Assembly: GCF_015354335.1 (NCBI RefSeq)
Contig: NZ_JADKYR010000007.1
Span: 1-64,000, forward strand
Direction: 5' to 3'
From: Methylophilus sp. 13
Lineage (GTDB): Bacteria > Pseudomonadota > Gammaproteobacteria > Burkholderiales > Methylophilaceae
Length of the DNA: 64,000 bases
A program made the translations under genes and the position numbers. The first letter of the stretch is position 1, and each line of letters starts with the position of its first letter. This document shows positions 1 through 64,000 of the stretch, in pieces. A model generated the notes under the pieces. It was given only the letters and a program-made list of their open reading frames with translations. It had not been told where the DNA came from and did not search any database.

Positions 1-41
1 TCCCAAGGCATAGTGTTCTCCGCATTTATCCAATGCGAAAG

Positions 42-78
42 TGTCAACTATGTCCTCGTACACCTGTCAACCATGTCC
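42..78. repeat. Short direct repeats resembling an insertion-sequence end
   Basis: Two near-identical 14-mers, TGTCAACTATGTCC at 42-55 and TGTCAACCATGTCC at 65-78, start 23 bp apart. Paired TGTCAAC(C/T)ATGTC motifs of this sort resemble the terminal transposase-binding repeats of IS481-like elements as I remember them. No transposase lies in the window, so this would be the edge of an element continuing to the left, or a solo remnant. The assignment to a family is inference; the repeat itself is directly visible. Confidence 0.4.
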
Positions 79-159
79 CCGGTCTATACAGTGCAAGCAA
101 AGAAAAGTGACTCGCCGAGGGGCGACAGAGAGCGTGACAACCAATCACCGATCACACGC

Positions 160-177
160 GTGGGCATATATGCCCAC
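160..177. repeat. Perfect 18-bp palindrome downstream of hemW
   Basis: GTGGGCATATATGCCCAC reads identically on both strands. It lies 35 bp beyond the hemW stop codon. As RNA it could form a hairpin with a very short loop, but there is no T tract, so it is not a convincing intrinsic terminator. A protein-binding site is the alternative. Confidence 0.5.
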
Positions 178-211
178 CCTACCACTTTCAAACTCCTGCT
201 TGCGTCAGGTG

Positions 212-1420
212 TTACGGTAAAAACATCCCCAATAACTCATTCAAAAACCGCTGCCCTTTCAATGTCGGTGCAATTACCCCACTCTGCTCCGCCAACAACC
301 CTTGTTGCTGCGCCGCCAGCAAGGTCGACTGAATAGTCCTTAATGGCAATCCCGTCCGTTGCTGAAACAAACTAGCCTCCACCCCATCCACCAGCCTTAA
401 CGCATTCATCATAAATTCAAACGCCAAGTCCTCACGCCCAATCTGCCATTCACTATCCACCATCTGGCCAGTGGCGATAGACTCGAGATACTTTTTCGGA
501 TGCTTATGCCGACTTTGGCGAATGATCTTGTCATGAAAACTGAGTTTGGAGTGCGCGCCTGCGCCTATGCCCAGGTAATCGCCAAACGTCCAGTAATTGA
601 GGTTGTGCTGGCACTGCTGGCCAGGCTGGGCAAAGGCGGAAGTTTCGTAATGCTGGTAACCACTCCCAGCAAGTATTTTCTCGATTTCTTCCTGCATGGT
701 GGCGCTGGTATCGTCGTCGGGCAAGCTCGGTGGCGTGCGGTGAAACGGTGTGTTGGGTTCCAGCGTCAGGTGATAAAACGAGAGGTGCGCGGGTTTGATC
801 TGGCAGGCGGTTTCGGCATCTAGCAATGCATCTTCAAGGCTTTGTTCTGGTAGTGCATACATCACATCCAGATTAACCTTTTCAAAGGTATTCAGCGCCA
901 ACTCGGCGGCGGCCAAAGCTTGGTCGCGGTCATGAATGCGACCAAGCGCTTTGAGATATTGCGGCTGAAAACTCTGAATACCGAGTGACACACGATTTAC
1001 CCCCGCCTCGCGGTAACCCTTGAAGTTGGCGATATCCACTGTGCCCGGGTTGGCTTCAAGCGTGACTTCGGCGCCATATTCCAGCGGTGTCAGCATACGC
1101 ACATGGCTCAAAATCTTATCAATCGACTCGGCAGAAAAAATGCTGGGCGTGCCGCCGCCAAAAAACACGCTGCGGATTTTGCGGCCCCACACCAGCGGCG
1201 TCGCTTGTTCAAGGTCGGCAATCAAGGCATCCACATAAGCGGCTTCCGGGATCTCCTGCCGTGCTTCGTGCGAATTAAAATCGCAATACGGGCATTTGCG
1301 CACGCACCACGGGATATGGATATACAACGAAAGTGGCGGCGGATTGGTGAGGCCGCTCAGCGTGATGTCGCCTTGTAGCGGCGCATCTTTCAGGCTATTG
1401 GCAGGATAAATCGGAATCAT
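212..1420 (-). CDS. hemW: Radical SAM heme chaperone HemW (coproporphyrinogen III oxidase-like)
   Basis: This is a 402-residue radical SAM protein of the HemN/HemW family. The cluster motif CxxxCxxC is seen as CVRKCPYCDF near residue 38, followed by the family's FFGGGTPS motif. Its length and the single N-terminal cysteine motif fit HemW, a heme-binding chaperone that inserts heme into respiratory proteins, rather than the longer oxygen-independent oxidase HemN; much older annotation uses the oxidase name. It lies 38 bp after the ABC permease gene on the same strand and is probably the last gene of that operon. The ATG at 1418-1420 gives a normal family start with a short N-terminal extension. 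Confidence 0.88.
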   Translation of the reverse strand: MIPIYPANSLKDAPLQGDITLSGLTNPPPLSLYIHIPWCVRKCPYCDFNSHEARQEIPEAAYVDALIADLEQATPLVWGRKIRSVFFGGGTPSIFSAESIDKILSHVRMLTPLEYGAEVTLEANPGTVDIANFKGYREAGVNRVSLGIQSFQPQYLKALGRIHDRDQALAAAELALNTFEKVNLDVMYALPEQSLEDALLDAETACQIKPAHLSFYHLTLEPNTPFHRTPPSLPDDDTSATMQEEIEKILAGSGYQHYETSAFAQPGQQCQHNLNYWTFGDYLGIGAGAHSKLSFHDKIIRQSRHKHPKKYLESIATGQMVDSEWQIGREDLAFEFMMNALRLVDGVEASLFQQRTGLPLRTIQSTLLAAQQQGLLAEQSGVIAPTLKGQRFLNELLGMFLP

Positions 1421-1458
1421 GCGCGTATTTTAACCTGTATCCATCCAGGCACAGGGAC

Positions 1459-3975
1459 TTAAACACTTTGCAACAAAGCTCTGGGCGGCTGGTTAAACTG
1501 GTTGCGCGCCACCAGCCAGGCCGACAAGGGCACCAGCACCATCGCCGCCAGCAAGGCCTGCATGGTCAGCCAGGCGTTGAATTGATAGTCCATCTCCAGC
1601 ACCCGCGTCGTCAGGGCATAAGCGGCAATATTGGTAAAAATATTGGCAACGATACTGGCCGATAGGCCTATGCATAAAAACTCCACCAGCATCGCCAGCA
1701 CCACCTGCTTTCTGGAAGCGCCCAGCACCCGCATCAAGGTGCTTTCGCGCACGCGCTCTTCGCGGGTTGCCATCAGCGCGGCATACAACACGGCCAGGCC
1801 CGCCAACAGGCTAAAACCAAACACGAATTCAATCGCATAGCTCATTTTGCTGATCAGGCTTTGAATCTGCTCCAGCACCGCTGCCACATTGATGATGGTT
1901 AAATTGGGGAATGTTTTGACCAGCTGATTCAGGGCGTCTTCTTTGCCCGCTGGCAAGTGAAAGCTGGTGAGGTAATTGGCGGCATAGTGATCCAGCACTT
2001 TCGGTGGCGTCACCGCGAAGAAATTCACATGCATGCTGTTCCACTCCACCTTGCGCAAACTGGTGATGGTGAGCTCAAGCTGGGTGCCGGCCACATCGTA
2101 AGACAATTTATCGCCCAGTTTTAAATTGAGTGTTTCAGCCAACCCTTGCTCTAACGACAACAGCGGTTTACCAGCATCCTCAGCACGCCACCACTGCCCT
2201 GCCACTAGTTCGTTATCGGCCTGCATTTGCGCAGCCCACGATAAATTGAATTCACGCTCGGCCAAGCGCTTGGCGCGGTCATCTTTATAATCCTCAATCT
2301 TGATGGGTTTGCCATTCACGGAGATCAGCCGCGCCCTGACCATGGGCAAAATATCCGCATGCTGGATAGCATGCGATGTCAGTAACTGATTAATCCCCGG
2401 GATTTGGTCTGCTTGGATATTAATCACAAAGCGGTTAGGCGCATCTGCGGGTAACGAGGTCTGCCAGTTTTCCAGCAAATCATTACGCACAAATGCCAGC
2501 AACAAGATCGCCATCAAACCCATGCTTAAGCCAACCACCTGCGCGATGGTCAACATCGGGCGGCGCCGTAAGCCCATCAAGCCAAGCTTGATGATGCCGA
2601 AGTTCTGGACACTGAACGACTGCACGAAACGCATGCCCAGATAAGCCAGCAAACCAGCCACCACGACCAATCCAAATAGCGCAGCAAATACAATCCCGGC
2701 CAGTTTGATATCCCCCGCATGCCAGAACACCAGCCCGGCCAATACCAGCAATGCGGGTAAAAACATCAGACCATGGCTGCGTACGTTGCCTTCTAAATCC
2801 TGCCTCAAAATGCGCAGTGCAGGCACCGCCCGTAAACGCTGCAATTGCGGCCACACCGCCGTCAGCAAAGTAGCAAAGCCAGTGGCGAAACCCAACAAGA
2901 CCGGCATCCAGCCCGGGGCTGGCAACGTTTCGAGAAACAGGCGGCCAGCAAGTATCGCCAAGCCATATTGCGCGGCAAAGCCCAGCACACACCCGATCAC
3001 GCTACCCACCAATGCCAACAGCAAGGTCTGGTAGAGCAGAATCTGTGTAATCAGCTTTTTGGTCGCGCCAAAACAGCGCATCAACGCATAGGCATCCAGG
3101 CTCTTTTGCACATAGGGGATACTCGCCAGCAACATGGCCACCATCGCCAGAATCACGCCGACCATGGAGGCAATGCCGAGAAACTGTTGCGCCTTGTTGA
3201 GCGCACTGCGCATTTCCGGGCGGGCACTGCGGATATCGTCTACCCGTTCACCGCGGGCTAATTGCGGTTTCAGCCATTCGGCGTAGTCTTCCATGGCCTG
3301 ATTCACCGCTGCGCCATCGGTATTGGCAGCCACCAGCAACTGGTATTTCACCCGGCTGCCAAACTGGACCAGGCCAGTCGCAGGCACATCGGCGCTATTC
3401 ATAAACAGGCGCGGCGCAATGCTGAACATATCTCCGCCCCGCGACGGTTCCTGCAATACAAAGGCCGCGACCATAAACTGGCTGTCACCGACGCTAATTT
3501 CATCGCCAATCTTCAACGCAAGCTTTTGCGCCAGTCGTGGCTCCATCCATACTGTTCCGCGTGCTGGGATAGTTGCAGAAGATGGTTCAGCGTTCGCTGT
3601 GGTCGTTGACTGCTTGCTGATGGTCAAATGACCACGTAGCGGAAACCCCGCTTCCACCGCCTTGATTTCGGCCAGCTCGCTACTTTCCCCTTTGACCACC
3701 ATGCTGGAAAACTCCAGCGCCTGCGTGGTCTGGTATTGGCGCCGCTGTGCCTCAGCAAGGTATTTTTCCGGGAGAACATGGTCTGAATTCACCACCAGAT
3801 CCGCCCCAAGCAACACATTGCCCTGGGTTTGCATGCTGGCTTTGATGCGGTCAGTGAAAAAGCTGACTGAGGTGGTTGCCGTGACCGCAAGGATTAGCGC
3901 AAACAGCAATACGCGGATTTCACCCGAAGACCACAGGCTGCGGCACTGACGCCAGGCAATAGAAAGCGCCAGCAT
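1459..3975 (-). CDS. FtsX-family ABC transporter permease (YbbP-like)
   Basis: An 838-residue inner-membrane permease. An N-terminal hydrophobic segment (about residues 12-40) is followed by a long periplasmic domain, a central group of membrane helices (about 260-490), a second periplasmic domain, and a C-terminal trio of helices (about 705-830). This duplicated FtsX layout and length match the YbbP group, which works with a LolD-like ATPase. Substrate is not evident; members of the wider family move lipoproteins, lipids or peptides or act mechanically. Its ATG overlaps the stop codon of the upstream ATPase gene by one base, so the two are surely cotranscribed, and the pairing next to tesA is the same as in Escherichia coli. 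Confidence 0.85.
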   Translation of the reverse strand: MLALSIAWRQCRSLWSSGEIRVLLFALILAVTATTSVSFFTDRIKASMQTQGNVLLGADLVVNSDHVLPEKYLAEAQRRQYQTTQALEFSSMVVKGESSELAEIKAVEAGFPLRGHLTISKQSTTTANAEPSSATIPARGTVWMEPRLAQKLALKIGDEISVGDSQFMVAAFVLQEPSRGGDMFSIAPRLFMNSADVPATGLVQFGSRVKYQLLVAANTDGAAVNQAMEDYAEWLKPQLARGERVDDIRSARPEMRSALNKAQQFLGIASMVGVILAMVAMLLASIPYVQKSLDAYALMRCFGATKKLITQILLYQTLLLALVGSVIGCVLGFAAQYGLAILAGRLFLETLPAPGWMPVLLGFATGFATLLTAVWPQLQRLRAVPALRILRQDLEGNVRSHGLMFLPALLVLAGLVFWHAGDIKLAGIVFAALFGLVVVAGLLAYLGMRFVQSFSVQNFGIIKLGLMGLRRRPMLTIAQVVGLSMGLMAILLLAFVRNDLLENWQTSLPADAPNRFVINIQADQIPGINQLLTSHAIQHADILPMVRARLISVNGKPIKIEDYKDDRAKRLAEREFNLSWAAQMQADNELVAGQWWRAEDAGKPLLSLEQGLAETLNLKLGDKLSYDVAGTQLELTITSLRKVEWNSMHVNFFAVTPPKVLDHYAANYLTSFHLPAGKEDALNQLVKTFPNLTIINVAAVLEQIQSLISKMSYAIEFVFGFSLLAGLAVLYAALMATREERVRESTLMRVLGASRKQVVLAMLVEFLCIGLSASIVANIFTNIAAYALTTRVLEMDYQFNAWLTMQALLAAMVLVPLSAWLVARNQFNQPPRALLQSV

Positions 3976-4682
3976 TAATGCCCCCCTGCTTTGTTGTCTG
4001 CAATATTGATTTCACTCAATTGGCCATTCTGCAAATTCAACACGCGCTGGCAACGCCGCGCCAGATTCATATCATGCGTGACCAACACCAACGTCGTGCC
4101 GCTCTTCACATTCAGGTCAAACAACAACTCAATGATAGATTCACCAGTCGCAGCATCCAGATTACCAGTCGGCTCATCGGCAAATAAAATCGAAGGCTTG
4201 GCCGCAAATGCCCTGGCGATCGCCACCCGCTGCTGCTCGCCGCCCGACAATTGTTTTGGGTAATGCGTGGCACGCGCTGCCAGGCCGACACTGTCGAGCG
4301 CCGCGATGGCAATTGCCTGCGCATCCCGCTGGCCCGCCAGCTGCAAAGGCAGCATCACGTTTTCCAAAGCGGTCAGTGAACCCAATAATTGAAACGACTG
4401 AAACACAAAGCCCATATGCTTGGCCCGAATGGCGGCGCGGCCATCTTCATCCAACGGGCCAATATCGCTACCATCAATCAACACCTTGCCACTGCTGGCA
4501 ATATCCAGCCCCGCCAGCAGACCCAGCAAGGTAGATTTACCAGAACCTGAACTCCCGATGATCGCAAGCCTCTCACCCTTGGGTACGGCAAGATTCAAAT
4601 TAGTCAAAATGGGGATTGTTGTATCATTCGAAACAACCGTTTTACTTAAAGACACTGCTTCAACAGCATAAGGGGCTTGCAT
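3975..4682 (-). CDS. ABC transporter ATP-binding protein (YbbA/LolD-like)
   Basis: A 235-residue ABC ATPase. Walker A is GSSGSGKST near residue 43, the signature is LSGGEQQRVAIARAF near 145, Walker B is ILFADEPTGNLD, and the switch histidine is in LVTHD. It would energise the adjacent FtsX-type permease. The start codon is only 2 bp from the divergent tesA start, so the promoters of the two genes must overlap each other's coding sequence or sit further inside. I kept this start because the next in-frame alternative would remove the first beta strand of the fold. Confidence 0.9.
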   Translation of the reverse strand: MQAPYAVEAVSLSKTVVSNDTTIPILTNLNLAVPKGERLAIIGSSGSGKSTLLGLLAGLDIASSGKVLIDGSDIGPLDEDGRAAIRAKHMGFVFQSFQLLGSLTALENVMLPLQLAGQRDAQAIAIAALDSVGLAARATHYPKQLSGGEQQRVAIARAFAAKPSILFADEPTGNLDAATGESIIELLFDLNVKSGTTLVLVTHDMNLARRCQRVLNLQNGQLSEINIADNKAGGH

Positions 4683-4684
4683 TA

Positions 4685-5350
4685 ATGATGTTCCGATTTC
4701 TCAAGATATTAAGCGTTTGCACTACTCTATTTTTTGCCGATGCCGCCCTGGCTGAAACAACATCCAAACCGGTGATTCTGGTGTTTGGAGACAGTTTATC
4801 CGCCGCCTACGGCATCCCCAAAGAAAAAGGTTGGGTGAATTTATTGGCGCAAAGAATAAAAGACAAGCAATTACCCTACGAAGTTGCCAACGCCAGCGTC
4901 AGTGGTGAAACCACTGCGGGCGGCCTCAGCCGTTTGCCTACCGCACTTCAGCAGTTTAAACCCAGTATTGTGGTGATAGAACTAGGCGCAAATGACGGCC
5001 TGCGCGGCTTACCGCTGGATGCGATGAAGAATAATTTGGAAAAGATGATTCAGGCCAGCAAGCAGATCAATGCGCAGGTGGTTTTATTAGGCATGTTTAT
5101 TCCACCGAATTACGGCCCTAAATACACCAATGGTTTTAAAGCGGTTTACCTGGATTTATCGGAGAAATACAAAACACCGTTTATCCCGTTTTTCCTGGAT
5201 GGTGTCAGTGGTCACAGTGATCTGGTGCTGGAAGATGGGCTGCACCCGAATGTGAATGCGCAGAGAAAGATATTGGAAAATGTTTGGCCGACTTTGAAAC
5301 CCCTGTTACCAAGGACTACTAAAGTTAATACGCCCATCAAGGATGACTGA
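4685..5350 (+). CDS. tesA: Periplasmic SGNH/GDSL esterase, TesA-type (thioesterase I / lysophospholipase)
   Basis: A 221-residue secreted hydrolase with an N-terminal signal peptide ending near ADAALA. The four SGNH blocks are visible: the nucleophile in VFGDSLS, the glycine block around SGETTAGG, the asparagine in GANDGLRG, and the Asp-His pair in DGLHPN. TesA proteins hydrolyse acyl-CoA thioesters, lysophospholipids and aryl esters in the periplasm. The start at 4685 is preceded by AAGGGG at good spacing; an in-frame extension to 4616 exists but would bury the signal peptide inside ybbA antisense sequence. It is divergent from the ABC pair. The stop codon abuts the stop codon of the convergent unknown gene with no gap. 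Confidence 0.9.
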   Translation: MMFRFLKILSVCTTLFFADAALAETTSKPVILVFGDSLSAAYGIPKEKGWVNLLAQRIKDKQLPYEVANASVSGETTAGGLSRLPTALQQFKPSIVVIELGANDGLRGLPLDAMKNNLEKMIQASKQINAQVVLLGMFIPPNYGPKYTNGFKAVYLDLSEKYKTPFIPFFLDGVSGHSDLVLEDGLHPNVNAQRKILENVWPTLKPLLPRTTKVNTPIKDD

Positions 5351-6052
5351 TTAGAAAATATCCTTTTGAAACACAGAAAAAGTGCATCCAGATCTATTCT
5401 GACTGAATCTATTGTTAACTGATACTTCCCAAACAAAAACAAAAGGATCTTGAGACACATATGATCCAGCAGGCCTTAACCATATTGATAGAGTATCATC
5501 TAAGCTAACTTCGAATGGCTCTGTATTCTGACCAAGAGAGCCTAGTTTTGTTAAGTTTTGATTATTACGCTTCAAGTCTTCATTTAACCCCACCAGCACA
5601 AAAAATCCAACCGACCTATATTCAGCTTCACATTCTATTAATTTGCGAAGATCATCTAGGATATCGCTAGCACTTAGCTTCTCTCCCTTAAAAAGAGATT
5701 TAATTTCAATAAAATGCGTACAACTTAAATCCTTCTCCAGCCTTCCCTTACTTACATTGGTTATATGACGAATTGAAACATCCGTTCTTTTATTATTCAT
5801 TTTATAAAGAACGTTTTCTATATTTACTAAGTTGGGAATAGGTAAATGACCCTCTAGTATTTTTTTCAACGGTTCATAAAGAGAGCGTTCTGCAGTATAA
5901 AAATTAGCTATTTCTTGTCCCGCAGACATTGATTTGACAATACTGTTAAGTTCTAAAAGTAACTGAGCAATATTTACGTATGAGTATATTCCTTCATTTG
6001 AATAAAATGAGTGCTCTTCGGAGACAAAATTAGAAGTCTTTATTATTTCCAT
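5351..6052 (-). CDS. Unknown protein with PD-(D/E)XK nuclease-like motifs
   Basis: A 233-residue protein I do not recognise by family. A possible restriction-endonuclease-like core can be traced: acidic residues in an N-terminal helix (E55 or E60), D91 in KRTDVSI, then E116-I-K118 in HFIEIKSL, and a following helix SASDILDDLRKL. That order (E, then D, then E-x-K after about 25 residues) is typical of PD-(D/E)XK nucleases, so I infer a nuclease fold, but this is motif reading only. No signal peptide or membrane segment. Its start overlaps the end of the preceding gene by 10 bp, indicating translational coupling. The sequence is clearly more AT-rich than the flanking tesA and recQ, which suggests horizontal acquisition. 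Confidence 0.6.
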   Translation of the reverse strand: MEIIKTSNFVSEEHSFYSNEGIYSYVNIAQLLLELNSIVKSMSAGQEIANFYTAERSLYEPLKKILEGHLPIPNLVNIENVLYKMNNKRTDVSIRHITNVSKGRLEKDLSCTHFIEIKSLFKGEKLSASDILDDLRKLIECEAEYRSVGFFVLVGLNEDLKRNNQNLTKLGSLGQNTEPFEVSLDDTLSIWLRPAGSYVSQDPFVFVWEVSVNNRFSQNRSGCTFSVFQKDIF

Positions 6053-6570
6053 TTGTAGAGCATTTCATTACTTACATTGAAATCGAATCCAGGAACTAAA
6101 TTAAATAAGGAGTCGATTGAAACATAATTCCAACTAGGCTCTCCAGACTGAGAAAACCTGACTATAGCGTAGGATCCATTTGCATCAATACTATGACCCG
6201 CCGGATAATGCTCAATCCAAATTGAGTTTTTACGGATGAAATCAAAAATTTTATGCTTTTTATCCCTTTCAATATCTACAGAGGAATTGATTAGCCTTTC
6301 AGCCAAACTAAGTTCTAAAGAAACATCTATAACGGGCTTATCGTTTGAGTTAACTTCGGTCAAAAGTACTTCAACAGCTCTTGATCTAATACTTTCAACA
6401 GCATTTGTAATAGAGGTACCGTGATAGTTTGGTAATTGACAGCATAAAAAAACAATTTTTCTATCTTTGCTAACGACTCGCAGAAAACAATTGCCTTCTT
6501 GCCAAAAACCTTTGAATTTGAAAGGTAAATAGTCCTTTTTATAATTATTTAAAGTTATGAAGACATTCAT
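6043..6570 (-). CDS. Unknown protein, first gene of an AT-rich two-gene cassette
   Basis: A 175-residue soluble protein that I cannot assign. It has no signal peptide, no membrane segment and no catalytic motif I can name; it contains a mixed beta-rich N-terminal half (FRVVSKDRKIVFLCCQLP region) and a charged helix near SVDIERDKKHKIFDFI. The ATG at 6568-6570 has a weak GGAAA ribosome-binding site about 10 bases upstream. The downstream gene overlaps it by 10 bp, so the pair is one transcription unit of about 1.2 kb. Base composition is AT-rich like its partner. It could be a partner, inhibitor or specificity subunit for the nuclease-like second protein; that is inference from the arrangement only. 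Confidence 0.6.
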   Translation of the reverse strand: MNVFITLNNYKKDYLPFKFKGFWQEGNCFLRVVSKDRKIVFLCCQLPNYHGTSITNAVESIRSRAVEVLLTEVNSNDKPVIDVSLELSLAERLINSSVDIERDKKHKIFDFIRKNSIWIEHYPAGHSIDANGSYAIVRFSQSGEPSWNYVSIDSLFNLVPGFDFNVSNEMLYKWK

Positions 6571-6646
6571 TTATTTATTTTTCCATGAAATCATTAAAGA
6601 TTTTTAGTATCTAAATATAGCTCATTCTTTCATAAAAAGCCTCAAT

Positions 6647-8467
6647 TTAACTCACATATACCCGCAAAAACGCCTCCCCATATTTCTGCAATTTCGCCTG
6701 CCCTATACCGCTAATCTGTCCCATTTCATCCAAAGTCTGAGGTTTGCGGTTATGAATCTCCAGCAAGGTACTATCGTGAAAAATCACATATGGTGGCACG
6801 CCCTGTTCTCTTGCCAGTTCCAGCCGTTTGGCTTTAAGTGCTTGCCAGAGCGGATCATCGTTAGCCCCTTCAAATGCTTCTTTGGCGCGGGCGCTGCGTT
6901 CAGCTTTGCTCATGCGCTTTTCGGGTTCGGCATCGCGGCGTAGCCACACTTCCTGCTCGCCTTTGAGCACTGGACGTGCCGTTTCAGTGAGATGCAAACC
7001 ACCATAACCTGACAGATCAGTTTCCAGCAATCCCGCCGCGATCAATTGTCGGTAAACACCGCTCCACTGGTTTTGATTGAGGGTTTTACCTATGCCGAAA
7101 GTGCTGACTTTATCGTGACCGAAGCGCTCGACTTGCGGTGTGACTTTGCCGGTGAGCACATCGATCAAATGGCCGACGCCGAATCTTTGCCCGGTGCGAT
7201 AAACACAGGAAAGTGCCATTTGCGCGACTTGGGTGGCTTGCCAGGTTTCGACCGGGTGCAGGCAGTTATCGCATTGCTCGCAGGCGCCGGGATGGCTTTC
7301 GCCAAAGTAGCGCAAAATGGTCTGGTGGCGGCAGGCGGTGGATTCGCAGTAGCCGAGCAAGGCGTCCAGCTTCAGGCGTTCCAGCCGTTTGCGTTCTTCG
7401 GAGGCTTCGCCGCTATCGAGCATTTGCCGCATGGAGACGACATCGCCCATGCCGTAGACCATCCACGCGTTGGCGGCTAGGCCATCGCGCCCAGCGCGGC
7501 CGGTTTCCTGGTAATAGCCTTCCATACTTTTTGGCAGGTCTAAATGCGCGACAAAGCGCACGTTGGGTTTATCGATGCCCATGCCAAATGCGATGGTCGC
7601 CACCATGATGATGCCTTCTTCACGCAGGAAGCGGCGCTGGTGATGTTCACGTAATTGCGCGGGCAAACCGGCGTGGTATGGCAAGGCAGACCAGCCTTTT
7701 TCAACCAGCCAGGCAGCGGTTTCTTCGACTTTTCGGCGGGACAGGCAATAAATAATGCCTGCATCGTTAGGGTGTTCACGCTCCAGAAATGCCTGTAATT
7801 GCTGGCGGGCATTATTTTTAATGCCGACGTGGTAGCGGATATTCGGTCGGTCAAAACTGGAGACAAACTGGCGTGCGTTTTCCAGATTGAGCTGGCTGAT
7901 AATTTCGGCACGCGTCGGTGCATCTGCCGTGGCAGTGAGCGCAATGCGTGGCACATCTGGGAAACGGTTGTGTAACACCGTGAGCTGGCGATATTCCGGC
8001 CGGAAATCATGCCCCCATTGCGACACGCAATGCGCTTCATCAATCGCAAACAGGGCAAGGCCGGTGTGCAGCTGCACTTCGTCGAGCAGGCTCAAAAAGC
8101 TGCCAACCATCAGGCGCTCGGGGGCAACGTAGAGTAATTTGATTTCTCCACTCACCACCTGGCGGGTGATACGGTTATTCTCTTCAGCACTTAAACTGGA
8201 ATTTAAAAAGGCAGCATTCACGCCTAATTGCTGCAAGGCCTCAACCTGGTCTTGCATGAGGGCAATCAGGGGCGAAACCACAATCGCCAAACCTTCGCGG
8301 GCCAAGGCGGGAATCTGGTAGCAAAGGGATTTTCCGCCGCCGGTGGGCATGAGCACCAGCGCATCTTGCCCGGCGATCACATGCTCGACGATGGCTTGTT
8401 GCTGATGGCGGAACTGGTTGTAACCGAAAACGGTTTGGAGGATGTGTTGGGGTGAGAGGGTTGCCAT
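6647..8467 (-). CDS. recQ: ATP-dependent DNA helicase RecQ
   Basis: A 606-residue superfamily 2 3'-5' DNA helicase. Walker A is [13 protein letters not shown], the DExH box is [16 protein letters not shown], and motif VI is [11 protein letters not shown] cysteine zinc-binding set ([15 protein letters not shown] and CEQCDNC) and a winged-helix region follow, and the C-terminal HRDC domain is complete (about residues 530-606). RecQ acts in recombination initiation and restart of stalled forks. It is transcribed leftward; the 150 bp upstream holds a long inverted-repeat element, and the AT-rich unknown cassette lies directly downstream on the same strand, so read-through from recQ into the cassette is possible. 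Confidence 0.95.
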
Positions 8468-8480
8468 TTGGCAAGCCTAA

Positions 8481-8623
8481 GGAAGCACTGAATAATTGAC
8501 TGCGCGGGCAAATTGCTGCGTTGCGCGGTGCTCGCAGCCGAGCCGTACACCACGTACTGTCTCGGTTCCTGTGCTCCGTGCGCCTTGCACTTTATCCCGC
8601 TCGCTCAATTATTCAGCACTTCC
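8481..8623. repeat. Long imperfect inverted repeat, MITE- or REP-like element
   Basis: A 19-base arm at 8481-8499 (beginning GGAAGCACTGAATAATT) is matched in inverse orientation by 8605-8623 with only the central CA/TG bases of the GCACT tract differing. Between the arms, further imperfect inverted segments pair around 8536-8575 (CCGAGCCGTAC against GTACTGTCTCGG). The whole 143 bp could fold as one long cruciform or RNA hairpin. It fills almost the entire gap between recQ and the upstream 71-residue gene and ends exactly at that gene's stop codon. Only one copy is seen in this window, so a mobile nature is inferred from structure. Confidence 0.6.
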
Positions 8624-8839
8624 CTAAATCTTGTTATAAGGATTGATTAAGGTATCGACAAGCTCGTGTAACGCTTTACGCATTTGCTCTTCACTGACTT
8701 CCATCAGCAAGCCATCTTCCAGCGCATCTTGTGCAATCTGTTTCAGTTCATCAAAATTTTCGGCCATGACTTTGACCTTTTCGGTGCAGGACACCACCGA
8801 ACCGTCATCGCGTACCCATTTTGGCCATTCATTACTCAT
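8624..8839 (-). CDS. Small conserved-looking protein of unknown function
   Basis: A 71-residue acidic protein that I do not recognise. It begins MSNEWPKWVRDDGSVVSCTEK and continues with two predicted helices rich in Glu and Leu (EENFDELKQIAQDALED-like and EEQMRKALHELVDTL-like segments). No transmembrane segment or signal peptide. It lies 25 bp downstream of rdgB on the same strand, which places it at the end of the kinase-phosphatase-rph-rdgB gene string. The coding pattern is normal for the genome and the reading frame has a sensible start, so I take it as real. Confidence 0.7.
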   Translation of the reverse strand: MSNEWPKWVRDDGSVVSCTEKVKVMAENFDELKQIAQDALEDGLLMEVSEEQMRKALHELVDTLINPYNKI

Positions 8840-8864
8840 GGTCTTGTTTACTCATCTTGTTTGT

Positions 8865-9488
8865 TTAATGACTGAGTGTTTTCAGTTGTTGCAGCAGTTT
8901 GGCCATCGCTTGACCGCGGTGACTCAACTGACTTTTGATCTCAAGCGGTAATTCTGCCACGGTTTTGCCAGTCTGCGTATCAAGAAACAGTGGGTCGTAG
9001 CCAAAGCCTTCGGTACCGCGGAACTCACGCAGGATTTCACCGCGCCATAGGCCATCGGCAATGATCGGTTGCGGATCTTGCGGATGGCGCACCAGCACAA
9101 CCACGCTGTAAAAATAGGCACGGCGGTCGGCAATGCGTTCCATGGCTGTGAGCAATTTATCGTTATTGCGCTCGTCTTGCGTGAGCAGGCTTTTGGCTGG
9201 CTGTGGCCCGGCATAGCGTGCAGAAATCACGCCAGGTGCGCCTTGCAAGGCATCGACACACAGGCCGGAATCATCGGCCAGCGCGGGCAAGCCGGTATGC
9301 TCGCTGGCATGGCGCGCCTTGGCCAGGGCGTTTTCAATAAAAGTGCCATACGGCTCGGGGCATTCTGGGACATTAAACTCGGACTGCGGCAGCACTGCGA
9401 GATTGAGCGGCGCCAGCAAATGGGTGATTTCACGGAGTTTGCCTTTGTTGCCAGAGGCAATCACCAGTTTTTCAAACGGCAAGGCCAT
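8865..9488 (-). CDS. rdgB: RdgB/HAM1 XTP/dITP pyrophosphatase
   Basis: A 207-residue non-canonical purine NTP pyrophosphatase. Family motifs are clear: VIASGNKGKLREI at the N terminus, ENALAKARHA with the metal-binding acidic residue, ALADDSGLCVDAL containing the catalytic aspartate, and GFGYDPLF plus SHRGQAM near the C terminus. It hydrolyses dITP, dHAPTP and XTP to monophosphates, keeping deaminated purines out of DNA. It starts one base after the rph stop region, an rph-rdgB pairing common in proteobacteria, and is translationally close-coupled to rph. Confidence 0.95.
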   Translation of the reverse strand: MALPFEKLVIASGNKGKLREITHLLAPLNLAVLPQSEFNVPECPEPYGTFIENALAKARHASEHTGLPALADDSGLCVDALQGAPGVISARYAGPQPAKSLLTQDERNNDKLLTAMERIADRRAYFYSVVVLVRHPQDPQPIIADGLWRGEILREFRGTEGFGYDPLFLDTQTGKTVAELPLEIKSQLSHRGQAMAKLLQQLKTLSH

Positions 9489-9489
9489 A

Positions 9490-10209
9490 TTAAGCAGCCA
9501 GTGCGGTTTGCTGAATCACGGCAATTTCGCTGATGCCCTTGGCGGCAAGATCCAGCATCTGGTTCATGGTTTCGCGGGCAAAGGGCTCGCCTTCGGCGGT
9601 GCCCTGAATCTCGACAAAGCCACCGTTGCCGGTCATGACCACGTTCATGTCTGTATCGCAGTCAGAGTCTTCGATATAGTCCAAATCCAGCACGGGTGTG
9701 CCTTGATAAACGCCGACGGAAATGGCGGCCACAGAGTCTTTGATCGGGCTCTCGGCCAACAGGCCTTTTTGCAGCAAGGTGGACACGGCATCGACCATGG
9801 CGACATAGGCGCCGGTGATGCTGGCGGTGCGGGTGCCGCCATCGGCCTGAATCACGTCACAGTCAAAGTGGATGGTGCGTTCACCGAGTTTTTCAAGGTC
9901 AATGATGGCGCGCAGACTGCGGCCGATCAGGCGCTGAATCTCTTGCGTACGGCCAGTTTGCTTGCCGCGCGCGGCCTCACGGTCCATGCGGGAACCGGTA
10001 GACCGTGGCAGCATGCCGTATTCTGCCGTCACCCAACCCTGGCCTTTACCTTTTAAAAAGCCTGGGACTTTTTCTTCTACGCTGGCAGTACAAATCACCT
10101 GGGTATCGCCAAATTTAACCAGTACTGAGCCTTCTGCATGCTTGGTGTAATGGCGAATGATTTCGATGGCACGCAACTGGTCGTTGGCGCGCTGGCTGGG
10201 TCTGGTCAT
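9490..10209 (-). CDS. rph: Ribonuclease PH
   Basis: A 239-residue phosphorolytic 3'-5' exoribonuclease that trims tRNA 3' ends. The sequence is typical throughout: [11 protein letters not shown] at the start, [17 protein letters not shown], the phosphate-binding [21 protein letters not shown] stretch, and [19 protein letters not shown]. The C-terminal region is full length, unlike the truncated Escherichia coli K-12 allele. It stands between the PP2C phosphatase gene (12 bp upstream) and rdgB (1 bp downstream) in one leftward operon. Confidence 0.96.
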
Positions 10210-10221
10210 GGTTACTTTCTC

Positions 10222-11139
10222 TTATTTAATCAATTGCCGGGTTCTGCCCAGCGCTTCTTGTATCTCGGCAATCGCCTTTTCGATTTCTTCGTCAGTCAGG
10301 TCTAACGCATACGGACTGGGCGTGGCCGGGCTTTCATTCATCATGGTGGTGGTGACGTCTAGCGGTAAATCCAGCGTTGAAATCGTCAGCGGGGTGACAA
10401 TGCGTTCGCCCCACTGCAGCGCAATGGCGCTCATGTTATCACCAACGGTAATACTGGCGGCATCGGCATCGTCGAGCAAGCGCGTGACACCATCATGGAT
10501 ATCCGCCGCCAGCATGTGTTGCGCCATACTGATCTCGGACACCACGTTCCAGACGCCATCCGAGCACAGCAACACCACATCGCCCTCCCGCAACGGAATC
10601 GGCGCAGTCAGTTCGACCTGCGGTTCACGATCCCCGCCGACGCAATTATAAATTTTATTGCGGTGCGGGTGATGGTTGACCTCGTCAGCGCGGATTTTAC
10701 CCTCGCGCAACAAGGATTGCACCACAGAATGATCTTCTGTTTGAAACTCGACCAGGCCGTTGCGGTAGAGGTAGGCGCGGGAATCGCCGACATGGGCGCA
10801 AAACAGTTTATTGTGTTGAATCAAAGCCACGACGATGGTGGTACGCGGCGACTCTTGCAAACGCTTTTGCAGGCGGACGTTTTCAATCACCTCATGCACC
10901 TGTGCAATCTGCTCGCGCAAAAATTGCGCGGGTTGCGCAATCATGGGCTTTGATTCGCGCTGAAAGGCATCGATCATGGTTTTGACCGCGATTTCGGCCG
11001 CCACATCGCCATGCTGGTGCCCGCCCATGCCGTCTGCCAACACCATGAAAATGGCATGCCGATGGTAAGAGTAAGCCAGCCGGTCCTGATTATAGGGTCG
11101 CGGCCCCTGGCGACTGCCTTGTGCAATGGTGAATTTCAT
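10222..11139 (-). CDS. PP2C-family serine/threonine protein phosphatase
   Basis: A 305-residue cytoplasmic metal-dependent phosphatase. PP2C motifs are present: RPYNQDRLAY, the metal-binding LADGMGGHQHGDVAAE, HVGDSRAYLYRNG, CSDGVWNVVSE and GDNMSAIALQW. The C-terminal 50 residues are an extra acidic/helical tail. The gene sits 10 bp after a Ser/Thr kinase gene on the same strand, so the pair likely form a reversible phosphorylation switch; the substrates are not evident from the sequence. Confidence 0.9.
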   Translation of the reverse strand: MKFTIAQGSRQGPRPYNQDRLAYSYHRHAIFMVLADGMGGHQHGDVAAEIAVKTMIDAFQRESKPMIAQPAQFLREQIAQVHEVIENVRLQKRLQESPRTTIVVALIQHNKLFCAHVGDSRAYLYRNGLVEFQTEDHSVVQSLLREGKIRADEVNHHPHRNKIYNCVGGDREPQVELTAPIPLREGDVVLLCSDGVWNVVSEISMAQHMLAADIHDGVTRLLDDADAASITVGDNMSAIALQWGERIVTPLTISTLDLPLDVTTTMMNESPATPSPYALDLTDEEIEKAIAEIQEALGRTRQLIK

Positions 11140-11149
11140 AGGATGAATT

Positions 11150-12085
11150 TCATAGTGGCTTGGTCAACACTTTAATAATTTTATCCACCAGCGAGCCACG
11201 CGGATCTTCAGCCACATGGATGCCGATCATTTTTTTCTGCAATGAAAACACACTTTGCGGTCTGAGCATGTAGTCCAGCTGCATGCACTCATCAATAATC
11301 GCCAGCAATTTTTCAGAGTATATCTGTTTGCCAAGCTCCACGGCCGGCACCAGCGTATCGTGCTTGAGGCGCTGGTTGGCCGCGATCGGCGAGGCCCGGT
11401 GCAGACAGGCATACATGCTGGCGCCTATGCTGTAAATATCGCTCCAGGGGCCCAGATGTTTGCGGTCTATATATTGCTCAGGCGGGGCATAGCCCGGCGT
11501 GTAAGTGGGCGCCAGCGTCACCTCGGACAAAGCCTGGCGCGCCGAACCGAAGTCCAGCAGCACTGGCGAGCCATCCAGGCGGATATAGATATTGGCCGGT
11601 TTGATATCAAGGTGCAGCAATTTGCGTGAGTGCACCTCACGCAATCCATTGAGCAACTCAACGAACATGCGGATCAGAAAATTCTCGGGCACAGGCTGCG
11701 CTAACGCCATGATGTAGTCTTGCAGCGATTTGCCGCGCTCATATTTCATGACCATATAAACGGTGCTGTTGGCGCGGAAGAAGTTTTTCACGCGCACGAT
11801 ATTTTTGTGCTCGATATTGGCCAGCGCCAGACCTTCTTCAAAAAAGCACTTCATGCCATGTTTGTAGGCAGCTTCATTTTTGCCATTAGAGCGGATATGC
11901 GTATCGCCCTCGCGCTCGGCCAAGGTCACCGGCATGTATTCCTTGATAGCAACCGTGGTTTTCTGCGCATCTTGCGCCAGATAGACGAAGCTGAACCCGC
12001 CCAGACTCAGCACCTTGGTAATGGTGTAGTCATGCAGCACAGTGCCTACCGGCAAGGCAAAATCGTATTTATGAGCGAGCTTCAC
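11150..12085 (-). CDS. Hanks-type serine/threonine protein kinase
   Basis: A 311-residue soluble kinase without a membrane segment or sensor domain. The glycine loop (LSLGGFSFVYLA) lacks the last canonical glycine, the catalytic lysine is in VAIKEY, and the catalytic loop reads HLDIKPANI, where the usual HRD arginine is leucine, so activation-loop phosphorylation control is unlikely in the standard way. DFG is intact (LLDFGSAR), as are the APPEQY and DIYSIG motifs. It is first in the operon with a PP2C phosphatase, rph and rdgB, and divergent from yicC across 145 bp. Confidence 0.88.
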   Translation of the reverse strand: MKLAHKYDFALPVGTVLHDYTITKVLSLGGFSFVYLAQDAQKTTVAIKEYMPVTLAEREGDTHIRSNGKNEAAYKHGMKCFFEEGLALANIEHKNIVRVKNFFRANSTVYMVMKYERGKSLQDYIMALAQPVPENFLIRMFVELLNGLREVHSRKLLHLDIKPANIYIRLDGSPVLLDFGSARQALSEVTLAPTYTPGYAPPEQYIDRKHLGPWSDIYSIGASMYACLHRASPIAANQRLKHDTLVPAVELGKQIYSEKLLAIIDECMQLDYMLRPQSVFSLQKKMIGIHVAEDPRGSLVDKIIKVLTKPL

Positions 12086-12230
12086 TAGCGCTTTAACGTC
12101 ACAATCATGGCTTTTATTAAGGGCATGGCATCAGCAGAGGCTGTGATTTGTTCTGCGCGCCGCCTTGTTTGTACCATTTTCGCATAACGATACCGCATTT
12201 GATACAATCAGTGAGTTTGCCAGGAGCCAG

Positions 12231-13124
12231 ATGATGACGATAAAAAATTCCCCCGCTAGCCAACCGATGTTGAGCATGACCGGCTTTGCGGCCACCGAAA
12301 GCCGCTTTACTGGCGGGCTGCTGCTAATTGAGCTGCGTGCAGTCAACCACCGTTATCTCGAGCTCAATGTCAAAATCGATGACAACTTGCGCCAGTTTGA
12401 GGCGCAAGTACGTGAATTGCTGCAGTCCCGCCTGGGACGTGGCAAGGTGGAATGCCGCATCAATCTCAAAAGCGATGCCGCGGTGGCTAACCTGACGCTC
12501 AATCCTGAGATGGTCGGGCAGATCGCGCAAACCCTGGCCGCGTTACAGCAACATTTTCCGCAGGCGCAACCCGTCAATCTGGTTGAAGTGCTCAAGCTGC
12601 CAGGTGTTTGCCAAACGGAGAGCATCGATACCGAGGCCATGGCGCAGAGCCTGCTCAATGGCTTGTCGCAGGCCATTGATGAACTGATTGCCGCCCGCCA
12701 GCGTGAAGGTGAAAAACTCAAGCAAGTGCTGCTCGACCGTCTGCAAGGTGTCCGTGAGCAGATCAGCATCGTCAAACCGCTGTTACCTGCCCTGATCAGC
12801 CAATATCAGGATAAACTGACCACCAAACTGCGTGAAGCCATGCAGGCAGAGGATGACCGCGTACGTCAGGAAATCGTGCTCTACGCCCAACGGATTGATG
12901 TCGATGAAGAGTTGGCGCGGCTCAATGCCCACATTGTTGAAATGGACCGCATCCTCACGGCTGGCGGCACCATGGGCAAAAAGCTGGACTTTTTGATGCA
13001 GGAAATGAACCGGGAAGCCAACACACTAGGCTCCAAATCGGTGGCGATTGAAACGACACAAGTGTCCATGCAACTGAAAGTGTTGATCGAACAGATGCGT
13101 GAACAGATTCAGAATATTGAATAA
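12231..13124 (+). CDS. yicC: YicC family endoribonuclease
   Basis: A 297-residue member of the YicC family, whose Escherichia coli member is an endoribonuclease acting on RNA. The conserved start MLSMTGFA occurs 12 residues in, and the C-terminal block LDFLMQEMNREANTLGSKS is typical; between them is a long helical region rich in Glu and Gln. The ATG at 12231 has a CAGGAG ribosome-binding site 5 bases upstream, but the start at 12267 would give the family's usual N terminus. A possible -10 box TACAAT lies at 12203-12208. It is divergent from the kinase gene. Confidence 0.9.
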   Translation: MMTIKNSPASQPMLSMTGFAATESRFTGGLLLIELRAVNHRYLELNVKIDDNLRQFEAQVRELLQSRLGRGKVECRINLKSDAAVANLTLNPEMVGQIAQTLAALQQHFPQAQPVNLVEVLKLPGVCQTESIDTEAMAQSLLNGLSQAIDELIAARQREGEKLKQVLLDRLQGVREQISIVKPLLPALISQYQDKLTTKLREAMQAEDDRVRQEIVLYAQRIDVDEELARLNAHIVEMDRILTAGGTMGKKLDFLMQEMNREANTLGSKSVAIETTQVSMQLKVLIEQMREQIQNIE

Positions 13125-13143
13125 ACCCTATTTAACACTCGGT

Positions 13144-13186
13144 TTGCACCAAAACCGTGATTCGAGAGTGCACCATTTAGGTGCGC
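13144..13186 (+). promoter_or_regulatory. Tandem NtrC-like binding sites upstream of the Anbu operon
   Basis: GCACCATTTAGGTGC at 13170-13184 is a dyad with perfect 5-bp arms that fits the NtrC enhancer consensus (GCACC-N5-GGTGC). A weaker related site, GCACCAAAACCGTGA, occupies 13146-13160, with the two sites offset by 24 bp. They lie 65-100 bp upstream of a consensus sigma-54 promoter, the usual distance for an enhancer pair. The sequence match is seen directly; binding by NtrC is inference. Confidence 0.65.
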
Positions 13187-13247
13187 TTTCTTTCTGAAAC
13201 CCGCTCATATAAAACATAAACTCATGATTTAAATGGGTTTTACAGGC

Positions 13248-13263
13248 TGGCACACGGCTTGCT
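13248..13263 (+). promoter_or_regulatory. Sigma-54 (RpoN) promoter of the Anbu operon
   Basis: TGGCACACGGCTTGCT matches the -24/-12 consensus TGGCAC-N5-TTGC(A/T) at every conserved position, with the GG and GC dinucleotides 10 bp apart. Transcription would start near 13274, about 33 bases before the ATG of the ATP-grasp gene. NtrC-like sites upstream point to nitrogen control. Confidence 0.75.
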
Positions 13264-13306
13264 CTTGTTTAAATGAATTTTACAAGTAAGGCAAAGGTCC
13301 AGCACG

Positions 13307-14800
13307 ATGACGCAAACGGCCAAACAGTTTTTTGATGAAATGCAGGGCTATGGGGGCAATGTAAGGGCGATTTACCAGGCCTATAACCGCTGGTTGGCGA
13401 ATGTGCCTACCCAGCAACTGGCGGCCAAACGCGCAGAAGCAGAAGTCCTGTTCCGCCGCGTCGGCATCACGTTTAACGTGTATGGTGAAGAAGATGGTGC
13501 CGAGCGCCTGATTCCGTTTGATGTGATTCCGCGCATGATTTCGGCCAGTGAATGGGCGCATTTGTCCAAAGGTGCCGTCCAGCGCGTACGCGCCCTCAAT
13601 ATGTTTCTGCATGATATTTATCATGATCAGGAAATCATCAAGGCCGGCATTGTCCCGCACAGCATCCTGACCAATTCCCAATACCGCCCGGAAATGGTGG
13701 GTGTGACTGTGCCTAACCAGGTGTATGCGCATGTGGCAGGGATAGACCTGGTCCGCACCAGCGAGTCGCAGTTTTACGTACTGGAGGACAACCTGCGTAC
13801 CCCTTCCGGCGTGTCTTATATGCTCGAAGACCGCAAGATGATGATGCGGCTGTTCCCGGATTTGTTTAAAAAATACCCGATTGCCCCGGTAGAGCATTAC
13901 CCCAGTGTACTGCTGAACAACCTGCGCTCGGTCGCCCAGACCGGCGTCACTGACCCGACCGTGGTATTGCTCTCACCCGGCGCTTACAACAGCGCTTACT
14001 TTGAACATGCCTTCCTCGCCCAGCAAATGGGCATAGAACTGGTGGAAGGCCAGGATTTGTTTGTCCGTAATAACGCCGTCTATATGCGCACCACGCAAGG
14101 CCCGCAAAGGGTGGACGTGATCTACCGCCGCATTGACGACGACTTCCTCGACCCTCTGGTGTTCAAGCCCGATTCCCTGTTGGGCGTGCCAGGTCTGCTC
14201 TCCGTTTACCGCAATGGTGGCGTCACATTGGCCAACGCTGTAGGCACCGGCGTGGCCGATGACAAGGCGACGTATATTTACGTGCCGGAGATGATCAAGT
14301 TCTACTTGGGTGAATCCCCCATCTTGCAGAACGTGCCTACGTATCAACTCAGCAAGGAAGATGATCTGGCCTATGTGCTGGATCATCTGCCCGAGCTGGT
14401 CGTCAAGGAAGTGCAGGGCTCTGGCGGCTACGGCATGCTGGTAGGCCCCACAGCCAGCAAACAGGAAATTGAAGAATTCCGTTTACGCATCGTCTCCAAA
14501 CCCGCTAACTACATCGCGCAGCCGACGCTGGCACTGTCAACCTGCCCAACGCTGGTCGACCAGGGCATTGCACCGCGTCATGTGGATTTACGGCCATTTG
14601 TGCTGTCTGGCAAAACGGTCAGCGTGGTGCCGGGTGGCCTGTCGCGCGTAGCGCTCAAAGAAGGGTCACTGGTGGTGAACTCCTCGCAAGGGGGCGGCAC
14701 CAAGGATACCTGGGTGCTGGAGCGGGACGATGTCAGTGCAGAAACCGTGCAGTCGCAAATGGCTGCCCAACAAGCAACGCAAGAGGCCGTTATATGTTAA
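13307..14800 (+). CDS. Circularly permuted ATP-grasp protein of the Anbu cluster
   Basis: A 497-residue protein of the circularly permuted ATP-grasp family (formerly DUF404/DUF407). Recognisable blocks are LNMFLHDIYHDQEIIKAG, DNLRTPSGVSYMLEDR, VDVIYRRIDDDFLDPL, VKEVQGSGGYGMLVGP and DLRPFVLSG. Such proteins are predicted to ligate carboxyl groups to amines with ATP, perhaps building a peptide or peptide-like tag; the substrate is unknown. It is the first of four genes that travel together in many proteobacteria (ATP-grasp, alpha-E, transglutaminase, Anbu protease). The ORF overlaps the next gene by 7 bp. The sigma-54 promoter and NtrC-like sites lie just upstream. I kept the ATG at 13307, although the only ribosome-binding candidate is a weak AAGG. 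Confidence 0.92.
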   Translation: MTQTAKQFFDEMQGYGGNVRAIYQAYNRWLANVPTQQLAAKRAEAEVLFRRVGITFNVYGEEDGAERLIPFDVIPRMISASEWAHLSKGAVQRVRALNMFLHDIYHDQEIIKAGIVPHSILTNSQYRPEMVGVTVPNQVYAHVAGIDLVRTSESQFYVLEDNLRTPSGVSYMLEDRKMMMRLFPDLFKKYPIAPVEHYPSVLLNNLRSVAQTGVTDPTVVLLSPGAYNSAYFEHAFLAQQMGIELVEGQDLFVRNNAVYMRTTQGPQRVDVIYRRIDDDFLDPLVFKPDSLLGVPGLLSVYRNGGVTLANAVGTGVADDKATYIYVPEMIKFYLGESPILQNVPTYQLSKEDDLAYVLDHLPELVVKEVQGSGGYGMLVGPTASKQEIEEFRLRIVSKPANYIAQPTLALSTCPTLVDQGIAPRHVDLRPFVLSGKTVSVVPGGLSRVALKEGSLVVNSSQGGGTKDTWVLERDDVSAETVQSQMAAQQATQEAVIC

Positions 14801-15738
14801 GCCGTACCGCAGATCATTTATATTGGATGGCACGCTATATCGAGCGTGCTGAAAACGTGGCCCGTGTGCTGGACGTGACTTATAACATGTCCCTGTTGCC
14901 TTCAGACAGCAGTAACGAAGCCGAACTTTGGGATGCCGTGCTTGAAATTGCCGGAATCCGCGACATTTATGACAGCAACTACAAAGAGCTGTCGGCCACC
15001 AATGTCATCAAGCATCTGGTCATGGATAGCCAGAACCCGTCCAGCATTTACAGCTCATTACGCAGTGCGCGTGAAAATGCCCGTGCCGTGCGTGTGGCCA
15101 TGACCACCGAGACCTGGGAAAACATGAACACACTGTGGATTGAGTTTGGGCAATATATCAAACAGGACCTGACCCAATCCGGCTTGAGCGAATTTTGCGA
15201 ATGGGTAAAAAGCCGTTCGCACCTGTTCCGTGGCGTTTGTTTTGGCACCATGTTGCGTGACGAGGCCTTTAGCTTTGTGCGCCTGGGCACCTTTATGGAA
15301 CGCGCAGACAATACTGCCCGCCTGCTGGATGTGAAGTATGAGTACCTGATGCCCATGCAAGAAGCCAATGACGGCGCGGTGGATTACTACGAATGGAGTG
15401 CGGTGTTGCGCTCGGTCTCGGCGTTTCAGGCTTACCAAAAAGTCTACCGCGATGCCATTGAACCGACCAAGGTGTCTGAATTATTGATTCTGCGTGAAGA
15501 CATGCCGCGGTCTCTGCATGCCTGTTACGCCGAGATCATGCCGATTTTGCGCCAGGTCGCCGGCAGCCGCCACACCGAAGCCGAGCGGCTGGCTGGCCAG
15601 ATGCATGCCAGACTGCATTACGGCCGCATGCTGGATATTTTAAAAGATGGCGTACACCATTTTCTGGATGAATTTATTCTGGCAAACCGCAAACTGGGCG
15701 AGGAAATACAACGTAATTTTTTAAGCGCCACGGCCTGA
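14794..15738 (+). CDS. Alpha-E domain protein (DUF403)
   Basis: A 314-residue all-helical protein of the alpha-E family. The signature opening LSRTADHLYWMARYIERAENVARVLDV and the later RLGTFMERADNTARLLDVKYE repeat are both present, suggesting an internal duplication of a helical unit. The biochemical role is unknown; the family is always linked with the permuted ATP-grasp protein and is thought to act with it in amide-bond formation. The start overlaps the end of the ATP-grasp gene by 7 bp, so the two are translationally coupled and probably made in fixed proportion. Confidence 0.92.
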   Translation: MLSRTADHLYWMARYIERAENVARVLDVTYNMSLLPSDSSNEAELWDAVLEIAGIRDIYDSNYKELSATNVIKHLVMDSQNPSSIYSSLRSARENARAVRVAMTTETWENMNTLWIEFGQYIKQDLTQSGLSEFCEWVKSRSHLFRGVCFGTMLRDEAFSFVRLGTFMERADNTARLLDVKYEYLMPMQEANDGAVDYYEWSAVLRSVSAFQAYQKVYRDAIEPTKVSELLILREDMPRSLHACYAEIMPILRQVAGSRHTEAERLAGQMHARLHYGRMLDILKDGVHHFLDEFILANRKLGEEIQRNFLSATA

Positions 15739-15819
15739 CGCCTGACACACGATTGCCATGAACCCCTCATGCGCAGATTGCTCTAAGACAGCACTGCGCT
15801 TTTTTATTTGGGAAGCGAC

Positions 15820-16656
15820 ATGCGGTTAACCATCGAACATCAAACCCAATATGTGTACAGCGAAATGGTGCCATACACCATACAGCAACTGCGCCTGACA
15901 CCCCGCACCGACCCGCGCCAGCAAGTCAGACATTGGGAGATCAAGGTAGCCGGGCAGCTGACCCCGTTTGCAGATGCGTTTGGCAACCTGGCACACACAC
16001 TGGTCGTCGACCAGCCGCACCAGGCTTTATTGATCACGGTGAGCGGTGAGGTCGAAACCGGCGCCGCGACCAGCGCAGCCACGGCAAGCTTGCCAGTGAC
16101 TGTTTTTTTGCGAGACACGCCACTCACCCAGCCCGATGATGCCATCATGGCCTTTGCCAAAGACTTTGCCCATGCGCCCGCGCAAGCGCTGATGCAGGCC
16201 TTGCGCGACCGCATGCAATACAGCAAGGGCGCCACCGAGGTGAACACCCCCGCCGCACTCGCCTTTAAGCTGGGCAAGGGCGTCTGCCAGGACCATGCGC
16301 ATGCTTTTATCGCCTGCTGCCGCAGCCTGGGCTGGCCCGCCCGTTATGTGAGTGGTTACCTGTTTACCGAGGATGGCAGCCTGATGCAAACCCATGCCTG
16401 GGTAGAAGTTTGGCAACAAGAGACATGGCTGGGGCTGGATGTCTCCAATGGTATTCCGGTGGATGAAACCCATGTCAAATTGGCGGGCGGTCTCGACTAC
16501 CGCAGTGCCAGTCCGGTGACTGGCTCACGTATGGGTGGCGGCCAGGAAGGCATGGCCAGCATGGTGAGCGTCAACCGCCAGACAGCGCTGAGCGAAGCGC
16601 AACGGCAGGCACACTTACAGCAATTACGTGAGCAGGCACAAGCCGCCCAGCAATAG
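15820..16656 (+). CDS. Transglutaminase-like cysteine protease of the Anbu cluster
   Basis: A 278-residue protein with an N-terminal beta domain (MRLTIEHQTQYVYSEMVPYTIQQLRLTPR region) and a transglutaminase-like core. The catalytic triad is visible: cysteine in GKGVCQDHAHAF, histidine in MQTHAWVEVW and aspartate in GLDVSNG. Such proteins are expected to cleave or transfer amide bonds. I chose the ATG at 15820, which has GGAAG just upstream; a TTG start four codons earlier is possible. It follows the alpha-E gene after 81 bp and precedes the Anbu gene. The C-terminal tail is rich in Gln and Ala. Confidence 0.9.
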   Translation: MRLTIEHQTQYVYSEMVPYTIQQLRLTPRTDPRQQVRHWEIKVAGQLTPFADAFGNLAHTLVVDQPHQALLITVSGEVETGAATSAATASLPVTVFLRDTPLTQPDDAIMAFAKDFAHAPAQALMQALRDRMQYSKGATEVNTPAALAFKLGKGVCQDHAHAFIACCRSLGWPARYVSGYLFTEDGSLMQTHAWVEVWQQETWLGLDVSNGIPVDETHVKLAGGLDYRSASPVTGSRMGGGQEGMASMVSVNRQTALSEAQRQAHLQQLREQAQAAQQ

Positions 16657-16708
16657 CAAGTACTCGCATGCTATGATATTTGTTAACTTGATAAATGACT
16701 GACTTGAG

Positions 16709-17443
16709 ATGACTTACTGTGTAGGAATCCTGCTTGAACAAGGTCTGGTATTGGCCTCAGACACGCGCACCAATGCCGGGGTGGACCAAGTGGCGATTGC
16801 ACCCAAGATGCACGTGTTTGAGGTGCCGGGCGAACGTATGATTGTGCTGCTGACCGCAGGCAATCTGGCGATCACGCAATCCGTGGTCAACCTGTGCCGC
16901 GAACAACTCAAGTCGGCAGAAGGCCATGCCAATCTGCACAATGTGCACTCGATGTTTGAAGCCGCCAGCGTGGTGGGCGCGGCCATGCGCAGCGTGCATC
17001 AGCGTGACGGCAAAGCACTGAAGGAGCACGGCATAGACTTTAGTGCCAGCGTGCTGGTCGCAGGGCAAATCAAGGGCGAAAAGCCACGCCTGTTTAATGT
17101 GTATGCCGCCGGTAATTTTATCGAAGCGACCCCGGATACGCCTTACCTGCAAATTGGTGAAACCAAATACGGCAAGCCGATCATTGATCGCGTGATCAAA
17201 CATCAAACCAATGTCACAGATGCGGTAAAATGCGTGCTGATTTCTTTTGACTCCACCATCCGCAGCAATATTTCTGTGGCCTTACCGATTGATTTGATGA
17301 TATACCGAACTGATACTTTAAGCGCCGGCAAACGGCAACGCCTGACAGAAGATGACCCTTGTTATGCCAGCATCCGTAAAGGCTGGAGCGAGGGCCTGAA
17401 AGCCGTGTTCTCTTCCTTGCCTGACCCTGAATGGTGTGCATGA
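16709..17443 (+). CDS. Anbu, proteasome-type Ntn-hydrolase (ancestral beta subunit)
   Basis: A 244-residue protein of the bacterial Anbu (proteasome-related, HslV-like) family. After the initiator Met the sequence TYCVGILLEQGLVLASDTRTNAGVDQVA gives Thr2 as the candidate N-terminal nucleophile, with Asp and Lys equivalents in SDTRTNAG and IAPKMHVF. Anbu assembles into rings or helical spirals; its physiological substrates are not known. The gene ends the four-gene Anbu cluster, and its stop codon overlaps the gmk start (ATGA), linking this nitrogen-regulated module to gmk and the stringent-response genes downstream. Confidence 0.93.
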   Translation: MTYCVGILLEQGLVLASDTRTNAGVDQVAIAPKMHVFEVPGERMIVLLTAGNLAITQSVVNLCREQLKSAEGHANLHNVHSMFEAASVVGAAMRSVHQRDGKALKEHGIDFSASVLVAGQIKGEKPRLFNVYAAGNFIEATPDTPYLQIGETKYGKPIIDRVIKHQTNVTDAVKCVLISFDSTIRSNISVALPIDLMIYRTDTLSAGKRQRLTEDDPCYASIRKGWSEGLKAVFSSLPDPEWCA

Positions 17444-18054
17444 TGAGTCACGGCCATTTATTTATTATCTCTGCCGCCTCTGGCGCCGGTAAAACCAGCC
17501 TGGTGCGCGCCATGCTGGCGCAAGACCCAATCCTGAAACTGTCTGTTTCGCACACCACGCGTGCACCGCGTCCGGGTGAAGAAGACGGCATCCACTATCA
17601 TTTTGTTTCAGAGCCCGCGTTTCTGGAGATTCTAGACGCCGGCGGTTTTCTGGAAAGCGCGCATGTGCACAGCGCCCGCTATGGCACCGCGCAAAGCGAA
17701 GTCGAAGGCGCCCTGGCTGCCGGCCGCGATGTGATCCTCGAAATCGACTGGCAAGGCGCACAGCAGATCAGAACCTTATTCCCTGACGCGACCTCTATTT
17801 TTATTCTGCCGCCTTCCATCGAAGCGCTGGCGCACCGCCTCAACAGCCGCGGCCAGGACAGTGAAGCCGTGATTGCACAACGGCTGTCCGCCGCGCGTGA
17901 GGAGATGCGTCACGTGCATGAGTTTGATTATGTTACAATTAATGATAATTTTGACGTGGCCTTGCAGGATCTGATGGCGATTGTTCGCGCCCAGCGCTTG
18001 CAGTTAAACCGCCAGGTAGCCTGCCACGCGTCATTGATTCAATCCCTTACCTAA
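17440..18054 (+). CDS. gmk: Guanylate kinase
   Basis: A 204-residue nucleotide kinase converting GMP to GDP. The P-loop is [11 protein letters not shown] near residue 10, and [21 protein letters not shown] carries the GMP-binding arginines and tyrosine; [10 protein letters not shown] is also typical. Two ATG codons are adjacent (17440 and 17443); the first overlaps the Anbu stop by 4 bp. The order gmk-rpoZ-spoT-recG is the same as in many proteobacteria and ties GTP/ppGpp metabolism to transcription. Confidence 0.96.
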
Positions 18055-18098
18055 GCCGGCGCACGCCGCACTTCAGGTTCACACAGATAGAGGTTTTT

Positions 18099-18314
18099 AT
18101 GGCACGTATTACTGTCGATGATTGCTTGGACAACATCCCTAACCGTTTTCAACTGACGCTGGTCGCGGCTTATCGCGCCAGACAATTGGCCAATGGTTCC
18201 GATCCACTCGTCAGTGGTTATTCACAAAAAGACAAACCGACCGTGATTGCCTTGCGTGAAATTGCTGCCGGTAAAATCGGTGTAGAGATCTTAGAGAAAA
18301 AGGGCCACGCTTAA
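18099..18314 (+). CDS. rpoZ: RNA polymerase omega subunit
   Basis: A 71-residue omega subunit, shorter at the C terminus than the 91-residue Escherichia coli protein. The conserved start [19 protein letters not shown] and the block [10 protein letters not shown] are intact. Omega helps RNA polymerase assembly and forms part of a ppGpp-binding site. An AGAGG ribosome-binding site precedes the ATG. It lies between gmk and spoT, 6 bp before the latter. Confidence 0.96.
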
Positions 18315-18320
18315 GCAGCC

Positions 18321-20537
18321 ATGCCCCACACCCAAGGCGACCATGCCCATCGCAAGTCCAAACCGCCGCTGAGCGAAGCGGACTTGCTCCCCGCTGACCG
18401 TGAGGATTCCCCCCTTACCCAGCTGATCCGCAAATATCTCAACGAAGAAGAAGTGCAACTGGTCTGGCAAGCGTATCGCTATGCCGACCAGGCGCATGCG
18501 GGACAAACCCGCAAAACCGGTGAACCGTATATCTCGCACCCGGTGGCGGTGACCTGTATTCTGGCTAAACTGCACCTGGATCTGCCTACCCTGCTGGCCG
18601 CATTGCTGCATGATGTGGTCGAGGATACCGAAGTCGACAGTGCCGCCATTGCCGAGCGCTTTGGCAAACAGGTCGCTGACCTGGTAGACGGCCTGACCAA
18701 GCTGGATAAGGTCGAGTTGCAAACTGCCATGCAGGCACAAGCGGAAAACTTCCGCAAAATGCTGCTGGCCATGAGCCAGGATGTCCGCGTGATCCTGGTC
18801 AAGCTGGCCGACCGGCTGCATAACATGCAAACACTGGACGCCATGCGGCCAGAAAAGCAAAAGCGCATCGCCCGTGAAACGCTGGATATTTATGCGCCAA
18901 TTGCCAACCGGCTGGGCCTGAACCCGATTTACCATGAGCTGGAAGACCTGAGCCTCAAGTATTTATACCCCAACCGCTACCACGTGATCGACAAAGCGAT
19001 CCGGCTGGCACGCGGTAACCGTAAAGAAGTGATCAGCAAGATCCTGGAGGCCATCCAGAACCAGCTATTGCAATACGGCATTGAGTACGATGTACAGGGC
19101 CGCGAAAAGCATCTGTTCAGTATTTACAAAAAGATGAGCGAAAAGTCGATGAAATTGTCGCAAATTAACGACATTTACGGTTTTCGCGTCATCGTCAAGG
19201 ACAACGCCGCCTGCTATCTGGCGTTAGGGGCGCTGCATGCGCTTTACAAACCTATTCCCGGCCGCTTCAAGGACTATATTGCCATCCCCAAGGCCAACGG
19301 TTATCAATCGTTGCATACCACCCTGTTTGGTCCGTTTGGCACGCCGATTGAGGTACAAATCCGCAGCCAGGAGATGCACAACATTGCCGATGCCGGGGTG
19401 GCCGCGCACTGGCTGTATAAAACCACCGATGCCCACCTGACCAAGCTGCAACAACAAACCCACCAGTGGCTGCAACGCTTGGTAGAAATCCAGACCGAAA
19501 GCGACGATAGCCACGAATTTCTGGAGAACTTCAAGGTCGACCTGTTCCCGGACGAGGTCTATGTGTTTACGCCCAAAGGCAACATCATGGCCTTGCCACG
19601 TGGCTCGACGGCGGTGGATTTTGCCTATGCCGTCCACTCGGATGTGGGCAATAGCTGTGTCGCGGTCAAGATCAATAATGAGCTGGCACCGCTACGCAGT
19701 GAAATGCGCAATGGCGACCATGTGGAAATCATTACTGCCCCGCTGGCCAAACCCAATCCGGCCTGGCTCAATTATGTGGTGACCGGCAAGGCGCGCTCGC
19801 ATATCCGCCATTACCTGAAAACGGTCAAGGTGGAAGAGTCGGCACAACTGGGCGAGCGTATGCTTAATGTGGCGTTACGCGCCATGCATATCGAGCCTGG
19901 CGACATTAGCGACAAACAATGGCAAAAAGTCATGAATGACTATGGCAGCAAAACGCGCCAGGCCATTCTGACCGATATCGGCCTCGGCAAACGTAACAGC
20001 CTGATGGTAGCGCACCAGCTGCTGGCCCATCCAGCCGAAACCGAAGATAAAACCGGCAAGGTACTCGATACGATTACCATCCGTGGCTCCGAGGGGATGG
20101 CGGTTCAGTTTGCGCCCTGCTGCCGCCCGATTCCTGGCGACCCGATTCTGGGCTTTATCAATAAAGATAAAGGCCTGGTCATTCACACGCATGATTGCCC
20201 CGCCATCCGCAAATTCCGGCTGGATCCGGAAAAATGGCTGGATGTGGAATGGGATGCGGATCCGAAAAAACTGTTCAGCGTCAACTTGCGCATCACGGTG
20301 GTGGATGAGCGCGGCATGCTGGCCAAGATTGCGGCCACCATTTCCAATGCAGAAGCCAACATTGACAATGTGAGTGTGGAGACCAGCGACGGCAGCCAGT
20401 ACTCCAACGTCAACTTTACCTTGCAGGTCCACAACCGCGTGCATCTGGCCACCTTGATCCGCAACCTGCGCAAGATCCAGCAGATCGTGCGTATCAACCG
20501 CGTCAAAGGCAACCAGGTGGAGCAGCGCATCCAGTAA
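18321..20537 (+). CDS. spoT: Bifunctional (p)ppGpp synthetase/hydrolase SpoT
   Basis: A 738-residue RelA/SpoT-family protein. The hydrolase HD domain is active-looking (LLHDVVEDTE near residues 96-104), which separates it from RelA. It is followed by the synthetase domain (GYQSLHTTLFGPFGTPIEVQIR near 330), a TGS domain (VYVFTPKGNIMALPRGSTAVDFAYAVH near 413), a helical and Cys-containing zone (QFAPCCRPIPGD) and a C-terminal ACT domain (VVDERGMLAKIAATISNAEANI near 657). It makes and degrades the stringent-response alarmone. The rpoZ-spoT-recG order supports the name. Confidence 0.95.
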   Translation: MPHTQGDHAHRKSKPPLSEADLLPADREDSPLTQLIRKYLNEEEVQLVWQAYRYADQAHAGQTRKTGEPYISHPVAVTCILAKLHLDLPTLLAALLHDVVEDTEVDSAAIAERFGKQVADLVDGLTKLDKVELQTAMQAQAENFRKMLLAMSQDVRVILVKLADRLHNMQTLDAMRPEKQKRIARETLDIYAPIANRLGLNPIYHELEDLSLKYLYPNRYHVIDKAIRLARGNRKEVISKILEAIQNQLLQYGIEYDVQGREKHLFSIYKKMSEKSMKLSQINDIYGFRVIVKDNAACYLALGALHALYKPIPGRFKDYIAIPKANGYQSLHTTLFGPFGTPIEVQIRSQEMHNIADAGVAAHWLYKTTDAHLTKLQQQTHQWLQRLVEIQTESDDSHEFLENFKVDLFPDEVYVFTPKGNIMALPRGSTAVDFAYAVHSDVGNSCVAVKINNELAPLRSEMRNGDHVEIITAPLAKPNPAWLNYVVTGKARSHIRHYLKTVKVEESAQLGERMLNVALRAMHIEPGDISDKQWQKVMNDYGSKTRQAILTDIGLGKRNSLMVAHQLLAHPAETEDKTGKVLDTITIRGSEGMAVQFAPCCRPIPGDPILGFINKDKGLVIHTHDCPAIRKFRLDPEKWLDVEWDADPKKLFSVNLRITVVDERGMLAKIAATISNAEANIDNVSVETSDGSQYSNVNFTLQVHNRVHLATLIRNLRKIQQIVRINRVKGNQVEQRIQ

Positions 20538-20552
20538 GCCTGACTCGACCGC

Positions 20553-22616
20553 ATGCGTCCCTTGAGCGAAATCAAAGGTCTGTCGCCTGCCCTGCGCAGC
20601 CAGTTGGGTAAACTGGGGATTACCTCGGCCGAAGCCTTACTGCTGCACTTGCCCTTGCGTTATCTGGATGAAACACGCATTACCGCCATCCGCGATTTGC
20701 GTCTTGGTGAACAAACGCAGGTTGAAGGTGTGGTGGTGCATCAGGAGGTCAGCTACAAACCGCGCAAAGCCCTCAATGTCAGCCTGCAAGATGACACTGG
20801 CATCCTGCATTTGCGCTTTTTACATTTTTATCCCAGCCAGATCGCCCTCATGCAACCAGGCCAGCGCTTGCGCGTGTTTGGTGAAGTGCGTGGCGGCTTT
20901 TTTGGCTATGAAATGGTGCACCCCACCCAACGCAAAGTCAGTGAAGAAACGCCCGTCAATCAGGCACTGACGCCCGTCTACCCCACCACCGCAGGTTTGA
21001 GCCAGAATAGTCTGCGCAAAGCAGTCAATCTGGTATTGCAGCCTGCATTGTTAACCGAAACCCTGCCCGCCTGGGTATATGCCTCCCTGGCCCTGCCAGA
21101 CTTTGCCAGCAGCGTGCACTTGCTGCACCAACCCTCGCCAGACAGCCCGCTTTCCAGCCTGGAAGACCGCAGCCATCCGGCCTGGCAACGCCTGGCTTAC
21201 GATGAGTTGCTGGCCCAACAGTTATCCATGCGCCAGCATTATGCCCGGCGCAAACGCGCCACGGCCCCCGCGATTGCAGACACCCATGCGCTGGCTGACC
21301 GCCTGCTCGCCATGCTGCCGTTTGAACTCACCGCAGCGCAGCAAAAAGTGGTGCAAGAAATCCGCCAGGACCTGGGCCAACCCTACCCCATGCAGCGCTT
21401 GCTGCAAGGCGATGTTGGCAGTGGCAAAACTATCGTCGCTTGCCTGGCCGCGCTACAACTGATCGAACACGGCTGGCAAGTGGCGATGATGGCGCCCACG
21501 GAAATCCTGGCCGAACAACATTACAAGAAACTCAGTAGCTGGTTACAGCCCTTGGGCATCACACTGGCCTGGCTGACAGGTAGCCAGCCGAAAAGGGAAC
21601 GTGAGCAGTCACTGTCAATGATTGCCAATGGTGAAGCCATGTTAGCCGTAGGTACACATGCGCTGTTTCAGGACGAAGTGCAGTTCAAGCAACTGGGGTT
21701 GGCGATTGTGGATGAGCAGCACCGCTTTGGTGTCGGCCAGCGGCTGGCCCTTAGAAAAAAAGGCGCGACCAGCGGACAAGCCACGGCGCTGGAACCGCAC
21801 CAGCTCATGATGTCGGCCACGCCGATTCCACGCACCTTGTCCATGAGCTACTACGCCGACCTCGATGTGTCGGTGATAGACGAACTACCGCCGGGCCGGA
21901 CCCCTATCGTCACCAAACTGGTGGCGGATGACAGACGTGAAGAGATTTTGCAGCGCGTCTATGAGGCATGCACGCAAGGGCATCAAGCTTACTGGGTGTG
22001 TCCGCTAATTGAAGAGTCTGAAGCCTTGCAATTACAAACCGCCAATGACACGTTTGCCTATATGCAAAAGGTGTTTCCAACGCTTAAGGTCGGGCTGGTG
22101 CATGGCCGCATGAAACCGGCAGAGAAGCAGGCCGTCATGCAAGCATTTGCGGACAATGAGATTCAGTTGCTGGTAGCCACCACCGTGATTGAGGTCGGCG
22201 TGGATGTACCGAATGCGAGTTTAATGGTGATTGAACACGCCGAACGCATGGGCCTGAGCCAGTTGCACCAGTTACGTGGACGCGTCGGCCGCGGCGCTGC
22301 AAAAAGTACCTGCATCCTGCTATATAGTAAACAGCAATGCTCACAAATTGGCCGCCAACGGCTGAAAGTGATTTATGAGAGCAATGATGGCTTTGCCATT
22401 GCGCAAGCCGACTTGCATATTCGCGGCCCGGGCGAGCTGCTAGGCACGCGTCAGAGCGGCGTGCCCATGCTCAAAATTGCCGACCTGGAACGGGACGAGC
22501 ACCTGCTTGACGCAGCGAAGCCCGTGGCCGAAAAACTGCTGCAGACAGACCCTGCAGCGGTGAGCGCACATTTGCAACGCTGGTTAAGTCAGGCGGAAGA
22601 GTGGATCAAGGTTTAA
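20553..22616 (+). CDS. recG: ATP-dependent DNA helicase RecG
   Basis: A 687-residue fork-regression helicase. The N-terminal wedge/OB domain (about residues 50-160) precedes the helicase core with Walker A QGDVGSGKTIVA, DEQH box VDEQHRFG, motif III MSATPIPRTL and motif VI QLRGRVGRG, and the C-terminal RecG motif LLGTRQSG. RecG remodels stalled forks and branched intermediates. The stop codon overlaps the stop of the convergent GGDEF/EAL gene by 4 bp, with no terminator between them, so antisense read-through is possible. Confidence 0.95.
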   Translation: MRPLSEIKGLSPALRSQLGKLGITSAEALLLHLPLRYLDETRITAIRDLRLGEQTQVEGVVVHQEVSYKPRKALNVSLQDDTGILHLRFLHFYPSQIALMQPGQRLRVFGEVRGGFFGYEMVHPTQRKVSEETPVNQALTPVYPTTAGLSQNSLRKAVNLVLQPALLTETLPAWVYASLALPDFASSVHLLHQPSPDSPLSSLEDRSHPAWQRLAYDELLAQQLSMRQHYARRKRATAPAIADTHALADRLLAMLPFELTAAQQKVVQEIRQDLGQPYPMQRLLQGDVGSGKTIVACLAALQLIEHGWQVAMMAPTEILAEQHYKKLSSWLQPLGITLAWLTGSQPKREREQSLSMIANGEAMLAVGTHALFQDEVQFKQLGLAIVDEQHRFGVGQRLALRKKGATSGQATALEPHQLMMSATPIPRTLSMSYYADLDVSVIDELPPGRTPIVTKLVADDRREEILQRVYEACTQGHQAYWVCPLIEESEALQLQTANDTFAYMQKVFPTLKVGLVHGRMKPAEKQAVMQAFADNEIQLLVATTVIEVGVDVPNASLMVIEHAERMGLSQLHQLRGRVGRGAAKSTCILLYSKQQCSQIGRQRLKVIYESNDGFAIAQADLHIRGPGELLGTRQSGVPMLKIADLERDEHLLDAAKPVAEKLLQTDPAAVSAHLQRWLSQAEEWIKV

Positions 22617-24589
22617 TAGAGGCGAGTCTGCAATCTGGCCAAAGCCTCAGGCTGCGTCAGAATCGCCTGCAAGCAGGCTTCAAACTCAGCAAGTGGCACC
22701 GGTTTGCTAAACAAATAGCCCTGAAAACGCTGGCAGCCCATATGCTGCAACATGGTCATCTGCTGCTGTAATTCCACGCCTTCGGCAATCACAGAGTGAC
22801 TCAGATTTTTGCCCATATTGATGATGGTTTGCACAATGAATGAATCGTAGTTGTTATGTGCAATATCTTTAATAAAACTGCGGTCGATCTTGAGTTCATC
22901 CAGCGGCAAACGTCTTAATACCGACAATGAAGACTGGCCTATGCCAAAATCATCCAGCGAGAAGGTGATGCCCAGCGCTTTGAGCGCCTTGATCTTGCCA
23001 ATCACCTCATCAATGTTTTTCACAATCAGACTCTCGGTCAACTCCAGGCACAGGTGGCGCGCATCACAGCCACTGGCCAGCACAATCTCTGTCACCTGCC
23101 GCACAAAGTCGGGCTGACTAAACTGCTTGGCACTGACATTGACGGATAGTTTAAGTCCAGCCGTGTGTGCAGAATCTGCCCAATGCTTGAGTTGCTGGCA
23201 GGCCTGGGCCAGCACCCAATGCCCGATGGGCACAATGTCGCCCGTCTCCTCTGCAATCGGGATAAACTGGTCGGGCGGAATCATGCCCAGTGTCGGATGT
23301 TGCCAGCGTAACAAGACTTCGGCACCAATGGGTTGCTGATCCGCATTCACCTGCACCTGGTAATACAACAACAGTTGATTGGCCTGCAAGGCAAATGCCA
23401 GCTCATTCTCAAGCGACGCACGTTGCTCAATGGCGGGATGGAGCGTCTCGTCATACATCTGGATACTGTTGAGCTTGTCCGATTTTTTGGCCTGATACAT
23501 GGCAATATCTGAGCGACGCAACACCTCGGCTTCGTCGAAGTGATCCCCCATAAACAGGCAAATACCGATACTGGGCGAGGTGCGGTACAAACTGTCTTGC
23601 AGCTCAAACGGCGCAGAAAATACCGCCATCATATTTTCAGCCGCCCGATGCGCGGCAACCACCGCCTCAGCCTTATCTTTAGAGAGGTCATCCAGCACGG
23701 CAATAAATTCGTCGCCGCCCATGCGTGCAATCGTATCGCGTTTGCGCAAGCTCAAGGATAAACGCGCCGCCACCTGCTGTAGCAATTCATCGCCAGCCTG
23801 ATGGCCTTTGCTGTCATTGAGGCCCTTAAAATTATTCAGGTCCAGGCAGATGACCGCACCATAACTTTTGTGCCGTGCACAGCGTGCAAATGACTGGTTG
23901 AGCCTATCCGTTAACAAACGGCGGTTAGGCAGCCCGGTTAAAAAATCATAATAGGCCAATTGGTGGACTTTTTTATTGTCCAGGTTAGAGGCGATGCGCA
24001 GCATGATATTGTCACGCAAACTGCTGGCCAGGCTGCGGCCAGCCACCGTCACATAAATCACATAGACTATAAATAGCACCGCCAGCGCCAGCGACAACTG
24101 TGTGCCATGTAGCACAAAGCGTGGAATCATGAACAACAAAATCCCACCCGTGAACAGATTACTCGTCGTGGTATCCACCGAATAAATGACGATGCCTGCC
24201 CCGCAGACCCCCACCAGCGCAAAGATTAAAAAGGCCTGATGTTCGGTATCGCTCTCGGGAAACAGCAGGATCCCCGCAAGACCCCAGGCGATGCCGCAAA
24301 ACAGAGAGGTGGCGCGAAACCACTGCAACCATTGCCGGGTGTGTGCCTCACGCACCGGGTCTTTGGCGTATTGGTAGGTTAAAAAGGCACGTGCGCCATA
24401 GGCCAGCAGAAAAAGTACGCTCCAAATCAGCAGAATCGGTGAGGCGATCAAATGCCGTTGCACGAGCAGCAACGCAGCCATGACAATAAACGCAGCCAGT
24501 AATGACCTGCGGTTATTGCCATACAGCATATCCACAATTTCAATGTGTAGCGCTGATGATTCTGCCGTGGTGTTGTTCAACGCACGCAT
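22613..24589 (-). CDS. Membrane-anchored GGDEF-EAL protein (c-di-GMP turnover)
   Basis: A 658-residue protein with about six N-terminal membrane helices (residues 29-185, no recognisable extracytoplasmic sensor), a GGDEF domain and an EAL domain. GGDEF is intact at 291-295 with a consensus inhibitory I-site (R282-KR-D285). The EAL signature reads EVL at 424-426, and the other catalytic blocks are present: LSVNVSAKQF, LCLELTESL, SLDDFGIG, LKIDRSF, AEGVE and QGYLF. Both cyclase and phosphodiesterase activities are therefore possible; which dominates cannot be read from sequence. It is a single gene converging on recG, with a long 5' region containing several small hairpins. Confidence 0.9.
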   Translation of the reverse strand: MRALNNTTAESSALHIEIVDMLYGNNRRSLLAAFIVMAALLLVQRHLIASPILLIWSVLFLLAYGARAFLTYQYAKDPVREAHTRQWLQWFRATSLFCGIAWGLAGILLFPESDTEHQAFLIFALVGVCGAGIVIYSVDTTTSNLFTGGILLFMIPRFVLHGTQLSLALAVLFIVYVIYVTVAGRSLASSLRDNIMLRIASNLDNKKVHQLAYYDFLTGLPNRRLLTDRLNQSFARCARHKSYGAVICLDLNNFKGLNDSKGHQAGDELLQQVAARLSLSLRKRDTIARMGGDEFIAVLDDLSKDKAEAVVAAHRAAENMMAVFSAPFELQDSLYRTSPSIGICLFMGDHFDEAEVLRRSDIAMYQAKKSDKLNSIQMYDETLHPAIEQRASLENELAFALQANQLLLYYQVQVNADQQPIGAEVLLRWQHPTLGMIPPDQFIPIAEETGDIVPIGHWVLAQACQQLKHWADSAHTAGLKLSVNVSAKQFSQPDFVRQVTEIVLASGCDARHLCLELTESLIVKNIDEVIGKIKALKALGITFSLDDFGIGQSSLSVLRRLPLDELKIDRSFIKDIAHNNYDSFIVQTIINMGKNLSHSVIAEGVELQQQMTMLQHMGCQRFQGYLFSKPVPLAEFEACLQAILTQPEALARLQTRLY

Positions 24590-24764
24590 CCCCCTGCCTA
24601 TAATTGTTAATGTCTTAACAACGGTTAAAAGCGGCTGATACTTTAATTGCTTATCTTGGTATCATGCGCCAAAAAACGCAAAATGACAGCAGCCAAGCCA
24701 CGATTTTTAGCTGAAGAATGGCAAAAAAATACTAAGAAATGTCAGTGATGCTAGCGTAACTTCT

Positions 24765-24802
24765 GTCGCCCCGGGTCTCGGGGACATCTACAGAGCCTGT
24801 AG
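24765..24802. other. Two small hairpins in the gap between a LysR gene and the GGDEF/EAL gene
   Basis: CCCCG at 24769-24773 pairs with CGGGG at 24779-24783 (5-base loop), and CTACA at 24788-24792 pairs with TGTAG at 24798-24802 (5-base loop). The gap 24590-24860 has no gene. On the minus strand the hairpins lie about 180-225 bases upstream of the GGDEF/EAL start and just after the LysR gene, so they are either the LysR 3' end or the 5' leader of the GGDEF/EAL mRNA. I could not match them to a known riboswitch. Confidence 0.35.
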
Positions 24803-24860
24803 AAAGAAAGCGATGCCCCTCAAGGGATTGCGGGAGGCAGTCTTTAGAATTCGTGTCCGG

Positions 24861-25751
24861 CTAAGCCACAAACAGTGGCTTAAGGGCCGTCACTGCCAGG
24901 TCAATAAACCCGCGTAGCTTGGGTGGCATAAAGCGCTGCTTAGGGTACACCAGGTGCACCGCATCAGCTTGGCCACGCCACTCTGGCAACAGACGTTGCA
25001 AGCCAGCCTGCCGCACTGCCGCCTGACAAATAAAGGTTGGCAATAAAGCCACCCCCTGCCCGCTCTCGGCCATGGTTTTGACAACACCGATATTATTGAC
25101 CAACACCTGACCCGGCAACGGCACCCGGATCTCATTGGTGCCCCGCTGCAACTCCCAATGATGCCGCCCCATGGGCGTAAACTGCACACAGGGATGCTGT
25201 GCCAGCTCGACCGGAGAGTTGATAGGCGCGGCCTGCTGCAAATAAGCCGGGCTGGCAAATAACGCCCATTGTATGGTCCCCAGCGATTTGGCAATCAGGC
25301 TGGAGTCGCGTAACTCCCCCATGCGGATCGCTACGTCCACGCCTTCTGCGACCAAATCGACATACCGCTCGGTCAACCACAGCTCCAGTGACAATGCCGG
25401 ATACCGCGCCTGCGTTTCGGCTAGCAAATGTCCCAACAGCGCATCGCCCAAATCCGCCGGAGCCGTCATTTTCAATGTCCCTTGCGGCTGTTGCCTGGCC
25501 TCATCAAGTGCGGCCTCTGCCTCCATTAAATACCCCAGCCCGGTCGAAGCATGTTCAAAATACAGGCTGCCTGCTTCGGTCAGGTGCAAACGGCGCGTGG
25601 TGCGTTGCAGCAAGGTCACACCCAGCCGCCGCTCCAGTCTTGCCACCCGCGTGCTCACTGTCGACGTCGGTAATCCCAGTTGACGGGCGGCCGCGCTAAA
25701 GCTTCCTGCCTGCACCACCCTGACAAACACCGCCGCTTCGTTAAAGTCCAT
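24861..25751 (-). CDS. LysR-family transcriptional regulator
   Basis: A 296-residue LysR-type regulator. The N-terminal winged helix-turn-helix is clear (FVRVVQAGSFSAAARQLGLPTSTVSTRVARLERRLG), followed by the linker helix and the ligand-binding domain with TAPADLGDALLGHLL. The inducer is unknown. It is divergent from the pirin gene across 114 bp, the usual arrangement in which a LysR protein controls its neighbour, here pirin and the ycaC-type hydrolase. Confidence 0.92.
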   Translation of the reverse strand: MDFNEAAVFVRVVQAGSFSAAARQLGLPTSTVSTRVARLERRLGVTLLQRTTRRLHLTEAGSLYFEHASTGLGYLMEAEAALDEARQQPQGTLKMTAPADLGDALLGHLLAETQARYPALSLELWLTERYVDLVAEGVDVAIRMGELRDSSLIAKSLGTIQWALFASPAYLQQAAPINSPVELAQHPCVQFTPMGRHHWELQRGTNEIRVPLPGQVLVNNIGVVKTMAESGQGVALLPTFICQAAVRQAGLQRLLPEWRGQADAVHLVYPKQRFMPPKLRGFIDLAVTALKPLFVA

Positions 25752-25865
25752 GATTATTCAATTAAATGAAAAGTAATTTCACATTTAACCATCTAGTCAC
25801 CTGATTGTCATCTGTCTATAGTGTGATCCATGCAATCACGCACACCCCTGAACAAGGAGCAAACC

Positions 25866-26726
25866 ATGAAAAAACTGGCATTTATCAAACGCAGTAACGG
25901 CAACCACTGGGTCGGTGACGGCTTTCCGGTACAAAGCATTTTTTCTTACCGCGATATCGCCAGTGATATTTCACCCTTTTTGCTGATGGACTATGCAGGC
26001 CCCACTAGCTTTGAGCCAACAGCACATAGACGCGGCGTCGGCCAACACCCGCACCGTGGCTTTGAGACGGTCACCATCGTCTACGATGGCCAAGTCTCGC
26101 ACCATGACTCCACCAACGCGGGCGGCACCATTGGCCCAGGTGAAGTCCAGTGGATGACCGCGGGCTCAGGCATTATTCACGAGGAGTATCACGGCGATGA
26201 CTATGCACGCACAGGCGGTCCGTTTGAAATGATCCAGTTATGGGTCAACCTGCCTGCCAAGGACAAAATGACCGCGCCAGGCTATCAAGGCATTACCCAT
26301 GCCCAGATTCCTGAGGTCACTCTGCCGCAAGAGGCAGGCAAGGTACGTGTCATTGCCGGTGCATATGACGGCAACCCAGGCCCGGCAAAGACCTTCACGG
26401 CAATGAATGTGTGGGATGTACGCCTCAATGCAGGCACGCGCACCACCTTCACCTTGCCAGAAGGCCACACCACCGCCATTTTTGTATTGCATGGCGCAGT
26501 GAAAACCGGTGAAGTGCATACCATCCGCCCTAGTGAACTGGCCGTGATGCAGCGTGAAGGGACTGAACTGGTATTGCAGGCCCAGCAAGACACCACGTTG
26601 CTATTGCTCAATGGTGAACCGCTCAATGAGCCGGTGATCGGGCATGGTCCTTTTGTCATGAATAGCTGGGAGGAAATCGACCAGGCCATTAATGACTACA
26701 ACCAGGGCCGCTTTGCCACCGCTTAA
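25866..26726 (+). CDS. Pirin family protein
   Basis: A 286-residue bicupin of the pirin family. The N-terminal metal site is intact: HPHRGFETVTIVYDG gives two histidines, with the later His and Glu in GEVQWMTAGSGIIHEE. Some bacterial pirins have quercetin 2,3-dioxygenase activity and others act as regulators; nothing here decides between them. The ATG at 25866 follows an AAGGAG ribosome-binding site. It is divergent from a LysR gene and heads a probable operon with the broken hydrolase gene 100 bp downstream. Confidence 0.92.
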   Translation: MKKLAFIKRSNGNHWVGDGFPVQSIFSYRDIASDISPFLLMDYAGPTSFEPTAHRRGVGQHPHRGFETVTIVYDGQVSHHDSTNAGGTIGPGEVQWMTAGSGIIHEEYHGDDYARTGGPFEMIQLWVNLPAKDKMTAPGYQGITHAQIPEVTLPQEAGKVRVIAGAYDGNPGPAKTFTAMNVWDVRLNAGTRTTFTLPEGHTTAIFVLHGAVKTGEVHTIRPSELAVMQREGTELVLQAQQDTTLLLLNGEPLNEPVIGHGPFVMNSWEEIDQAINDYNQGRFATA

Positions 26727-26825
26727 GGGCCAGGCATCTTGATCACATAAAACAGCAGGCACCGCCGTCAACCAGCAGTACTGACGGCGGTGACCCAGCC
26801 AACCACATCTCGAGAGGATTACATT

Positions 26826-27458
26826 ATGAAAAATACACCCTACACCCGTCTGGACCGTGACAACGCTGCCGTATTGTTGGTAGACCACCAAGCTGGCTTA
26901 TTATCACTGGTACGCGATATCGAGCCAGACCGCTTTAAAAACAATGTGCTTGCATTGGCCGATGCCGCCAAATTTTTTAACCTGCCCACCATCCTAACCA
27001 CCAGCTTTGAAACCGGCCCCAACGGCCCGCTTATGCCATAGCTCAAGGCACTGTTCCCAGATGCGCCCTACATCGCTCGCCCCGGCCAGATTAATGCCTG
27101 GGATAACCCGGACTTTGTACAGGCCATCAAGGCGACAAGTAAAAAGCAGCTCATTATTGCTGGCGTCGTCACAGAGGTTTGTGTCGCTTTTGTCGCACTC
27201 TCAGCCATTGAAGCCGGTTTTGAAGTATTTGTGGTCGCCGACGCCTCAGGCACTTTTAACGCCCTCACCCGCGATGCCGCCTGGCTACGCATGCAAGCCG
27301 CCGGGGTACACATGATGACCTGGTTTGGCGTGGCCTGTGAACTTCAGCGCGACTGGCGCCACGATATTGAAGGCCTGGGTGCCCTTTGTGCCAACCATAT
27401 TCCAGATTACCGCAACTTGATGACGTCTTACCATGCTTTGTCTGCCGCCAACCCTTAA
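26826..27458 (+). pseudogene. YcaC-like isochorismatase-family hydrolase interrupted by an in-frame amber codon
   Basis: One continuous reading frame of 211 codons is interrupted only by TAG at 27039-27041 (codon 72). Before it the protein runs to NGPLMP, and after it continues LKALFPDAPYIARPGQI in the same frame to a normal stop. At this position relatives, as I recall them, have glutamate in PELKA, so a single G-to-T change (GAG to TAG) explains the break. The family's catalytic Asp (D20 in LLVDHQAG) and Cys (C119 in GVVTEVCVAF) are both preserved, and no other damage is seen, so the lesion is recent, a sequencing error, or suppressed. The start has a GAGAGG ribosome-binding site. Located after pirin, likely one transcript. 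Confidence 0.85.
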
Positions 27459-27476
27459 GGCTTTGCAAGCGTAAAG

Positions 27477-27499
27477 AATCCCGGTTAAAGGATTTTTTT
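27477..27499 (+). terminator. Weak intrinsic terminator after the ycaC-like gene
   Basis: AATCC at 27477-27481 pairs with GGATT at 27490-27494 across an 8-base loop, and the 3' arm runs into seven T residues (27493-27499). The stem is short, so efficiency is uncertain. It would end the pirin-hydrolase transcript. Confidence 0.45.
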
Positions 27500-27674
27500 A
27501 GCCTAAATACGTTCAAAAGTTTATGAGTGGCAACACGTGGCATAAAGGGCTTCCTACAGTCGCTTAAGCCTGAACCGGATGCCCTACCGCCAGTTACCCG
27601 CGTAATCTGCAATTGTCGCGTTTGAAAATGAAGGTTGAATGAATTTTCCACTTCAGTTTGATAACAAGACAACA

Positions 27675-27695
27675 CGGCAGCCATAACGGCTGCCG
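27675..27695 (+). other. Hairpin ahead of the small charged-protein gene
   Basis: CGGCAGCC at 27675-27682 pairs perfectly with GGCTGCCG at 27688-27695 across a 5-base loop. It lies 15 bases before a very strong AAGGAGGT ribosome-binding site. It may be a terminator without a full T tract, or a 5' mRNA stabiliser. The rest of the 27500-27723 gap shows nothing I can name. Confidence 0.45.
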
Positions 27696-27723
27696 TTTGC
27701 ACTCACGCAAAAGGAGGTGTGAC

Positions 27724-27876
27724 ATGCCCAGAGGTTCCAGCCCGAAACGGGAACGTGAATATGAAAAACTCGAAGAGGAATTTAAAAAGGATCACCGTTA
27801 TCCTGGGCGCGAAGAGGAAGTCGCTGCACGTATTGTGGGTAAACAACGCAAAGAAGCCGGTGAGACCAAAGAGTAA
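27724..27876 (+). CDS. Small highly charged protein, 'plasmid stabilization protein' type
   Basis: A 50-residue protein, about half charged residues, starting MPRGSSPKREREYEKLEEEF and ending with the block AARIVGKQRKEAGETKE. Similar tiny proteins with the MPRGSSPKRER start and an AARTVNK-type block are widely annotated as plasmid stabilization proteins, but I know of no proven function and the label should not be taken literally. An unusually strong ribosome-binding site (AAGGAGGT at 27711-27718) indicates high translation. A hairpin lies just upstream and a catalase-like gene 84 bp downstream; a stress-related role is a guess from that neighbour. Confidence 0.75.
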   Translation: MPRGSSPKREREYEKLEEEFKKDHRYPGREEEVAARIVGKQRKEAGETKE

Positions 27877-27960
27877 TACCAGAGTGGGCGGTACCCCGCC
27901 CTCTAGAAATCAATGTGCTTGGCACTGATCCGATAAACCCAATTGCAAAAGGGGGTTGTG

Positions 27961-29070
27961 ATGCAGCAAACAGATCAATTTGTAGTCTCGCCCCTAAGTT
28001 ACCAGCCCGATTACGAGGTGGTAGCCACCACCGAACGCACCCGCCAGCAGCACCTGCAGCAAACTCTGCACAAGCTCTCAGAAATCAGCAGCCAGGCCGC
28101 CACCCATGCTGCACGCAGTGTGCACCTGAAAAGCCACGGCCTGCTCACAGCCGAAATGCAAATCTATGACCAACTGCCGCCTGCCTATGCACAAGGCCTG
28201 TTTGCACGCCCGCAAACCCTGCCGCTGATTATGCGCTTTTCCACTGTCCCTGGTGACATCCTGCACGACAAACCCGGTACGCCCCGCAGCCTCGCGCTGA
28301 AGGTGGTAGGTGTAGAAGGCGAGCGCCTGCCAGGCAGTGAAGACGCCATCACGCAAAATTTTTTATTTGTAAACGGCGCCAGTTTTTTATCCTCCAGCGT
28401 GCAGGTGTTTTTAAACAACCTCAAACACTTAGCGTGTTCGCCCAACACCAGTTCAGAATTCCGGCATTTCCTCGCGCAATTGTTCCGTTCTACCGCACAT
28501 TTGGTCGAGTCGCTCAAATATGGCCAGCAATCGCAGCTTAACCACCTCTACCAGTCGCAAGAAACTAACTTGCTCGGTGAAACCTACATCAGCCAGGACC
28601 CGATCATGTACGGTGACTACATGGCTAAAATCGCGGTTGTTCCCATCGCCCCCGACCTCATCGCCCTCAGCAACAAACCCATAGACCTGTTCGCCTCCGA
28701 CGGCCTCAGAAAATCCATCGTCGATTTTTTTATCAAGCGCACCGCCGTTTGGGAGCTACGCGTACAACTCTGCACCGATCTCCAAACCATGCCCATCGAA
28801 GACGCCACCATCATCTGGCCAGAGGAGCATTCCCCTTATATCCCAGTCGCCCGCATCACCGCCAAACCCCAAATTGCCTGGAGTCCATACCGTTCGCATG
28901 TGGTGGATGAAGGCATGCTGTTCTCGCCCTGGCATGGCATTACTTCTCACCGGCCACTGGGATCCGTGATGCGGCTCAGGAAAATGAGCTATGAGATGGC
29001 TAAAAAAATGCGGGCAGAAAAAGAAGATGCACGCATCTGCGAACCCACCAGCCTGGATGATTTGTGTTAA
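27961..29070 (+). CDS. Catalase-like (heme-dependent catalase superfamily) protein
   Basis: A 369-residue protein of the catalase superfamily, shorter than classic catalases. A candidate distal histidine is H55 in SVHLKSHG, followed by the strand pattern TLPLIMRFSTVPGD and the block TQNFLFVNGASF. I do not see the R-x-x-x-Y proximal heme-ligand motif of true catalases; the C-terminal region instead has FSPWHGITSHRPLGSVMRLRK, typical of a divergent branch. Peroxidase or lipid-peroxide activity is possible but not demonstrable here. The ATG at 27961 has AAAGGGGG upstream. It converges on the mxa operon with 24 bp between stops. Confidence 0.75.
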   Translation: MQQTDQFVVSPLSYQPDYEVVATTERTRQQHLQQTLHKLSEISSQAATHAARSVHLKSHGLLTAEMQIYDQLPPAYAQGLFARPQTLPLIMRFSTVPGDILHDKPGTPRSLALKVVGVEGERLPGSEDAITQNFLFVNGASFLSSSVQVFLNNLKHLACSPNTSSEFRHFLAQLFRSTAHLVESLKYGQQSQLNHLYQSQETNLLGETYISQDPIMYGDYMAKIAVVPIAPDLIALSNKPIDLFASDGLRKSIVDFFIKRTAVWELRVQLCTDLQTMPIEDATIIWPEEHSPYIPVARITAKPQIAWSPYRSHVVDEGMLFSPWHGITSHRPLGSVMRLRKMSYEMAKKMRAEKEDARICEPTSLDDLC

Positions 29071-29083
29071 GCCGCAAATCATC
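29056..29083. terminator. Hairpin between the convergent catalase-like and mxaL genes
   Basis: GATGATTTG at 29056-29064 pairs perfectly with CAAATCATC at 29075-29083 across a 10-base loop, and spans the catalase-like stop codon. It lies in the 24-bp gap between convergent genes and is symmetrical, so it could serve both. No T tract follows on either strand, which weakens a terminator call. Confidence 0.4.
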
Positions 29084-29094
29084 GCTCCGCATTC

Positions 29095-30057
29095 TCATAT
29101 GACGCGGCGCTGATGCATGTATCCCCATAGATCCGGCAGGTAAGTCGCAATGACCATCAATGCCGCCAGGCTCAGGAATATCCACTTTACTGAATAGCTG
29201 GTGACAAACTTGGCAGCGGGCGTTTGCGATTGCACAAATGCATAAAATGATGGTTGATCTATGCCTTCGATATACTGGCCTTTGATTTCCGTGGCCATCT
29301 CTTTTAGATGCTCCACATCCTGGCTGGATAAATAGCGGTCAAACTCGGCATAAGCCACCGGTGGATCAGGATCATCCTTGCTGGCATCACTGTAATTAAC
29401 GCCGCCGCCCGCACTTTCTGCTGCCGCATCCGTCCCCCAATAGCCGACAAAATGATTGTTGGCATTAAAGCGTTTGATCGGTGCAGGCTCTTTGCCGCCC
29501 ACGCCCACAAATATGACTTTTTTGCCTATACGTACATCACTGATGTCCAGTTTATTAATGCCATTGGCTTTGGGCGCTTCGTCACCATCCGTAAAAAACA
29601 GCATTTGTGCCGGAATATTCAGGTAATCAAACGTCGCCTCGGCAGCTTTAACGCCAAACGTCATGCGGCTGTTACCACTCCAGGCCATGCGCCATTCGAG
29701 GTGGTTAATACTGTCGTTAATAATGTCAAAGTTAGCGCACACTTCCAGTGGCATAAACAGCAGAGCAACATTTTCCGCCGCAAATACGCCCACACTGACA
29801 TAAGTACCGCAGGGCGATGTTTTGACAACTTGCCGCATCAAATGCTGTGTGTAGGCCAGGCGGGTCACGGGTTTATCCGCAATGTGCATATCCTCGGCAT
29901 TCATGCTTTGCGAAATATCGGCCAGTAATAAATAGTTGTGTACCTCTTGCTTGAGCTGAATCTCAGGCTTCACTAAGGCCAACAACAAAAAGACCGCTGC
30001 AGCCAGCAACAAGCTGGTCTCATAATGCGCTTTCAGCAGGTTAAAAAAGCGTTTCAT
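29095..30057 (-). CDS. mxaL: MxaL, von Willebrand factor A protein of methanol oxidation
   Basis: A 320-residue membrane-anchored vWA protein. A hydrophobic segment (about 14-31) precedes the vWA domain, whose metal-dependent adhesion site DISQS is at 47-51; a C-terminal membrane helix lies near 297-312. MxaL belongs to the accessory set needed to assemble active calcium-dependent methanol dehydrogenase, probably for metal insertion in the periplasm. It is last in the operon R-S-A-C-K-L and overlaps mxaK by 4 bp. The name is given mainly from this order. Confidence 0.82.
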   Translation of the reverse strand: MKRFFNLLKAHYETSLLLAAAVFLLLALVKPEIQLKQEVHNYLLLADISQSMNAEDMHIADKPVTRLAYTQHLMRQVVKTSPCGTYVSVGVFAAENVALLFMPLEVCANFDIINDSINHLEWRMAWSGNSRMTFGVKAAEATFDYLNIPAQMLFFTDGDEAPKANGINKLDISDVRIGKKVIFVGVGGKEPAPIKRFNANNHFVGYWGTDAAAESAGGGVNYSDASKDDPDPPVAYAEFDRYLSSQDVEHLKEMATEIKGQYIEGIDQPSFYAFVQSQTPAAKFVTSYSVKWIFLSLAALMVIATYLPDLWGYMHQRRVI

Positions 30058-30617
30058 GGCAACCCCTGTGGCAAATTGCTGATTTCCATGCCGGAAGGAT
30101 CTTGCGGCACAGTTTTGATATGTTTGGGAATCACCCCATGCAGTAAGCTCAAATTAAACTTGGCCGCCTGGTTGTGTGGATCCAGCTTGAGTGATTGTTC
30201 ATAGGCCGCCCGTGCCTGCAAGTAATCAAATTTGGCCTGCTCCTGGATGGCGCCATCGGCTTCCACCAGGCGCTGCAAACCGGAACGGAACAACTGATTG
30301 CCGATATTAAAATGGATCTGCGACTTCAATGCCTGGTCCGGGTCAAAGAGCGCCGAATCCTGCTGCTTGGGAGCTTCGAGCAATTGGCCAAAATTCTGGA
30401 TGGCATGTTTGTAGTTGCCTGTTTTAACTTGCTGGTAAGCATCGGCAAATTTCTGGTGAAAAGGAAACGGGTCGCCTTCTAATACTTCGCCAGCCTGCAA
30501 CATACGGTTGGCCGTCGCAATATGACTGACCTGGTAACCCTCATAGACACTGCCGAGCACGCCGACAATCAGCATCAACCCCAACACCTGGTTTTTGCGC
30601 GTTAAATGGTTTTTCAT
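30054..30617 (-). CDS. mxaK: MxaK, membrane-anchored TPR-like protein
   Basis: A 187-residue protein with an N-terminal membrane anchor (about residues 8-27) and a periplasmic helical region resembling tetratricopeptide repeats (YQQVKTGNYKHAIQNFGQLLE, then YLQARAAYEQSLKLDPHNQAAKFNLSLL). It overlaps both neighbours by 4 bp (ATGA), so it is translationally coupled in the mxa accessory operon. The specific role of MxaK in methanol dehydrogenase maturation is not known. Assignment rests on the TPR pattern between two vWA genes. Confidence 0.8.
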   Translation of the reverse strand: MKNHLTRKNQVLGLMLIVGVLGSVYEGYQVSHIATANRMLQAGEVLEGDPFPFHQKFADAYQQVKTGNYKHAIQNFGQLLEAPKQQDSALFDPDQALKSQIHFNIGNQLFRSGLQRLVEADGAIQEQAKFDYLQARAAYEQSLKLDPHNQAAKFNLSLLHGVIPKHIKTVPQDPSGMEISNLPQGLP

Positions 30618-31579
30618 TCATACACCCTCAGATTTTTAATCACCAACATCAACAACACCAACACCAGCGCAGACACCATAAACACCTTGGAATAGTCATA
30701 GCCGGCAATCGTCTCGCGATATTTAATGGCCTTTTTTTCCCGCGAATCGATGTCATTAATGGCCGACTGCAAGGTTTCCGGATCATCCGCTTCATACGCT
30801 TTATACTTCAGGCCCAATGACTGGAAATACTTATGCAACACGATGGAGTTAGGCGTACGGTCCTCGCCATATTCGGCTTTGGAAAAAATACTCGGCTCGC
30901 CAGGTTCGCGTAACATGATCCAGTAAATACTCAGCTTGCGGCTTTTCAGGCGCTCGCTCAGCAAATACTTCACGCGCGGGCTTAATTTGCCCGCACCGTC
31001 AGACAGCAGGATTAGCGCGCGTGAGCCGGAGTTTTCGATGTTATCGAACAGGCCGACCGCCTCCGTGAGACCTGCACCGATATTGGTCTGGTTGAGCGAG
31101 GGGCTGGTGGCGGCCAAAATCGCGGCATGGATGGCATCACGGTTGGTCGTGATTTTGATGCCATACAACGCCGAGTTGGTAAATCCCACCACCCCCATCA
31201 TGTCGTTCGGACGCGAATCAATAAACTGCGTAATAATGCGGCGTGCCGCGGCAGACTTGATTTCCGCCACATGGCCGGAAGCATCGCCCGCAAACGGGTG
31301 ATCCATACTCACGCTACGGTCTATCACCATCACGGTTTGCGCACCCTTGCCCACACGCGGGATTTGCTCATCCGCCCCCCTGGGTGCGGCCAATGCAATC
31401 ACGATACTCAGCAGTAACAACGACATCACCCCTTTAACTGCCAGGTTGAGCCGGTCCGAAAACAGGTCCTCCGGCATCAGCTCCAGCCAGCTGTAATGCT
31501 GACCCTGATGTCCTTTTAACCAGAAAGGCAGCAACGCGATGGGCAATAGGGCAAATGCCCATGGATGTAAAATACTCAT
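30614..31579 (-). CDS. mxaC: MxaC, von Willebrand factor A protein of methanol oxidation
   Basis: A 321-residue BatA-like protein. Two N-terminal membrane helices (about 6-21 and 48-66) lead into a vWA domain with an intact metal site DRSVS at 87-91 and the downstream Thr and Asp positions (NQTNIGAGL, ILLSDGAGK); a C-terminal membrane helix is near 297-314. It belongs to the mxaRSACKL accessory set for methanol dehydrogenase. It overlaps mxaA and mxaK by 4 bp each. Confidence 0.85.
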   Translation of the reverse strand: MSILHPWAFALLPIALLPFWLKGHQGQHYSWLELMPEDLFSDRLNLAVKGVMSLLLLSIVIALAAPRGADEQIPRVGKGAQTVMVIDRSVSMDHPFAGDASGHVAEIKSAAARRIITQFIDSRPNDMMGVVGFTNSALYGIKITTNRDAIHAAILAATSPSLNQTNIGAGLTEAVGLFDNIENSGSRALILLSDGAGKLSPRVKYLLSERLKSRKLSIYWIMLREPGEPSIFSKAEYGEDRTPNSIVLHKYFQSLGLKYKAYEADDPETLQSAINDIDSREKKAIKYRETIAGYDYSKVFMVSALVLVLLMLVIKNLRVYE

Positions 31580-32550
31580 GACACGCCCCGCTCACAATCA
31601 CGCAGACGCTTGCTAAGCTGTACCAATTGCGCAATCACCTGGCGGCTATCGCGTGTCTTCACGTCATACAACGATTGATTGGAAGCTTCAAAAAACTGGC
31701 TGATTTCCTGTTGCAGGCTTTTAAAGCCCGGGCGCAATGTGACAAATGCTTGCACATCCCTCGCAAAAATATTGGCACCGTAATGCTGGTTAAATGCTTG
31801 ATGCAGATACACCAACGCCTTTTTCTCCTCAACAGCAGTTTTTGGTGTGGATGATCTCGCCAGCCGTTTGAGCTGTCGGTGCGCACGGGCAAAGGCACCG
31901 CCCATAAACGGCAACCAGTGGCCATCTGCATTGATGTATAAAAGCGCCAATAAACTGCCGACCAGCAAAGCGAGAAACACGACCAGCCGTTGTTGATGTG
32001 CCCGATGATCAATCAGCGGGGTAGCCACTTCCGGCAACATATTTTTCTTGGCTGTCACGCTACCGCCAGTCACCAGTGGTGAAAACCAGAAACCCCAGGC
32101 AGGCACTTCTACACTGGTTGAAACCGGCGGAGTTTTACTGGTGAATACGAGTTTTTCAGTGGGTAACTGCATCACGGTCGGTGTCATGCTTGCCGCAAAC
32201 ACCTGGTAACTGAGTTGCAGGGTGTATTGTGTATGGTCAGATTCCGCTTCGGATTGCACCGCAACATTCACCAACTCTATCCCGTCATGCTTGCTCCCTT
32301 TTTTGGGCAACGCTTGGTCTGAAAACTGATATGCCGCTGGCACCTGTAACACGACAGTCCGCTGCAATACATCGCCGATATGCACATGATTATTTAAGGC
32401 AGGATTTATGACCTTAATGATTGGGGTTACAGTTGCCTGGCTCACTGGCGTTGCCGCCATTGCAGCATTCACCGTCAACACCATGGCTGCCCCCCATAGC
32501 AGGCCTTGCATGGCCTTGACCAGGGGATTGTTTGAAATTTGATTACGCAT
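31576..32550 (-). CDS. mxaA: MxaA, periplasmic methanol dehydrogenase accessory protein
   Basis: A 324-residue protein with a signal peptide ending near NAAMAA, an extracytoplasmic beta-rich region, one membrane helix (about residues 190-206) and a cytoplasmic helical tail. MxaA has been linked to calcium insertion into methanol dehydrogenase. I chose the ATG at 32548-32550, which has GAGAG at proper spacing; a GTG three codons upstream is possible. It ends with a 4-bp overlap into mxaC. Sequence-level recognition is weak and the name depends largely on its place in the operon. Confidence 0.78.
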   Translation of the reverse strand: MRNQISNNPLVKAMQGLLWGAAMVLTVNAAMAATPVSQATVTPIIKVINPALNNHVHIGDVLQRTVVLQVPAAYQFSDQALPKKGSKHDGIELVNVAVQSEAESDHTQYTLQLSYQVFAASMTPTVMQLPTEKLVFTSKTPPVSTSVEVPAWGFWFSPLVTGGSVTAKKNMLPEVATPLIDHRAHQQRLVVFLALLVGSLLALLYINADGHWLPFMGGAFARAHRQLKRLARSSTPKTAVEEKKALVYLHQAFNQHYGANIFARDVQAFVTLRPGFKSLQQEISQFFEASNQSLYDVKTRDSRQVIAQLVQLSKRLRDCERGVS

Positions 32551-32580
32551 GCTTGTCACTCTCGCTTAGGTAAACTTCAC

Positions 32581-33498
32581 TCACATCGTTTGTTCAAAAT
32601 AATGCGTCATCAGCTCGGGCTGGTAATCGCCATGCATAAACAACGCCGGACTATCAAAACGCAAAAACAACGCTTCCAATGCCTCTCTGCGCGCATTAAA
32701 TGCCGCCAGGAATTTGGCTTTTACTTCACCACGGAAAAACATTGTCCGGTTACGCCCGGTTTCCAGGTCTATCATGGTGCCAAAGCCGAACTTGGGCAGC
32801 TTTTTATATTCCTCATCGTCCCACAGCACGATAGGCACCACTTTGTGTGCAGACATGGCCAGCAGTGTTTTCTCAATCACAGGCAATGGCATATGAAAAT
32901 CCGAAATCCAGAACACCAGCGCGCGCGTCTGTCCCAGGAAATTAGGCATGTCGGTGACGCCGTCCATGCCCATGCGCTGCGATTGATAGGTATGCAGCAA
33001 GGCGATAGTCTGTTTGCTCTGGTGAAAACTGCGGCTGAGAGGCAAGGTAAAATCTTCAATCACCTGCTGGTGATAGCCAATAAAGCCGAACAGATCTCCG
33101 GCCTGGTAAGCCGAGTTCGCCACCGCCGTGGCAATTTCTATTGCCGTATCCAGCTTGCGCTGCTGCCCCGTGAATTGCATAGAGCCAGATAAATCACACA
33201 CGGCATAAATCGGCGTCGTGCTGTCCTGGTTAAACTGCCGCACCTGCACCTGTTCAAACGGGTCACGTATCGTCTGCCGTAAATCCATACGCCTTGCATC
33301 CGGGTAATCCACCAGGTTGATGGTGCCACGGTAATCGGAGCCGATACCGCGCTGTGTGCCAGGATGATCACCGAGCTGGATGCTGTCAGATTTCCAGCCA
33401 ATGACATATTCGAAGGGGCGCGCATATTCACCCTCATCGTGATGCACCGGCATTTTCTTCCCGGCTTTTTTCCAAGCATGTTTGAGTGTTGATCGCAT
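32581..33498 (-). CDS. mxaS: MxaS, DUF58 / vWA-like protein
   Basis: A 305-residue cytoplasmic DUF58 protein. The family's opening segment (SDYRGTINLVDYPDARRMDLRQTIRDPFEQ) and a vWA-like metal site DLSGS at 102-106 are visible. DUF58 proteins pair with MoxR ATPases; here the MoxR gene lies 12 bp upstream, and mxaA 31 bp downstream. In methylotrophs this pair belongs to the methanol dehydrogenase maturation set. Confidence 0.85.
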   Translation of the reverse strand: MRSTLKHAWKKAGKKMPVHHDEGEYARPFEYVIGWKSDSIQLGDHPGTQRGIGSDYRGTINLVDYPDARRMDLRQTIRDPFEQVQVRQFNQDSTTPIYAVCDLSGSMQFTGQQRKLDTAIEIATAVANSAYQAGDLFGFIGYHQQVIEDFTLPLSRSFHQSKQTIALLHTYQSQRMGMDGVTDMPNFLGQTRALVFWISDFHMPLPVIEKTLLAMSAHKVVPIVLWDDEEYKKLPKFGFGTMIDLETGRNRTMFFRGEVKAKFLAAFNARREALEALFLRFDSPALFMHGDYQPELMTHYFEQTM

Positions 33499-33510
33499 GA
33501 TGGCCTGCTT

Positions 33511-34578
33511 TTAAGCTGCTTTGCTAAACGACAAGCTAGGCACGGCCACCGTGCGGATAATGTTGTTGGTCAACTCCCTGGCCAGCGCCGTGCGGCGATT
33601 TTCGTAAGCTGCGTTAAATACCAGGCGATGTGAAATCACCTCATGAAACACGGCATGAATGTCCTCGGGATACAAACTGTCGCGGCCATTCAACCAGGCA
33701 TTCACACGTGCGGCTTTCATCAGCATGCCCATGCCGCGCGGACTGGCGCCGGTCTGGATCACACGGCTGACATCCACACTGTCCATGGTCACGCCAAACT
33801 TCTCCGGATGCTGGGTCGCGTCCCACAAATCCATGGTGTACTCTTCAAGCACGTCGCTGGACTGGATATGATTTTGCAAAAGGTCGGAAAACGCATTCAA
33901 CTGGTCAAATTGCAGAATATTGCTTTCCACCTGCTGCGTGAGTTTTTCCGCGTGCTGGAATTTGGTATTGAACACCAGAGACTTTTTCAGCTCGCGATCT
34001 GAAGGAATCTCAATTGGAATTTCCATCATGAAACGGTCTCGCGCCGCAGAAGGAATCTCAAAGGTTTCGTTTTTCTCCACCTGGTTGCGGTCAGCAAACA
34101 CAATCATGTGCGGCATGCGGTATTCTTTTTTAAATGCGCTGATATGACGCTCCGCCATCACACGCAACATGAGTGCATGTACCTGCGGCCTGGCGCGGTT
34201 GATTTCATTAAAAAAGAAGACTGATAAATTTTCACCCGCCCGCAACAATGGCCCTTCATCAATTTGCGGCCTGCCATCCGGTCCCAGAAACGTGTGGTAA
34301 ATCAGGTCATTCGGCATCAAGTCCACCGTGCCCTCAATCCGCTCATAAGCCCCACCTATGCCACGGGCAATGGATTGCAGCAAGGTTGTTTTACCTACCC
34401 CCACACCACCATCCAGCAACACATGGCCGCGGGCAAAAATCGCAATATTCATTAATCTGACGGCTTTGCTTTGTCCCACAATCACTTGATTCACTTGTTT
34501 TTCAAGGTTCAAAGCATGCTGACGCCAGTCTGTCAGTTGGGTATCTAATGCCAATCGAATATCAGAGGTAGTGGACAT
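33511..34578 (-). CDS. mxaR: MxaR, MoxR-family AAA+ ATPase
   Basis: A 355-residue MoxR-type AAA+ ATPase. Walker A is GGVGVGKTT at 57-65, Walker B is VFFFNEINRARPQ, and sensor 1 is IVFADRNQVEKNETFEIP with the PSAARDRF arginine finger region. MoxR proteins act as chaperones for vWA partners; three vWA-type proteins (MxaS, MxaC, MxaL) follow in the same operon. It is the first gene, with GGAAAG upstream of the ATG, and divergent from a MocR-type regulator across 191 bp. No methanol dehydrogenase structural gene (mxaF, mxaI) is nearby. Confidence 0.88.
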   Translation of the reverse strand: MSTTSDIRLALDTQLTDWRQHALNLEKQVNQVIVGQSKAVRLMNIAIFARGHVLLDGGVGVGKTTLLQSIARGIGGAYERIEGTVDLMPNDLIYHTFLGPDGRPQIDEGPLLRAGENLSVFFFNEINRARPQVHALMLRVMAERHISAFKKEYRMPHMIVFADRNQVEKNETFEIPSAARDRFMMEIPIEIPSDRELKKSLVFNTKFQHAEKLTQQVESNILQFDQLNAFSDLLQNHIQSSDVLEEYTMDLWDATQHPEKFGVTMDSVDVSRVIQTGASPRGMGMLMKAARVNAWLNGRDSLYPEDIHAVFHEVISHRLVFNAAYENRRTALARELTNNIIRTVAVPSLSFSKAA

Positions 34579-34626
34579 GAATCTTTCCTTTAATTAAATG
34601 TTTCAAAAATGTAACAGAGTGTTAAA

Positions 34627-34665
34627 GGTCCACAATCCTCCAGTTTAGAGAACCTTACTGGTCCA
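34627..34665. promoter_or_regulatory. Possible regulator site between mxaR and the MocR gene
   Basis: GGTCCA occurs at 34627-34632 and again at 34660-34665, starting 33 bp apart (about three helical turns) in direct orientation, within the 191-bp divergent gap. MocR-type regulators often bind spaced direct repeats. Short motif, so chance is not excluded. Confidence 0.25.
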
Positions 34666-34769
34666 GCCATTTATGCGATATAGTGATTGTTTGCTAATCC
34701 AGATTGCCAACAAAATAAAGGGAATTCTTCCCGTTGCTGCATTGGCTGCCACAAACAAAGGAGAGGAAA

Positions 34770-36233
34770 ATGCTACGTTCTTGGAGCCTGCAATTAACCA
34801 TTGCCGAGACCTCGGGCTTGCCGGTCTACCTGCAAATCGCCCAGCAAATCATGGAAGAAATCCAGAAAGGCAGATTGGCCCCATCTACCGCTATGCCGGG
34901 TACACGCGAGCTGGCGGAACAACTTAAGGTCAACCGCAAAACTGTCATCCTCGCCTATGATGAACTGATCGCCCAGGGCTGGCTGGTCACCGAGCAAAGA
35001 CGTGGCTCATTTGTTTCGGCCAATCTGCCCAATTTCACTACACAACCGCAAGCAAGCAAAACCGGTCATCAGCCCGCCAATGTGGTGGAGGGCTCCACGC
35101 ATCCACTCCTCAACTACCAGTCACCCCTCAATGGTGTGATTGATTTCAATGATGGCATTCCTGATTCACGGCTGATCCCGTTCAACATTTTGTCGCGTGC
35201 ATTCCGCCATGCGTTAATCGGCTCCAGCAAAGGTAACAACCTTGGCTATGGTGATCCGCGTGGCACGTTTGCATTACGGCAATCGATTGCCACCATGCTC
35301 AATATGGAAAGAGGCCTGAGTGTGGACATTGACCAAATCTGCATCGCACGCGGTAGCCAGATGGGCATCTTCCTGGCCGCGCGTATCCTCACCCGGCCCA
35401 ATGACAATGTGGTGGTGGAACAACTGAGCTACCCCGCTGCCAAAGAAGCCTTCCGCTCCTGCGGTGCCAACATCCTCACCGTGGGGCAAGACAAACACGG
35501 TATCGATGTCACTGCACTGGAAAAACTGTGCAAACAACACCCGATCCGCGCCATTTATGTCACCCCGCACCACCAGTTCCCCACCACCGTGATCATGACC
35601 GCCGAGCGGCGCTTAAAACTGTTGATGCTGGCTGAGCAATACGACTTCACCATTGTAGAAGACGACTACGACCACGAATTTCATTTTTCTTATCACCCGG
35701 TATTCCCCCTGGCGAGCACCAATCACGGTGGCCGTGTCATCTATGTCGGCTCGCTCTCCAAAGTGCTCGCCCCCGGATTGCGTGTCGGTTACCTGGTTGC
35801 CACACCCAGCCTGATAGACCGCTGTGCACAGGAGGTGATGCTCATAGACCGGCAAGGTAACTCCATCACCGAGCTTGCCGTCGCCGAGCTTATGAACGCC
35901 GGCGAAATCAAACGCCATATCCGCAAAACCTTTAAGGTATACAACGAACGCCGAAACCTGTTGATTGCGTTGATTAAAAAGGAGCTCAAAGAATACGTTA
36001 CTTTCGACGCCCCCGATGGTGGGCTCGCCATCTGGTTACGTTTGAAGGAGGGTTACGAGGTTGAAACGGTGGCGGCCCAGGCATTAGTCCACAAAGTGCG
36101 CATTTTGCCCGGCACACTCTTTTCAGAATCACAGCAAAGTGTGCATGCCATCCGGCTAGGATTTGGCAGCCTGACCACGGCAGAACTGGAGAAAGGCGTT
36201 CTGGGGTTAAAAGCCTGCTTTACCCAGCGCTGA
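34770..36233 (+). CDS. MocR/PdxR-type regulator (GntR DNA-binding plus aminotransferase-like domain)
   Basis: A 487-residue MocR-type regulator. A GntR winged helix (residues about 10-80, LPVYLQIAQQIMEEIQKGRLAPSTAMPGTRELAEQL region) is joined through a linker to a class I aminotransferase-like domain; the PLP lysine is in VGSLSKVLAPGLR, and DDYDHEF is also typical. PdxR members sense PLP, but many other MocR members control unrelated genes. No pdxS or pdxT is nearby. It is divergent from the mxa accessory operon, which it may control. The ATG at 34770 follows GGAGAGG; an upstream in-frame ATG at 34734 is less likely. Confidence 0.88.
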   Translation: MLRSWSLQLTIAETSGLPVYLQIAQQIMEEIQKGRLAPSTAMPGTRELAEQLKVNRKTVILAYDELIAQGWLVTEQRRGSFVSANLPNFTTQPQASKTGHQPANVVEGSTHPLLNYQSPLNGVIDFNDGIPDSRLIPFNILSRAFRHALIGSSKGNNLGYGDPRGTFALRQSIATMLNMERGLSVDIDQICIARGSQMGIFLAARILTRPNDNVVVEQLSYPAAKEAFRSCGANILTVGQDKHGIDVTALEKLCKQHPIRAIYVTPHHQFPTTVIMTAERRLKLLMLAEQYDFTIVEDDYDHEFHFSYHPVFPLASTNHGGRVIYVGSLSKVLAPGLRVGYLVATPSLIDRCAQEVMLIDRQGNSITELAVAELMNAGEIKRHIRKTFKVYNERRNLLIALIKKELKEYVTFDAPDGGLAIWLRLKEGYEVETVAAQALVHKVRILPGTLFSESQQSVHAIRLGFGSLTTAELEKGVLGLKACFTQR

Positions 36234-36257
36234 AGATGGGAATAAATCAATATTTAG

Positions 36258-36512
36258 AATATTGAGAGCGATCAATATATACAGACCCTGCTTGATACCT
36301 TTCCTTTCATGGTCTGGCTCAAGGACGAGGACAGCTGCATCTCCGTGGCAAATATTGCCTATGCCAACATGGTGCGGGTGGCATCCAGTGCAGCCACTAT
36401 GCCGATTAAAAATGCTGAAGGCTATTTTTTAGCAAACCCAAACCCTTTGATGAAACTGATATGCACGCTTGTTGGAAAAGTGCAGTTTAACCATTATTCC
36501 GCAGTCGCCTGA
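36258..36512 (+). pseudogene. Remnant of a PAS-domain gene
   Basis: An open frame from 36258 reads IQTLLDTFPFMVWLKDEDS (from about 36279) and then SVANIAYANMVRVASSA, which is the beginning of a typical PAS domain as found in sensor kinases and GGDEF proteins (consensus like LLDNFPFMVWLKD...VNQAYARM.GVAS). The similarity fades after about 50 codons and the frame ends at 36512, within the 3' end of the opposite thioredoxin-like gene. No start upstream and no downstream signalling domain exist, so I regard it as a decayed fragment left by a deletion. Confidence 0.6.
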
Positions 36513-36820
36513 TCGGTAGTAATCAACGCTAAAGCTGATTTCAACTCTCCCGCGTCAACCTCCCTCACCAAGCGTTTCAGCTCCACGCCATCTTTCATAA
36601 AAATGAGCGTCGGCCACAGTTTCACGTGAAACGATCGCCCCAACCGGCGGCCTTTCCCATCCTCAATCTTGATGCGGCGGATAGATGGAAACTGGGTGAG
36701 TTCAGCGCTGATTGTAGGTTGCGCTGCCTTGCAGTAGCCGCACCAGCTGGCGCCAAACTCTAGCAGCGTGGCACCTATGAGGGCATTGATCTCTTTGCGG
36801 GTAGGTTCTGTATTTTCCAT
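36494..36820 (-). CDS. Thioredoxin-family protein
   Basis: A 108-residue cytoplasmic thioredoxin-like protein. The active site is WCGYCKA instead of WCGPC, and the cis-proline region is LWPTLIFMKDGVELKRLV. The glycine-tyrosine dipeptide suggests a redox potential different from thioredoxin 1; DsbA/glutaredoxin-like CxYC sites are more oxidising. No signal peptide. The coding sequence contains a parS-like site. It has no obvious operon partner; the thioesterase-like gene starts its own unit 37 bp upstream on the same strand. Confidence 0.88.
   Translation of the reverse strand: MENTEPTRKEINALIGATLLEFGASWCGYCKAAQPTISAELTQFPSIRRIKIEDGKGRRLGRSFHVKLWPTLIFMKDGVELKRLVREVDAGELKSALALITTDQATAE
36618..36633. 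promoter_or_regulatory. parS-like site inside the thioredoxin-like gene
   Basis: AGTTTCACGTGAAACG contains the perfect 14-bp parS core GTTTCACGTGAAAC; only the outermost base on each side differs from TGTTTCACGTGAAACA. It lies about 20 kb from parAB, on the left arm. Confidence 0.6.
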
Positions 36821-36857
36821 TTAATCATCCTCGTAAGTGCATCATGGGCATTAAGCA

Positions 36858-37304
36858 TCATTGATACAAAACAAACACTCCCTGAAATCTTGAGGTGACT
36901 TTGGCTTCGCTGATCACTTTAGCCATGACTATAATTTTCGCCCTGCCGTTTTGCTGATACATGCCTTTAAACTGCTCCCAATCATCAGCTGATTGAAAGC
37001 TCGCCACACATTCAAAATCTGTTTTCACTGGCAATAGATAATCAATCTCTTGCCGCTTGATGACCAGGCTGCCTTTAAGCCCGGCTTGTTCAATTTTGGA
37101 CTGCGCCAGTGACCAGGCCGTGGTAATCGAAATAGCGGCGATGCTGCCACCAAACACGATATCGAGGTGGTTTTTGTTGGGCAAAAAATCGCCGTAGGCG
37201 GTGAGTTGGTGTTCATCCATCCTAGCAATGTGTATCCCCAGGTTTTTAGTTTGGGGGATGCGTTGAAACAAGGTTTCTTCAAAATTTTGTTCGCGTTGGC
37301 TCAT
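36858..37304 (-). CDS. YiiD_C-type hot-dog thioesterase domain protein
   Basis: A 148-residue single-domain protein resembling the C-terminal thioesterase domain of YiiD. The characteristic elements are an ARMDEHQLTAYGDFLPNKNHLDIVFGGSI stretch, in which the asparagine and glycine residues line the hot-dog helix, and a final IDYLLPV-type strand. Acyl-CoA substrate unknown. I chose the ATG at 37302-37304 (MSQREQNF); the longer frame reaching 37361 overlaps the upstream LysR gene. Confidence 0.75.
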   Translation of the reverse strand: MSQREQNFEETLFQRIPQTKNLGIHIARMDEHQLTAYGDFLPNKNHLDIVFGGSIAAISITTAWSLAQSKIEQAGLKGSLVIKRQEIDYLLPVKTDFECVASFQSADDWEQFKGMYQQNGRAKIIVMAKVISEAKVTSRFQGVFVLYQ

Positions 37305-37333
37305 TTTGCTTCCTATGCATAAGGCGATTTTAG

Positions 37334-38248
37334 TTAACTGGTTTTTTGCAGTAAACGACACCCTTCAAACAACTCTGCCACCCACTCGATAAATGCCCGC
37401 ACTTTGGATGAGAGGTGACGATTTTGTGGATAGAGTGCGTTAATCGGCAAACTCCCGGCCGGAAAATCGGCCAAGACCTTTTCTAATTTACCCTCAGTTA
37501 AATACCCTTGCACCATGAATGCGGGCAGCTGACTGATGCCTAGCCCTGCCAGCGCAGCGGCGACGATAGCATCACCATTGTTGATGGCGAGTTTACGTAT
37601 GGCGGGGATTTCTTGCTCGGTGCCTGCATGCGTGAGCATAAAGGGGCGGATTTTTCCGGTTTTGGAGGAAAAAAAGTGTACGCCCTGGTGGTGTTGCAAC
37701 GCCTCAGGGTACATAGGCCTGCCATGAGTGTTGAGATATTGCGGGGCGGCGACCAGTAAAAACTGCATGGTGCCTACGCGCCTGGCAACCAGGCTGGCGT
37801 CTTGAGGATTGCCGACGCGGATCACGCAATCGACGCCCTCCTCCAGTAAATCAATTGGCCTGTCGTCACAGCCGATCTCAAGCTGGATCTCGGGATAGCG
37901 TTTAAAAAACTCGGCCAGGGCAGGAATAATCACTAACCGGCCTAAAGGCGTGGGCACGTCTACGCGCAAGCGCCCTTTTGCGCTGGCGGTGGACTGCGTG
38001 AGTGCGGCTTCGGTTTCTTCGAGCTCGTTTAATAACCGGATAGCGCGCTCATAATAGGCAGCGCCATCCGTAGTCACGCTGATGCGTCTGGTAGTCCGGT
38101 GCAGCAGTTTGACGCGCAAGCGCTTTTCCAGCGCCAGTACCTGGGCCGAGACAGTAGTTTTGGGTAGGTTGAGCGACATGGCGGCTTTGGTGAAGCTCTC
38201 GAGCTCGACCACCCTAGTAAAGGCCAACATGGTGTCAAAACGGTCCAT
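37334..38248 (-). CDS. LysR-family transcriptional regulator
   Basis: A 304-residue LysR-type regulator with the N-terminal helix-turn-helix FTRVVELESFTKAAMSLNLPKTTVSAQVLALEKRL and a ligand domain including DVPTPLGRLVIIPALAEFF. It resembles the CrgA-like group that often controls an adjacent oxidoreductase. It is divergent from the SDR gene across 133 bp and is probably its regulator. Confidence 0.92.
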   Translation of the reverse strand: MDRFDTMLAFTRVVELESFTKAAMSLNLPKTTVSAQVLALEKRLRVKLLHRTTRRISVTTDGAAYYERAIRLLNELEETEAALTQSTASAKGRLRVDVPTPLGRLVIIPALAEFFKRYPEIQLEIGCDDRPIDLLEEGVDCVIRVGNPQDASLVARRVGTMQFLLVAAPQYLNTHGRPMYPEALQHHQGVHFFSSKTGKIRPFMLTHAGTEQEIPAIRKLAINNGDAIVAAALAGLGISQLPAFMVQGYLTEGKLEKVLADFPAGSLPINALYPQNRHLSSKVRAFIEWVAELFEGCRLLQKTS

Positions 38249-38381
38249 ATCCGTCCTTGTTTGACTTGATTGTCCAATAAATTAGCACAGTGATTGCATT
38301 TTTAGGTGATTTATCTGGGGTTTTTATTTATTTATAGTGGTCACCAGTTTTAAACCACTTTATTAATTGAGGAGTATCAAG

Positions 38382-39131
38382 ATGAGCAAGAAACTGGAAG
38401 GAAAGGTCGCTGTAGTCACTGGGGCCTCTAAAGGCATAGGGGCAGAAATTGCCAAACGCTTTGCCCGCGAGGGTGCAGCGGTGGTGGTGAATTATTTATC
38501 GAGCAAGGCTGGGGCTGACAAAGTAGTGGCCGAGATTACACAAGCGGATGGCAAGGCGGTGGCGGTGGGCGGCAATGTCAGTGAGGTGGCTGATGCACAC
38601 GCGCTGGTAGACGCAGCGATCACTCACTTTGGTAAGCTGGATATTTTGGTCAATAACTCCGGGGTGTATGAATTTGCCACCCTAGAAGAAATCACGCCTG
38701 ACCATTTTCACAAGCAATTCAACATTAATGTGCTGGGCCTGTTGCTGACCTCGCAAGCCGCGGTCAAACACTTGCCTGAGGGCGGCAGCATTATCAATAT
38801 TGGTTCGGTAGTGAGCCGTTTAACCCCCCCTGCGAGTGCCGTGTATACCGGCACCAAGGGCGCAGTGGATGCCATCACCGGCGTGCTGGCCAGAGAGTTG
38901 GGCCCACGCAAGATTCGCGTCAACGCCTTGAACCCTGGCCTGGTGGAAACAGAAGGCACGCATACCGCCGGGGTGATCGGTTCAGAAATGGAGTCCGCTT
39001 ATGTGGCACAGACGCCACTGGGGCGCAGTGGGCAACCGAATGATATTGCCTCTGTCGCAGTGTTTCTGGCCTCTGAAGATGCTTATTGGCTGACTGGTGA
39101 GCAATTGCTGGTGGGGGGCGGTTTGCGCTAG
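38382..39131 (+). CDS. Short-chain dehydrogenase/reductase
   Basis: A 249-residue classical SDR. The Rossmann motif is TGASKGIGAEIA, with NNSG (variant of NNAG), the catalytic serine in NIGSVVS and the YxxxK pair in YTGTKGA. FabG-like length and sequence, but substrate unknown; a glucose-dehydrogenase or 3-oxoacyl-reductase-like role is possible. The ATG at 38382 follows GAGGAG. It is divergent from a LysR gene and 63 bp before the esterase-like pseudoenzyme. Confidence 0.92.
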   Translation: MSKKLEGKVAVVTGASKGIGAEIAKRFAREGAAVVVNYLSSKAGADKVVAEITQADGKAVAVGGNVSEVADAHALVDAAITHFGKLDILVNNSGVYEFATLEEITPDHFHKQFNINVLGLLLTSQAAVKHLPEGGSIINIGSVVSRLTPPASAVYTGTKGAVDAITGVLARELGPRKIRVNALNPGLVETEGTHTAGVIGSEMESAYVAQTPLGRSGQPNDIASVAVFLASEDAYWLTGEQLLVGGGLR

Positions 39132-39194
39132 TGGATGCCCAAATGCAGGCACGCAGCGCAGTGCCTGCATTAGCGTTTGCATCAACCCTACACC

Positions 39195-39926
39195 ATGTGG
39201 ACCACTACCTTTGAATATGCCGCCACCGGCCACAGTATCAAGCTGCAGGTGTTTGGCCGCCACCACCGCCAAAAGCGAGGGCCAGCACTGCTGTATTTTC
39301 ATGATGGCCTGTTTAATCAGGGCCAGATTGAGAGCGCGCATGCACTGGCTGAAGCCATCTCAGACAGCTGTGTCGTGGTATGTGTAGATTATCCGCTGGC
39401 GCCGGGTGTGCAGTTTCCACACAGTATAGAAGTCGCCTACCAGGCCTTGCAGTGGCTCAGTGAACATGCAAAATTATTAGGGGCAAATGCGAAGCTGCTA
39501 TTTGTAGGTGGCGAGCGCGCTGGCGGCAATCTGGCTGCCGTCACCGCCCTGCTTTACAGAGACCGCGGGCTGCGTGCACCTGCCCAACTGCAAGGGCAAG
39601 TCTTGGTTAACCCCATGCTGGATGCCTTGCAAACCTCGCCTTCGCTCGCTAGTCTGACCGAGAGTCCCTGCCGGGCGGCATGGGCTGACTATGCGCCCTG
39701 CCCCAGTTTGGCTTGGCATCCTTATGTTTCGCCTGTCCAGTCGTGCCGACTGGCGGGGCTGGTTAATGCGCTCATCATTAGCGAACAAGGCCATCCGCTT
39801 GTGGATGAAGCAGCAGCCTATGCGAAAAAATTATTATTGGCGGGCGGGCAAGTACAACACTGGTGTGTTAGCGAGAAAAGTTGGGCGCAACATGCGCCGC
39901 TGATCCGGCAGTGGATGACTCTCTAA
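39195..39926 (+). CDS. Alpha/beta-hydrolase (hormone-sensitive lipase type) with lost catalytic residues
   Basis: A 243-residue protein of the acetyl-esterase/HSL fold. The usual oxyanion motif HGGG is HDGL (36-39), and the nucleophile motif GDSAG is GERAG (106-110), so the serine is arginine (codon CGC at 39516-39518, one base from AGC). The acidic residue region (normally AEYDPLRDE) reads SEQGHPLVDE. The overall fold, YPLAP motif and frame are intact, so this is a non-catalytic or altered-function protein rather than a decayed gene. It follows the SDR gene by 63 bp and probably shares its transcript. Confidence 0.8.
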   Translation: MWTTTFEYAATGHSIKLQVFGRHHRQKRGPALLYFHDGLFNQGQIESAHALAEAISDSCVVVCVDYPLAPGVQFPHSIEVAYQALQWLSEHAKLLGANAKLLFVGGERAGGNLAAVTALLYRDRGLRAPAQLQGQVLVNPMLDALQTSPSLASLTESPCRAAWADYAPCPSLAWHPYVSPVQSCRLAGLVNALIISEQGHPLVDEAAAYAKKLLLAGGQVQHWCVSEKSWAQHAPLIRQWMTL

Positions 39927-39951
39927 AAGGCAAAGGCCGTCTTAAACGGCG

Positions 39952-40323
39952 TTATGCGTAGGAGAGCTCATCCCAAGCCGAGGGGTCGTTGGCCGTGAGC
40001 GGTTCATCAAAACTGTTTTGATGAAAGCGCTGCATTTTGTCTTGAACAGACAGGGTGAGCTCAAACTTGCTGACACCAGGCAGGCGGCGGAAAGGGCCGG
40101 AGGGGTCAAACGAGCGGTAATGCAGGCTGATGAAAATGTCGGGGGAGACTTCAAGGTCAAAGCGCTGGGCGTAGGCAAAATCACTGGAGACATCGGTTTG
40201 GTTAAAGCCAAACGCGAGGGCATCGCGGCTGACATTAAACCATTCTTTTTCATGGCAGGCTAAGTCAATCGAAAAACTTAATACATCAAAAATCTGATCA
40301 GCAAATTCTTTAGGCGTCTGCAT
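39952..40323 (-). CDS. Hypothetical protein of unknown function
   Basis: A 123-residue soluble acidic protein I do not recognise. It begins MQTPKEFADQIFDVLSFSID and has alternating beta strands (FDLEVSPDIFISLHYRSFD, FELTLSVQDK) suggestive of a small alpha/beta fold. No signal peptide or membrane segment. It is convergent with the esterase-like gene (25 bp between stops) and divergent from the Kef-type antiporter gene, 162 bp away. Confidence 0.6.
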   Translation of the reverse strand: MQTPKEFADQIFDVLSFSIDLACHEKEWFNVSRDALAFGFNQTDVSSDFAYAQRFDLEVSPDIFISLHYRSFDPSGPFRRLPGVSKFELTLSVQDKMQRFHQNSFDEPLTANDPSAWDELSYA

Positions 40324-40485
40324 AGCGGTTAATTCTTTAAAATGGCGTTTATGAATGGCTGATAGACACTTTAAACAAGCGTTTGTCAGTAATATATTGG
40401 TAGCAATCTGATAGTTATGTCAGATTTATCTGGCAAAGTATTTTTAGCAGCCGTTATTTCAATCTTTATTTCTCTTAAGGGCATC

Positions 40486-42258
40486 ATGCATTCCACTTCT
40501 GACTTTCTGGTGCAAGCGGCCATTTACCTGTCTTTCGCCATTATTCTGGTGCCATTGTTCAAGCGGCTCGGCCTGGGTTCGGTGCTGGGTTATCTGATTG
40601 CCGGGATTTTGCTGGGCCCTTATGCCTTGAAGTTGATTGCCGACCCGGAGCAAGTGCTGCACTTTGCCGAGTTTGGCGTGGTATTGATGTTGTTTTTAAT
40701 TGGTCTGGAGCTGGAATCGCAAAAAGTATGGGAGTTGCGCAAGCTGTTGTTTGGCCTGGGAGGCTTGCAGGTAACACTGACCATCACCGTGGTTGGCAGC
40801 ATCGCCTACTTAATGCACTTTTCATGGCAGGAGGCGCTGATTATCGGCATGGGCGTGGCGATGTCATCGACCGCCATTGGACTGACAGCACTGATTGAGA
40901 AAAAGCAGTTACACACGCCGGGCGGACAAGCGGCCTTTGCCACCCTGCTGTTTCAGGATTTATCAGTGATCCCGCTGTTTATGATCCTGGCCTTGATTGC
41001 CCCGCATCACGCCAGCACCGGGTTTGATGTGATGGCCGTGGGCAAGGCCATTGCCGTGATTGTTGCCATTATTTTTGCCAGCCGCACGCTGTTGCCCCCG
41101 GTCATGCGCGTGATTGCCCAAACCGGCTTGCGCGAAATGTTTGTCGCTTTTTCATTGTTACTGGTGATCGGGGTCTCCCTGGCCATGCAATCGGTCGGCT
41201 TGTCGATGGCCCTCGGTACCTTTCTGGCGGGCGTGTTGCTCGCAGGCTCTGAGTACCGCTATGAACTCAGGCTGGACATTGAGCCAGTCAAAGGTCTGCT
41301 GTTAGGGCTGTTTTTCATTTCGGTCGGCATGACCGTAGATATCTCACTGGTCACACAACAGCCTGGATTGATTTTTGGCTTTGCCCTGCTCATTGTGGCG
41401 ATCAAAATGGTCTTATTGATGGGCCTGGGCCAGGTTTTCAAGTACTCGTTACGCGACAAACTGTTATTGGGCCTGTCTATTTCGCAAATTGGCGAGTTTG
41501 CGTTTGTGATTTTTGGCTTGGCGTTAAGCCAGGAATCCTTGTCTCGCAACAGCTATAACACCCTCAATGCCATCGTCGCCGTGTCTATGCTCATCACCCC
41601 GCTGCTGCTGTTATTGTATGACCGCTTTTTAACCCTGCAATGCGGAGAACGTGCACCCGATGCCATCCATGAAAATAATAACGTGATCATTGCCGGTTTT
41701 GGCCGCTTTGGCCAGATTGTTGGCCGTGTACTGTTAGCCAAAGGCATCAGCGCCACCCTGATTGATAACGACCCCAACCAGGTTGATTTAACCCGCCAGT
41801 TTGGCTGGCGATGCTACTACGGTGATGCGTCACGACTGGATGTGCTTGAAGAAGCTGGCATAGGCTCGGCCAAATTGCTAGTCATTGCTTTGAATGACAC
41901 CCATGCCACACTAGAAATGGCCCGTCTGGTCAAGGAGCGCTGGCCACAGGTTAACATTGTGGTCAGGGCCAGAAGCCGGACCGATGCGTTTGATTTGCGC
42001 GAGCTGGATTTGCAACCCATCCGCGAGACGTTTTACTCCTCACTCGAAGCCGCCAGACAAGCCTTATTGGTCATTGGTGAAACAGCCACAGCGGCGAATC
42101 ACATCATTCAGCAATTTGAAAAGCATGATGTGGAACAACTGGAAACCACGCTCAAAATCCGCCATGACAGAAAAGCCTTGTCGACCGTTATGGCGCAAGG
42201 GCGTGAGGATCTTAAAGCCCTGCTTGAATCAGAAAGCAGTCTGTTAGATAAAACCTAA
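40486..42258 (+). CDS. Kef-type monovalent cation:proton antiporter with RCK (TrkA-N) domain
   Basis: A 590-residue CPA2 family transporter. About 12 membrane helices fill residues 5-385, including the LGYLIAGILLGP and GVAMSSTAIGL motifs; a cytoplasmic Rossmann RCK domain follows (VIIAGFGRFGQIVGRVL) and ends in a short charged tail. Such proteins (KefB/KefC/YbaL) exchange K+ or Na+ for protons under nucleotide or glutathione-adduct control; no ancillary KefF/KefG gene is next to it. I chose the ATG at 40486, which has AAGGG upstream; an in-frame start at 40417 lacks a ribosome-binding site. Confidence 0.88.
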   Translation: MHSTSDFLVQAAIYLSFAIILVPLFKRLGLGSVLGYLIAGILLGPYALKLIADPEQVLHFAEFGVVLMLFLIGLELESQKVWELRKLLFGLGGLQVTLTITVVGSIAYLMHFSWQEALIIGMGVAMSSTAIGLTALIEKKQLHTPGGQAAFATLLFQDLSVIPLFMILALIAPHHASTGFDVMAVGKAIAVIVAIIFASRTLLPPVMRVIAQTGLREMFVAFSLLLVIGVSLAMQSVGLSMALGTFLAGVLLAGSEYRYELRLDIEPVKGLLLGLFFISVGMTVDISLVTQQPGLIFGFALLIVAIKMVLLMGLGQVFKYSLRDKLLLGLSISQIGEFAFVIFGLALSQESLSRNSYNTLNAIVAVSMLITPLLLLLYDRFLTLQCGERAPDAIHENNNVIIAGFGRFGQIVGRVLLAKGISATLIDNDPNQVDLTRQFGWRCYYGDASRLDVLEEAGIGSAKLLVIALNDTHATLEMARLVKERWPQVNIVVRARSRTDAFDLRELDLQPIRETFYSSLEAARQALLVIGETATAANHIIQQFEKHDVEQLETTLKIRHDRKALSTVMAQGREDLKALLESESSLLDKT

Positions 42259-42308
42259 GCTTTAAACTGGCGGCTTTACTGCTGCGTTTCATAAATCTAT
42301 GACAAATA

Positions 42309-42334
42309 AAAAAGGCTCCCTCAGGAGCCTTTTT
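42309..42334. terminator. Bidirectional intrinsic terminator between the antiporter gene and gyrB
   Basis: AAAAAGGCTCC at 42309-42319 pairs with GGAGCCTTTTT at 42324-42334 across the loop CTCA. The A run on one side and T run on the other make it functional in both directions for two convergent genes. Confidence 0.9.
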
Positions 42335-42352
42335 AGTGAAACACTGATGCGC

Positions 42353-44782
<2,430 letters not shown>

Positions 44783-44811
44783 TTAAAAGACCATCACCCT
44801 AACATTGGCCG

Positions 44812-44827
44812 TGTTTCACGTGAAACA
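44812..44827. promoter_or_regulatory. parS site between dnaN and gyrB
   Basis: TGTTTCACGTGAAACA, the perfect 16-bp chromosomal parS consensus, extended to a 22-bp palindrome (44809-44830). It is the only one of the four parS-type sites in the window that lies outside a gene. It may also help stop dnaN transcription as a hairpin. Confidence 0.9.
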
Positions 44828-44839
44828 CGGCTACCAGCA

Positions 44840-45943
44840 TTATATGCGCATTGGCATCACAACATATTTATAGTTGGCATCGCTGCTTGCGGTGATCAGG
44901 CAACTGCTGTTGGCGTCTGCGAACGCAAATTGAATTTGTTCATCACTCAGATTATTAAGCACATCAATCAGGTAAGTGACATTAAAACCAATATCCAGTG
45001 CGGCATTGCTGTAGTCGATATCGAGTTCTTCTTCTGCTTCTTCTTGCTCGGTGTTGGTGCTAATCAGTTTGAGCTGATTATTGGTGATGACCATGCGGAT
45101 ACTGCGATATTTTTCATTCGACAGAATAGACGCACGTTGCAAGGCGCTCAGGATTTGTGTGCGATTGACCAGAAAAGTATTTTGATGACCATTGGGAATC
45201 ACACGGTTGTAATCCGGAAACTTGCCATCAATCACTTTGCTGATCAGTTGGATATCACCAAATTCAAAGCTGACCTGTCCGTTCAAGACTTCAATCACGA
45301 CAGGCGAATCTGACTGCTCATCCAGCAACTTCGTCAATTCCAGCACTGTTTTACGCGGCAAGATCACTTCTGTTTTTTCAAAGCTTTGCGCCAGGGTGGT
45401 ATTGGTATAGCTTAAACGGTGTCCATCTGTGCCCACCACGTGCAACTGGTTGCCGTTTACTTCCAGCAATAAGCCATTCAAGTAATAGCGGATATCTTGT
45501 TGCGCCATGGCAAATTCTACTTGCTTGAGCAAGCGTTTGAACTCTGATTGCGCCAGACTGAAACTGATGTTTTGGCCACTGGCTTTGCTCATCAAAGGAT
45601 AATCTGCTGCAGGCAGTGTTTGCAGGTTAAAGCGGCTCTTGCCTGCTTTCAGTGTAATGCGATTATCCTGATTATTCATTTCTATCGTGGTGCTGTCAGG
45701 CAATGAACGGCAGATATCCAGCAGTTTTTTTGCTGAAATCGTTGTACTTAATTCGCCTTCAATGCCGCCATGTACTTTCAGAGAAATCTGCATTTCGAGG
45801 TCGGTAGCGGTCAAATGCATTTCATCCTGTTTGATGTTAACTAACAGGTTAGAAAGGATAGGTAATGTATGCCGACGCTCTACGATGCCAGTCACACTAT
45901 TGAGTGGTTTAAGCAAAACCTCACGGTTAATTTTGATTTGCAT
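44840..45943 (-). CDS. dnaN: DNA polymerase III beta subunit (sliding clamp)
   Basis: A 367-residue sliding clamp with three repeated domains. The start MQIKINREVLLKPLNSVTGIVERRHTLPILSNLLV and the end SSDANYKYVVMPMRI are typical. It tethers polymerase III to DNA. It lies downstream of dnaA, separated by a 248-bp DnaA-box-rich gap, and upstream of gyrB. Confidence 0.97.
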   Translation of the reverse strand: MQIKINREVLLKPLNSVTGIVERRHTLPILSNLLVNIKQDEMHLTATDLEMQISLKVHGGIEGELSTTISAKKLLDICRSLPDSTTIEMNNQDNRITLKAGKSRFNLQTLPAADYPLMSKASGQNISFSLAQSEFKRLLKQVEFAMAQQDIRYYLNGLLLEVNGNQLHVVGTDGHRLSYTNTTLAQSFEKTEVILPRKTVLELTKLLDEQSDSPVVIEVLNGQVSFEFGDIQLISKVIDGKFPDYNRVIPNGHQNTFLVNRTQILSALQRASILSNEKYRSIRMVITNNQLKLISTNTEQEEAEEELDIDYSNAALDIGFNVTYLIDVLNNLSDEQIQFAFADANSSCLITASSDANYKYVVMPMRI

Positions 45944-46191
45944 GGCCTGACCTAATTAATAACTTTATTTCAATATATAAAAGATAAGAATAATAGTAAT
46001 GTTACGTTTTTTTGTGGGTAAGTCTAAAAATATAAATAATTCAAAGACTTATCCGAATATTGCCTTGTGCATAAATTGCGGTTTAAACCTGCATCGTTTG
46101 TGGCTGATATTGTAAACTGATTTTATTCAGTCTATACGCAATATTTAAGCACACGTCATTCTCAACTTATCCACAGCATGACTTGCTTGTT
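45944..46191. other. oriC: Candidate chromosomal replication origin (oriC), dnaA-dnaN gap
   Basis: The gap holds DnaA boxes: TTATCCACA at 46167-46175 (perfect), TTATGCACA on the minus strand at 46066-46074, TTACCCACA on the minus strand at 46013-46021, and weaker TTATCCGAA (46049-46057) and TTAAGCACA (46145-46153). A very AT-rich stretch covers 45945-46012, and inside it TAAGAATAATAGTAA (45985-45999) resembles a DnaA-trio run next to the box at 46013. The alternative origin site is the dnaA-rpmH gap, which has only one perfect box but is where transcription diverges. Confidence 0.65.
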
Positions 46192-47604
46192 TTAATCCCT
46201 GATCACTTGTGTGAGTAAACCAATATCACGTGCCAGCGTCTGGTCATTCAAGCGTAATTGTTCAATTTCTTCGCAGGCGTGCATCACGGTTGTGTGGTGA
46301 CGTCCGCCAAAAGCTTCCCCAATCTCTGGAAAGCTATGATTGGTAAGCTCACGCGCCAAAGACATGGCCACCTGGCGCGGTCTGGCGACATTGCGTGAGC
46401 GTTTTTTGCTAAACATATCGCTGACTTTGATTTTGTAATAGTCAGCCACTGTCTTTTGAATGTTTTCGATGGTGATCTGGCGGCCGCGCACGGCAATCAG
46501 GTCTCGTAGTGCGTCTTTGGCCAGATGCACATCAATGGCATGACCGGTAAAGTTAGCCATGGCAATAATACGATTCAAGGCGCCTTCAAGTTCTCGCACG
46601 CTAGAGCGTATCTGTTTGGCAACAAAAAAGGCCACATCTTCATGCAGATCTATATTCAGGTTTTCAGCCTTTTTGCGCAGAATGGCTACCCGCATTTCCA
46701 GCTCTGGTGGCTCCACCGCGACGGTAAGCCCCCAGCTGAAGCGAGTACGTAGCCGTTCATCCATGTCTGCGATTTCTTTAGGATAGGTATCGCAAGTGAT
46801 GACTATTTGTTTTTTTTCTTCAATCAGCGTGTTAAATGCGTAGAAGAACTCTTCCTGGGTGCGTGTTTTTTTGGCGAAAAACTGAATATCATCAATTAGC
46901 AATAGATCCAGCGAATGATAAAGTTGTTTGAATTCATCAAACGCCTTGTTTTCATAAGCCTTTACTACATCGGAGACATAACGTTCTGCGTGCAGGTAAC
47001 GGATATTCGCTTCTGGCTTAATTTTCTTTAATTCGTTGCCGATGGCTTGTAGCAAATGTGTTTTGCCCAAGCCGACGCCGCCATAAATAAACAGTGGGTT
47101 ATATGCCTGACCAGGATTGCCTGCCACCTGTATTGCCGCTGCGCGTGCTAGCTGGTTTGCACGGCCAGTGACATAGTTATCAAACAAGAAACTGTCATTG
47201 AGCCCACTACTCTTCTCATTTTTAACCGGTTTTGCGCTTGATCGTGGAATGGGGGGCCGATTTGGTTTGCTAACGGTTTTTGTCGGTGCTTTTGCAATGG
47301 CGGCTTCAACTGGATTTTCGCTCACACTGGCTGCCTTGTTAACCACGGGTGCTGCCGGTGCCAAGGATTCACTACTGTCGACAATCAGTTCAAGAATCGC
47401 TGTTGGAGAGAGTTCTGTCGCGATCGTCTCTATGCGTGAAAAAAACTTGCTTTTGACCCATTGCATGACAAATTTGTTGGGCGCAACAATTTGCACGGAT
47501 TCCCCATTGATGCGTGCTTTCAGGGGTTTGATCCAGGTGTTGTATTGTTGTGCTGACAGCTCTTGCTCGAACTTTAACAAACAATAGGCCCAAAAATTTT
47601 CCAT
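46192..47604 (-). CDS. dnaA: Chromosomal replication initiator DnaA
   Basis: A 470-residue AAA+ initiator. Domain I is at 1-75, a variable linker rich in Ala, Pro, Ser and Lys spans about 76-135, the ATPase has Walker A GGVGLGKTHLLQ (175-186) and Walker B LLLIDDIQFFAKK, and the C-terminal DNA-binding domain ends with the box-recognition signature RPRQVAMSLARELTNHSFPEIGEAFGGRHHTTVMHA. It runs leftward with dnaN and gyrB. A perfect DnaA box about 170 bp upstream suggests autoregulation. Confidence 0.97.
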   Translation of the reverse strand: MENFWAYCLLKFEQELSAQQYNTWIKPLKARINGESVQIVAPNKFVMQWVKSKFFSRIETIATELSPTAILELIVDSSESLAPAAPVVNKAASVSENPVEAAIAKAPTKTVSKPNRPPIPRSSAKPVKNEKSSGLNDSFLFDNYVTGRANQLARAAAIQVAGNPGQAYNPLFIYGGVGLGKTHLLQAIGNELKKIKPEANIRYLHAERYVSDVVKAYENKAFDEFKQLYHSLDLLLIDDIQFFAKKTRTQEEFFYAFNTLIEEKKQIVITCDTYPKEIADMDERLRTRFSWGLTVAVEPPELEMRVAILRKKAENLNIDLHEDVAFFVAKQIRSSVRELEGALNRIIAMANFTGHAIDVHLAKDALRDLIAVRGRQITIENIQKTVADYYKIKVSDMFSKKRSRNVARPRQVAMSLARELTNHSFPEIGEAFGGRHHTTVMHACEEIEQLRLNDQTLARDIGLLTQVIRD

Positions 47605-47932
47605 TGCTCCAGTGCTTTTTTTAAAAGTAATTGCAACACATTGATCGCGAATACGGATCAGCGTGTTGAATATTTATTCGTTATAATTGCCAGGAAAGAG
47701 TGGCAGAAGAAGTGGTCTTGTCTTGGTTGTTGTCATGACCATCTGTTGAGTATTCTAAACGTTTTAAGGCGAGTTATCCACAGCCCGCCATCATAAAAAA
47801 TTAAAAAAAATCATTGACATAAACTCTGAATTTGATGTTTAATTAAGGGTTTTTGAAATCGGCAAATATTGAGCGTAATAATCAAGCTTGCCGGATTAGA
47901 GTTTAATTGCCATTTTTGGCCGGAGTTTAATA
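47605..47932. other. dnaA-rpmH divergent gap (328 bp), alternative origin or regulatory region
   Basis: This gap has no gene. It carries one perfect DnaA box TTATCCACA at 47774-47782, followed by an AT-rich run (about 47791-47825) and the rpmH promoter. The polarity of transcription changes here. Leftward dnaA promoters must also lie in it, but I could not fix their -35 and -10 boxes. Confidence 0.5.
47814..47843 (+). promoter_or_regulatory. rpmH promoter
   Basis: A perfect -35 TTGACA (47814-47819) is followed after 18 bp by TTTAAT (47838-47843) as -10. The mRNA would begin near 47850, about 80 bases ahead of rpmH. Confidence 0.55.
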
Positions 47933-48067
47933 ATGAAACGTACCTATCAACCATCTAAAACCCGTCGTGCACGTACCCATGGCTTTCTGGTACGTATGAA
48001 AACCAAAGGTGGCCGCGCAGTGATTGCTGCTCGTCGCGCTAAAGGTCGTAAACGTTTGGGTCTGTAA
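47933..48067 (+). CDS. rpmH: 50S ribosomal protein L34
   Basis: A 44-residue ribosomal protein reading [18 protein letters not shown] and ending AKGRKRLGL, the standard L34 sequence. It begins with a CGGAG ribosome-binding site in CCGGAGTTTAATA. It heads the rpmH-rnpA-yidD-yidC-mnmE gene row rightward from the origin. A terminator-like hairpin follows inside rnpA. Confidence 0.98.
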
Positions 48068-48098
48068 TCCCTGACAATGCATTGCGGATACTCAATGC

Positions 48099-48443
48099 AT
48101 GACATTGTATAAGCTAAAAAAAACGGATGAATTTTCATCCGTTTTTAGTTTCAGGAAGCGGTTTTATGGTGAATGGTTAATTGCCAATATCAAACCAAAT
48201 CAGCTTTCACATCACCGCTACGGTCTGGTTGTTTCAAAAAAAGTGTCCAAACTGGCGGTCAGACGCAATTACATGAAACGGGTGTTGCGAGAAGTCCTGC
48301 GTGCTCACCCAGCAATGTCGCCTGTTTGTTTCGATGTGGTGGTACAAGTGCGTAAGCCGTTCAAACAAGGTGAATTTGCTCAAGTGCGTCAAGATGTAGA
48401 GACTTTGCTATGCCGTTTAAGCAAATCCGTGCATGCTTCCTGA
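48099..48443 (+). CDS. rnpA: Ribonuclease P protein component
   Basis: A 114-residue basic protein that assists RNase P RNA in tRNA 5' maturation. The diagnostic RNR-like motif is present as LAVRRNYMKRVLREVLR. The start codon lies 31 bp after rpmH; no clear ribosome-binding site precedes it, and codons 7-16 form a terminator-like hairpin. The end overlaps nothing; yidD starts 13 bp downstream. Confidence 0.95.
   Translation: MTLYKLKKTDEFSSVFSFRKRFYGEWLIANIKPNQLSHHRYGLVVSKKVSKLAVRRNYMKRVLREVLRAHPAMSPVCFDVVVQVRKPFKQGEFAQVRQDVETLLCRLSKSVHAS
48119..48146 (+). terminator. Terminator-like hairpin inside the 5' end of rnpA
   Basis: AAAAACGGATGAA at 48119-48131 is the exact reverse complement of TTCATCCGTTTTT at 48134-48146. 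Innermost bases must stay unpaired, leaving a stem of about 11 bp with the T5 run at its 3' side. It covers codons 7-16 of rnpA, so it would end or attenuate transcripts after rpmH, making L34 mRNA more abundant than rnpA mRNA. Confidence 0.65.
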
Positions 48444-48456
48444 TGAATCTTTGCCG

Positions 48457-48666
48457 ATGAAGACGTTGTTGATATTCTTGATCAAGTGTTACCAATGGGG
48501 ACTCAGTCCCTGGTTGGGAAGACAATGTCGTTTTCACCCTACCTGTTCACACTATGCCATTGAGGCCTTGCAACGCTATGGTGCGTGGCGTGGGAGTGTG
48601 TTAGCCTTACGCCGCATCGGTCGTTGTCATCCCTGGCATCCAGGTGGTGTAGACCCCCTACCCTGA
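48457..48666 (+). CDS. yidD: Membrane protein insertion efficiency factor YidD
   Basis: A 69-residue YidD protein starting MKTLLIFLIKCYQWGLSPWLG with the conserved CRFHPTCSHYAIEALQRYG core and the final CHPWHPGGVDPLP. YidD is a small membrane-associated aid for YidC. The start at 48457 follows a weak site; an upstream in-frame ATG at 48433 would overlap rnpA by 11 bp. It lies 17 bp before yidC. Confidence 0.94.
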   Translation: MKTLLIFLIKCYQWGLSPWLGRQCRFHPTCSHYAIEALQRYGAWRGSVLALRRIGRCHPWHPGGVDPLP

Positions 48667-48683
48667 CTTTTAAACGAAATCTT

Positions 48684-50285
48684 ATGGATACTCGCCGTCT
48701 AATTCTGTTCGTGATTTTTTCTTTTTCCATCATGTTGCTGTGGGATGCCTGGCAACAAGACCATTCACCACAACCAACTGCCGAGCAAGTGGCACAAGCG
48801 CTGCCTGAAACTGCTGATAAACCGCAGGTAGATGGCTTTCATTTAAACAAAGGCACACGTATCGCCATCACAACTGATCGTTATTCGGCGGTTATTGACA
48901 CTGCCGGCGGTGATTTACGTCAATTATCCTTGTTAGAACATAAAGCAGATAATGGCGCTGGCCCTTATGAGTTGATGAGTGATAGCAGTAAAGACAAATT
49001 ATATGTTGCGCAAACCGGCCTCAAGGGTGAAGGCTTGCCTACGCATTATGAAAGCTTTACCGCTGAGGCTAGCACCTACCAAATGCAAGCGGATCAACAA
49101 ACGTTGGATATCCGTTTAACTGCCCCGGAGAAGAATGGTATTGCAGTAGACAAGATTTACCGCTTTCATCGTGGTGAATATGTCATTGATGTGTTGTATG
49201 AAATCAAGAATAACAGCGAAAAAGCCATTTCGCCTTCGGTGTATTACCAAATCATTCACGATAATGAATCCAATCAGGGTTCTAAAATGATGCCGACCTT
49301 TACTGGGGGCGCTTATTTCACCCAAGCAGACAAGTACAACAAGGTGAAATTTGATGAAATGGCCAAAAAGGACGTTTCTATCAATGCTAAAGATGGTTGG
49401 ATTGGCTTGGTACAACATTACTTTGTCAGCGCCTGGATTCCACAATCAAAATCTGAACGCAAGTTTTACACGACAAAACTCAGTGAGCATGACTTCTCAA
49501 TTGGTACCATTTTGCCTGTAGGCGAAATTGCACCAGGGACAATTAAAACAGTAGACGCAAAATTATTCAGTGGACCGCAAGTTCAGCAAGCCTTGGAAGC
49601 GACGGCGCCTGGCTTGGAATATGTGGTCGATTACGGCATTTTGACCGTGATTGCCAAACCGTTAATGTGGTTGTTGAGTCATATCCACGATCTGGTGAAA
49701 AACTGGGGTGTGTCGATTATTGTGCTGACCATCCTCATCAAGGCAGCTTTCTTCAAGTTGTCTGCATCTGGCTACCGCAATATGGCGCATTTGCGTGAAA
49801 TTGCCCCACGCATGCAAGCACTGAAAGACAAGTTTGGCGACGACAAGCAAAAGCTGCAGCAAGCCATGATGGAAATGTACCGCACCGAAAAAATTAACCC
49901 GATGGGTGGTTGCTTGCCCATACTGGTACAAATCCCAGTGTTTATTTCCTTGTATTGGGTATTGTTGGGCTCTGTAGAATTACGGCATGCCCCATTTTTT
50001 GGCTGGATACAGGATTTGTCTGCGACCGATCCCTATTTTGTGTTGCCCATATTGATGGGTGCCACCATGATTATTCAAACCTTCTTGAATCCACCACCTA
50101 CTGATCCGATTCAAGCAAAAGTGATGAAGATCATGCCTGTATTGTTCAGTGTATTCTTTTTCTTCTTTCCTGCCGGCTTGGTATTGTACTGGCTGGTCAA
50201 CAATATCCTGTCTATCTGGCAACAATGGGCGATTAATCGCATGATCCACGCCGAAGCGCTGGCGAAAAAAGGACATGGCAAATAA
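48684..50285 (+). CDS. yidC: Membrane protein insertase YidC
   Basis: A 533-residue inner-membrane insertase. An N-terminal membrane anchor (about residues 6-23) precedes the large periplasmic domain and then five conserved helices in the C-terminal half, including the [14 protein letters not shown] segment and [20 protein letters not shown]. It integrates and folds membrane proteins such as the ATP synthase c subunit, encoded later in this window. The stop overlaps the start of mnmE by 11 bp. Confidence 0.96.
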
Positions 50286-51630
50286 TCTTCCGATTGCCAA
50301 CGATACCATTGCCGCGATTGCAACCGCCCCCGGTGCAGGCGGCATTGGTGTCGTCAGGGTCTCCGGCCCGCTAGCAGCCAGTATTGCTGCTCAAATTCTC
50401 GGGCACTGCCCTCCCCCGCGTCACGCAGCGTATCTTTCTTTTCTACAAGCCGACGGTGTATTAATAGATCGTGGCATTGCTATTTTTTTCCCCAATCCTC
50501 ATTCCTATACAGGTGAAGATGTGCTTGAGCTACAGGCGCATGGCGGGACTGCGTTGATGCAAATATTGCTTGCGCGTTGCATCGAATGCGGCGCACGCCA
50601 TGCGATGGCCGGCGAGTTCACACAACGCGCATATTTGAATGACAAACTGGATCTCGCCCAAGCTGAAGCAGTGGCAGATCTGATTAATGCCTCTACTGAG
50701 GAAGCGGCCCGCAGTGCAGTTCGATCGTTGTCTGGCGAGTTTTCTAATGCGGTACAGGACTTGTTGCATCAATTGATTGATTTGCGCATGTATGTCGAGG
50801 CTTGCCTGGATTTTCCTGAGGAAGAGATTGATTTCATCACGCAAGGGCGAGTGTTGGAAAAGCTTCAACAAAATCAGGTCACCTTGCAAAGAATTTTCCA
50901 CCAGGCAAAACAGGGTGCTTTGCTGCGCGAAGGCATGAATGTGGTGTTGATTGGACAGCCCAATGTTGGCAAATCCAGTTTATTAAATGCCTTATCTGGT
51001 GAAGAGGTGGCGATTGTGACACCGATAGCTGGTACGACACGTGATACCATCAAAAACGTCATTCAAATCCAGGGTGTGCCTTTGCATATCATTGATACTG
51101 CAGGTTTGCGTGAGACCGAAGATACCGTGGAGCAATTTGGCATAGCCCGGACCTGGAAAGCGATTGCAAGTGCGCATGTGGCTTTGTTACTTGTAGATAG
51201 TCAGCATGGCATTGGTGCATTTGAAAAGTCCATTCTTGAAAAGTTACCGAGTCAGGTCAAAAAAGTTTGGGTGCACAATAAGATAGATGTTTCACGTGAA
51301 ACATCGCGCACTGATGTTATTGATCATGAGCAGCACGTATTTTTATCAGCCAAGACAGGTCTAGGTATTCCCTTGTTGCAAAAAACCTTGCTGGAGATGA
51401 TTGGTTATCAACCTGGCGGAGAAGGTGTGTTTATGGCAAGGGCTCGACACTTGCAGGCTTTGCAAGCCGTATCAGAGCACTTAAGTCATGCGGTGAGTCA
51501 AATGAATGCTGCGGAGCTCATTGCAGAAGAGTTGCGTTGCGCACAAGAGGCGTTGGGTAGTATCACTGGCGAGTTTACGCCGGATGATTTGCTTGGGGAA
51601 ATATTCAGTCGTTTTTGTATAGGTAAATAA
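50275..51630 (+). CDS. mnmE: tRNA modification GTPase MnmE (TrmE)
   Basis: A 451-residue GTPase. Its N-terminal folate-binding domain, helical domain with inserted G domain ([34 protein letters not shown]) and C-terminal CIGK are all visible. With MnmG it adds carboxymethylaminomethyl to U34 of certain tRNAs. The start overlaps yidC by 11 bp. A perfect parS site is embedded in the coding sequence (51288-51303). Confidence 0.97.
51288..51303. promoter_or_regulatory. parS site inside mnmE
   Basis: TGTTTCACGTGAAACA, a perfect 16-bp parS, read in frame as DVSRETS-type residues of MnmE between the G4 motif NKID and the next strand. Flanking GA/TC extend the palindrome to 20 bp. Confidence 0.9.
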
Positions 51631-51655
51631 AAACCCGCATCAGCGGGTTTTTTTT
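51631..51655. terminator. Bidirectional terminator between mnmE and the cytochrome b gene
   Basis: AAACCCGC at 51631-51638 pairs with GCGGGTTT at 51643-51650, loop ATCA, followed by T residues to 51655. The loop contains the TGA stop codon (minus strand) of the cytochrome b gene, so that gene's last codons form one arm of its own terminator. Confidence 0.9.
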
Positions 51656-52224
51656 CGGGGGAACGGTGTGTTTTTTTGGTCAAACCGTTCTTCAATACTG
51701 CATACGCGTTTACACCCTGTAATCATCGCCCAGATCAGGTTATCACGATTGATGATGCTTTCAAAAATCACACCGAAGACATGGACCACCACCACACCCA
51801 GCCATGTCCAGGTCACATAGTGATGTAAGGTTTTGGCCATTTCATCATCAATAAAGTCCCAGCCATTGTTATAAACAATGCAGCCGGAACCTACCGTCAG
51901 GATGCCTAGGCCCAGCATCGCATAAATTGCTATCGCACCTGTGGGGTTGTGGCCGATATAGTGCTTGGCTGTTCCATGGATAAGCTTGTAGAGATGTTTC
52001 AGCGCCCACACAGGGTTCAGCGGGAAGCTATGAAAGTTTGCATAACCTGTGGAAATAATGCCCCAAATAATGCGCGCCACGATCAGAGTGCCGGCCACAT
52101 AACCCGCATAAGCATGATGTAGCCGATCCCACATCGAGTCGTGCGTATAAAAGGCATAAGCAAACGCCGCGACCAGTGACCAATGGAAGATCCGTATAAA
52201 CGGATCCCATACGTAACGTAGCAT
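51640..52224 (-). CDS. Cytochrome b561-type membrane protein, partner of cytochrome c''
   Basis: A 194-residue di-heme membrane cytochrome b with four predicted helices and histidine heme ligands, for example in RIFHWSLVAAF, RLHHAYAGY and LHHYVTWTWLGVVVVH. It starts 4 bp after the cytochrome c'' gene on the same strand and probably passes electrons from quinol to cytochrome c''. The C-terminal residues FPRKKTR are encoded by the terminator stem and T tract. Confidence 0.88.
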   Translation of the reverse strand: MLRYVWDPFIRIFHWSLVAAFAYAFYTHDSMWDRLHHAYAGYVAGTLIVARIIWGIISTGYANFHSFPLNPVWALKHLYKLIHGTAKHYIGHNPTGAIAIYAMLGLGILTVGSGCIVYNNGWDFIDDEMAKTLHHYVTWTWLGVVVVHVFGVIFESIINRDNLIWAMITGCKRVCSIEERFDQKNTPFPRKKTR

Positions 52225-52228
52225 TGAA

Positions 52229-52663
52229 TTATTTGCTAGGTTTTGTTTCGGTTAACAGATAAGCGATAAAGTTTGCCTTTTCTGAAGGTGAGCAGTCTGC
52301 ACCCAAAATATCATTGCAGTGTTTGGTGAACTCTTCTTCTACTTTATCAATATCGGTAAAGCGCTTGGTATTCACGCGTGGTGCCAGTGGAGGGATTTCC
52401 TTGCCAGTGACGATGTTCTTGCCAACGTTAGCAGGGTTGTTAGTGTGGCAAGAGGCACATGCCGCTTCTTTACCACTTGGTGTTTTGAATTTGCGGTTAA
52501 AGAAAATTTTACCATCAGTAATGGAGGGGGCTTCGTACATGGAGTTTGCAGAGTGTGCAATGTTGGTATATTTGTATACCAGTTTTTCAGCATTGGTGAC
52601 ATCAGCCAATGCGTGCGCAGAAAAAAGAACCCCGAATACAGCAATGATTGTTTTGATTTTCAT
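52229..52663 (-). CDS. Cytochrome c'' (SHP-like, DUF1924)
   Basis: A 144-residue precursor: a 20-residue signal peptide ending AHALA, then a 124-residue mature protein starting DVTNAEK. It carries one heme motif (CASCH, mature C49, C52, H53), a second ligand H95 and a disulfide pair C96-C104 in HCNDILGADC. From memory this is near-identical to the structurally studied cytochrome c'' of Methylophilus methylotrophus, in which H95 leaves the heme on reduction. It resembles oxygen-binding SHP proteins. It is cotranscribed with the membrane cytochrome b gene. Confidence 0.95.
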   Translation of the reverse strand: MKIKTIIAVFGVLFSAHALADVTNAEKLVYKYTNIAHSANSMYEAPSITDGKIFFNRKFKTPSGKEAACASCHTNNPANVGKNIVTGKEIPPLAPRVNTKRFTDIDKVEEEFTKHCNDILGADCSPSEKANFIAYLLTETKPSK

Positions 52664-52735
52664 GGTAATAGCTCCTTGGTTGTTTTAGGAAAAATTCTAT
52701 TCTTGTTATGTTAAGCAAATATGGCCTGCTTGTTA

Positions 52736-52771
52736 TTGATTTGTATTAAACCGTAAATACATTGTATTAAA
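52736..52771. promoter_or_regulatory. Direct repeats and FNR-like motif in the cytochrome c''-mnmG gap
   Basis: TTGTATTAAA occurs at 52741-52750 and 52762-52771, offset by 21 bp (two helical turns). The first lies in TTGATTTGTATTAA (52736-52749), one base from the FNR/Anr consensus TTGAT-N4-ATCAA, about 75-85 bp upstream of the cytochrome c'' start. A weak mnmG -10 (TAAAAT, 52828-52833) is on the other side. Confidence 0.35.
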
Positions 52772-52870
52772 TCATAGTTTAGGTGTAACAATGCAGTGAT
52801 TTAAATGACCATTTAGTAAGTTTAAGCTAAAATCATAAATCTTTTTAAATCAAACAGTTCAAGATTCTTT

Positions 52871-54811
52871 ATGATGGACTTTCCTGATCGATTCGATGTC
52901 ATTGTGGTGGGTGGTGGGCATGCCGGCACCGAGGCTGCGCTGGCGGCTGCCCGTATGGGTCAAAAAACCCTCTTGTTGAGCCACAACATTGAAACTCTGG
53001 GGCAAATGTCCTGTAACCCTTCTATTGGTGGCATAGGCAAGGGTCACCTGGTCAAAGAGGTTGATGCCCTCGGTGGCGCCATGGCGGCCGCCACTGATGA
53101 GGGAGGTATCCAGTTTCGTATCTTGAATTCTAGTAAAGGCCCGGCTGTGCGTGCCACGCGTGCGCAAGCCGATCGCATTTTGTACAAGGCGGCCATTCGA
53201 CGCCGTCTGGAGAACCAGCAAAATTTGTGGCTGTTTCAGCAGGCGGTAGACGATATCATTCTTGAGAATCATCGCGCTGCGGGAGTGGTAACGCAGATTG
53301 GTTTGCGTTTCTATGCAAAGTCGGTGGTGCTCACTGCAGGGACATTTTTGGGTGGCTTGGTGCATGTGGGTTTGCAAAGTTATAGCGCCGGGCGCGCCGG
53401 AGACCCGCCCGCAATCTCCCTGGCGGCTAGGCTAAGAGAAATTGGTCTCCCGGCTGGCCGGCTAAAAACTGGAACACCACCACGTATTGATGGTAGAACC
53501 ATTGATTACAGTGTGATGACTGAGCAGCCTGGTGATACACCAGTGCCGGTGTTCTCCTTTTTGGGTAATGCAGGCCAGCATCCGCAACAGTTACCTTGCT
53601 GGATTACGCATACCAATCAGCAGACGCATGACATTATTCGCAGTGGATTGGATCGTTCGCCGATGTACACGGGTGTGATTGAAGGTGTGGGCCCGCGTTA
53701 TTGCCCCTCTGTTGAAGACAAAATTCATCGCTTTGCCGACAAAGAGTCTCATCAGGTATTTCTTGAGCCTGAGGGGTTGACGACCCATGAGATCTATCCG
53801 AACGGCATTTCCACCAGTTTGCCATTTGACATTCAGTTATCGTTGGTGCGTTCGATTCGCGGGCTGGAGCAGGCGCATATCTTGCGCCCCGGATACGCCA
53901 TTGAATACGACTATTACGATCCAAGAGGATTAAAGTCGACTCTCGAAACCAAGGCTGTGCAAGGCTTGTTTTTTGCCGGACAGATCAATGGGACAACCGG
54001 TTATGAAGAGGCGGCAGCACAAGGGTTGTTAGCAGGTGCAAATGCCGCACTTTATGCGCAAGATAAAGACGGTTGGTGCCCCTCCCGTGAACAAGCCTAT
54101 TTGGGTGTGTTGGTGGATGATTTGATTACAACGGGTGTGAATGAGCCATACCGGATGTTTACTAGCCGTGCAGAGTACCGATTGCAGTTGCGTGAAGATA
54201 ATGCAGATATGCGCTTGACTGAAGTCGGTCGTCAACTGGGGTTGGTTGATGATGTGCGCTGGGCGGCCTTCTGTAAAAAACAGGAAGCGATCACGCGTGA
54301 GCAAGCAAGATTGAAGCGCACGTTTTTACAGCCTGACCAAGGTCAATCCCTGGGCAATAGCCAAAATAAAATTGTTTCACGTGAAACACAAACGTTGGTT
54401 TTTGGTAAAGCTTTGGAGCATGAGTATTCGTTGTTTGAATTATTACGGCGTCCAGAAGTGAGTTATCAATCATTGCTGGAAATTGTTCCCTCCTCTGAAG
54501 TGTTGGCCGAAGATGTGATGGAGCAAGTAGAAATTGCTGCCAAGTATCAAGGCTATATTGATCGTCAAAATGAGGAAATTTCACGCCAAAAAAATAGTGA
54601 GCACGTCAAGTTGGGCGATGCTATCGATTATAATGATGTGCATGGCTTGAGTATTGAAGCGCGGCAAAAACTGCTAGCACAGAAACCGGAAACAATTGGC
54701 CAAGCCAGTCGCATCCAGGGGATTACCCCTGCCACGATTTCTTTGTTGATGGTTTATCTCAAGCGTAAACAGAAAAAGCAGAGCCAGTCTGGCGATATTG
54801 CAGCAGCATGA
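52871..54811 (+). CDS. mnmG: tRNA uridine-5-carboxymethylaminomethyl modification enzyme MnmG (GidA)
   Basis: A 646-residue FAD-dependent enzyme. The dinucleotide motif is [19 protein letters not shown], followed by [17 protein letters not shown] and [10 protein letters not shown]-type blocks; the C-terminal [16 protein letters not shown] binds MnmE. It acts with MnmE on U34 of tRNAs. It leads the mnmG-rsmG-parA-parB row. A perfect parS lies within it at 54373-54388. The gene contains two adjacent ATGs at 52871 and 52874. Confidence 0.97.
54373..54388. promoter_or_regulatory. parS site inside mnmG
   Basis: TGTTTCACGTGAAACA, perfect 16-bp consensus, read in frame as IVSRETQ in MnmG. It is only 1 kb upstream of parA. 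Confidence 0.9.
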
Positions 54812-55434
54812 TGGAATTGGCTTCAAAGTTAGCGGCCGGTGTCGAGGTGCTCGGTTTGCAGGCGATGGTTACGCCTGAAATGCAGCAGAAGTGTCTCGCT
54901 TATATGGCGCTTATGCAAAAGTGGAACAAGGTCTATAACCTGACTGCGGTCCGTGATTCAGAAGAGATGCTGGTGCTACATGTGCTGGATAGTTTGAGCG
55001 TTCTGCCTTTTGTAGAGGCCGGTAATGTGCTGGACGTAGGCAGTGGTGGAGGCTTGCCGGGGTTGATAATCGCAATTACGCGTCCCGAGGTCGAAGTCAC
55101 CACGATTGATACTGTACAAAAAAAAGCTATCTTTATGCGGCAGGTCAAGGCTGAGCTTGGATTGTTCAACGCGCAAGTGGTGCATGGCCGGGTTGAAGCG
55201 TATGCGCCCCCTACTCGCTTTTCACAAGTGATCTCGAGAGCCTTTTCCGATATTGCTTTGTTCAAGCAGTTGACTGCACATCTAATTGCGCCACAGGGGC
55301 GATGGTTGGCCATGAAGGGAGTGGCGCCAAGCGATGAGTTGGCGCAGGCAAAGGTCATCCCTAAAGAAGTGATCCGTCTTTATGTGCCCTACTTGCAGGC
55401 CGAAAGACATTTAATCGTGTTTGAGAATACATAA
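54808..55434 (+). CDS. rsmG: 16S rRNA (guanine-N7) methyltransferase RsmG (GidB)
   Basis: A 208-residue SAM-dependent methyltransferase. Core motif [17 protein letters not shown] binds SAM and [16 protein letters not shown] follows; [13 protein letters not shown] is the family's N-terminal signature. It methylates G527 of 16S rRNA. Its start overlaps the mnmG stop by 4 bp and its stop overlaps the parA start by one base. Confidence 0.96.
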
Positions 55435-56195
55435 TGAAAATAATTGCCATCACCAACCAAAAAGGGGGCGTCGGTAAAACCACCACTTGCGTCAATCTGG
55501 CTGCCAGTTTGGCCGAGCACGGAAAAAAAGTCTTGTTAGTCGATCTGGATCCGCAGGGTAATGCCAGTACTGGCAGTGGCATTGATAAATCACATTTAAA
55601 AGACAGTATTTATCAGGTGTTGATTGGTAACAAGACACTGCAGGAGGTGGTGATACATGCTGAAGCTGCTAAGTATGATGTGGCGGCTTCTAATCGCGAC
55701 CTTGCTGGGGCCGAAGTAGAGTTGGTCAATGAAATGGCGCGTGAAACGCGGTTGAAAAATGCAATTCTCAAGTTGGGTGATGATCGCTACGATTTTGTCT
55801 TGCTGGACTGTCCGCCTTCATTAAATCTGGTGACCGTTAACGCATTAACTGCAGCACACTCAGTCATGATCCCGATGCAATGTGAGTATTATGCACTGGA
55901 AGGCTTGTCTGATCTGGTCAATACTGTCAAGAAAGTGCGCGCTCACTTAAATCCTGTTCTGGAGATAGAGGGTTTGCTGCGTACCATGTTTGATAACCGC
56001 AATATGCTGGCACAGCAAGTGTCAGCCCAGCTGGTGAATCACTTTGGCAAAAAGGTGTATCAAACCATTATTCCGCGCAATGTCAGACTGGCTGAGGCGC
56101 CCAGTTACGGCATGCCTGTTCTGTTATATGACCGTTCTTCCAAGGGTGCACAGGCTTATCTTGAGTTGGCGCAAGAAATCATTCAAAAAAATTAA
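55434..56195 (+). CDS. parA: Chromosome partitioning ATPase ParA (Soj)
   Basis: A 253-residue deviant-Walker ATPase. The motif KGGVGKTTTCVNLAASLA is near residue 10, and FVLLDCPPSL follows. It drives segregation of the ParB-bound origin region through ATP-dependent nucleoid binding. Translationally coupled to rsmG by a TAATG overlap and 48 bp before parB; parS sites lie within 12 kb on both sides of mnmE. Confidence 0.97.
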   Translation: MKIIAITNQKGGVGKTTTCVNLAASLAEHGKKVLLVDLDPQGNASTGSGIDKSHLKDSIYQVLIGNKTLQEVVIHAEAAKYDVAASNRDLAGAEVELVNEMARETRLKNAILKLGDDRYDFVLLDCPPSLNLVTVNALTAAHSVMIPMQCEYYALEGLSDLVNTVKKVRAHLNPVLEIEGLLRTMFDNRNMLAQQVSAQLVNHFGKKVYQTIIPRNVRLAEAPSYGMPVLLYDRSSKGAQAYLELAQEIIQKN

Positions 56196-56243
56196 TTATT
56201 CATCCATTTCATTTCAGACATACATTTATAAGGAAGTAGCAGC

Positions 56244-57104
56244 ATGGTGAAGCCCAAGGGACTCGGTCGCGGACTCGACGCATTGTTATCAGGGGATGCG
56301 GAAACAATTGCCCAGTCAGACATGTTGCGCACATTGCCTGTAGGGCAGTTGCAGCCAGGCAAATATCAGCCGCGTTCCTATATGAACGAGGAAGCCCTGC
56401 AAACATTGGCTGACTCAATCGCGGCACAAGGCATTATGCAGCCGATTCTGGTACGTGAAATTGCCCCGGAAAAATTTGAGATTATTGCCGGTGAACGTCG
56501 CTGGCGTGCTTCGCAAAAGGCGGGCCTGACCGAAGTGCCCGTGCTGGTGCGGGAAATTGCCGACGAAGCCGCACTGGCGATGGCGCTGATTGAAAATATT
56601 CAGCGTGAAAACCTGAATCCACTCGAAGAGGCCATGGGCATTAAGCGCCTGATTGACGAATTTGAGATGACGCACGAAAAAGCGGCACAAGCCGTGGGTC
56701 GCTCGAGAGTGGCGGTGTCCAACTTGTTGCGCCTGCTGACCCTGACCCCTATGGTGCAGGATATGTTGCTGGATAACCAGATTGACATGGGCCATGCCCG
56801 TGCGTTGGTGGGGATAGAGCCGGCCCAGCAAATCTTGTTGGCAAACAAGGTGGTTCAGGATGGCTTATCTGTGCGTGAAGTAGAGCGCATGATTCAATCC
56901 GAGCCGGCGAGCGGCAAAAAAGCCAAGCCTGCCGTGCATCCAGATGTGGCGACTCTGCAAAACCAACTCAGTGAGCAGTTGGGGGCTGAGGTCAGTATTA
57001 GCAGTAAGGCGAACGGCGCGGGTGTCTTGAAACTGAGTTTTGCAAATCTGGATCAGCTTGATGATTGGATAGCGAAACTGACCGACAATCACCTAAAATC
57101 GTAA
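56244..57104 (+). CDS. parB: Chromosome partitioning protein ParB (Spo0J)
   Basis: A 286-residue CTP-dependent DNA clamp protein. The start MVKPKGLGRGLDALL binds ParA, the CTP-binding boxes include QPGKYQPRS and GERRWRASQKAG, then the helix-turn-helix (TEVPVLVREIADEAALAMALIENIQR to SRVAVSNLLRLL) and C-terminal dimer domain. It loads at parS sites, four candidates of which are in this window. An AAGGAAG ribosome-binding site precedes the ATG. Confidence 0.97.
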   Translation: MVKPKGLGRGLDALLSGDAETIAQSDMLRTLPVGQLQPGKYQPRSYMNEEALQTLADSIAAQGIMQPILVREIAPEKFEIIAGERRWRASQKAGLTEVPVLVREIADEAALAMALIENIQRENLNPLEEAMGIKRLIDEFEMTHEKAAQAVGRSRVAVSNLLRLLTLTPMVQDMLLDNQIDMGHARALVGIEPAQQILLANKVVQDGLSVREVERMIQSEPASGKKAKPAVHPDVATLQNQLSEQLGAEVSISSKANGAGVLKLSFANLDQLDDWIAKLTDNHLKS

Positions 57105-57176
57105 GCAAAATGACGTAGCCAACCTGCAGGCCTCGATTTTTCCAGCTCATTCAGGCAGTTATGGCTAGTTTGGTGC

Positions 57177-57205
57177 TTGACTTCGTCGGGTGAATAATTC
57201 AAAAT
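57177..57205 (+). promoter_or_regulatory. Possible atp operon promoter
   Basis: TTGACT at 57177-57182 followed after 17 bp by CAAAAT (57200-57205) upstream of atpI. The -10 match is weak. Confidence 0.35.
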
Positions 57206-57252
57206 CTCGCGTCTTTGTAGTATTTTGTCTTGAATTTTTGCGGGCTAACCCC

Positions 57253-57645
57253 ATGAGTGGTCTCGAAACCCAAGCGGCTGGCATGTCGCTTTACCGTAAC
57301 ATGCTGCGCTGGCAACTCATGGCGACAGCGGCAGTGACCATAGCAGCATTTGCATTGGCAGGGATCAATGCAGCATTATCAGCCTTGATGGGCGGCATTT
57401 CCGTTGTGATCGGTGCCTGGTTTGCTGCAAGAATTGCAGCCAAAGGTCAGCTGAAAACAGATCCCACGGCGGTATTACTCAATTTACTCAAGGCAGAAGC
57501 AGTAAAAATATTAATCATCGCGATTATCCTGTTTGTGGTTTTCAAGTTGTTTCATGCATTGGTGCCTTTTGCATTGATTGCAGGCTTGGCAGCCGCTGCG
57601 CTTTTTTCTGGCGCCGCGCTCGCAAAATCACAAGCAAATGTGTAG
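57253..57645 (+). CDS. atpI: ATP synthase assembly protein AtpI
   Basis: A 130-residue membrane protein with four helices, the poorly conserved first gene of atp operons that aids c-ring assembly. I placed the start at MSGLETQ (57253); an in-frame upstream start at 57190 gives extra residues of no family likeness. It follows parB by 148 bp and precedes atpB by 29 bp. Confidence 0.85.
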   Translation: MSGLETQAAGMSLYRNMLRWQLMATAAVTIAAFALAGINAALSALMGGISVVIGAWFAARIAAKGQLKTDPTAVLLNLLKAEAVKILIIAIILFVVFKLFHALVPFALIAGLAAAALFSGAALAKSQANV

Positions 57646-57674
57646 ACCAGTTAACTTAAAAATAGTTTGAACAT

Positions 57675-58511
57675 ATGACAACCGAACACGCACAACACGC
57701 AGAACTGACTCCTTCTGAATATATCGCGCACCACCTTAGCTTTAATGCGCAAGGTGTGAATGGCAATGCCACCTCTGAAGGCTTTTGGGTATTGCACTAT
57801 GACACCCTGCTGACTTCAGTCGTGCTGGGTTTGCTGGTGATGGGGCTGATCTGGTGGGTGGCACGTGGAGCGACCGCTGGCATACCGACTAAGCGTCAGG
57901 CGTTTGTTGAGTTGTTATTCGGTTTTGTCGATGACCAGGTTAAAAACATTTTTCACGGTAACCGTCATTCCTTTATTGCGCCGGCTGCACTGACCGTGTT
58001 TGTTTGGGTGCTGGTCATGAACGCGATGGACTTCCTGCCGGTAGACCACGTAGCAAATGTGGCATCAGCAATTGGTGGCGAGCATACCAAATGGCGTATC
58101 GTCCCTACTTCTGACATTAACACCACGTTTGCTTTGGCATTGGCGGTGTGGTTCCTGATGATTTTCTTCTCTATCAAAGCCAAAGGCCTGGGTGGCTGGA
58201 TTCACGAATTGTTCTGTGCACCATTTGGTAGCAATCCTTTGGTATGGCCTGCCAACTTCTTGTTTAACCTGATTGAATACGTTTCAAAACCACTTTCTCA
58301 CTCATTGCGTCTGTTCGGTAACATGTACGCTGGTGAAATCATCTTCTTGCTGTTGGGTATGTGGGCTGCCACTGGCCTGACTGGTACCGTTGCCGGTGCT
58401 GTACTGGGTGCTGGATGGTCTATCTTCCACATCCTGATTGTGGCCTTGCAAGCGTTTATTTTCATGATGTTGACTGTGGTCTACCTGGCCATGGCGCATG
58501 AATCACACTAG
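57675..58511 (+). CDS. atpB: ATP synthase F0 subunit a
   Basis: A 278-residue membrane subunit with about five or six helices. The essential arginine is in [18 protein letters not shown], facing the c-ring. It forms the proton half-channels of F0. Second gene of the atp operon, before atpE. Confidence 0.97.
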
Positions 58512-58558
58512 TTTTAACTTTGTAGTTGTTTTTAATTCTTTATAAGAGAGGGTATTAA

Positions 58559-58825
<267 letters not shown>

Positions 58826-58853
58826 TTTTTACTCGGTAATCACCGCCCGGTAG

Positions 58854-58875
58854 GGTTTAAGTAGTGACTTAAACC
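58854..58875 (+). other. Hairpin between atpE and atpF
   Basis: GGTTTAAGT at 58854-58862 pairs perfectly with ACTTAAACC at 58867-58875, loop AGTG. No adequate T tract follows, so it is more likely an mRNA stabiliser or attenuator than a terminator. It lies just after the most abundantly needed subunit gene. Confidence 0.65.
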
Positions 58876-58904
58876 TTTCAACCAATCAGTATGATGGATC
58901 CAAC

Positions 58905-59375
58905 ATGAATATTAATTTCACACTCATCGCGCAAGCTATCGCATTTGCAGTGTTGATCTGGTTCACAGTGAAATTCGTTTGGCCGCCGCTGTTAAAGGCG
59001 ATCGAAACACGCCAAAAGGAAATCGCAGATGGTTTGGCTGCTGCCCAAGAGGGCAAGAGCGCCCTGGAAGTGGCTGCCAAAAAATCTGAAGCAACATTGA
59101 ACGAGGCCAAACAAAAAGCAAGTGAGATTATTGGGCAAGCCGAAAAACGCGCCGCTCAAATCATTGATGAAGCCAAAGCAAATGCCAAGGCTGAAGGTGA
59201 TCGCATTATTGCCGGTGCCAAAGCTGAAATCGATCAGGAAGTGAACCGTGCCAAAGAGGGTCTGCGTGCACAGGTTTCAACACTGGCTGTGGCTGGTGCA
59301 GAAAAAATCCTGCGCAAAGAGATTGATGCCAAAGCACATAGCGAAATGTTGTCTAAACTCGCTGCGGAACTATAA
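58905..59375 (+). CDS. atpF: ATP synthase F0 subunit b
   Basis: A 156-residue stator subunit: one N-terminal membrane helix (about residues 5-24) and a long charged helix forming the dimeric peripheral stalk, with the typical repeated Ala-Glu-Lys composition. Follows atpE, precedes atpH by 17 bp. Confidence 0.96.
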
Positions 59376-59392
59376 GGTTAAAGGGATAAAAC

Positions 59393-59929
59393 ATGGCTGA
59401 ACTCTCAACCATTGCAAGGCCTTATGCTGTCGCTGCCTACAAGTTGGGCAAAGAGAAAAATGCATTGGCAACATGGTCTGATATGTTGGCATTGGCAGCC
59501 GGAGTGGCTTCTAATGACCAAATGAAAACCCTGATTGATAACCCCAAACTGAATGCGGCAGATGTTGAAGGCGCATTCCTCAAAGTCTGTGGCGACAATC
59601 TTAACGAGCATGGTCAAAATTTGATCAAGACTTTGGTTGAATATGGCCGTTTATCCTTATTGCCTGCCATTGCTGAAGCCTTTGAGGCTTTAAAAGCGCA
59701 AGATGAAGGCACCTTGGACGCACAAATCATTGCCGCTGCCAAAATCACGGCAACGCAAACCAAAGATTTGGTCAAGCGTCTGGAAGCCAAGTTCGGCAAG
59801 AAAATTGAAGCAAGCGTTTCCGTTGATCCGGAAATCATCGGCGGCATCAAAATTATTGTTGGCGACACCGTTATCGACGCGTCTGTCCAAGGTCAGTTAC
59901 AAAATTTAGCCTATACGCTCACAGCATAA
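59393..59929 (+). CDS. atpH: ATP synthase F1 subunit delta
   Basis: A 178-residue delta subunit beginning AELSTIARPYAVAAYKLG and ending with the conserved SVDPEIIGGIKIIVGDTVID-type strand. It joins the peripheral stalk to the top of F1. Lies 16 bp before atpA. Confidence 0.96.
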   Translation: MAELSTIARPYAVAAYKLGKEKNALATWSDMLALAAGVASNDQMKTLIDNPKLNAADVEGAFLKVCGDNLNEHGQNLIKTLVEYGRLSLLPAIAEAFEALKAQDEGTLDAQIIAAAKITATQTKDLVKRLEAKFGKKIEASVSVDPEIIGGIKIIVGDTVIDASVQGQLQNLAYTLTA

Positions 59930-59945
59930 GGCATAGGAGAATTAA

Positions 59946-61487
59946 ATGCAGTTATCTACATCAGAGATTAGCGAGCTCATTAAGAGCCGTTTGGAAAACT
60001 TCTCTACCGCCGCAGAAGCACGTACCCAGGGTACTGTGATTTCTGTGACAGACGGCATTGTGCGCATTCACGGCCTGTCTAACGTCATGGCTGGTGAGAT
60101 GATCGAGTTTCCAGGCAACACATTCGGTCTGGCATTGAACCTGGAGCGTGACTCCGTGGGTGCCGTGGTGCTGGGTGAGTATGAACACATCACTGAAGGC
60201 GACGTCTGTAAATGCACAGGCCGTATTCTGGAAGTGCCAGTGGGCCCCGAGCTGATTGGCCGTGTGGTGAACGCGTTGGGTCAGCCGATTGATGGCAAGG
60301 GTCCAGTCAACACCAAGCTGACAGACAAAATTGAAAAAATCGCCCCAGGCGTGATTGCACGTAAATCCGTGTCACAGCCTGTACAAACTGGTTTGAAGTC
60401 TATTGACTCCATGGTGCCAGTGGGTCGTGGTCAGCGTGAATTGATCATTGGTGACCGTCAGACAGGTAAAACAGCGGTTGCTGTCGATGCGATCATTAAC
60501 CAAAAAGGTCAGAACATGACCTGTATCTACGTTGCGATTGGTCAGAAAGCTTCTACCATTGCTAACGTGGTACGCAAACTTGAAGAGCACGGCGCGATGG
60601 CCTATACCATCGTGGTGGCGGCAACTGCTTCTGACTCGGCTGCCCTGCAATTCCTGGCACCCTATGCCGGTTGTACCATGGGTGAATACTTCCGTGACCG
60701 TGGTGAAGATGCATTGATTGTCTACGATGACTTGTCCAAACAAGCCGTGGCTTACCGTCAGATTTCCCTGTTGCTGCGTCGTCCACCAGGCCGTGAAGCT
60801 TACCCAGGTGACGTGTTCTACATCCACTCCCGTCTGCTGGAGCGTGCTGCGCGCGTCAATGAAGAATATGTTGAAAAATTCACCAACGGTGAAGTTAAAG
60901 GCAAAACAGGTTCATTGACTGCCTTGCCAGTGATTGAAACACAAGCTGGTGACGTGTCTGCATTCGTTCCAACCAACGTGATTTCGATTACCGATGGTCA
61001 GATCTTCCTGGAAAGTGACCTGTTTAACGCTGGTGTCCGTCCTGCGATCAACGCCGGTATTTCCGTGTCTCGCGTGGGTGGTGCAGCGCAAACTAAAGTG
61101 ATCAAAAAACTGGGCGGTGGTGTCCGTCTGGCTTTGGCGCAGTATCGTGAATTGGCTGCGTTTGCGCAGTTTGCTTCCGACTTGGACGAAGCGACCCGCA
61201 AACAGCTGGACCGCGGTCGTATGTTTACTGAGTTGATGAAGCAAGCTCAATACGCACCTTTGAGTGTGGCGAATATGGGTATCAGCCTGTTTGCTGCTAA
61301 CAAAGGTTACTTTGATGATGTGCCAACCAACAAAGTCTTGGCCTTTGAAAACGCATTGCACGGTTTCCTGAGCTCCAAGTACAAAAATATCGTTGATACG
61401 ATCGAATCCAGCAAGGATTTGAGCGGTGATAACGAAAAAGCACTGGAAGCAGCAATTCAGGACTTCAAAGCGACCAACGCTTATTAA
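59946..61487 (+). CDS. atpA: ATP synthase F1 subunit alpha
   Basis: A 513-residue non-catalytic nucleotide-binding subunit. Walker A is [13 protein letters not shown], and the arginine finger is in the SRVGGAAQT block (VSRVGGAAQ). Length and sequence are standard. Preceded by AGGAGA ribosome-binding site. Confidence 0.98.
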
Positions 61488-61516
61488 TCTCTGACACTTC
61501 GACTTAGGAAACGCAT

Positions 61517-62386
61517 ATGGCAGGAAGTAAAGAGATTAGAACCAAGATCAAGAGTGTAGAAAATACACGCAAGATCACCAAGGCGATGGAGATGGTGGCC
61601 GCCTCTAAAATGCGCAAGGCGCAAGATAGAATGCGTGCCTCCCGCCCTTATGCGGAAAAAATCCGCAACGTGGCGGCTCACCTTTCCTTTGCACAATCAG
61701 AGTATCGCCATCCGTTTTTGATTAAACGTGACGTGGTGAAAAACGTGGGTCTGATTGTCGTCAGCTCGGACAAAGGGTTGTGCGGTGGCTTGAATACCAA
61801 CGTACTGCGCATGTCGATGAACCAGATGAAAACCTGGGAAAGCGAAGGCAAAGGTATCAGCGTCAGCGCCATTGGTAACAAAGGCTATGGCTTCATGAAC
61901 CGGGTGGGCGCACAAGTGAAATCCCATATTACCGGTTTGGGCGATACTCCGCATCTGGAAAAACTCATCGGCACCATCAAGGTGATGCTCGATGCGTACA
62001 TTGCCGGTGAAATTGATCAGCTTTACATCTGCTATACCAAATTCATCAATACCATGAAGCAAGTGCCAACCATGCAACAATTGTTGCCTTTGACTGGCGA
62101 GCAACTGGGCAGTCCTAATGGTCATTGGGATTACATCTATGAGCCAGAAGCAAAACCGGTCGTAGATGAATTGATGATGCGTTACATTGAGTCATTGATT
62201 TATAACGCAGTGGCTGAAAACATGGCCTCTGAGCAATCTGCCCGTATGGTAGCGATGAAATCAGCCTCGGATAACGCTAAGAGCGTGATTGGTGAACTGA
62301 AACTGGTCTACAACAAGGCGCGTCAGGCTGCTATTACCAAAGAGATTTCTGAAATCGTCGGCGGTGCAGCTGCGGTTTCGTCCTAA
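61517..62386 (+). CDS. atpG: ATP synthase F1 subunit gamma
   Basis: A 289-residue central-stalk subunit. N-terminal [32 protein letters not shown] and C-terminal [22 protein letters not shown] helices form the rotor shaft; [13 protein letters not shown] is the family motif. Lies 29 bp after atpA. Confidence 0.98.
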
Positions 62387-62444
62387 GGGTGCGTTTTAAG
62401 GCAGCAAGTTTAAGAATTCAATTAGATCTGACTCATACAGTTAG

Positions 62445-63890
<1,446 letters not shown>

Positions 63891-63902
63891 TAGATATGAC
63901 TA

Positions 63903-63930
63903 CAGGCAGATGGGTGCCATCTGCCTGTTT
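63903..63930 (+). other. Hairpin between atpD and atpC
   Basis: CAGGCAGATGG at 63903-63913 pairs perfectly with CCATCTGCCTG at 63917-63927, loop GTG, followed by TTT only. Such a stem could partly terminate transcription or block 3' exonucleases, lowering epsilon relative to beta. Confidence 0.7.
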
Positions 63931-63958
63931 ATTTCAGTGATATAGAAAAGAGAACATT

Positions 63959-64000
63959 ATGGCAAATACAGTGCATGTCGATGTGGTGAGTGCCGAAGAG
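63959..64000 (+). CDS. atpC: ATP synthase F1 subunit epsilon (5' part)
   Basis: Only the first 14 codons are present (MANTVHVDVVSAEE); the gene runs past the end of the window. The sequence matches the start of epsilon subunits and the position after atpD fits. AAGAGAA ribosome-binding site upstream. Confidence 0.9.
   Translation, partial: MANTVHVDVVSAEE

Follow-up and report, generated by a model that had tools for sequence, protein, structure and literature searches.

We analyzed a 64,000-nucleotide stretch of DNA from Methylophilus sp. 13 (the window) and found that its Anbu operon is preceded by a sigma-54-type −24/−12 promoter element and an NtrC-type enhancer dyad, an arrangement that recurs across the Methylophilaceae and before glnA in the same genome. 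We propose that 13146-13263 is the control region of an NtrC/sigma-54 (RpoN) operon switched on by nitrogen limitation, a reading drawn from sequence comparison to which we assign a probability of about 0.86. A first-pass annotation of this DNA had suggested nitrogen limitation as the inducing condition, and conservation inside and outside the family, together with the glnA layout, speaks in favor of that suggestion. The same annotation had presented nitrogen control as a real clue to the function of Anbu; the clue is not a new one, because nitrogen induction of the equivalent Pseudomonas putida genes is already in print.

Results

The genes at 13307-17443 encode an ATP-grasp, an alpha-E, a transglutaminase, and a proteasome-family protein, the combination by which we recognized an Anbu operon (Table 1). 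The same set is described in PMC5666114, where the proteasome-like protein is accompanied by ATP-grasp, alpha-E, and transglutaminase proteins. The name Anbu rests here on the PF00227 match and the three partner genes, no Anbu-specific model having matched. Between the yicC stop and the ATP-grasp start lie 182 bases, which hold all the candidate control elements.

Table 1 Features of the Anbu operon, its upstream region, and the adjoining genes in the window.
Feature	Position	Strand	Remarks
yicC, upstream gene	12231..13124	+	PF03755, PF08340
Weaker second dyad GCACCAAAACCGTGA	13146..13160	.	8/10 positions
RNA hairpin with an 11-bp stem built around the dyad, followed by TTTCT	13164..13190	+	Possible yicC terminator
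NtrC-type enhancer dyad GCACC-N5-GGTGC, GCACCATTTAGGTGC	13170..13184	.	78 bp upstream of the −24 element (start to start)
IHF-like site TAAACTCATGATT, between dyad and promoter	13217..13229	−	8/9 informative positions
−24/−12 (sigma-54) promoter element TGGCACACGGCTTGCT	13248..13263	+	Motif match, family conservation
Circularly permuted ATP-grasp protein, first operon gene	13307..14800	+	PF14403, PF04174
Alpha-E protein	14794..15738	+	PF04168; overlaps ATP-grasp gene
Transglutaminase-like protein	15808..16656	+	PF08379, PF01841; start uncertain, 15820 used in searches
Anbu, proteasome-like protein	16709..17443	+	PF00227, 36.3 bits
gmk	17443..18054	+	ATG at 17440 or 17443 overlaps Anbu stop codon 17441-17443
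rpoZ	18099..18314	+	TIGR00690, over cut-off; possibly reached by read-through
spoT	18321..20537	+	TIGR00691, over cut-off; possibly reached by read-through

The sigma-54 consensus is TGGCACG-N4-TTGCW, and TGGCACACGGCTTGCT fits it at 11 of 12 positions, the mismatch being an A for the G after CAC. The TGGCAC-N5-TTGCT motif reported by the first-pass annotation was thus confirmed, with the GG and GC dinucleotides both in place, and transcription would be expected to start near 13274. A promoter scan of 12900-13500 gave no sigma-70 promoter, and a sigma-70 promoter at this place was rejected on that result. TGGCACACGGCTTGCT is the sole exact TGGCAC-N5-TTGCW in the window (0.15 expected). At least one such match appeared in 14 of 100 shuffles of the window, and the 3.1-Mb genome holds 16, including TGGCACACGGCTTGCT, counts that would suit a chance match with no regulatory role. 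NtrC and IHF sites were scored against their consensus sequences. The perfect GCACC-N5-GGTGC dyad was likewise found as first described, with the promoter motif starting 78 bp downstream of its start. Perfect dyads are not enriched in the genome as such, since the pattern occurs at three places and its reversed control at six. Each taken alone, the promoter motif and the dyad are therefore close to chance level; they stand apart from it through their conservation and spacing in relatives.

We examined this conservation, which had been set beforehand as the test by which the proposal could fail, in 120 family genomes. An ATP-grasp protein match was present in 72, and the loci of 69 were used; those of G003 and G058 (contig ends) and G041 (paralogue only) were not taken. 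A promoter site was defined as at least 10 of 12 positions within 300 bases upstream of the ATP-grasp gene, and such a site was present in 62 of 66 upstream regions, compared with 1.2 expected from shuffles that take no account of kinship among genomes. This count leaves out L027 and L070 (truncated or broken) and L051 (short). The four regions below the threshold were L013, L046, L068, and L069, all scoring 9 except L068. The promoter was present in 17 of the 20 genera sampled. A dyad matching at least 8 of 10 positions started 75-78 bp upstream of the promoter in 41 of 66 regions (a count that takes in L051 and leaves out L068, which has no site) and 65-68 bp upstream in four others, and was at neither favored distance in 21; 13 of 19 genera have a dyad. 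IHF-like sites scoring 8 or 9 of 9 occurred in 50 of 65 regions (16.4 expected), 17 regions reaching the full score (1.4 expected), and 35 of the 50 sites sit 30-31 bp upstream of the −24 element. The test thus found the promoter kept, and the dyad and its spacing kept in most relatives. The chance reading is very unlikely, to the point that we give it almost no weight: the promoter is shared by 17 of 20 genera and recurs beyond the family, with preferred spacing and at frequencies far exceeding those in shuffles.

At closer range, we aligned ten Methylophilus sequences (our own and nine others; L003, which is of the same species, and L013 and L014, which are more distant, were left out). Mean column identity was 1.0 for the dyad half-sites, both of which were identical in all ten sequences, 0.98 for the promoter, 0.94 for the surroundings of the ribosome site, 0.92 for the weak copy, 0.82 for the IHF-like site, and 0.65 for the spacer 13185-13216. 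The first-pass annotation had described the two dyads as tandem sites. The second copy does exist, matching 8 of 10 positions, but its distance of 24 bp from the strong dyad is not a whole number of helical turns. It is kept in eight of the ten aligned sequences and degenerate in L010 and L011. The weak copy is thus restricted to close Methylophilus relatives rather than spread across the family.

We then compared Anbu-linked operons outside the Methylophilaceae. Of 42 loci (L268-L309), with Anbu proteins at most 61% identical, eight lacked the ATP-grasp gene within the stretch and were set aside, so that 34 remained. A promoter was present in 30 of these 34 operons (0.9 expected), 33-77 bases before the gene, in regions that include Dechloromonas, Vogesella, Azospira, Roseateles, Rhodoferax, Aromatoleum, and Magnetospirillum. 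Sixteen of the 30 also carried a dyad matching at least 9 of 10 positions (0.57 expected), and an IHF-like score of at least 8 was reached in just 7 of 32 regions (1.0 expected). A fixed dyad distance was rejected as a rule beyond the family, since the position of the dyad varies there. In a class-wide sample, which left out fragments and paralogues of 30-36% identity, a promoter score of at least 10 was found in 28 of 83 upstream regions (1.1 expected), a weaker signal than in the family. Where the genome has Anbu, 26 of 70 loci carried the −24/−12 element, compared with 2 of 13 where it does not. Among 20 of the paralogues found, the fused ATP-grasp cluster had the site in one, indicating that the promoter goes with the Anbu type. 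Our own genome encodes a second, longer ATP-grasp protein (L310, G000:C8:578600-581800; 848-aa frame, 35% identical) without a sigma-54 site. In several relatives (L211, L214, L216, L217, and L218), 1.3-3 kb of DNA separate the transglutaminase and Anbu genes.

The genome encodes the regulators that the proposed control would use. RpoN was identified by PF04552 (E = 1.1e-67), and NtrC by TIGR01818 (716 bits against a cut-off of 558.6), in the same gene group as glnA; across the family, 115 of 120 genomes have rpoN and 105 have NtrC over the cut-off. The glnA promoter of our genome (L075) combines a −24/−12 element, TGGCATGCTTCCTGCT, with dyads starting at −76 and −106. It resembles the Anbu operon in having a −24/−12 element and a dyad starting 76 bp upstream. 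It differs in that its second dyad is equally strong and is placed another 30 bp upstream, or about three helical turns, and in having no IHF-like site scoring 8 or more. Searching the 120 family genomes for dyad and promoter as a composite yielded 68 matches, whereas the reversed pattern yielded one. Counted by nearness only, the 68 divide into 28 at most 2 kb from this ATP-grasp gene, 28 at most 6 kb from ntrC (at least one of which, in G098, lies past the 3' end of glnA), and 12 elsewhere, two of these (G039 and G058) adjoining glnA. Our genome contains four matches: at glnA, at the Anbu operon, before the gene for a urea ABC transporter binding protein (TIGR03427; L208, G000:C8:360744-360826), and inside a reading frame on C7, the last of which looks accidental. 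Matches of the urea transporter kind also occur in G099 and G093. A contrary case is the glnK region (L076 2811-2898), where a perfect −24/−12 element occurs without a GCAC dyad. It lies 87 bases ahead of a gene (product of 320 aa) that is followed by glnK and a likely amtB.

These data bear on whether a real sigma-54 promoter might answer to a different enhancer-binding protein and to a signal other than nitrogen. Thirteen matches to the NtrC model indicate that other proteins of this kind exist in the genome, and the dyad position is not fixed outside the family. However, the same dyad stands at the same distance before glnA, composite matches cluster near ntrC, the urea transporter gene is a further target in the same genome, and the P. 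putida and Burkholderia cenocepacia data discussed below point to NtrC. We therefore consider a different activator improbable, with a small share of the probability, and retain NtrC as the likely regulator.

The dyad also lies within a predicted RNA hairpin (−18.5 kcal/mol, z = −5.3) that begins 40 bases past yicC. This raises the alternative that the dyad is only the terminator of yicC, unrelated to NtrC, and that the −24/−12 element is driven by something else. An 11-bp stem followed by TTTCT would suit a terminator, as would the stem of 10-12 bp found in nine close relatives (including our own genome) with yicC adjacent. Pairing holds for 98% of cells in these nine regions, and base pairs beyond the GCACC core vary in concert. 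Covariation was seen in seven cells with two-sided changes and in a score of 0.273, both unmatched in 500 shuffles, but two of five measures were not striking (three two-sided pairs, reached in 72 of 500; seven further pair types, in 136 of 500). The tail, TTTCTGAA, falls short of the rule of the consensus terminator scan of 12900-13500, which did not list the hairpin; the single terminator-like site that it did list, 13243-13261, is at chance level (0.7 expected).

Comparison across the family separates the dyad from the stem. Seventeen regions combine a dyad with a yicC gene no more than 300 bases away. The eight of these that are not among the nine above have no long stem; they include L013 and L014, which carry the same genus label. 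Where yicC lies further off, a long stem was found in none of five regions, and where yicC is missing from the stretch, in 1 of 22 (L043, 13 bp). In L010 and L011 the half-sites at −78 remain perfect, and the stem measures 5 bp. Because the dyad is retained where the long stem or yicC is absent, we judge the terminator-only explanation unlikely, with only a very small chance of being right. Along with its proposed role as an NtrC enhancer, the dyad probably came to form the core of a yicC terminator hairpin in a group of close Methylophilus relatives. We read the enhancer as having come first, with the terminator function gained later in that one group.

Discussion

Our analysis suggests how the Anbu operon could respond to nitrogen in Methylophilus sp. 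13. We infer that NtrC is the activator: under nitrogen limitation, its phosphorylated form would bind the strong dyad, perhaps aided by the weaker copy, while IHF would bend the DNA at its predicted site. NtrC would then drive open-complex formation by sigma-54 RNA polymerase at the −24/−12 element. The resulting transcript would span the ATP-grasp, alpha-E, transglutaminase, and Anbu genes and probably run on into gmk.

Published work on equivalent or related clusters mostly agrees with nitrogen control. In P. putida, PP_2685-PP_2688 were reported as induced by nitrogen limitation, which was ascribed to NtrB/NtrC (PMC7801951, PMC3325844), and nitrogen induction of the equivalent genes is also given in PMC5666114. 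PP_2685 and PP_2688 rise on nitrate compared with ammonium, and a PP_2688 promoter reporter increased 3.7-fold (PMC8050072). Two results speak against our reading. RNA-seq of an rpoN mutant showed the partner genes still 14- to 20-fold induced and urtA 11-fold (PMC7801951). For PP_2685, the Anbu gene itself, that study gives just a 1.12-fold change in the wild type, whereas other studies do report it as induced (PMC8050072, PMC3325844). The likeness of PP_2685-PP_2688 to the Methylophilus operon lies in the equivalent gene set and the published regulation; in PMC8050072, PP_2685 and PP_2688 each had a promoter construct of their own, so their arrangement seems to differ.

In B. cenocepacia, I35_5080-5083, a cluster of DUF404/407, DUF403, and transglutaminase genes, is reported to be under NtrC and sigma-54 and was down 6- to 9-fold in an ntrC mutant (PMC5491218). 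The account of these genes in PMC5491218 names no Anbu, and they may represent a sister cluster that carries a large transglutaminase. In marine metagenomes, DUF403/404/407 and transglutaminase domains were associated with urea metabolism domains (PMC3597751). Among the matches listed in literature searches on Anbu, nitrogen, and NtrC and on Methylophilus nitrogen limitation, there was no report on the Anbu operon in methylotrophs.

Anbu is a relative of the proteasome, and as of 2017 its physiological substrates had yet to be found (PMC5666114). A promoter of the nitrogen-starvation type across the family and in the Anbu operons of other groups would provide a condition for a substrate search, and the predicted control fits a role of Anbu in nitrogen recycling or peptide processing. 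Our analysis thus extends the P. putida result to methylotrophs and adds a candidate dual enhancer/hairpin and a possible link to gmk-rpoZ-spoT.

This link follows from the position of the cassette. gmk follows Anbu in 24 loci (21 distinct contigs by length), within 90 bases in 23 of them. In ten family genomes the cassette lies elsewhere; in six of these yicC and gmk are neighbors, 23-120 bases apart, the distance is about 1.1 kb in two more, and gmk falls outside the stretch in the remaining two. We conclude that the cassette sits inside a yicC-gmk-rpoZ-spoT block. A crude scan of 14600-18500 found no forward sigma-70-like site. We also note that gmk, presumably essential, has a start overlapping the Anbu stop, with no forward sigma-70-like promoter found before gmk-rpoZ-spoT.

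Nitrogen-driven read-through into spoT would be plausible. More tentatively, in Methylophilus and Methylotenera-like members, nitrogen starvation might raise gmk, rpoZ, and spoT, with one element serving, in close relatives, as both an NtrC enhancer and a terminator insulating the operon from yicC; we regard this combination as possible but doubtful. If true, it would tie the supply of GTP and ppGpp to the Anbu system via a sigma-54 promoter. In E. coli, NtrC activates relA through a sigma-54 promoter (PMC4066584), and the proposed spoT link is similar in that a nitrogen stress regulator feeds the gene of a ppGpp enzyme. Unlike that of relA, the spoT link would run via predicted read-through of the operon.
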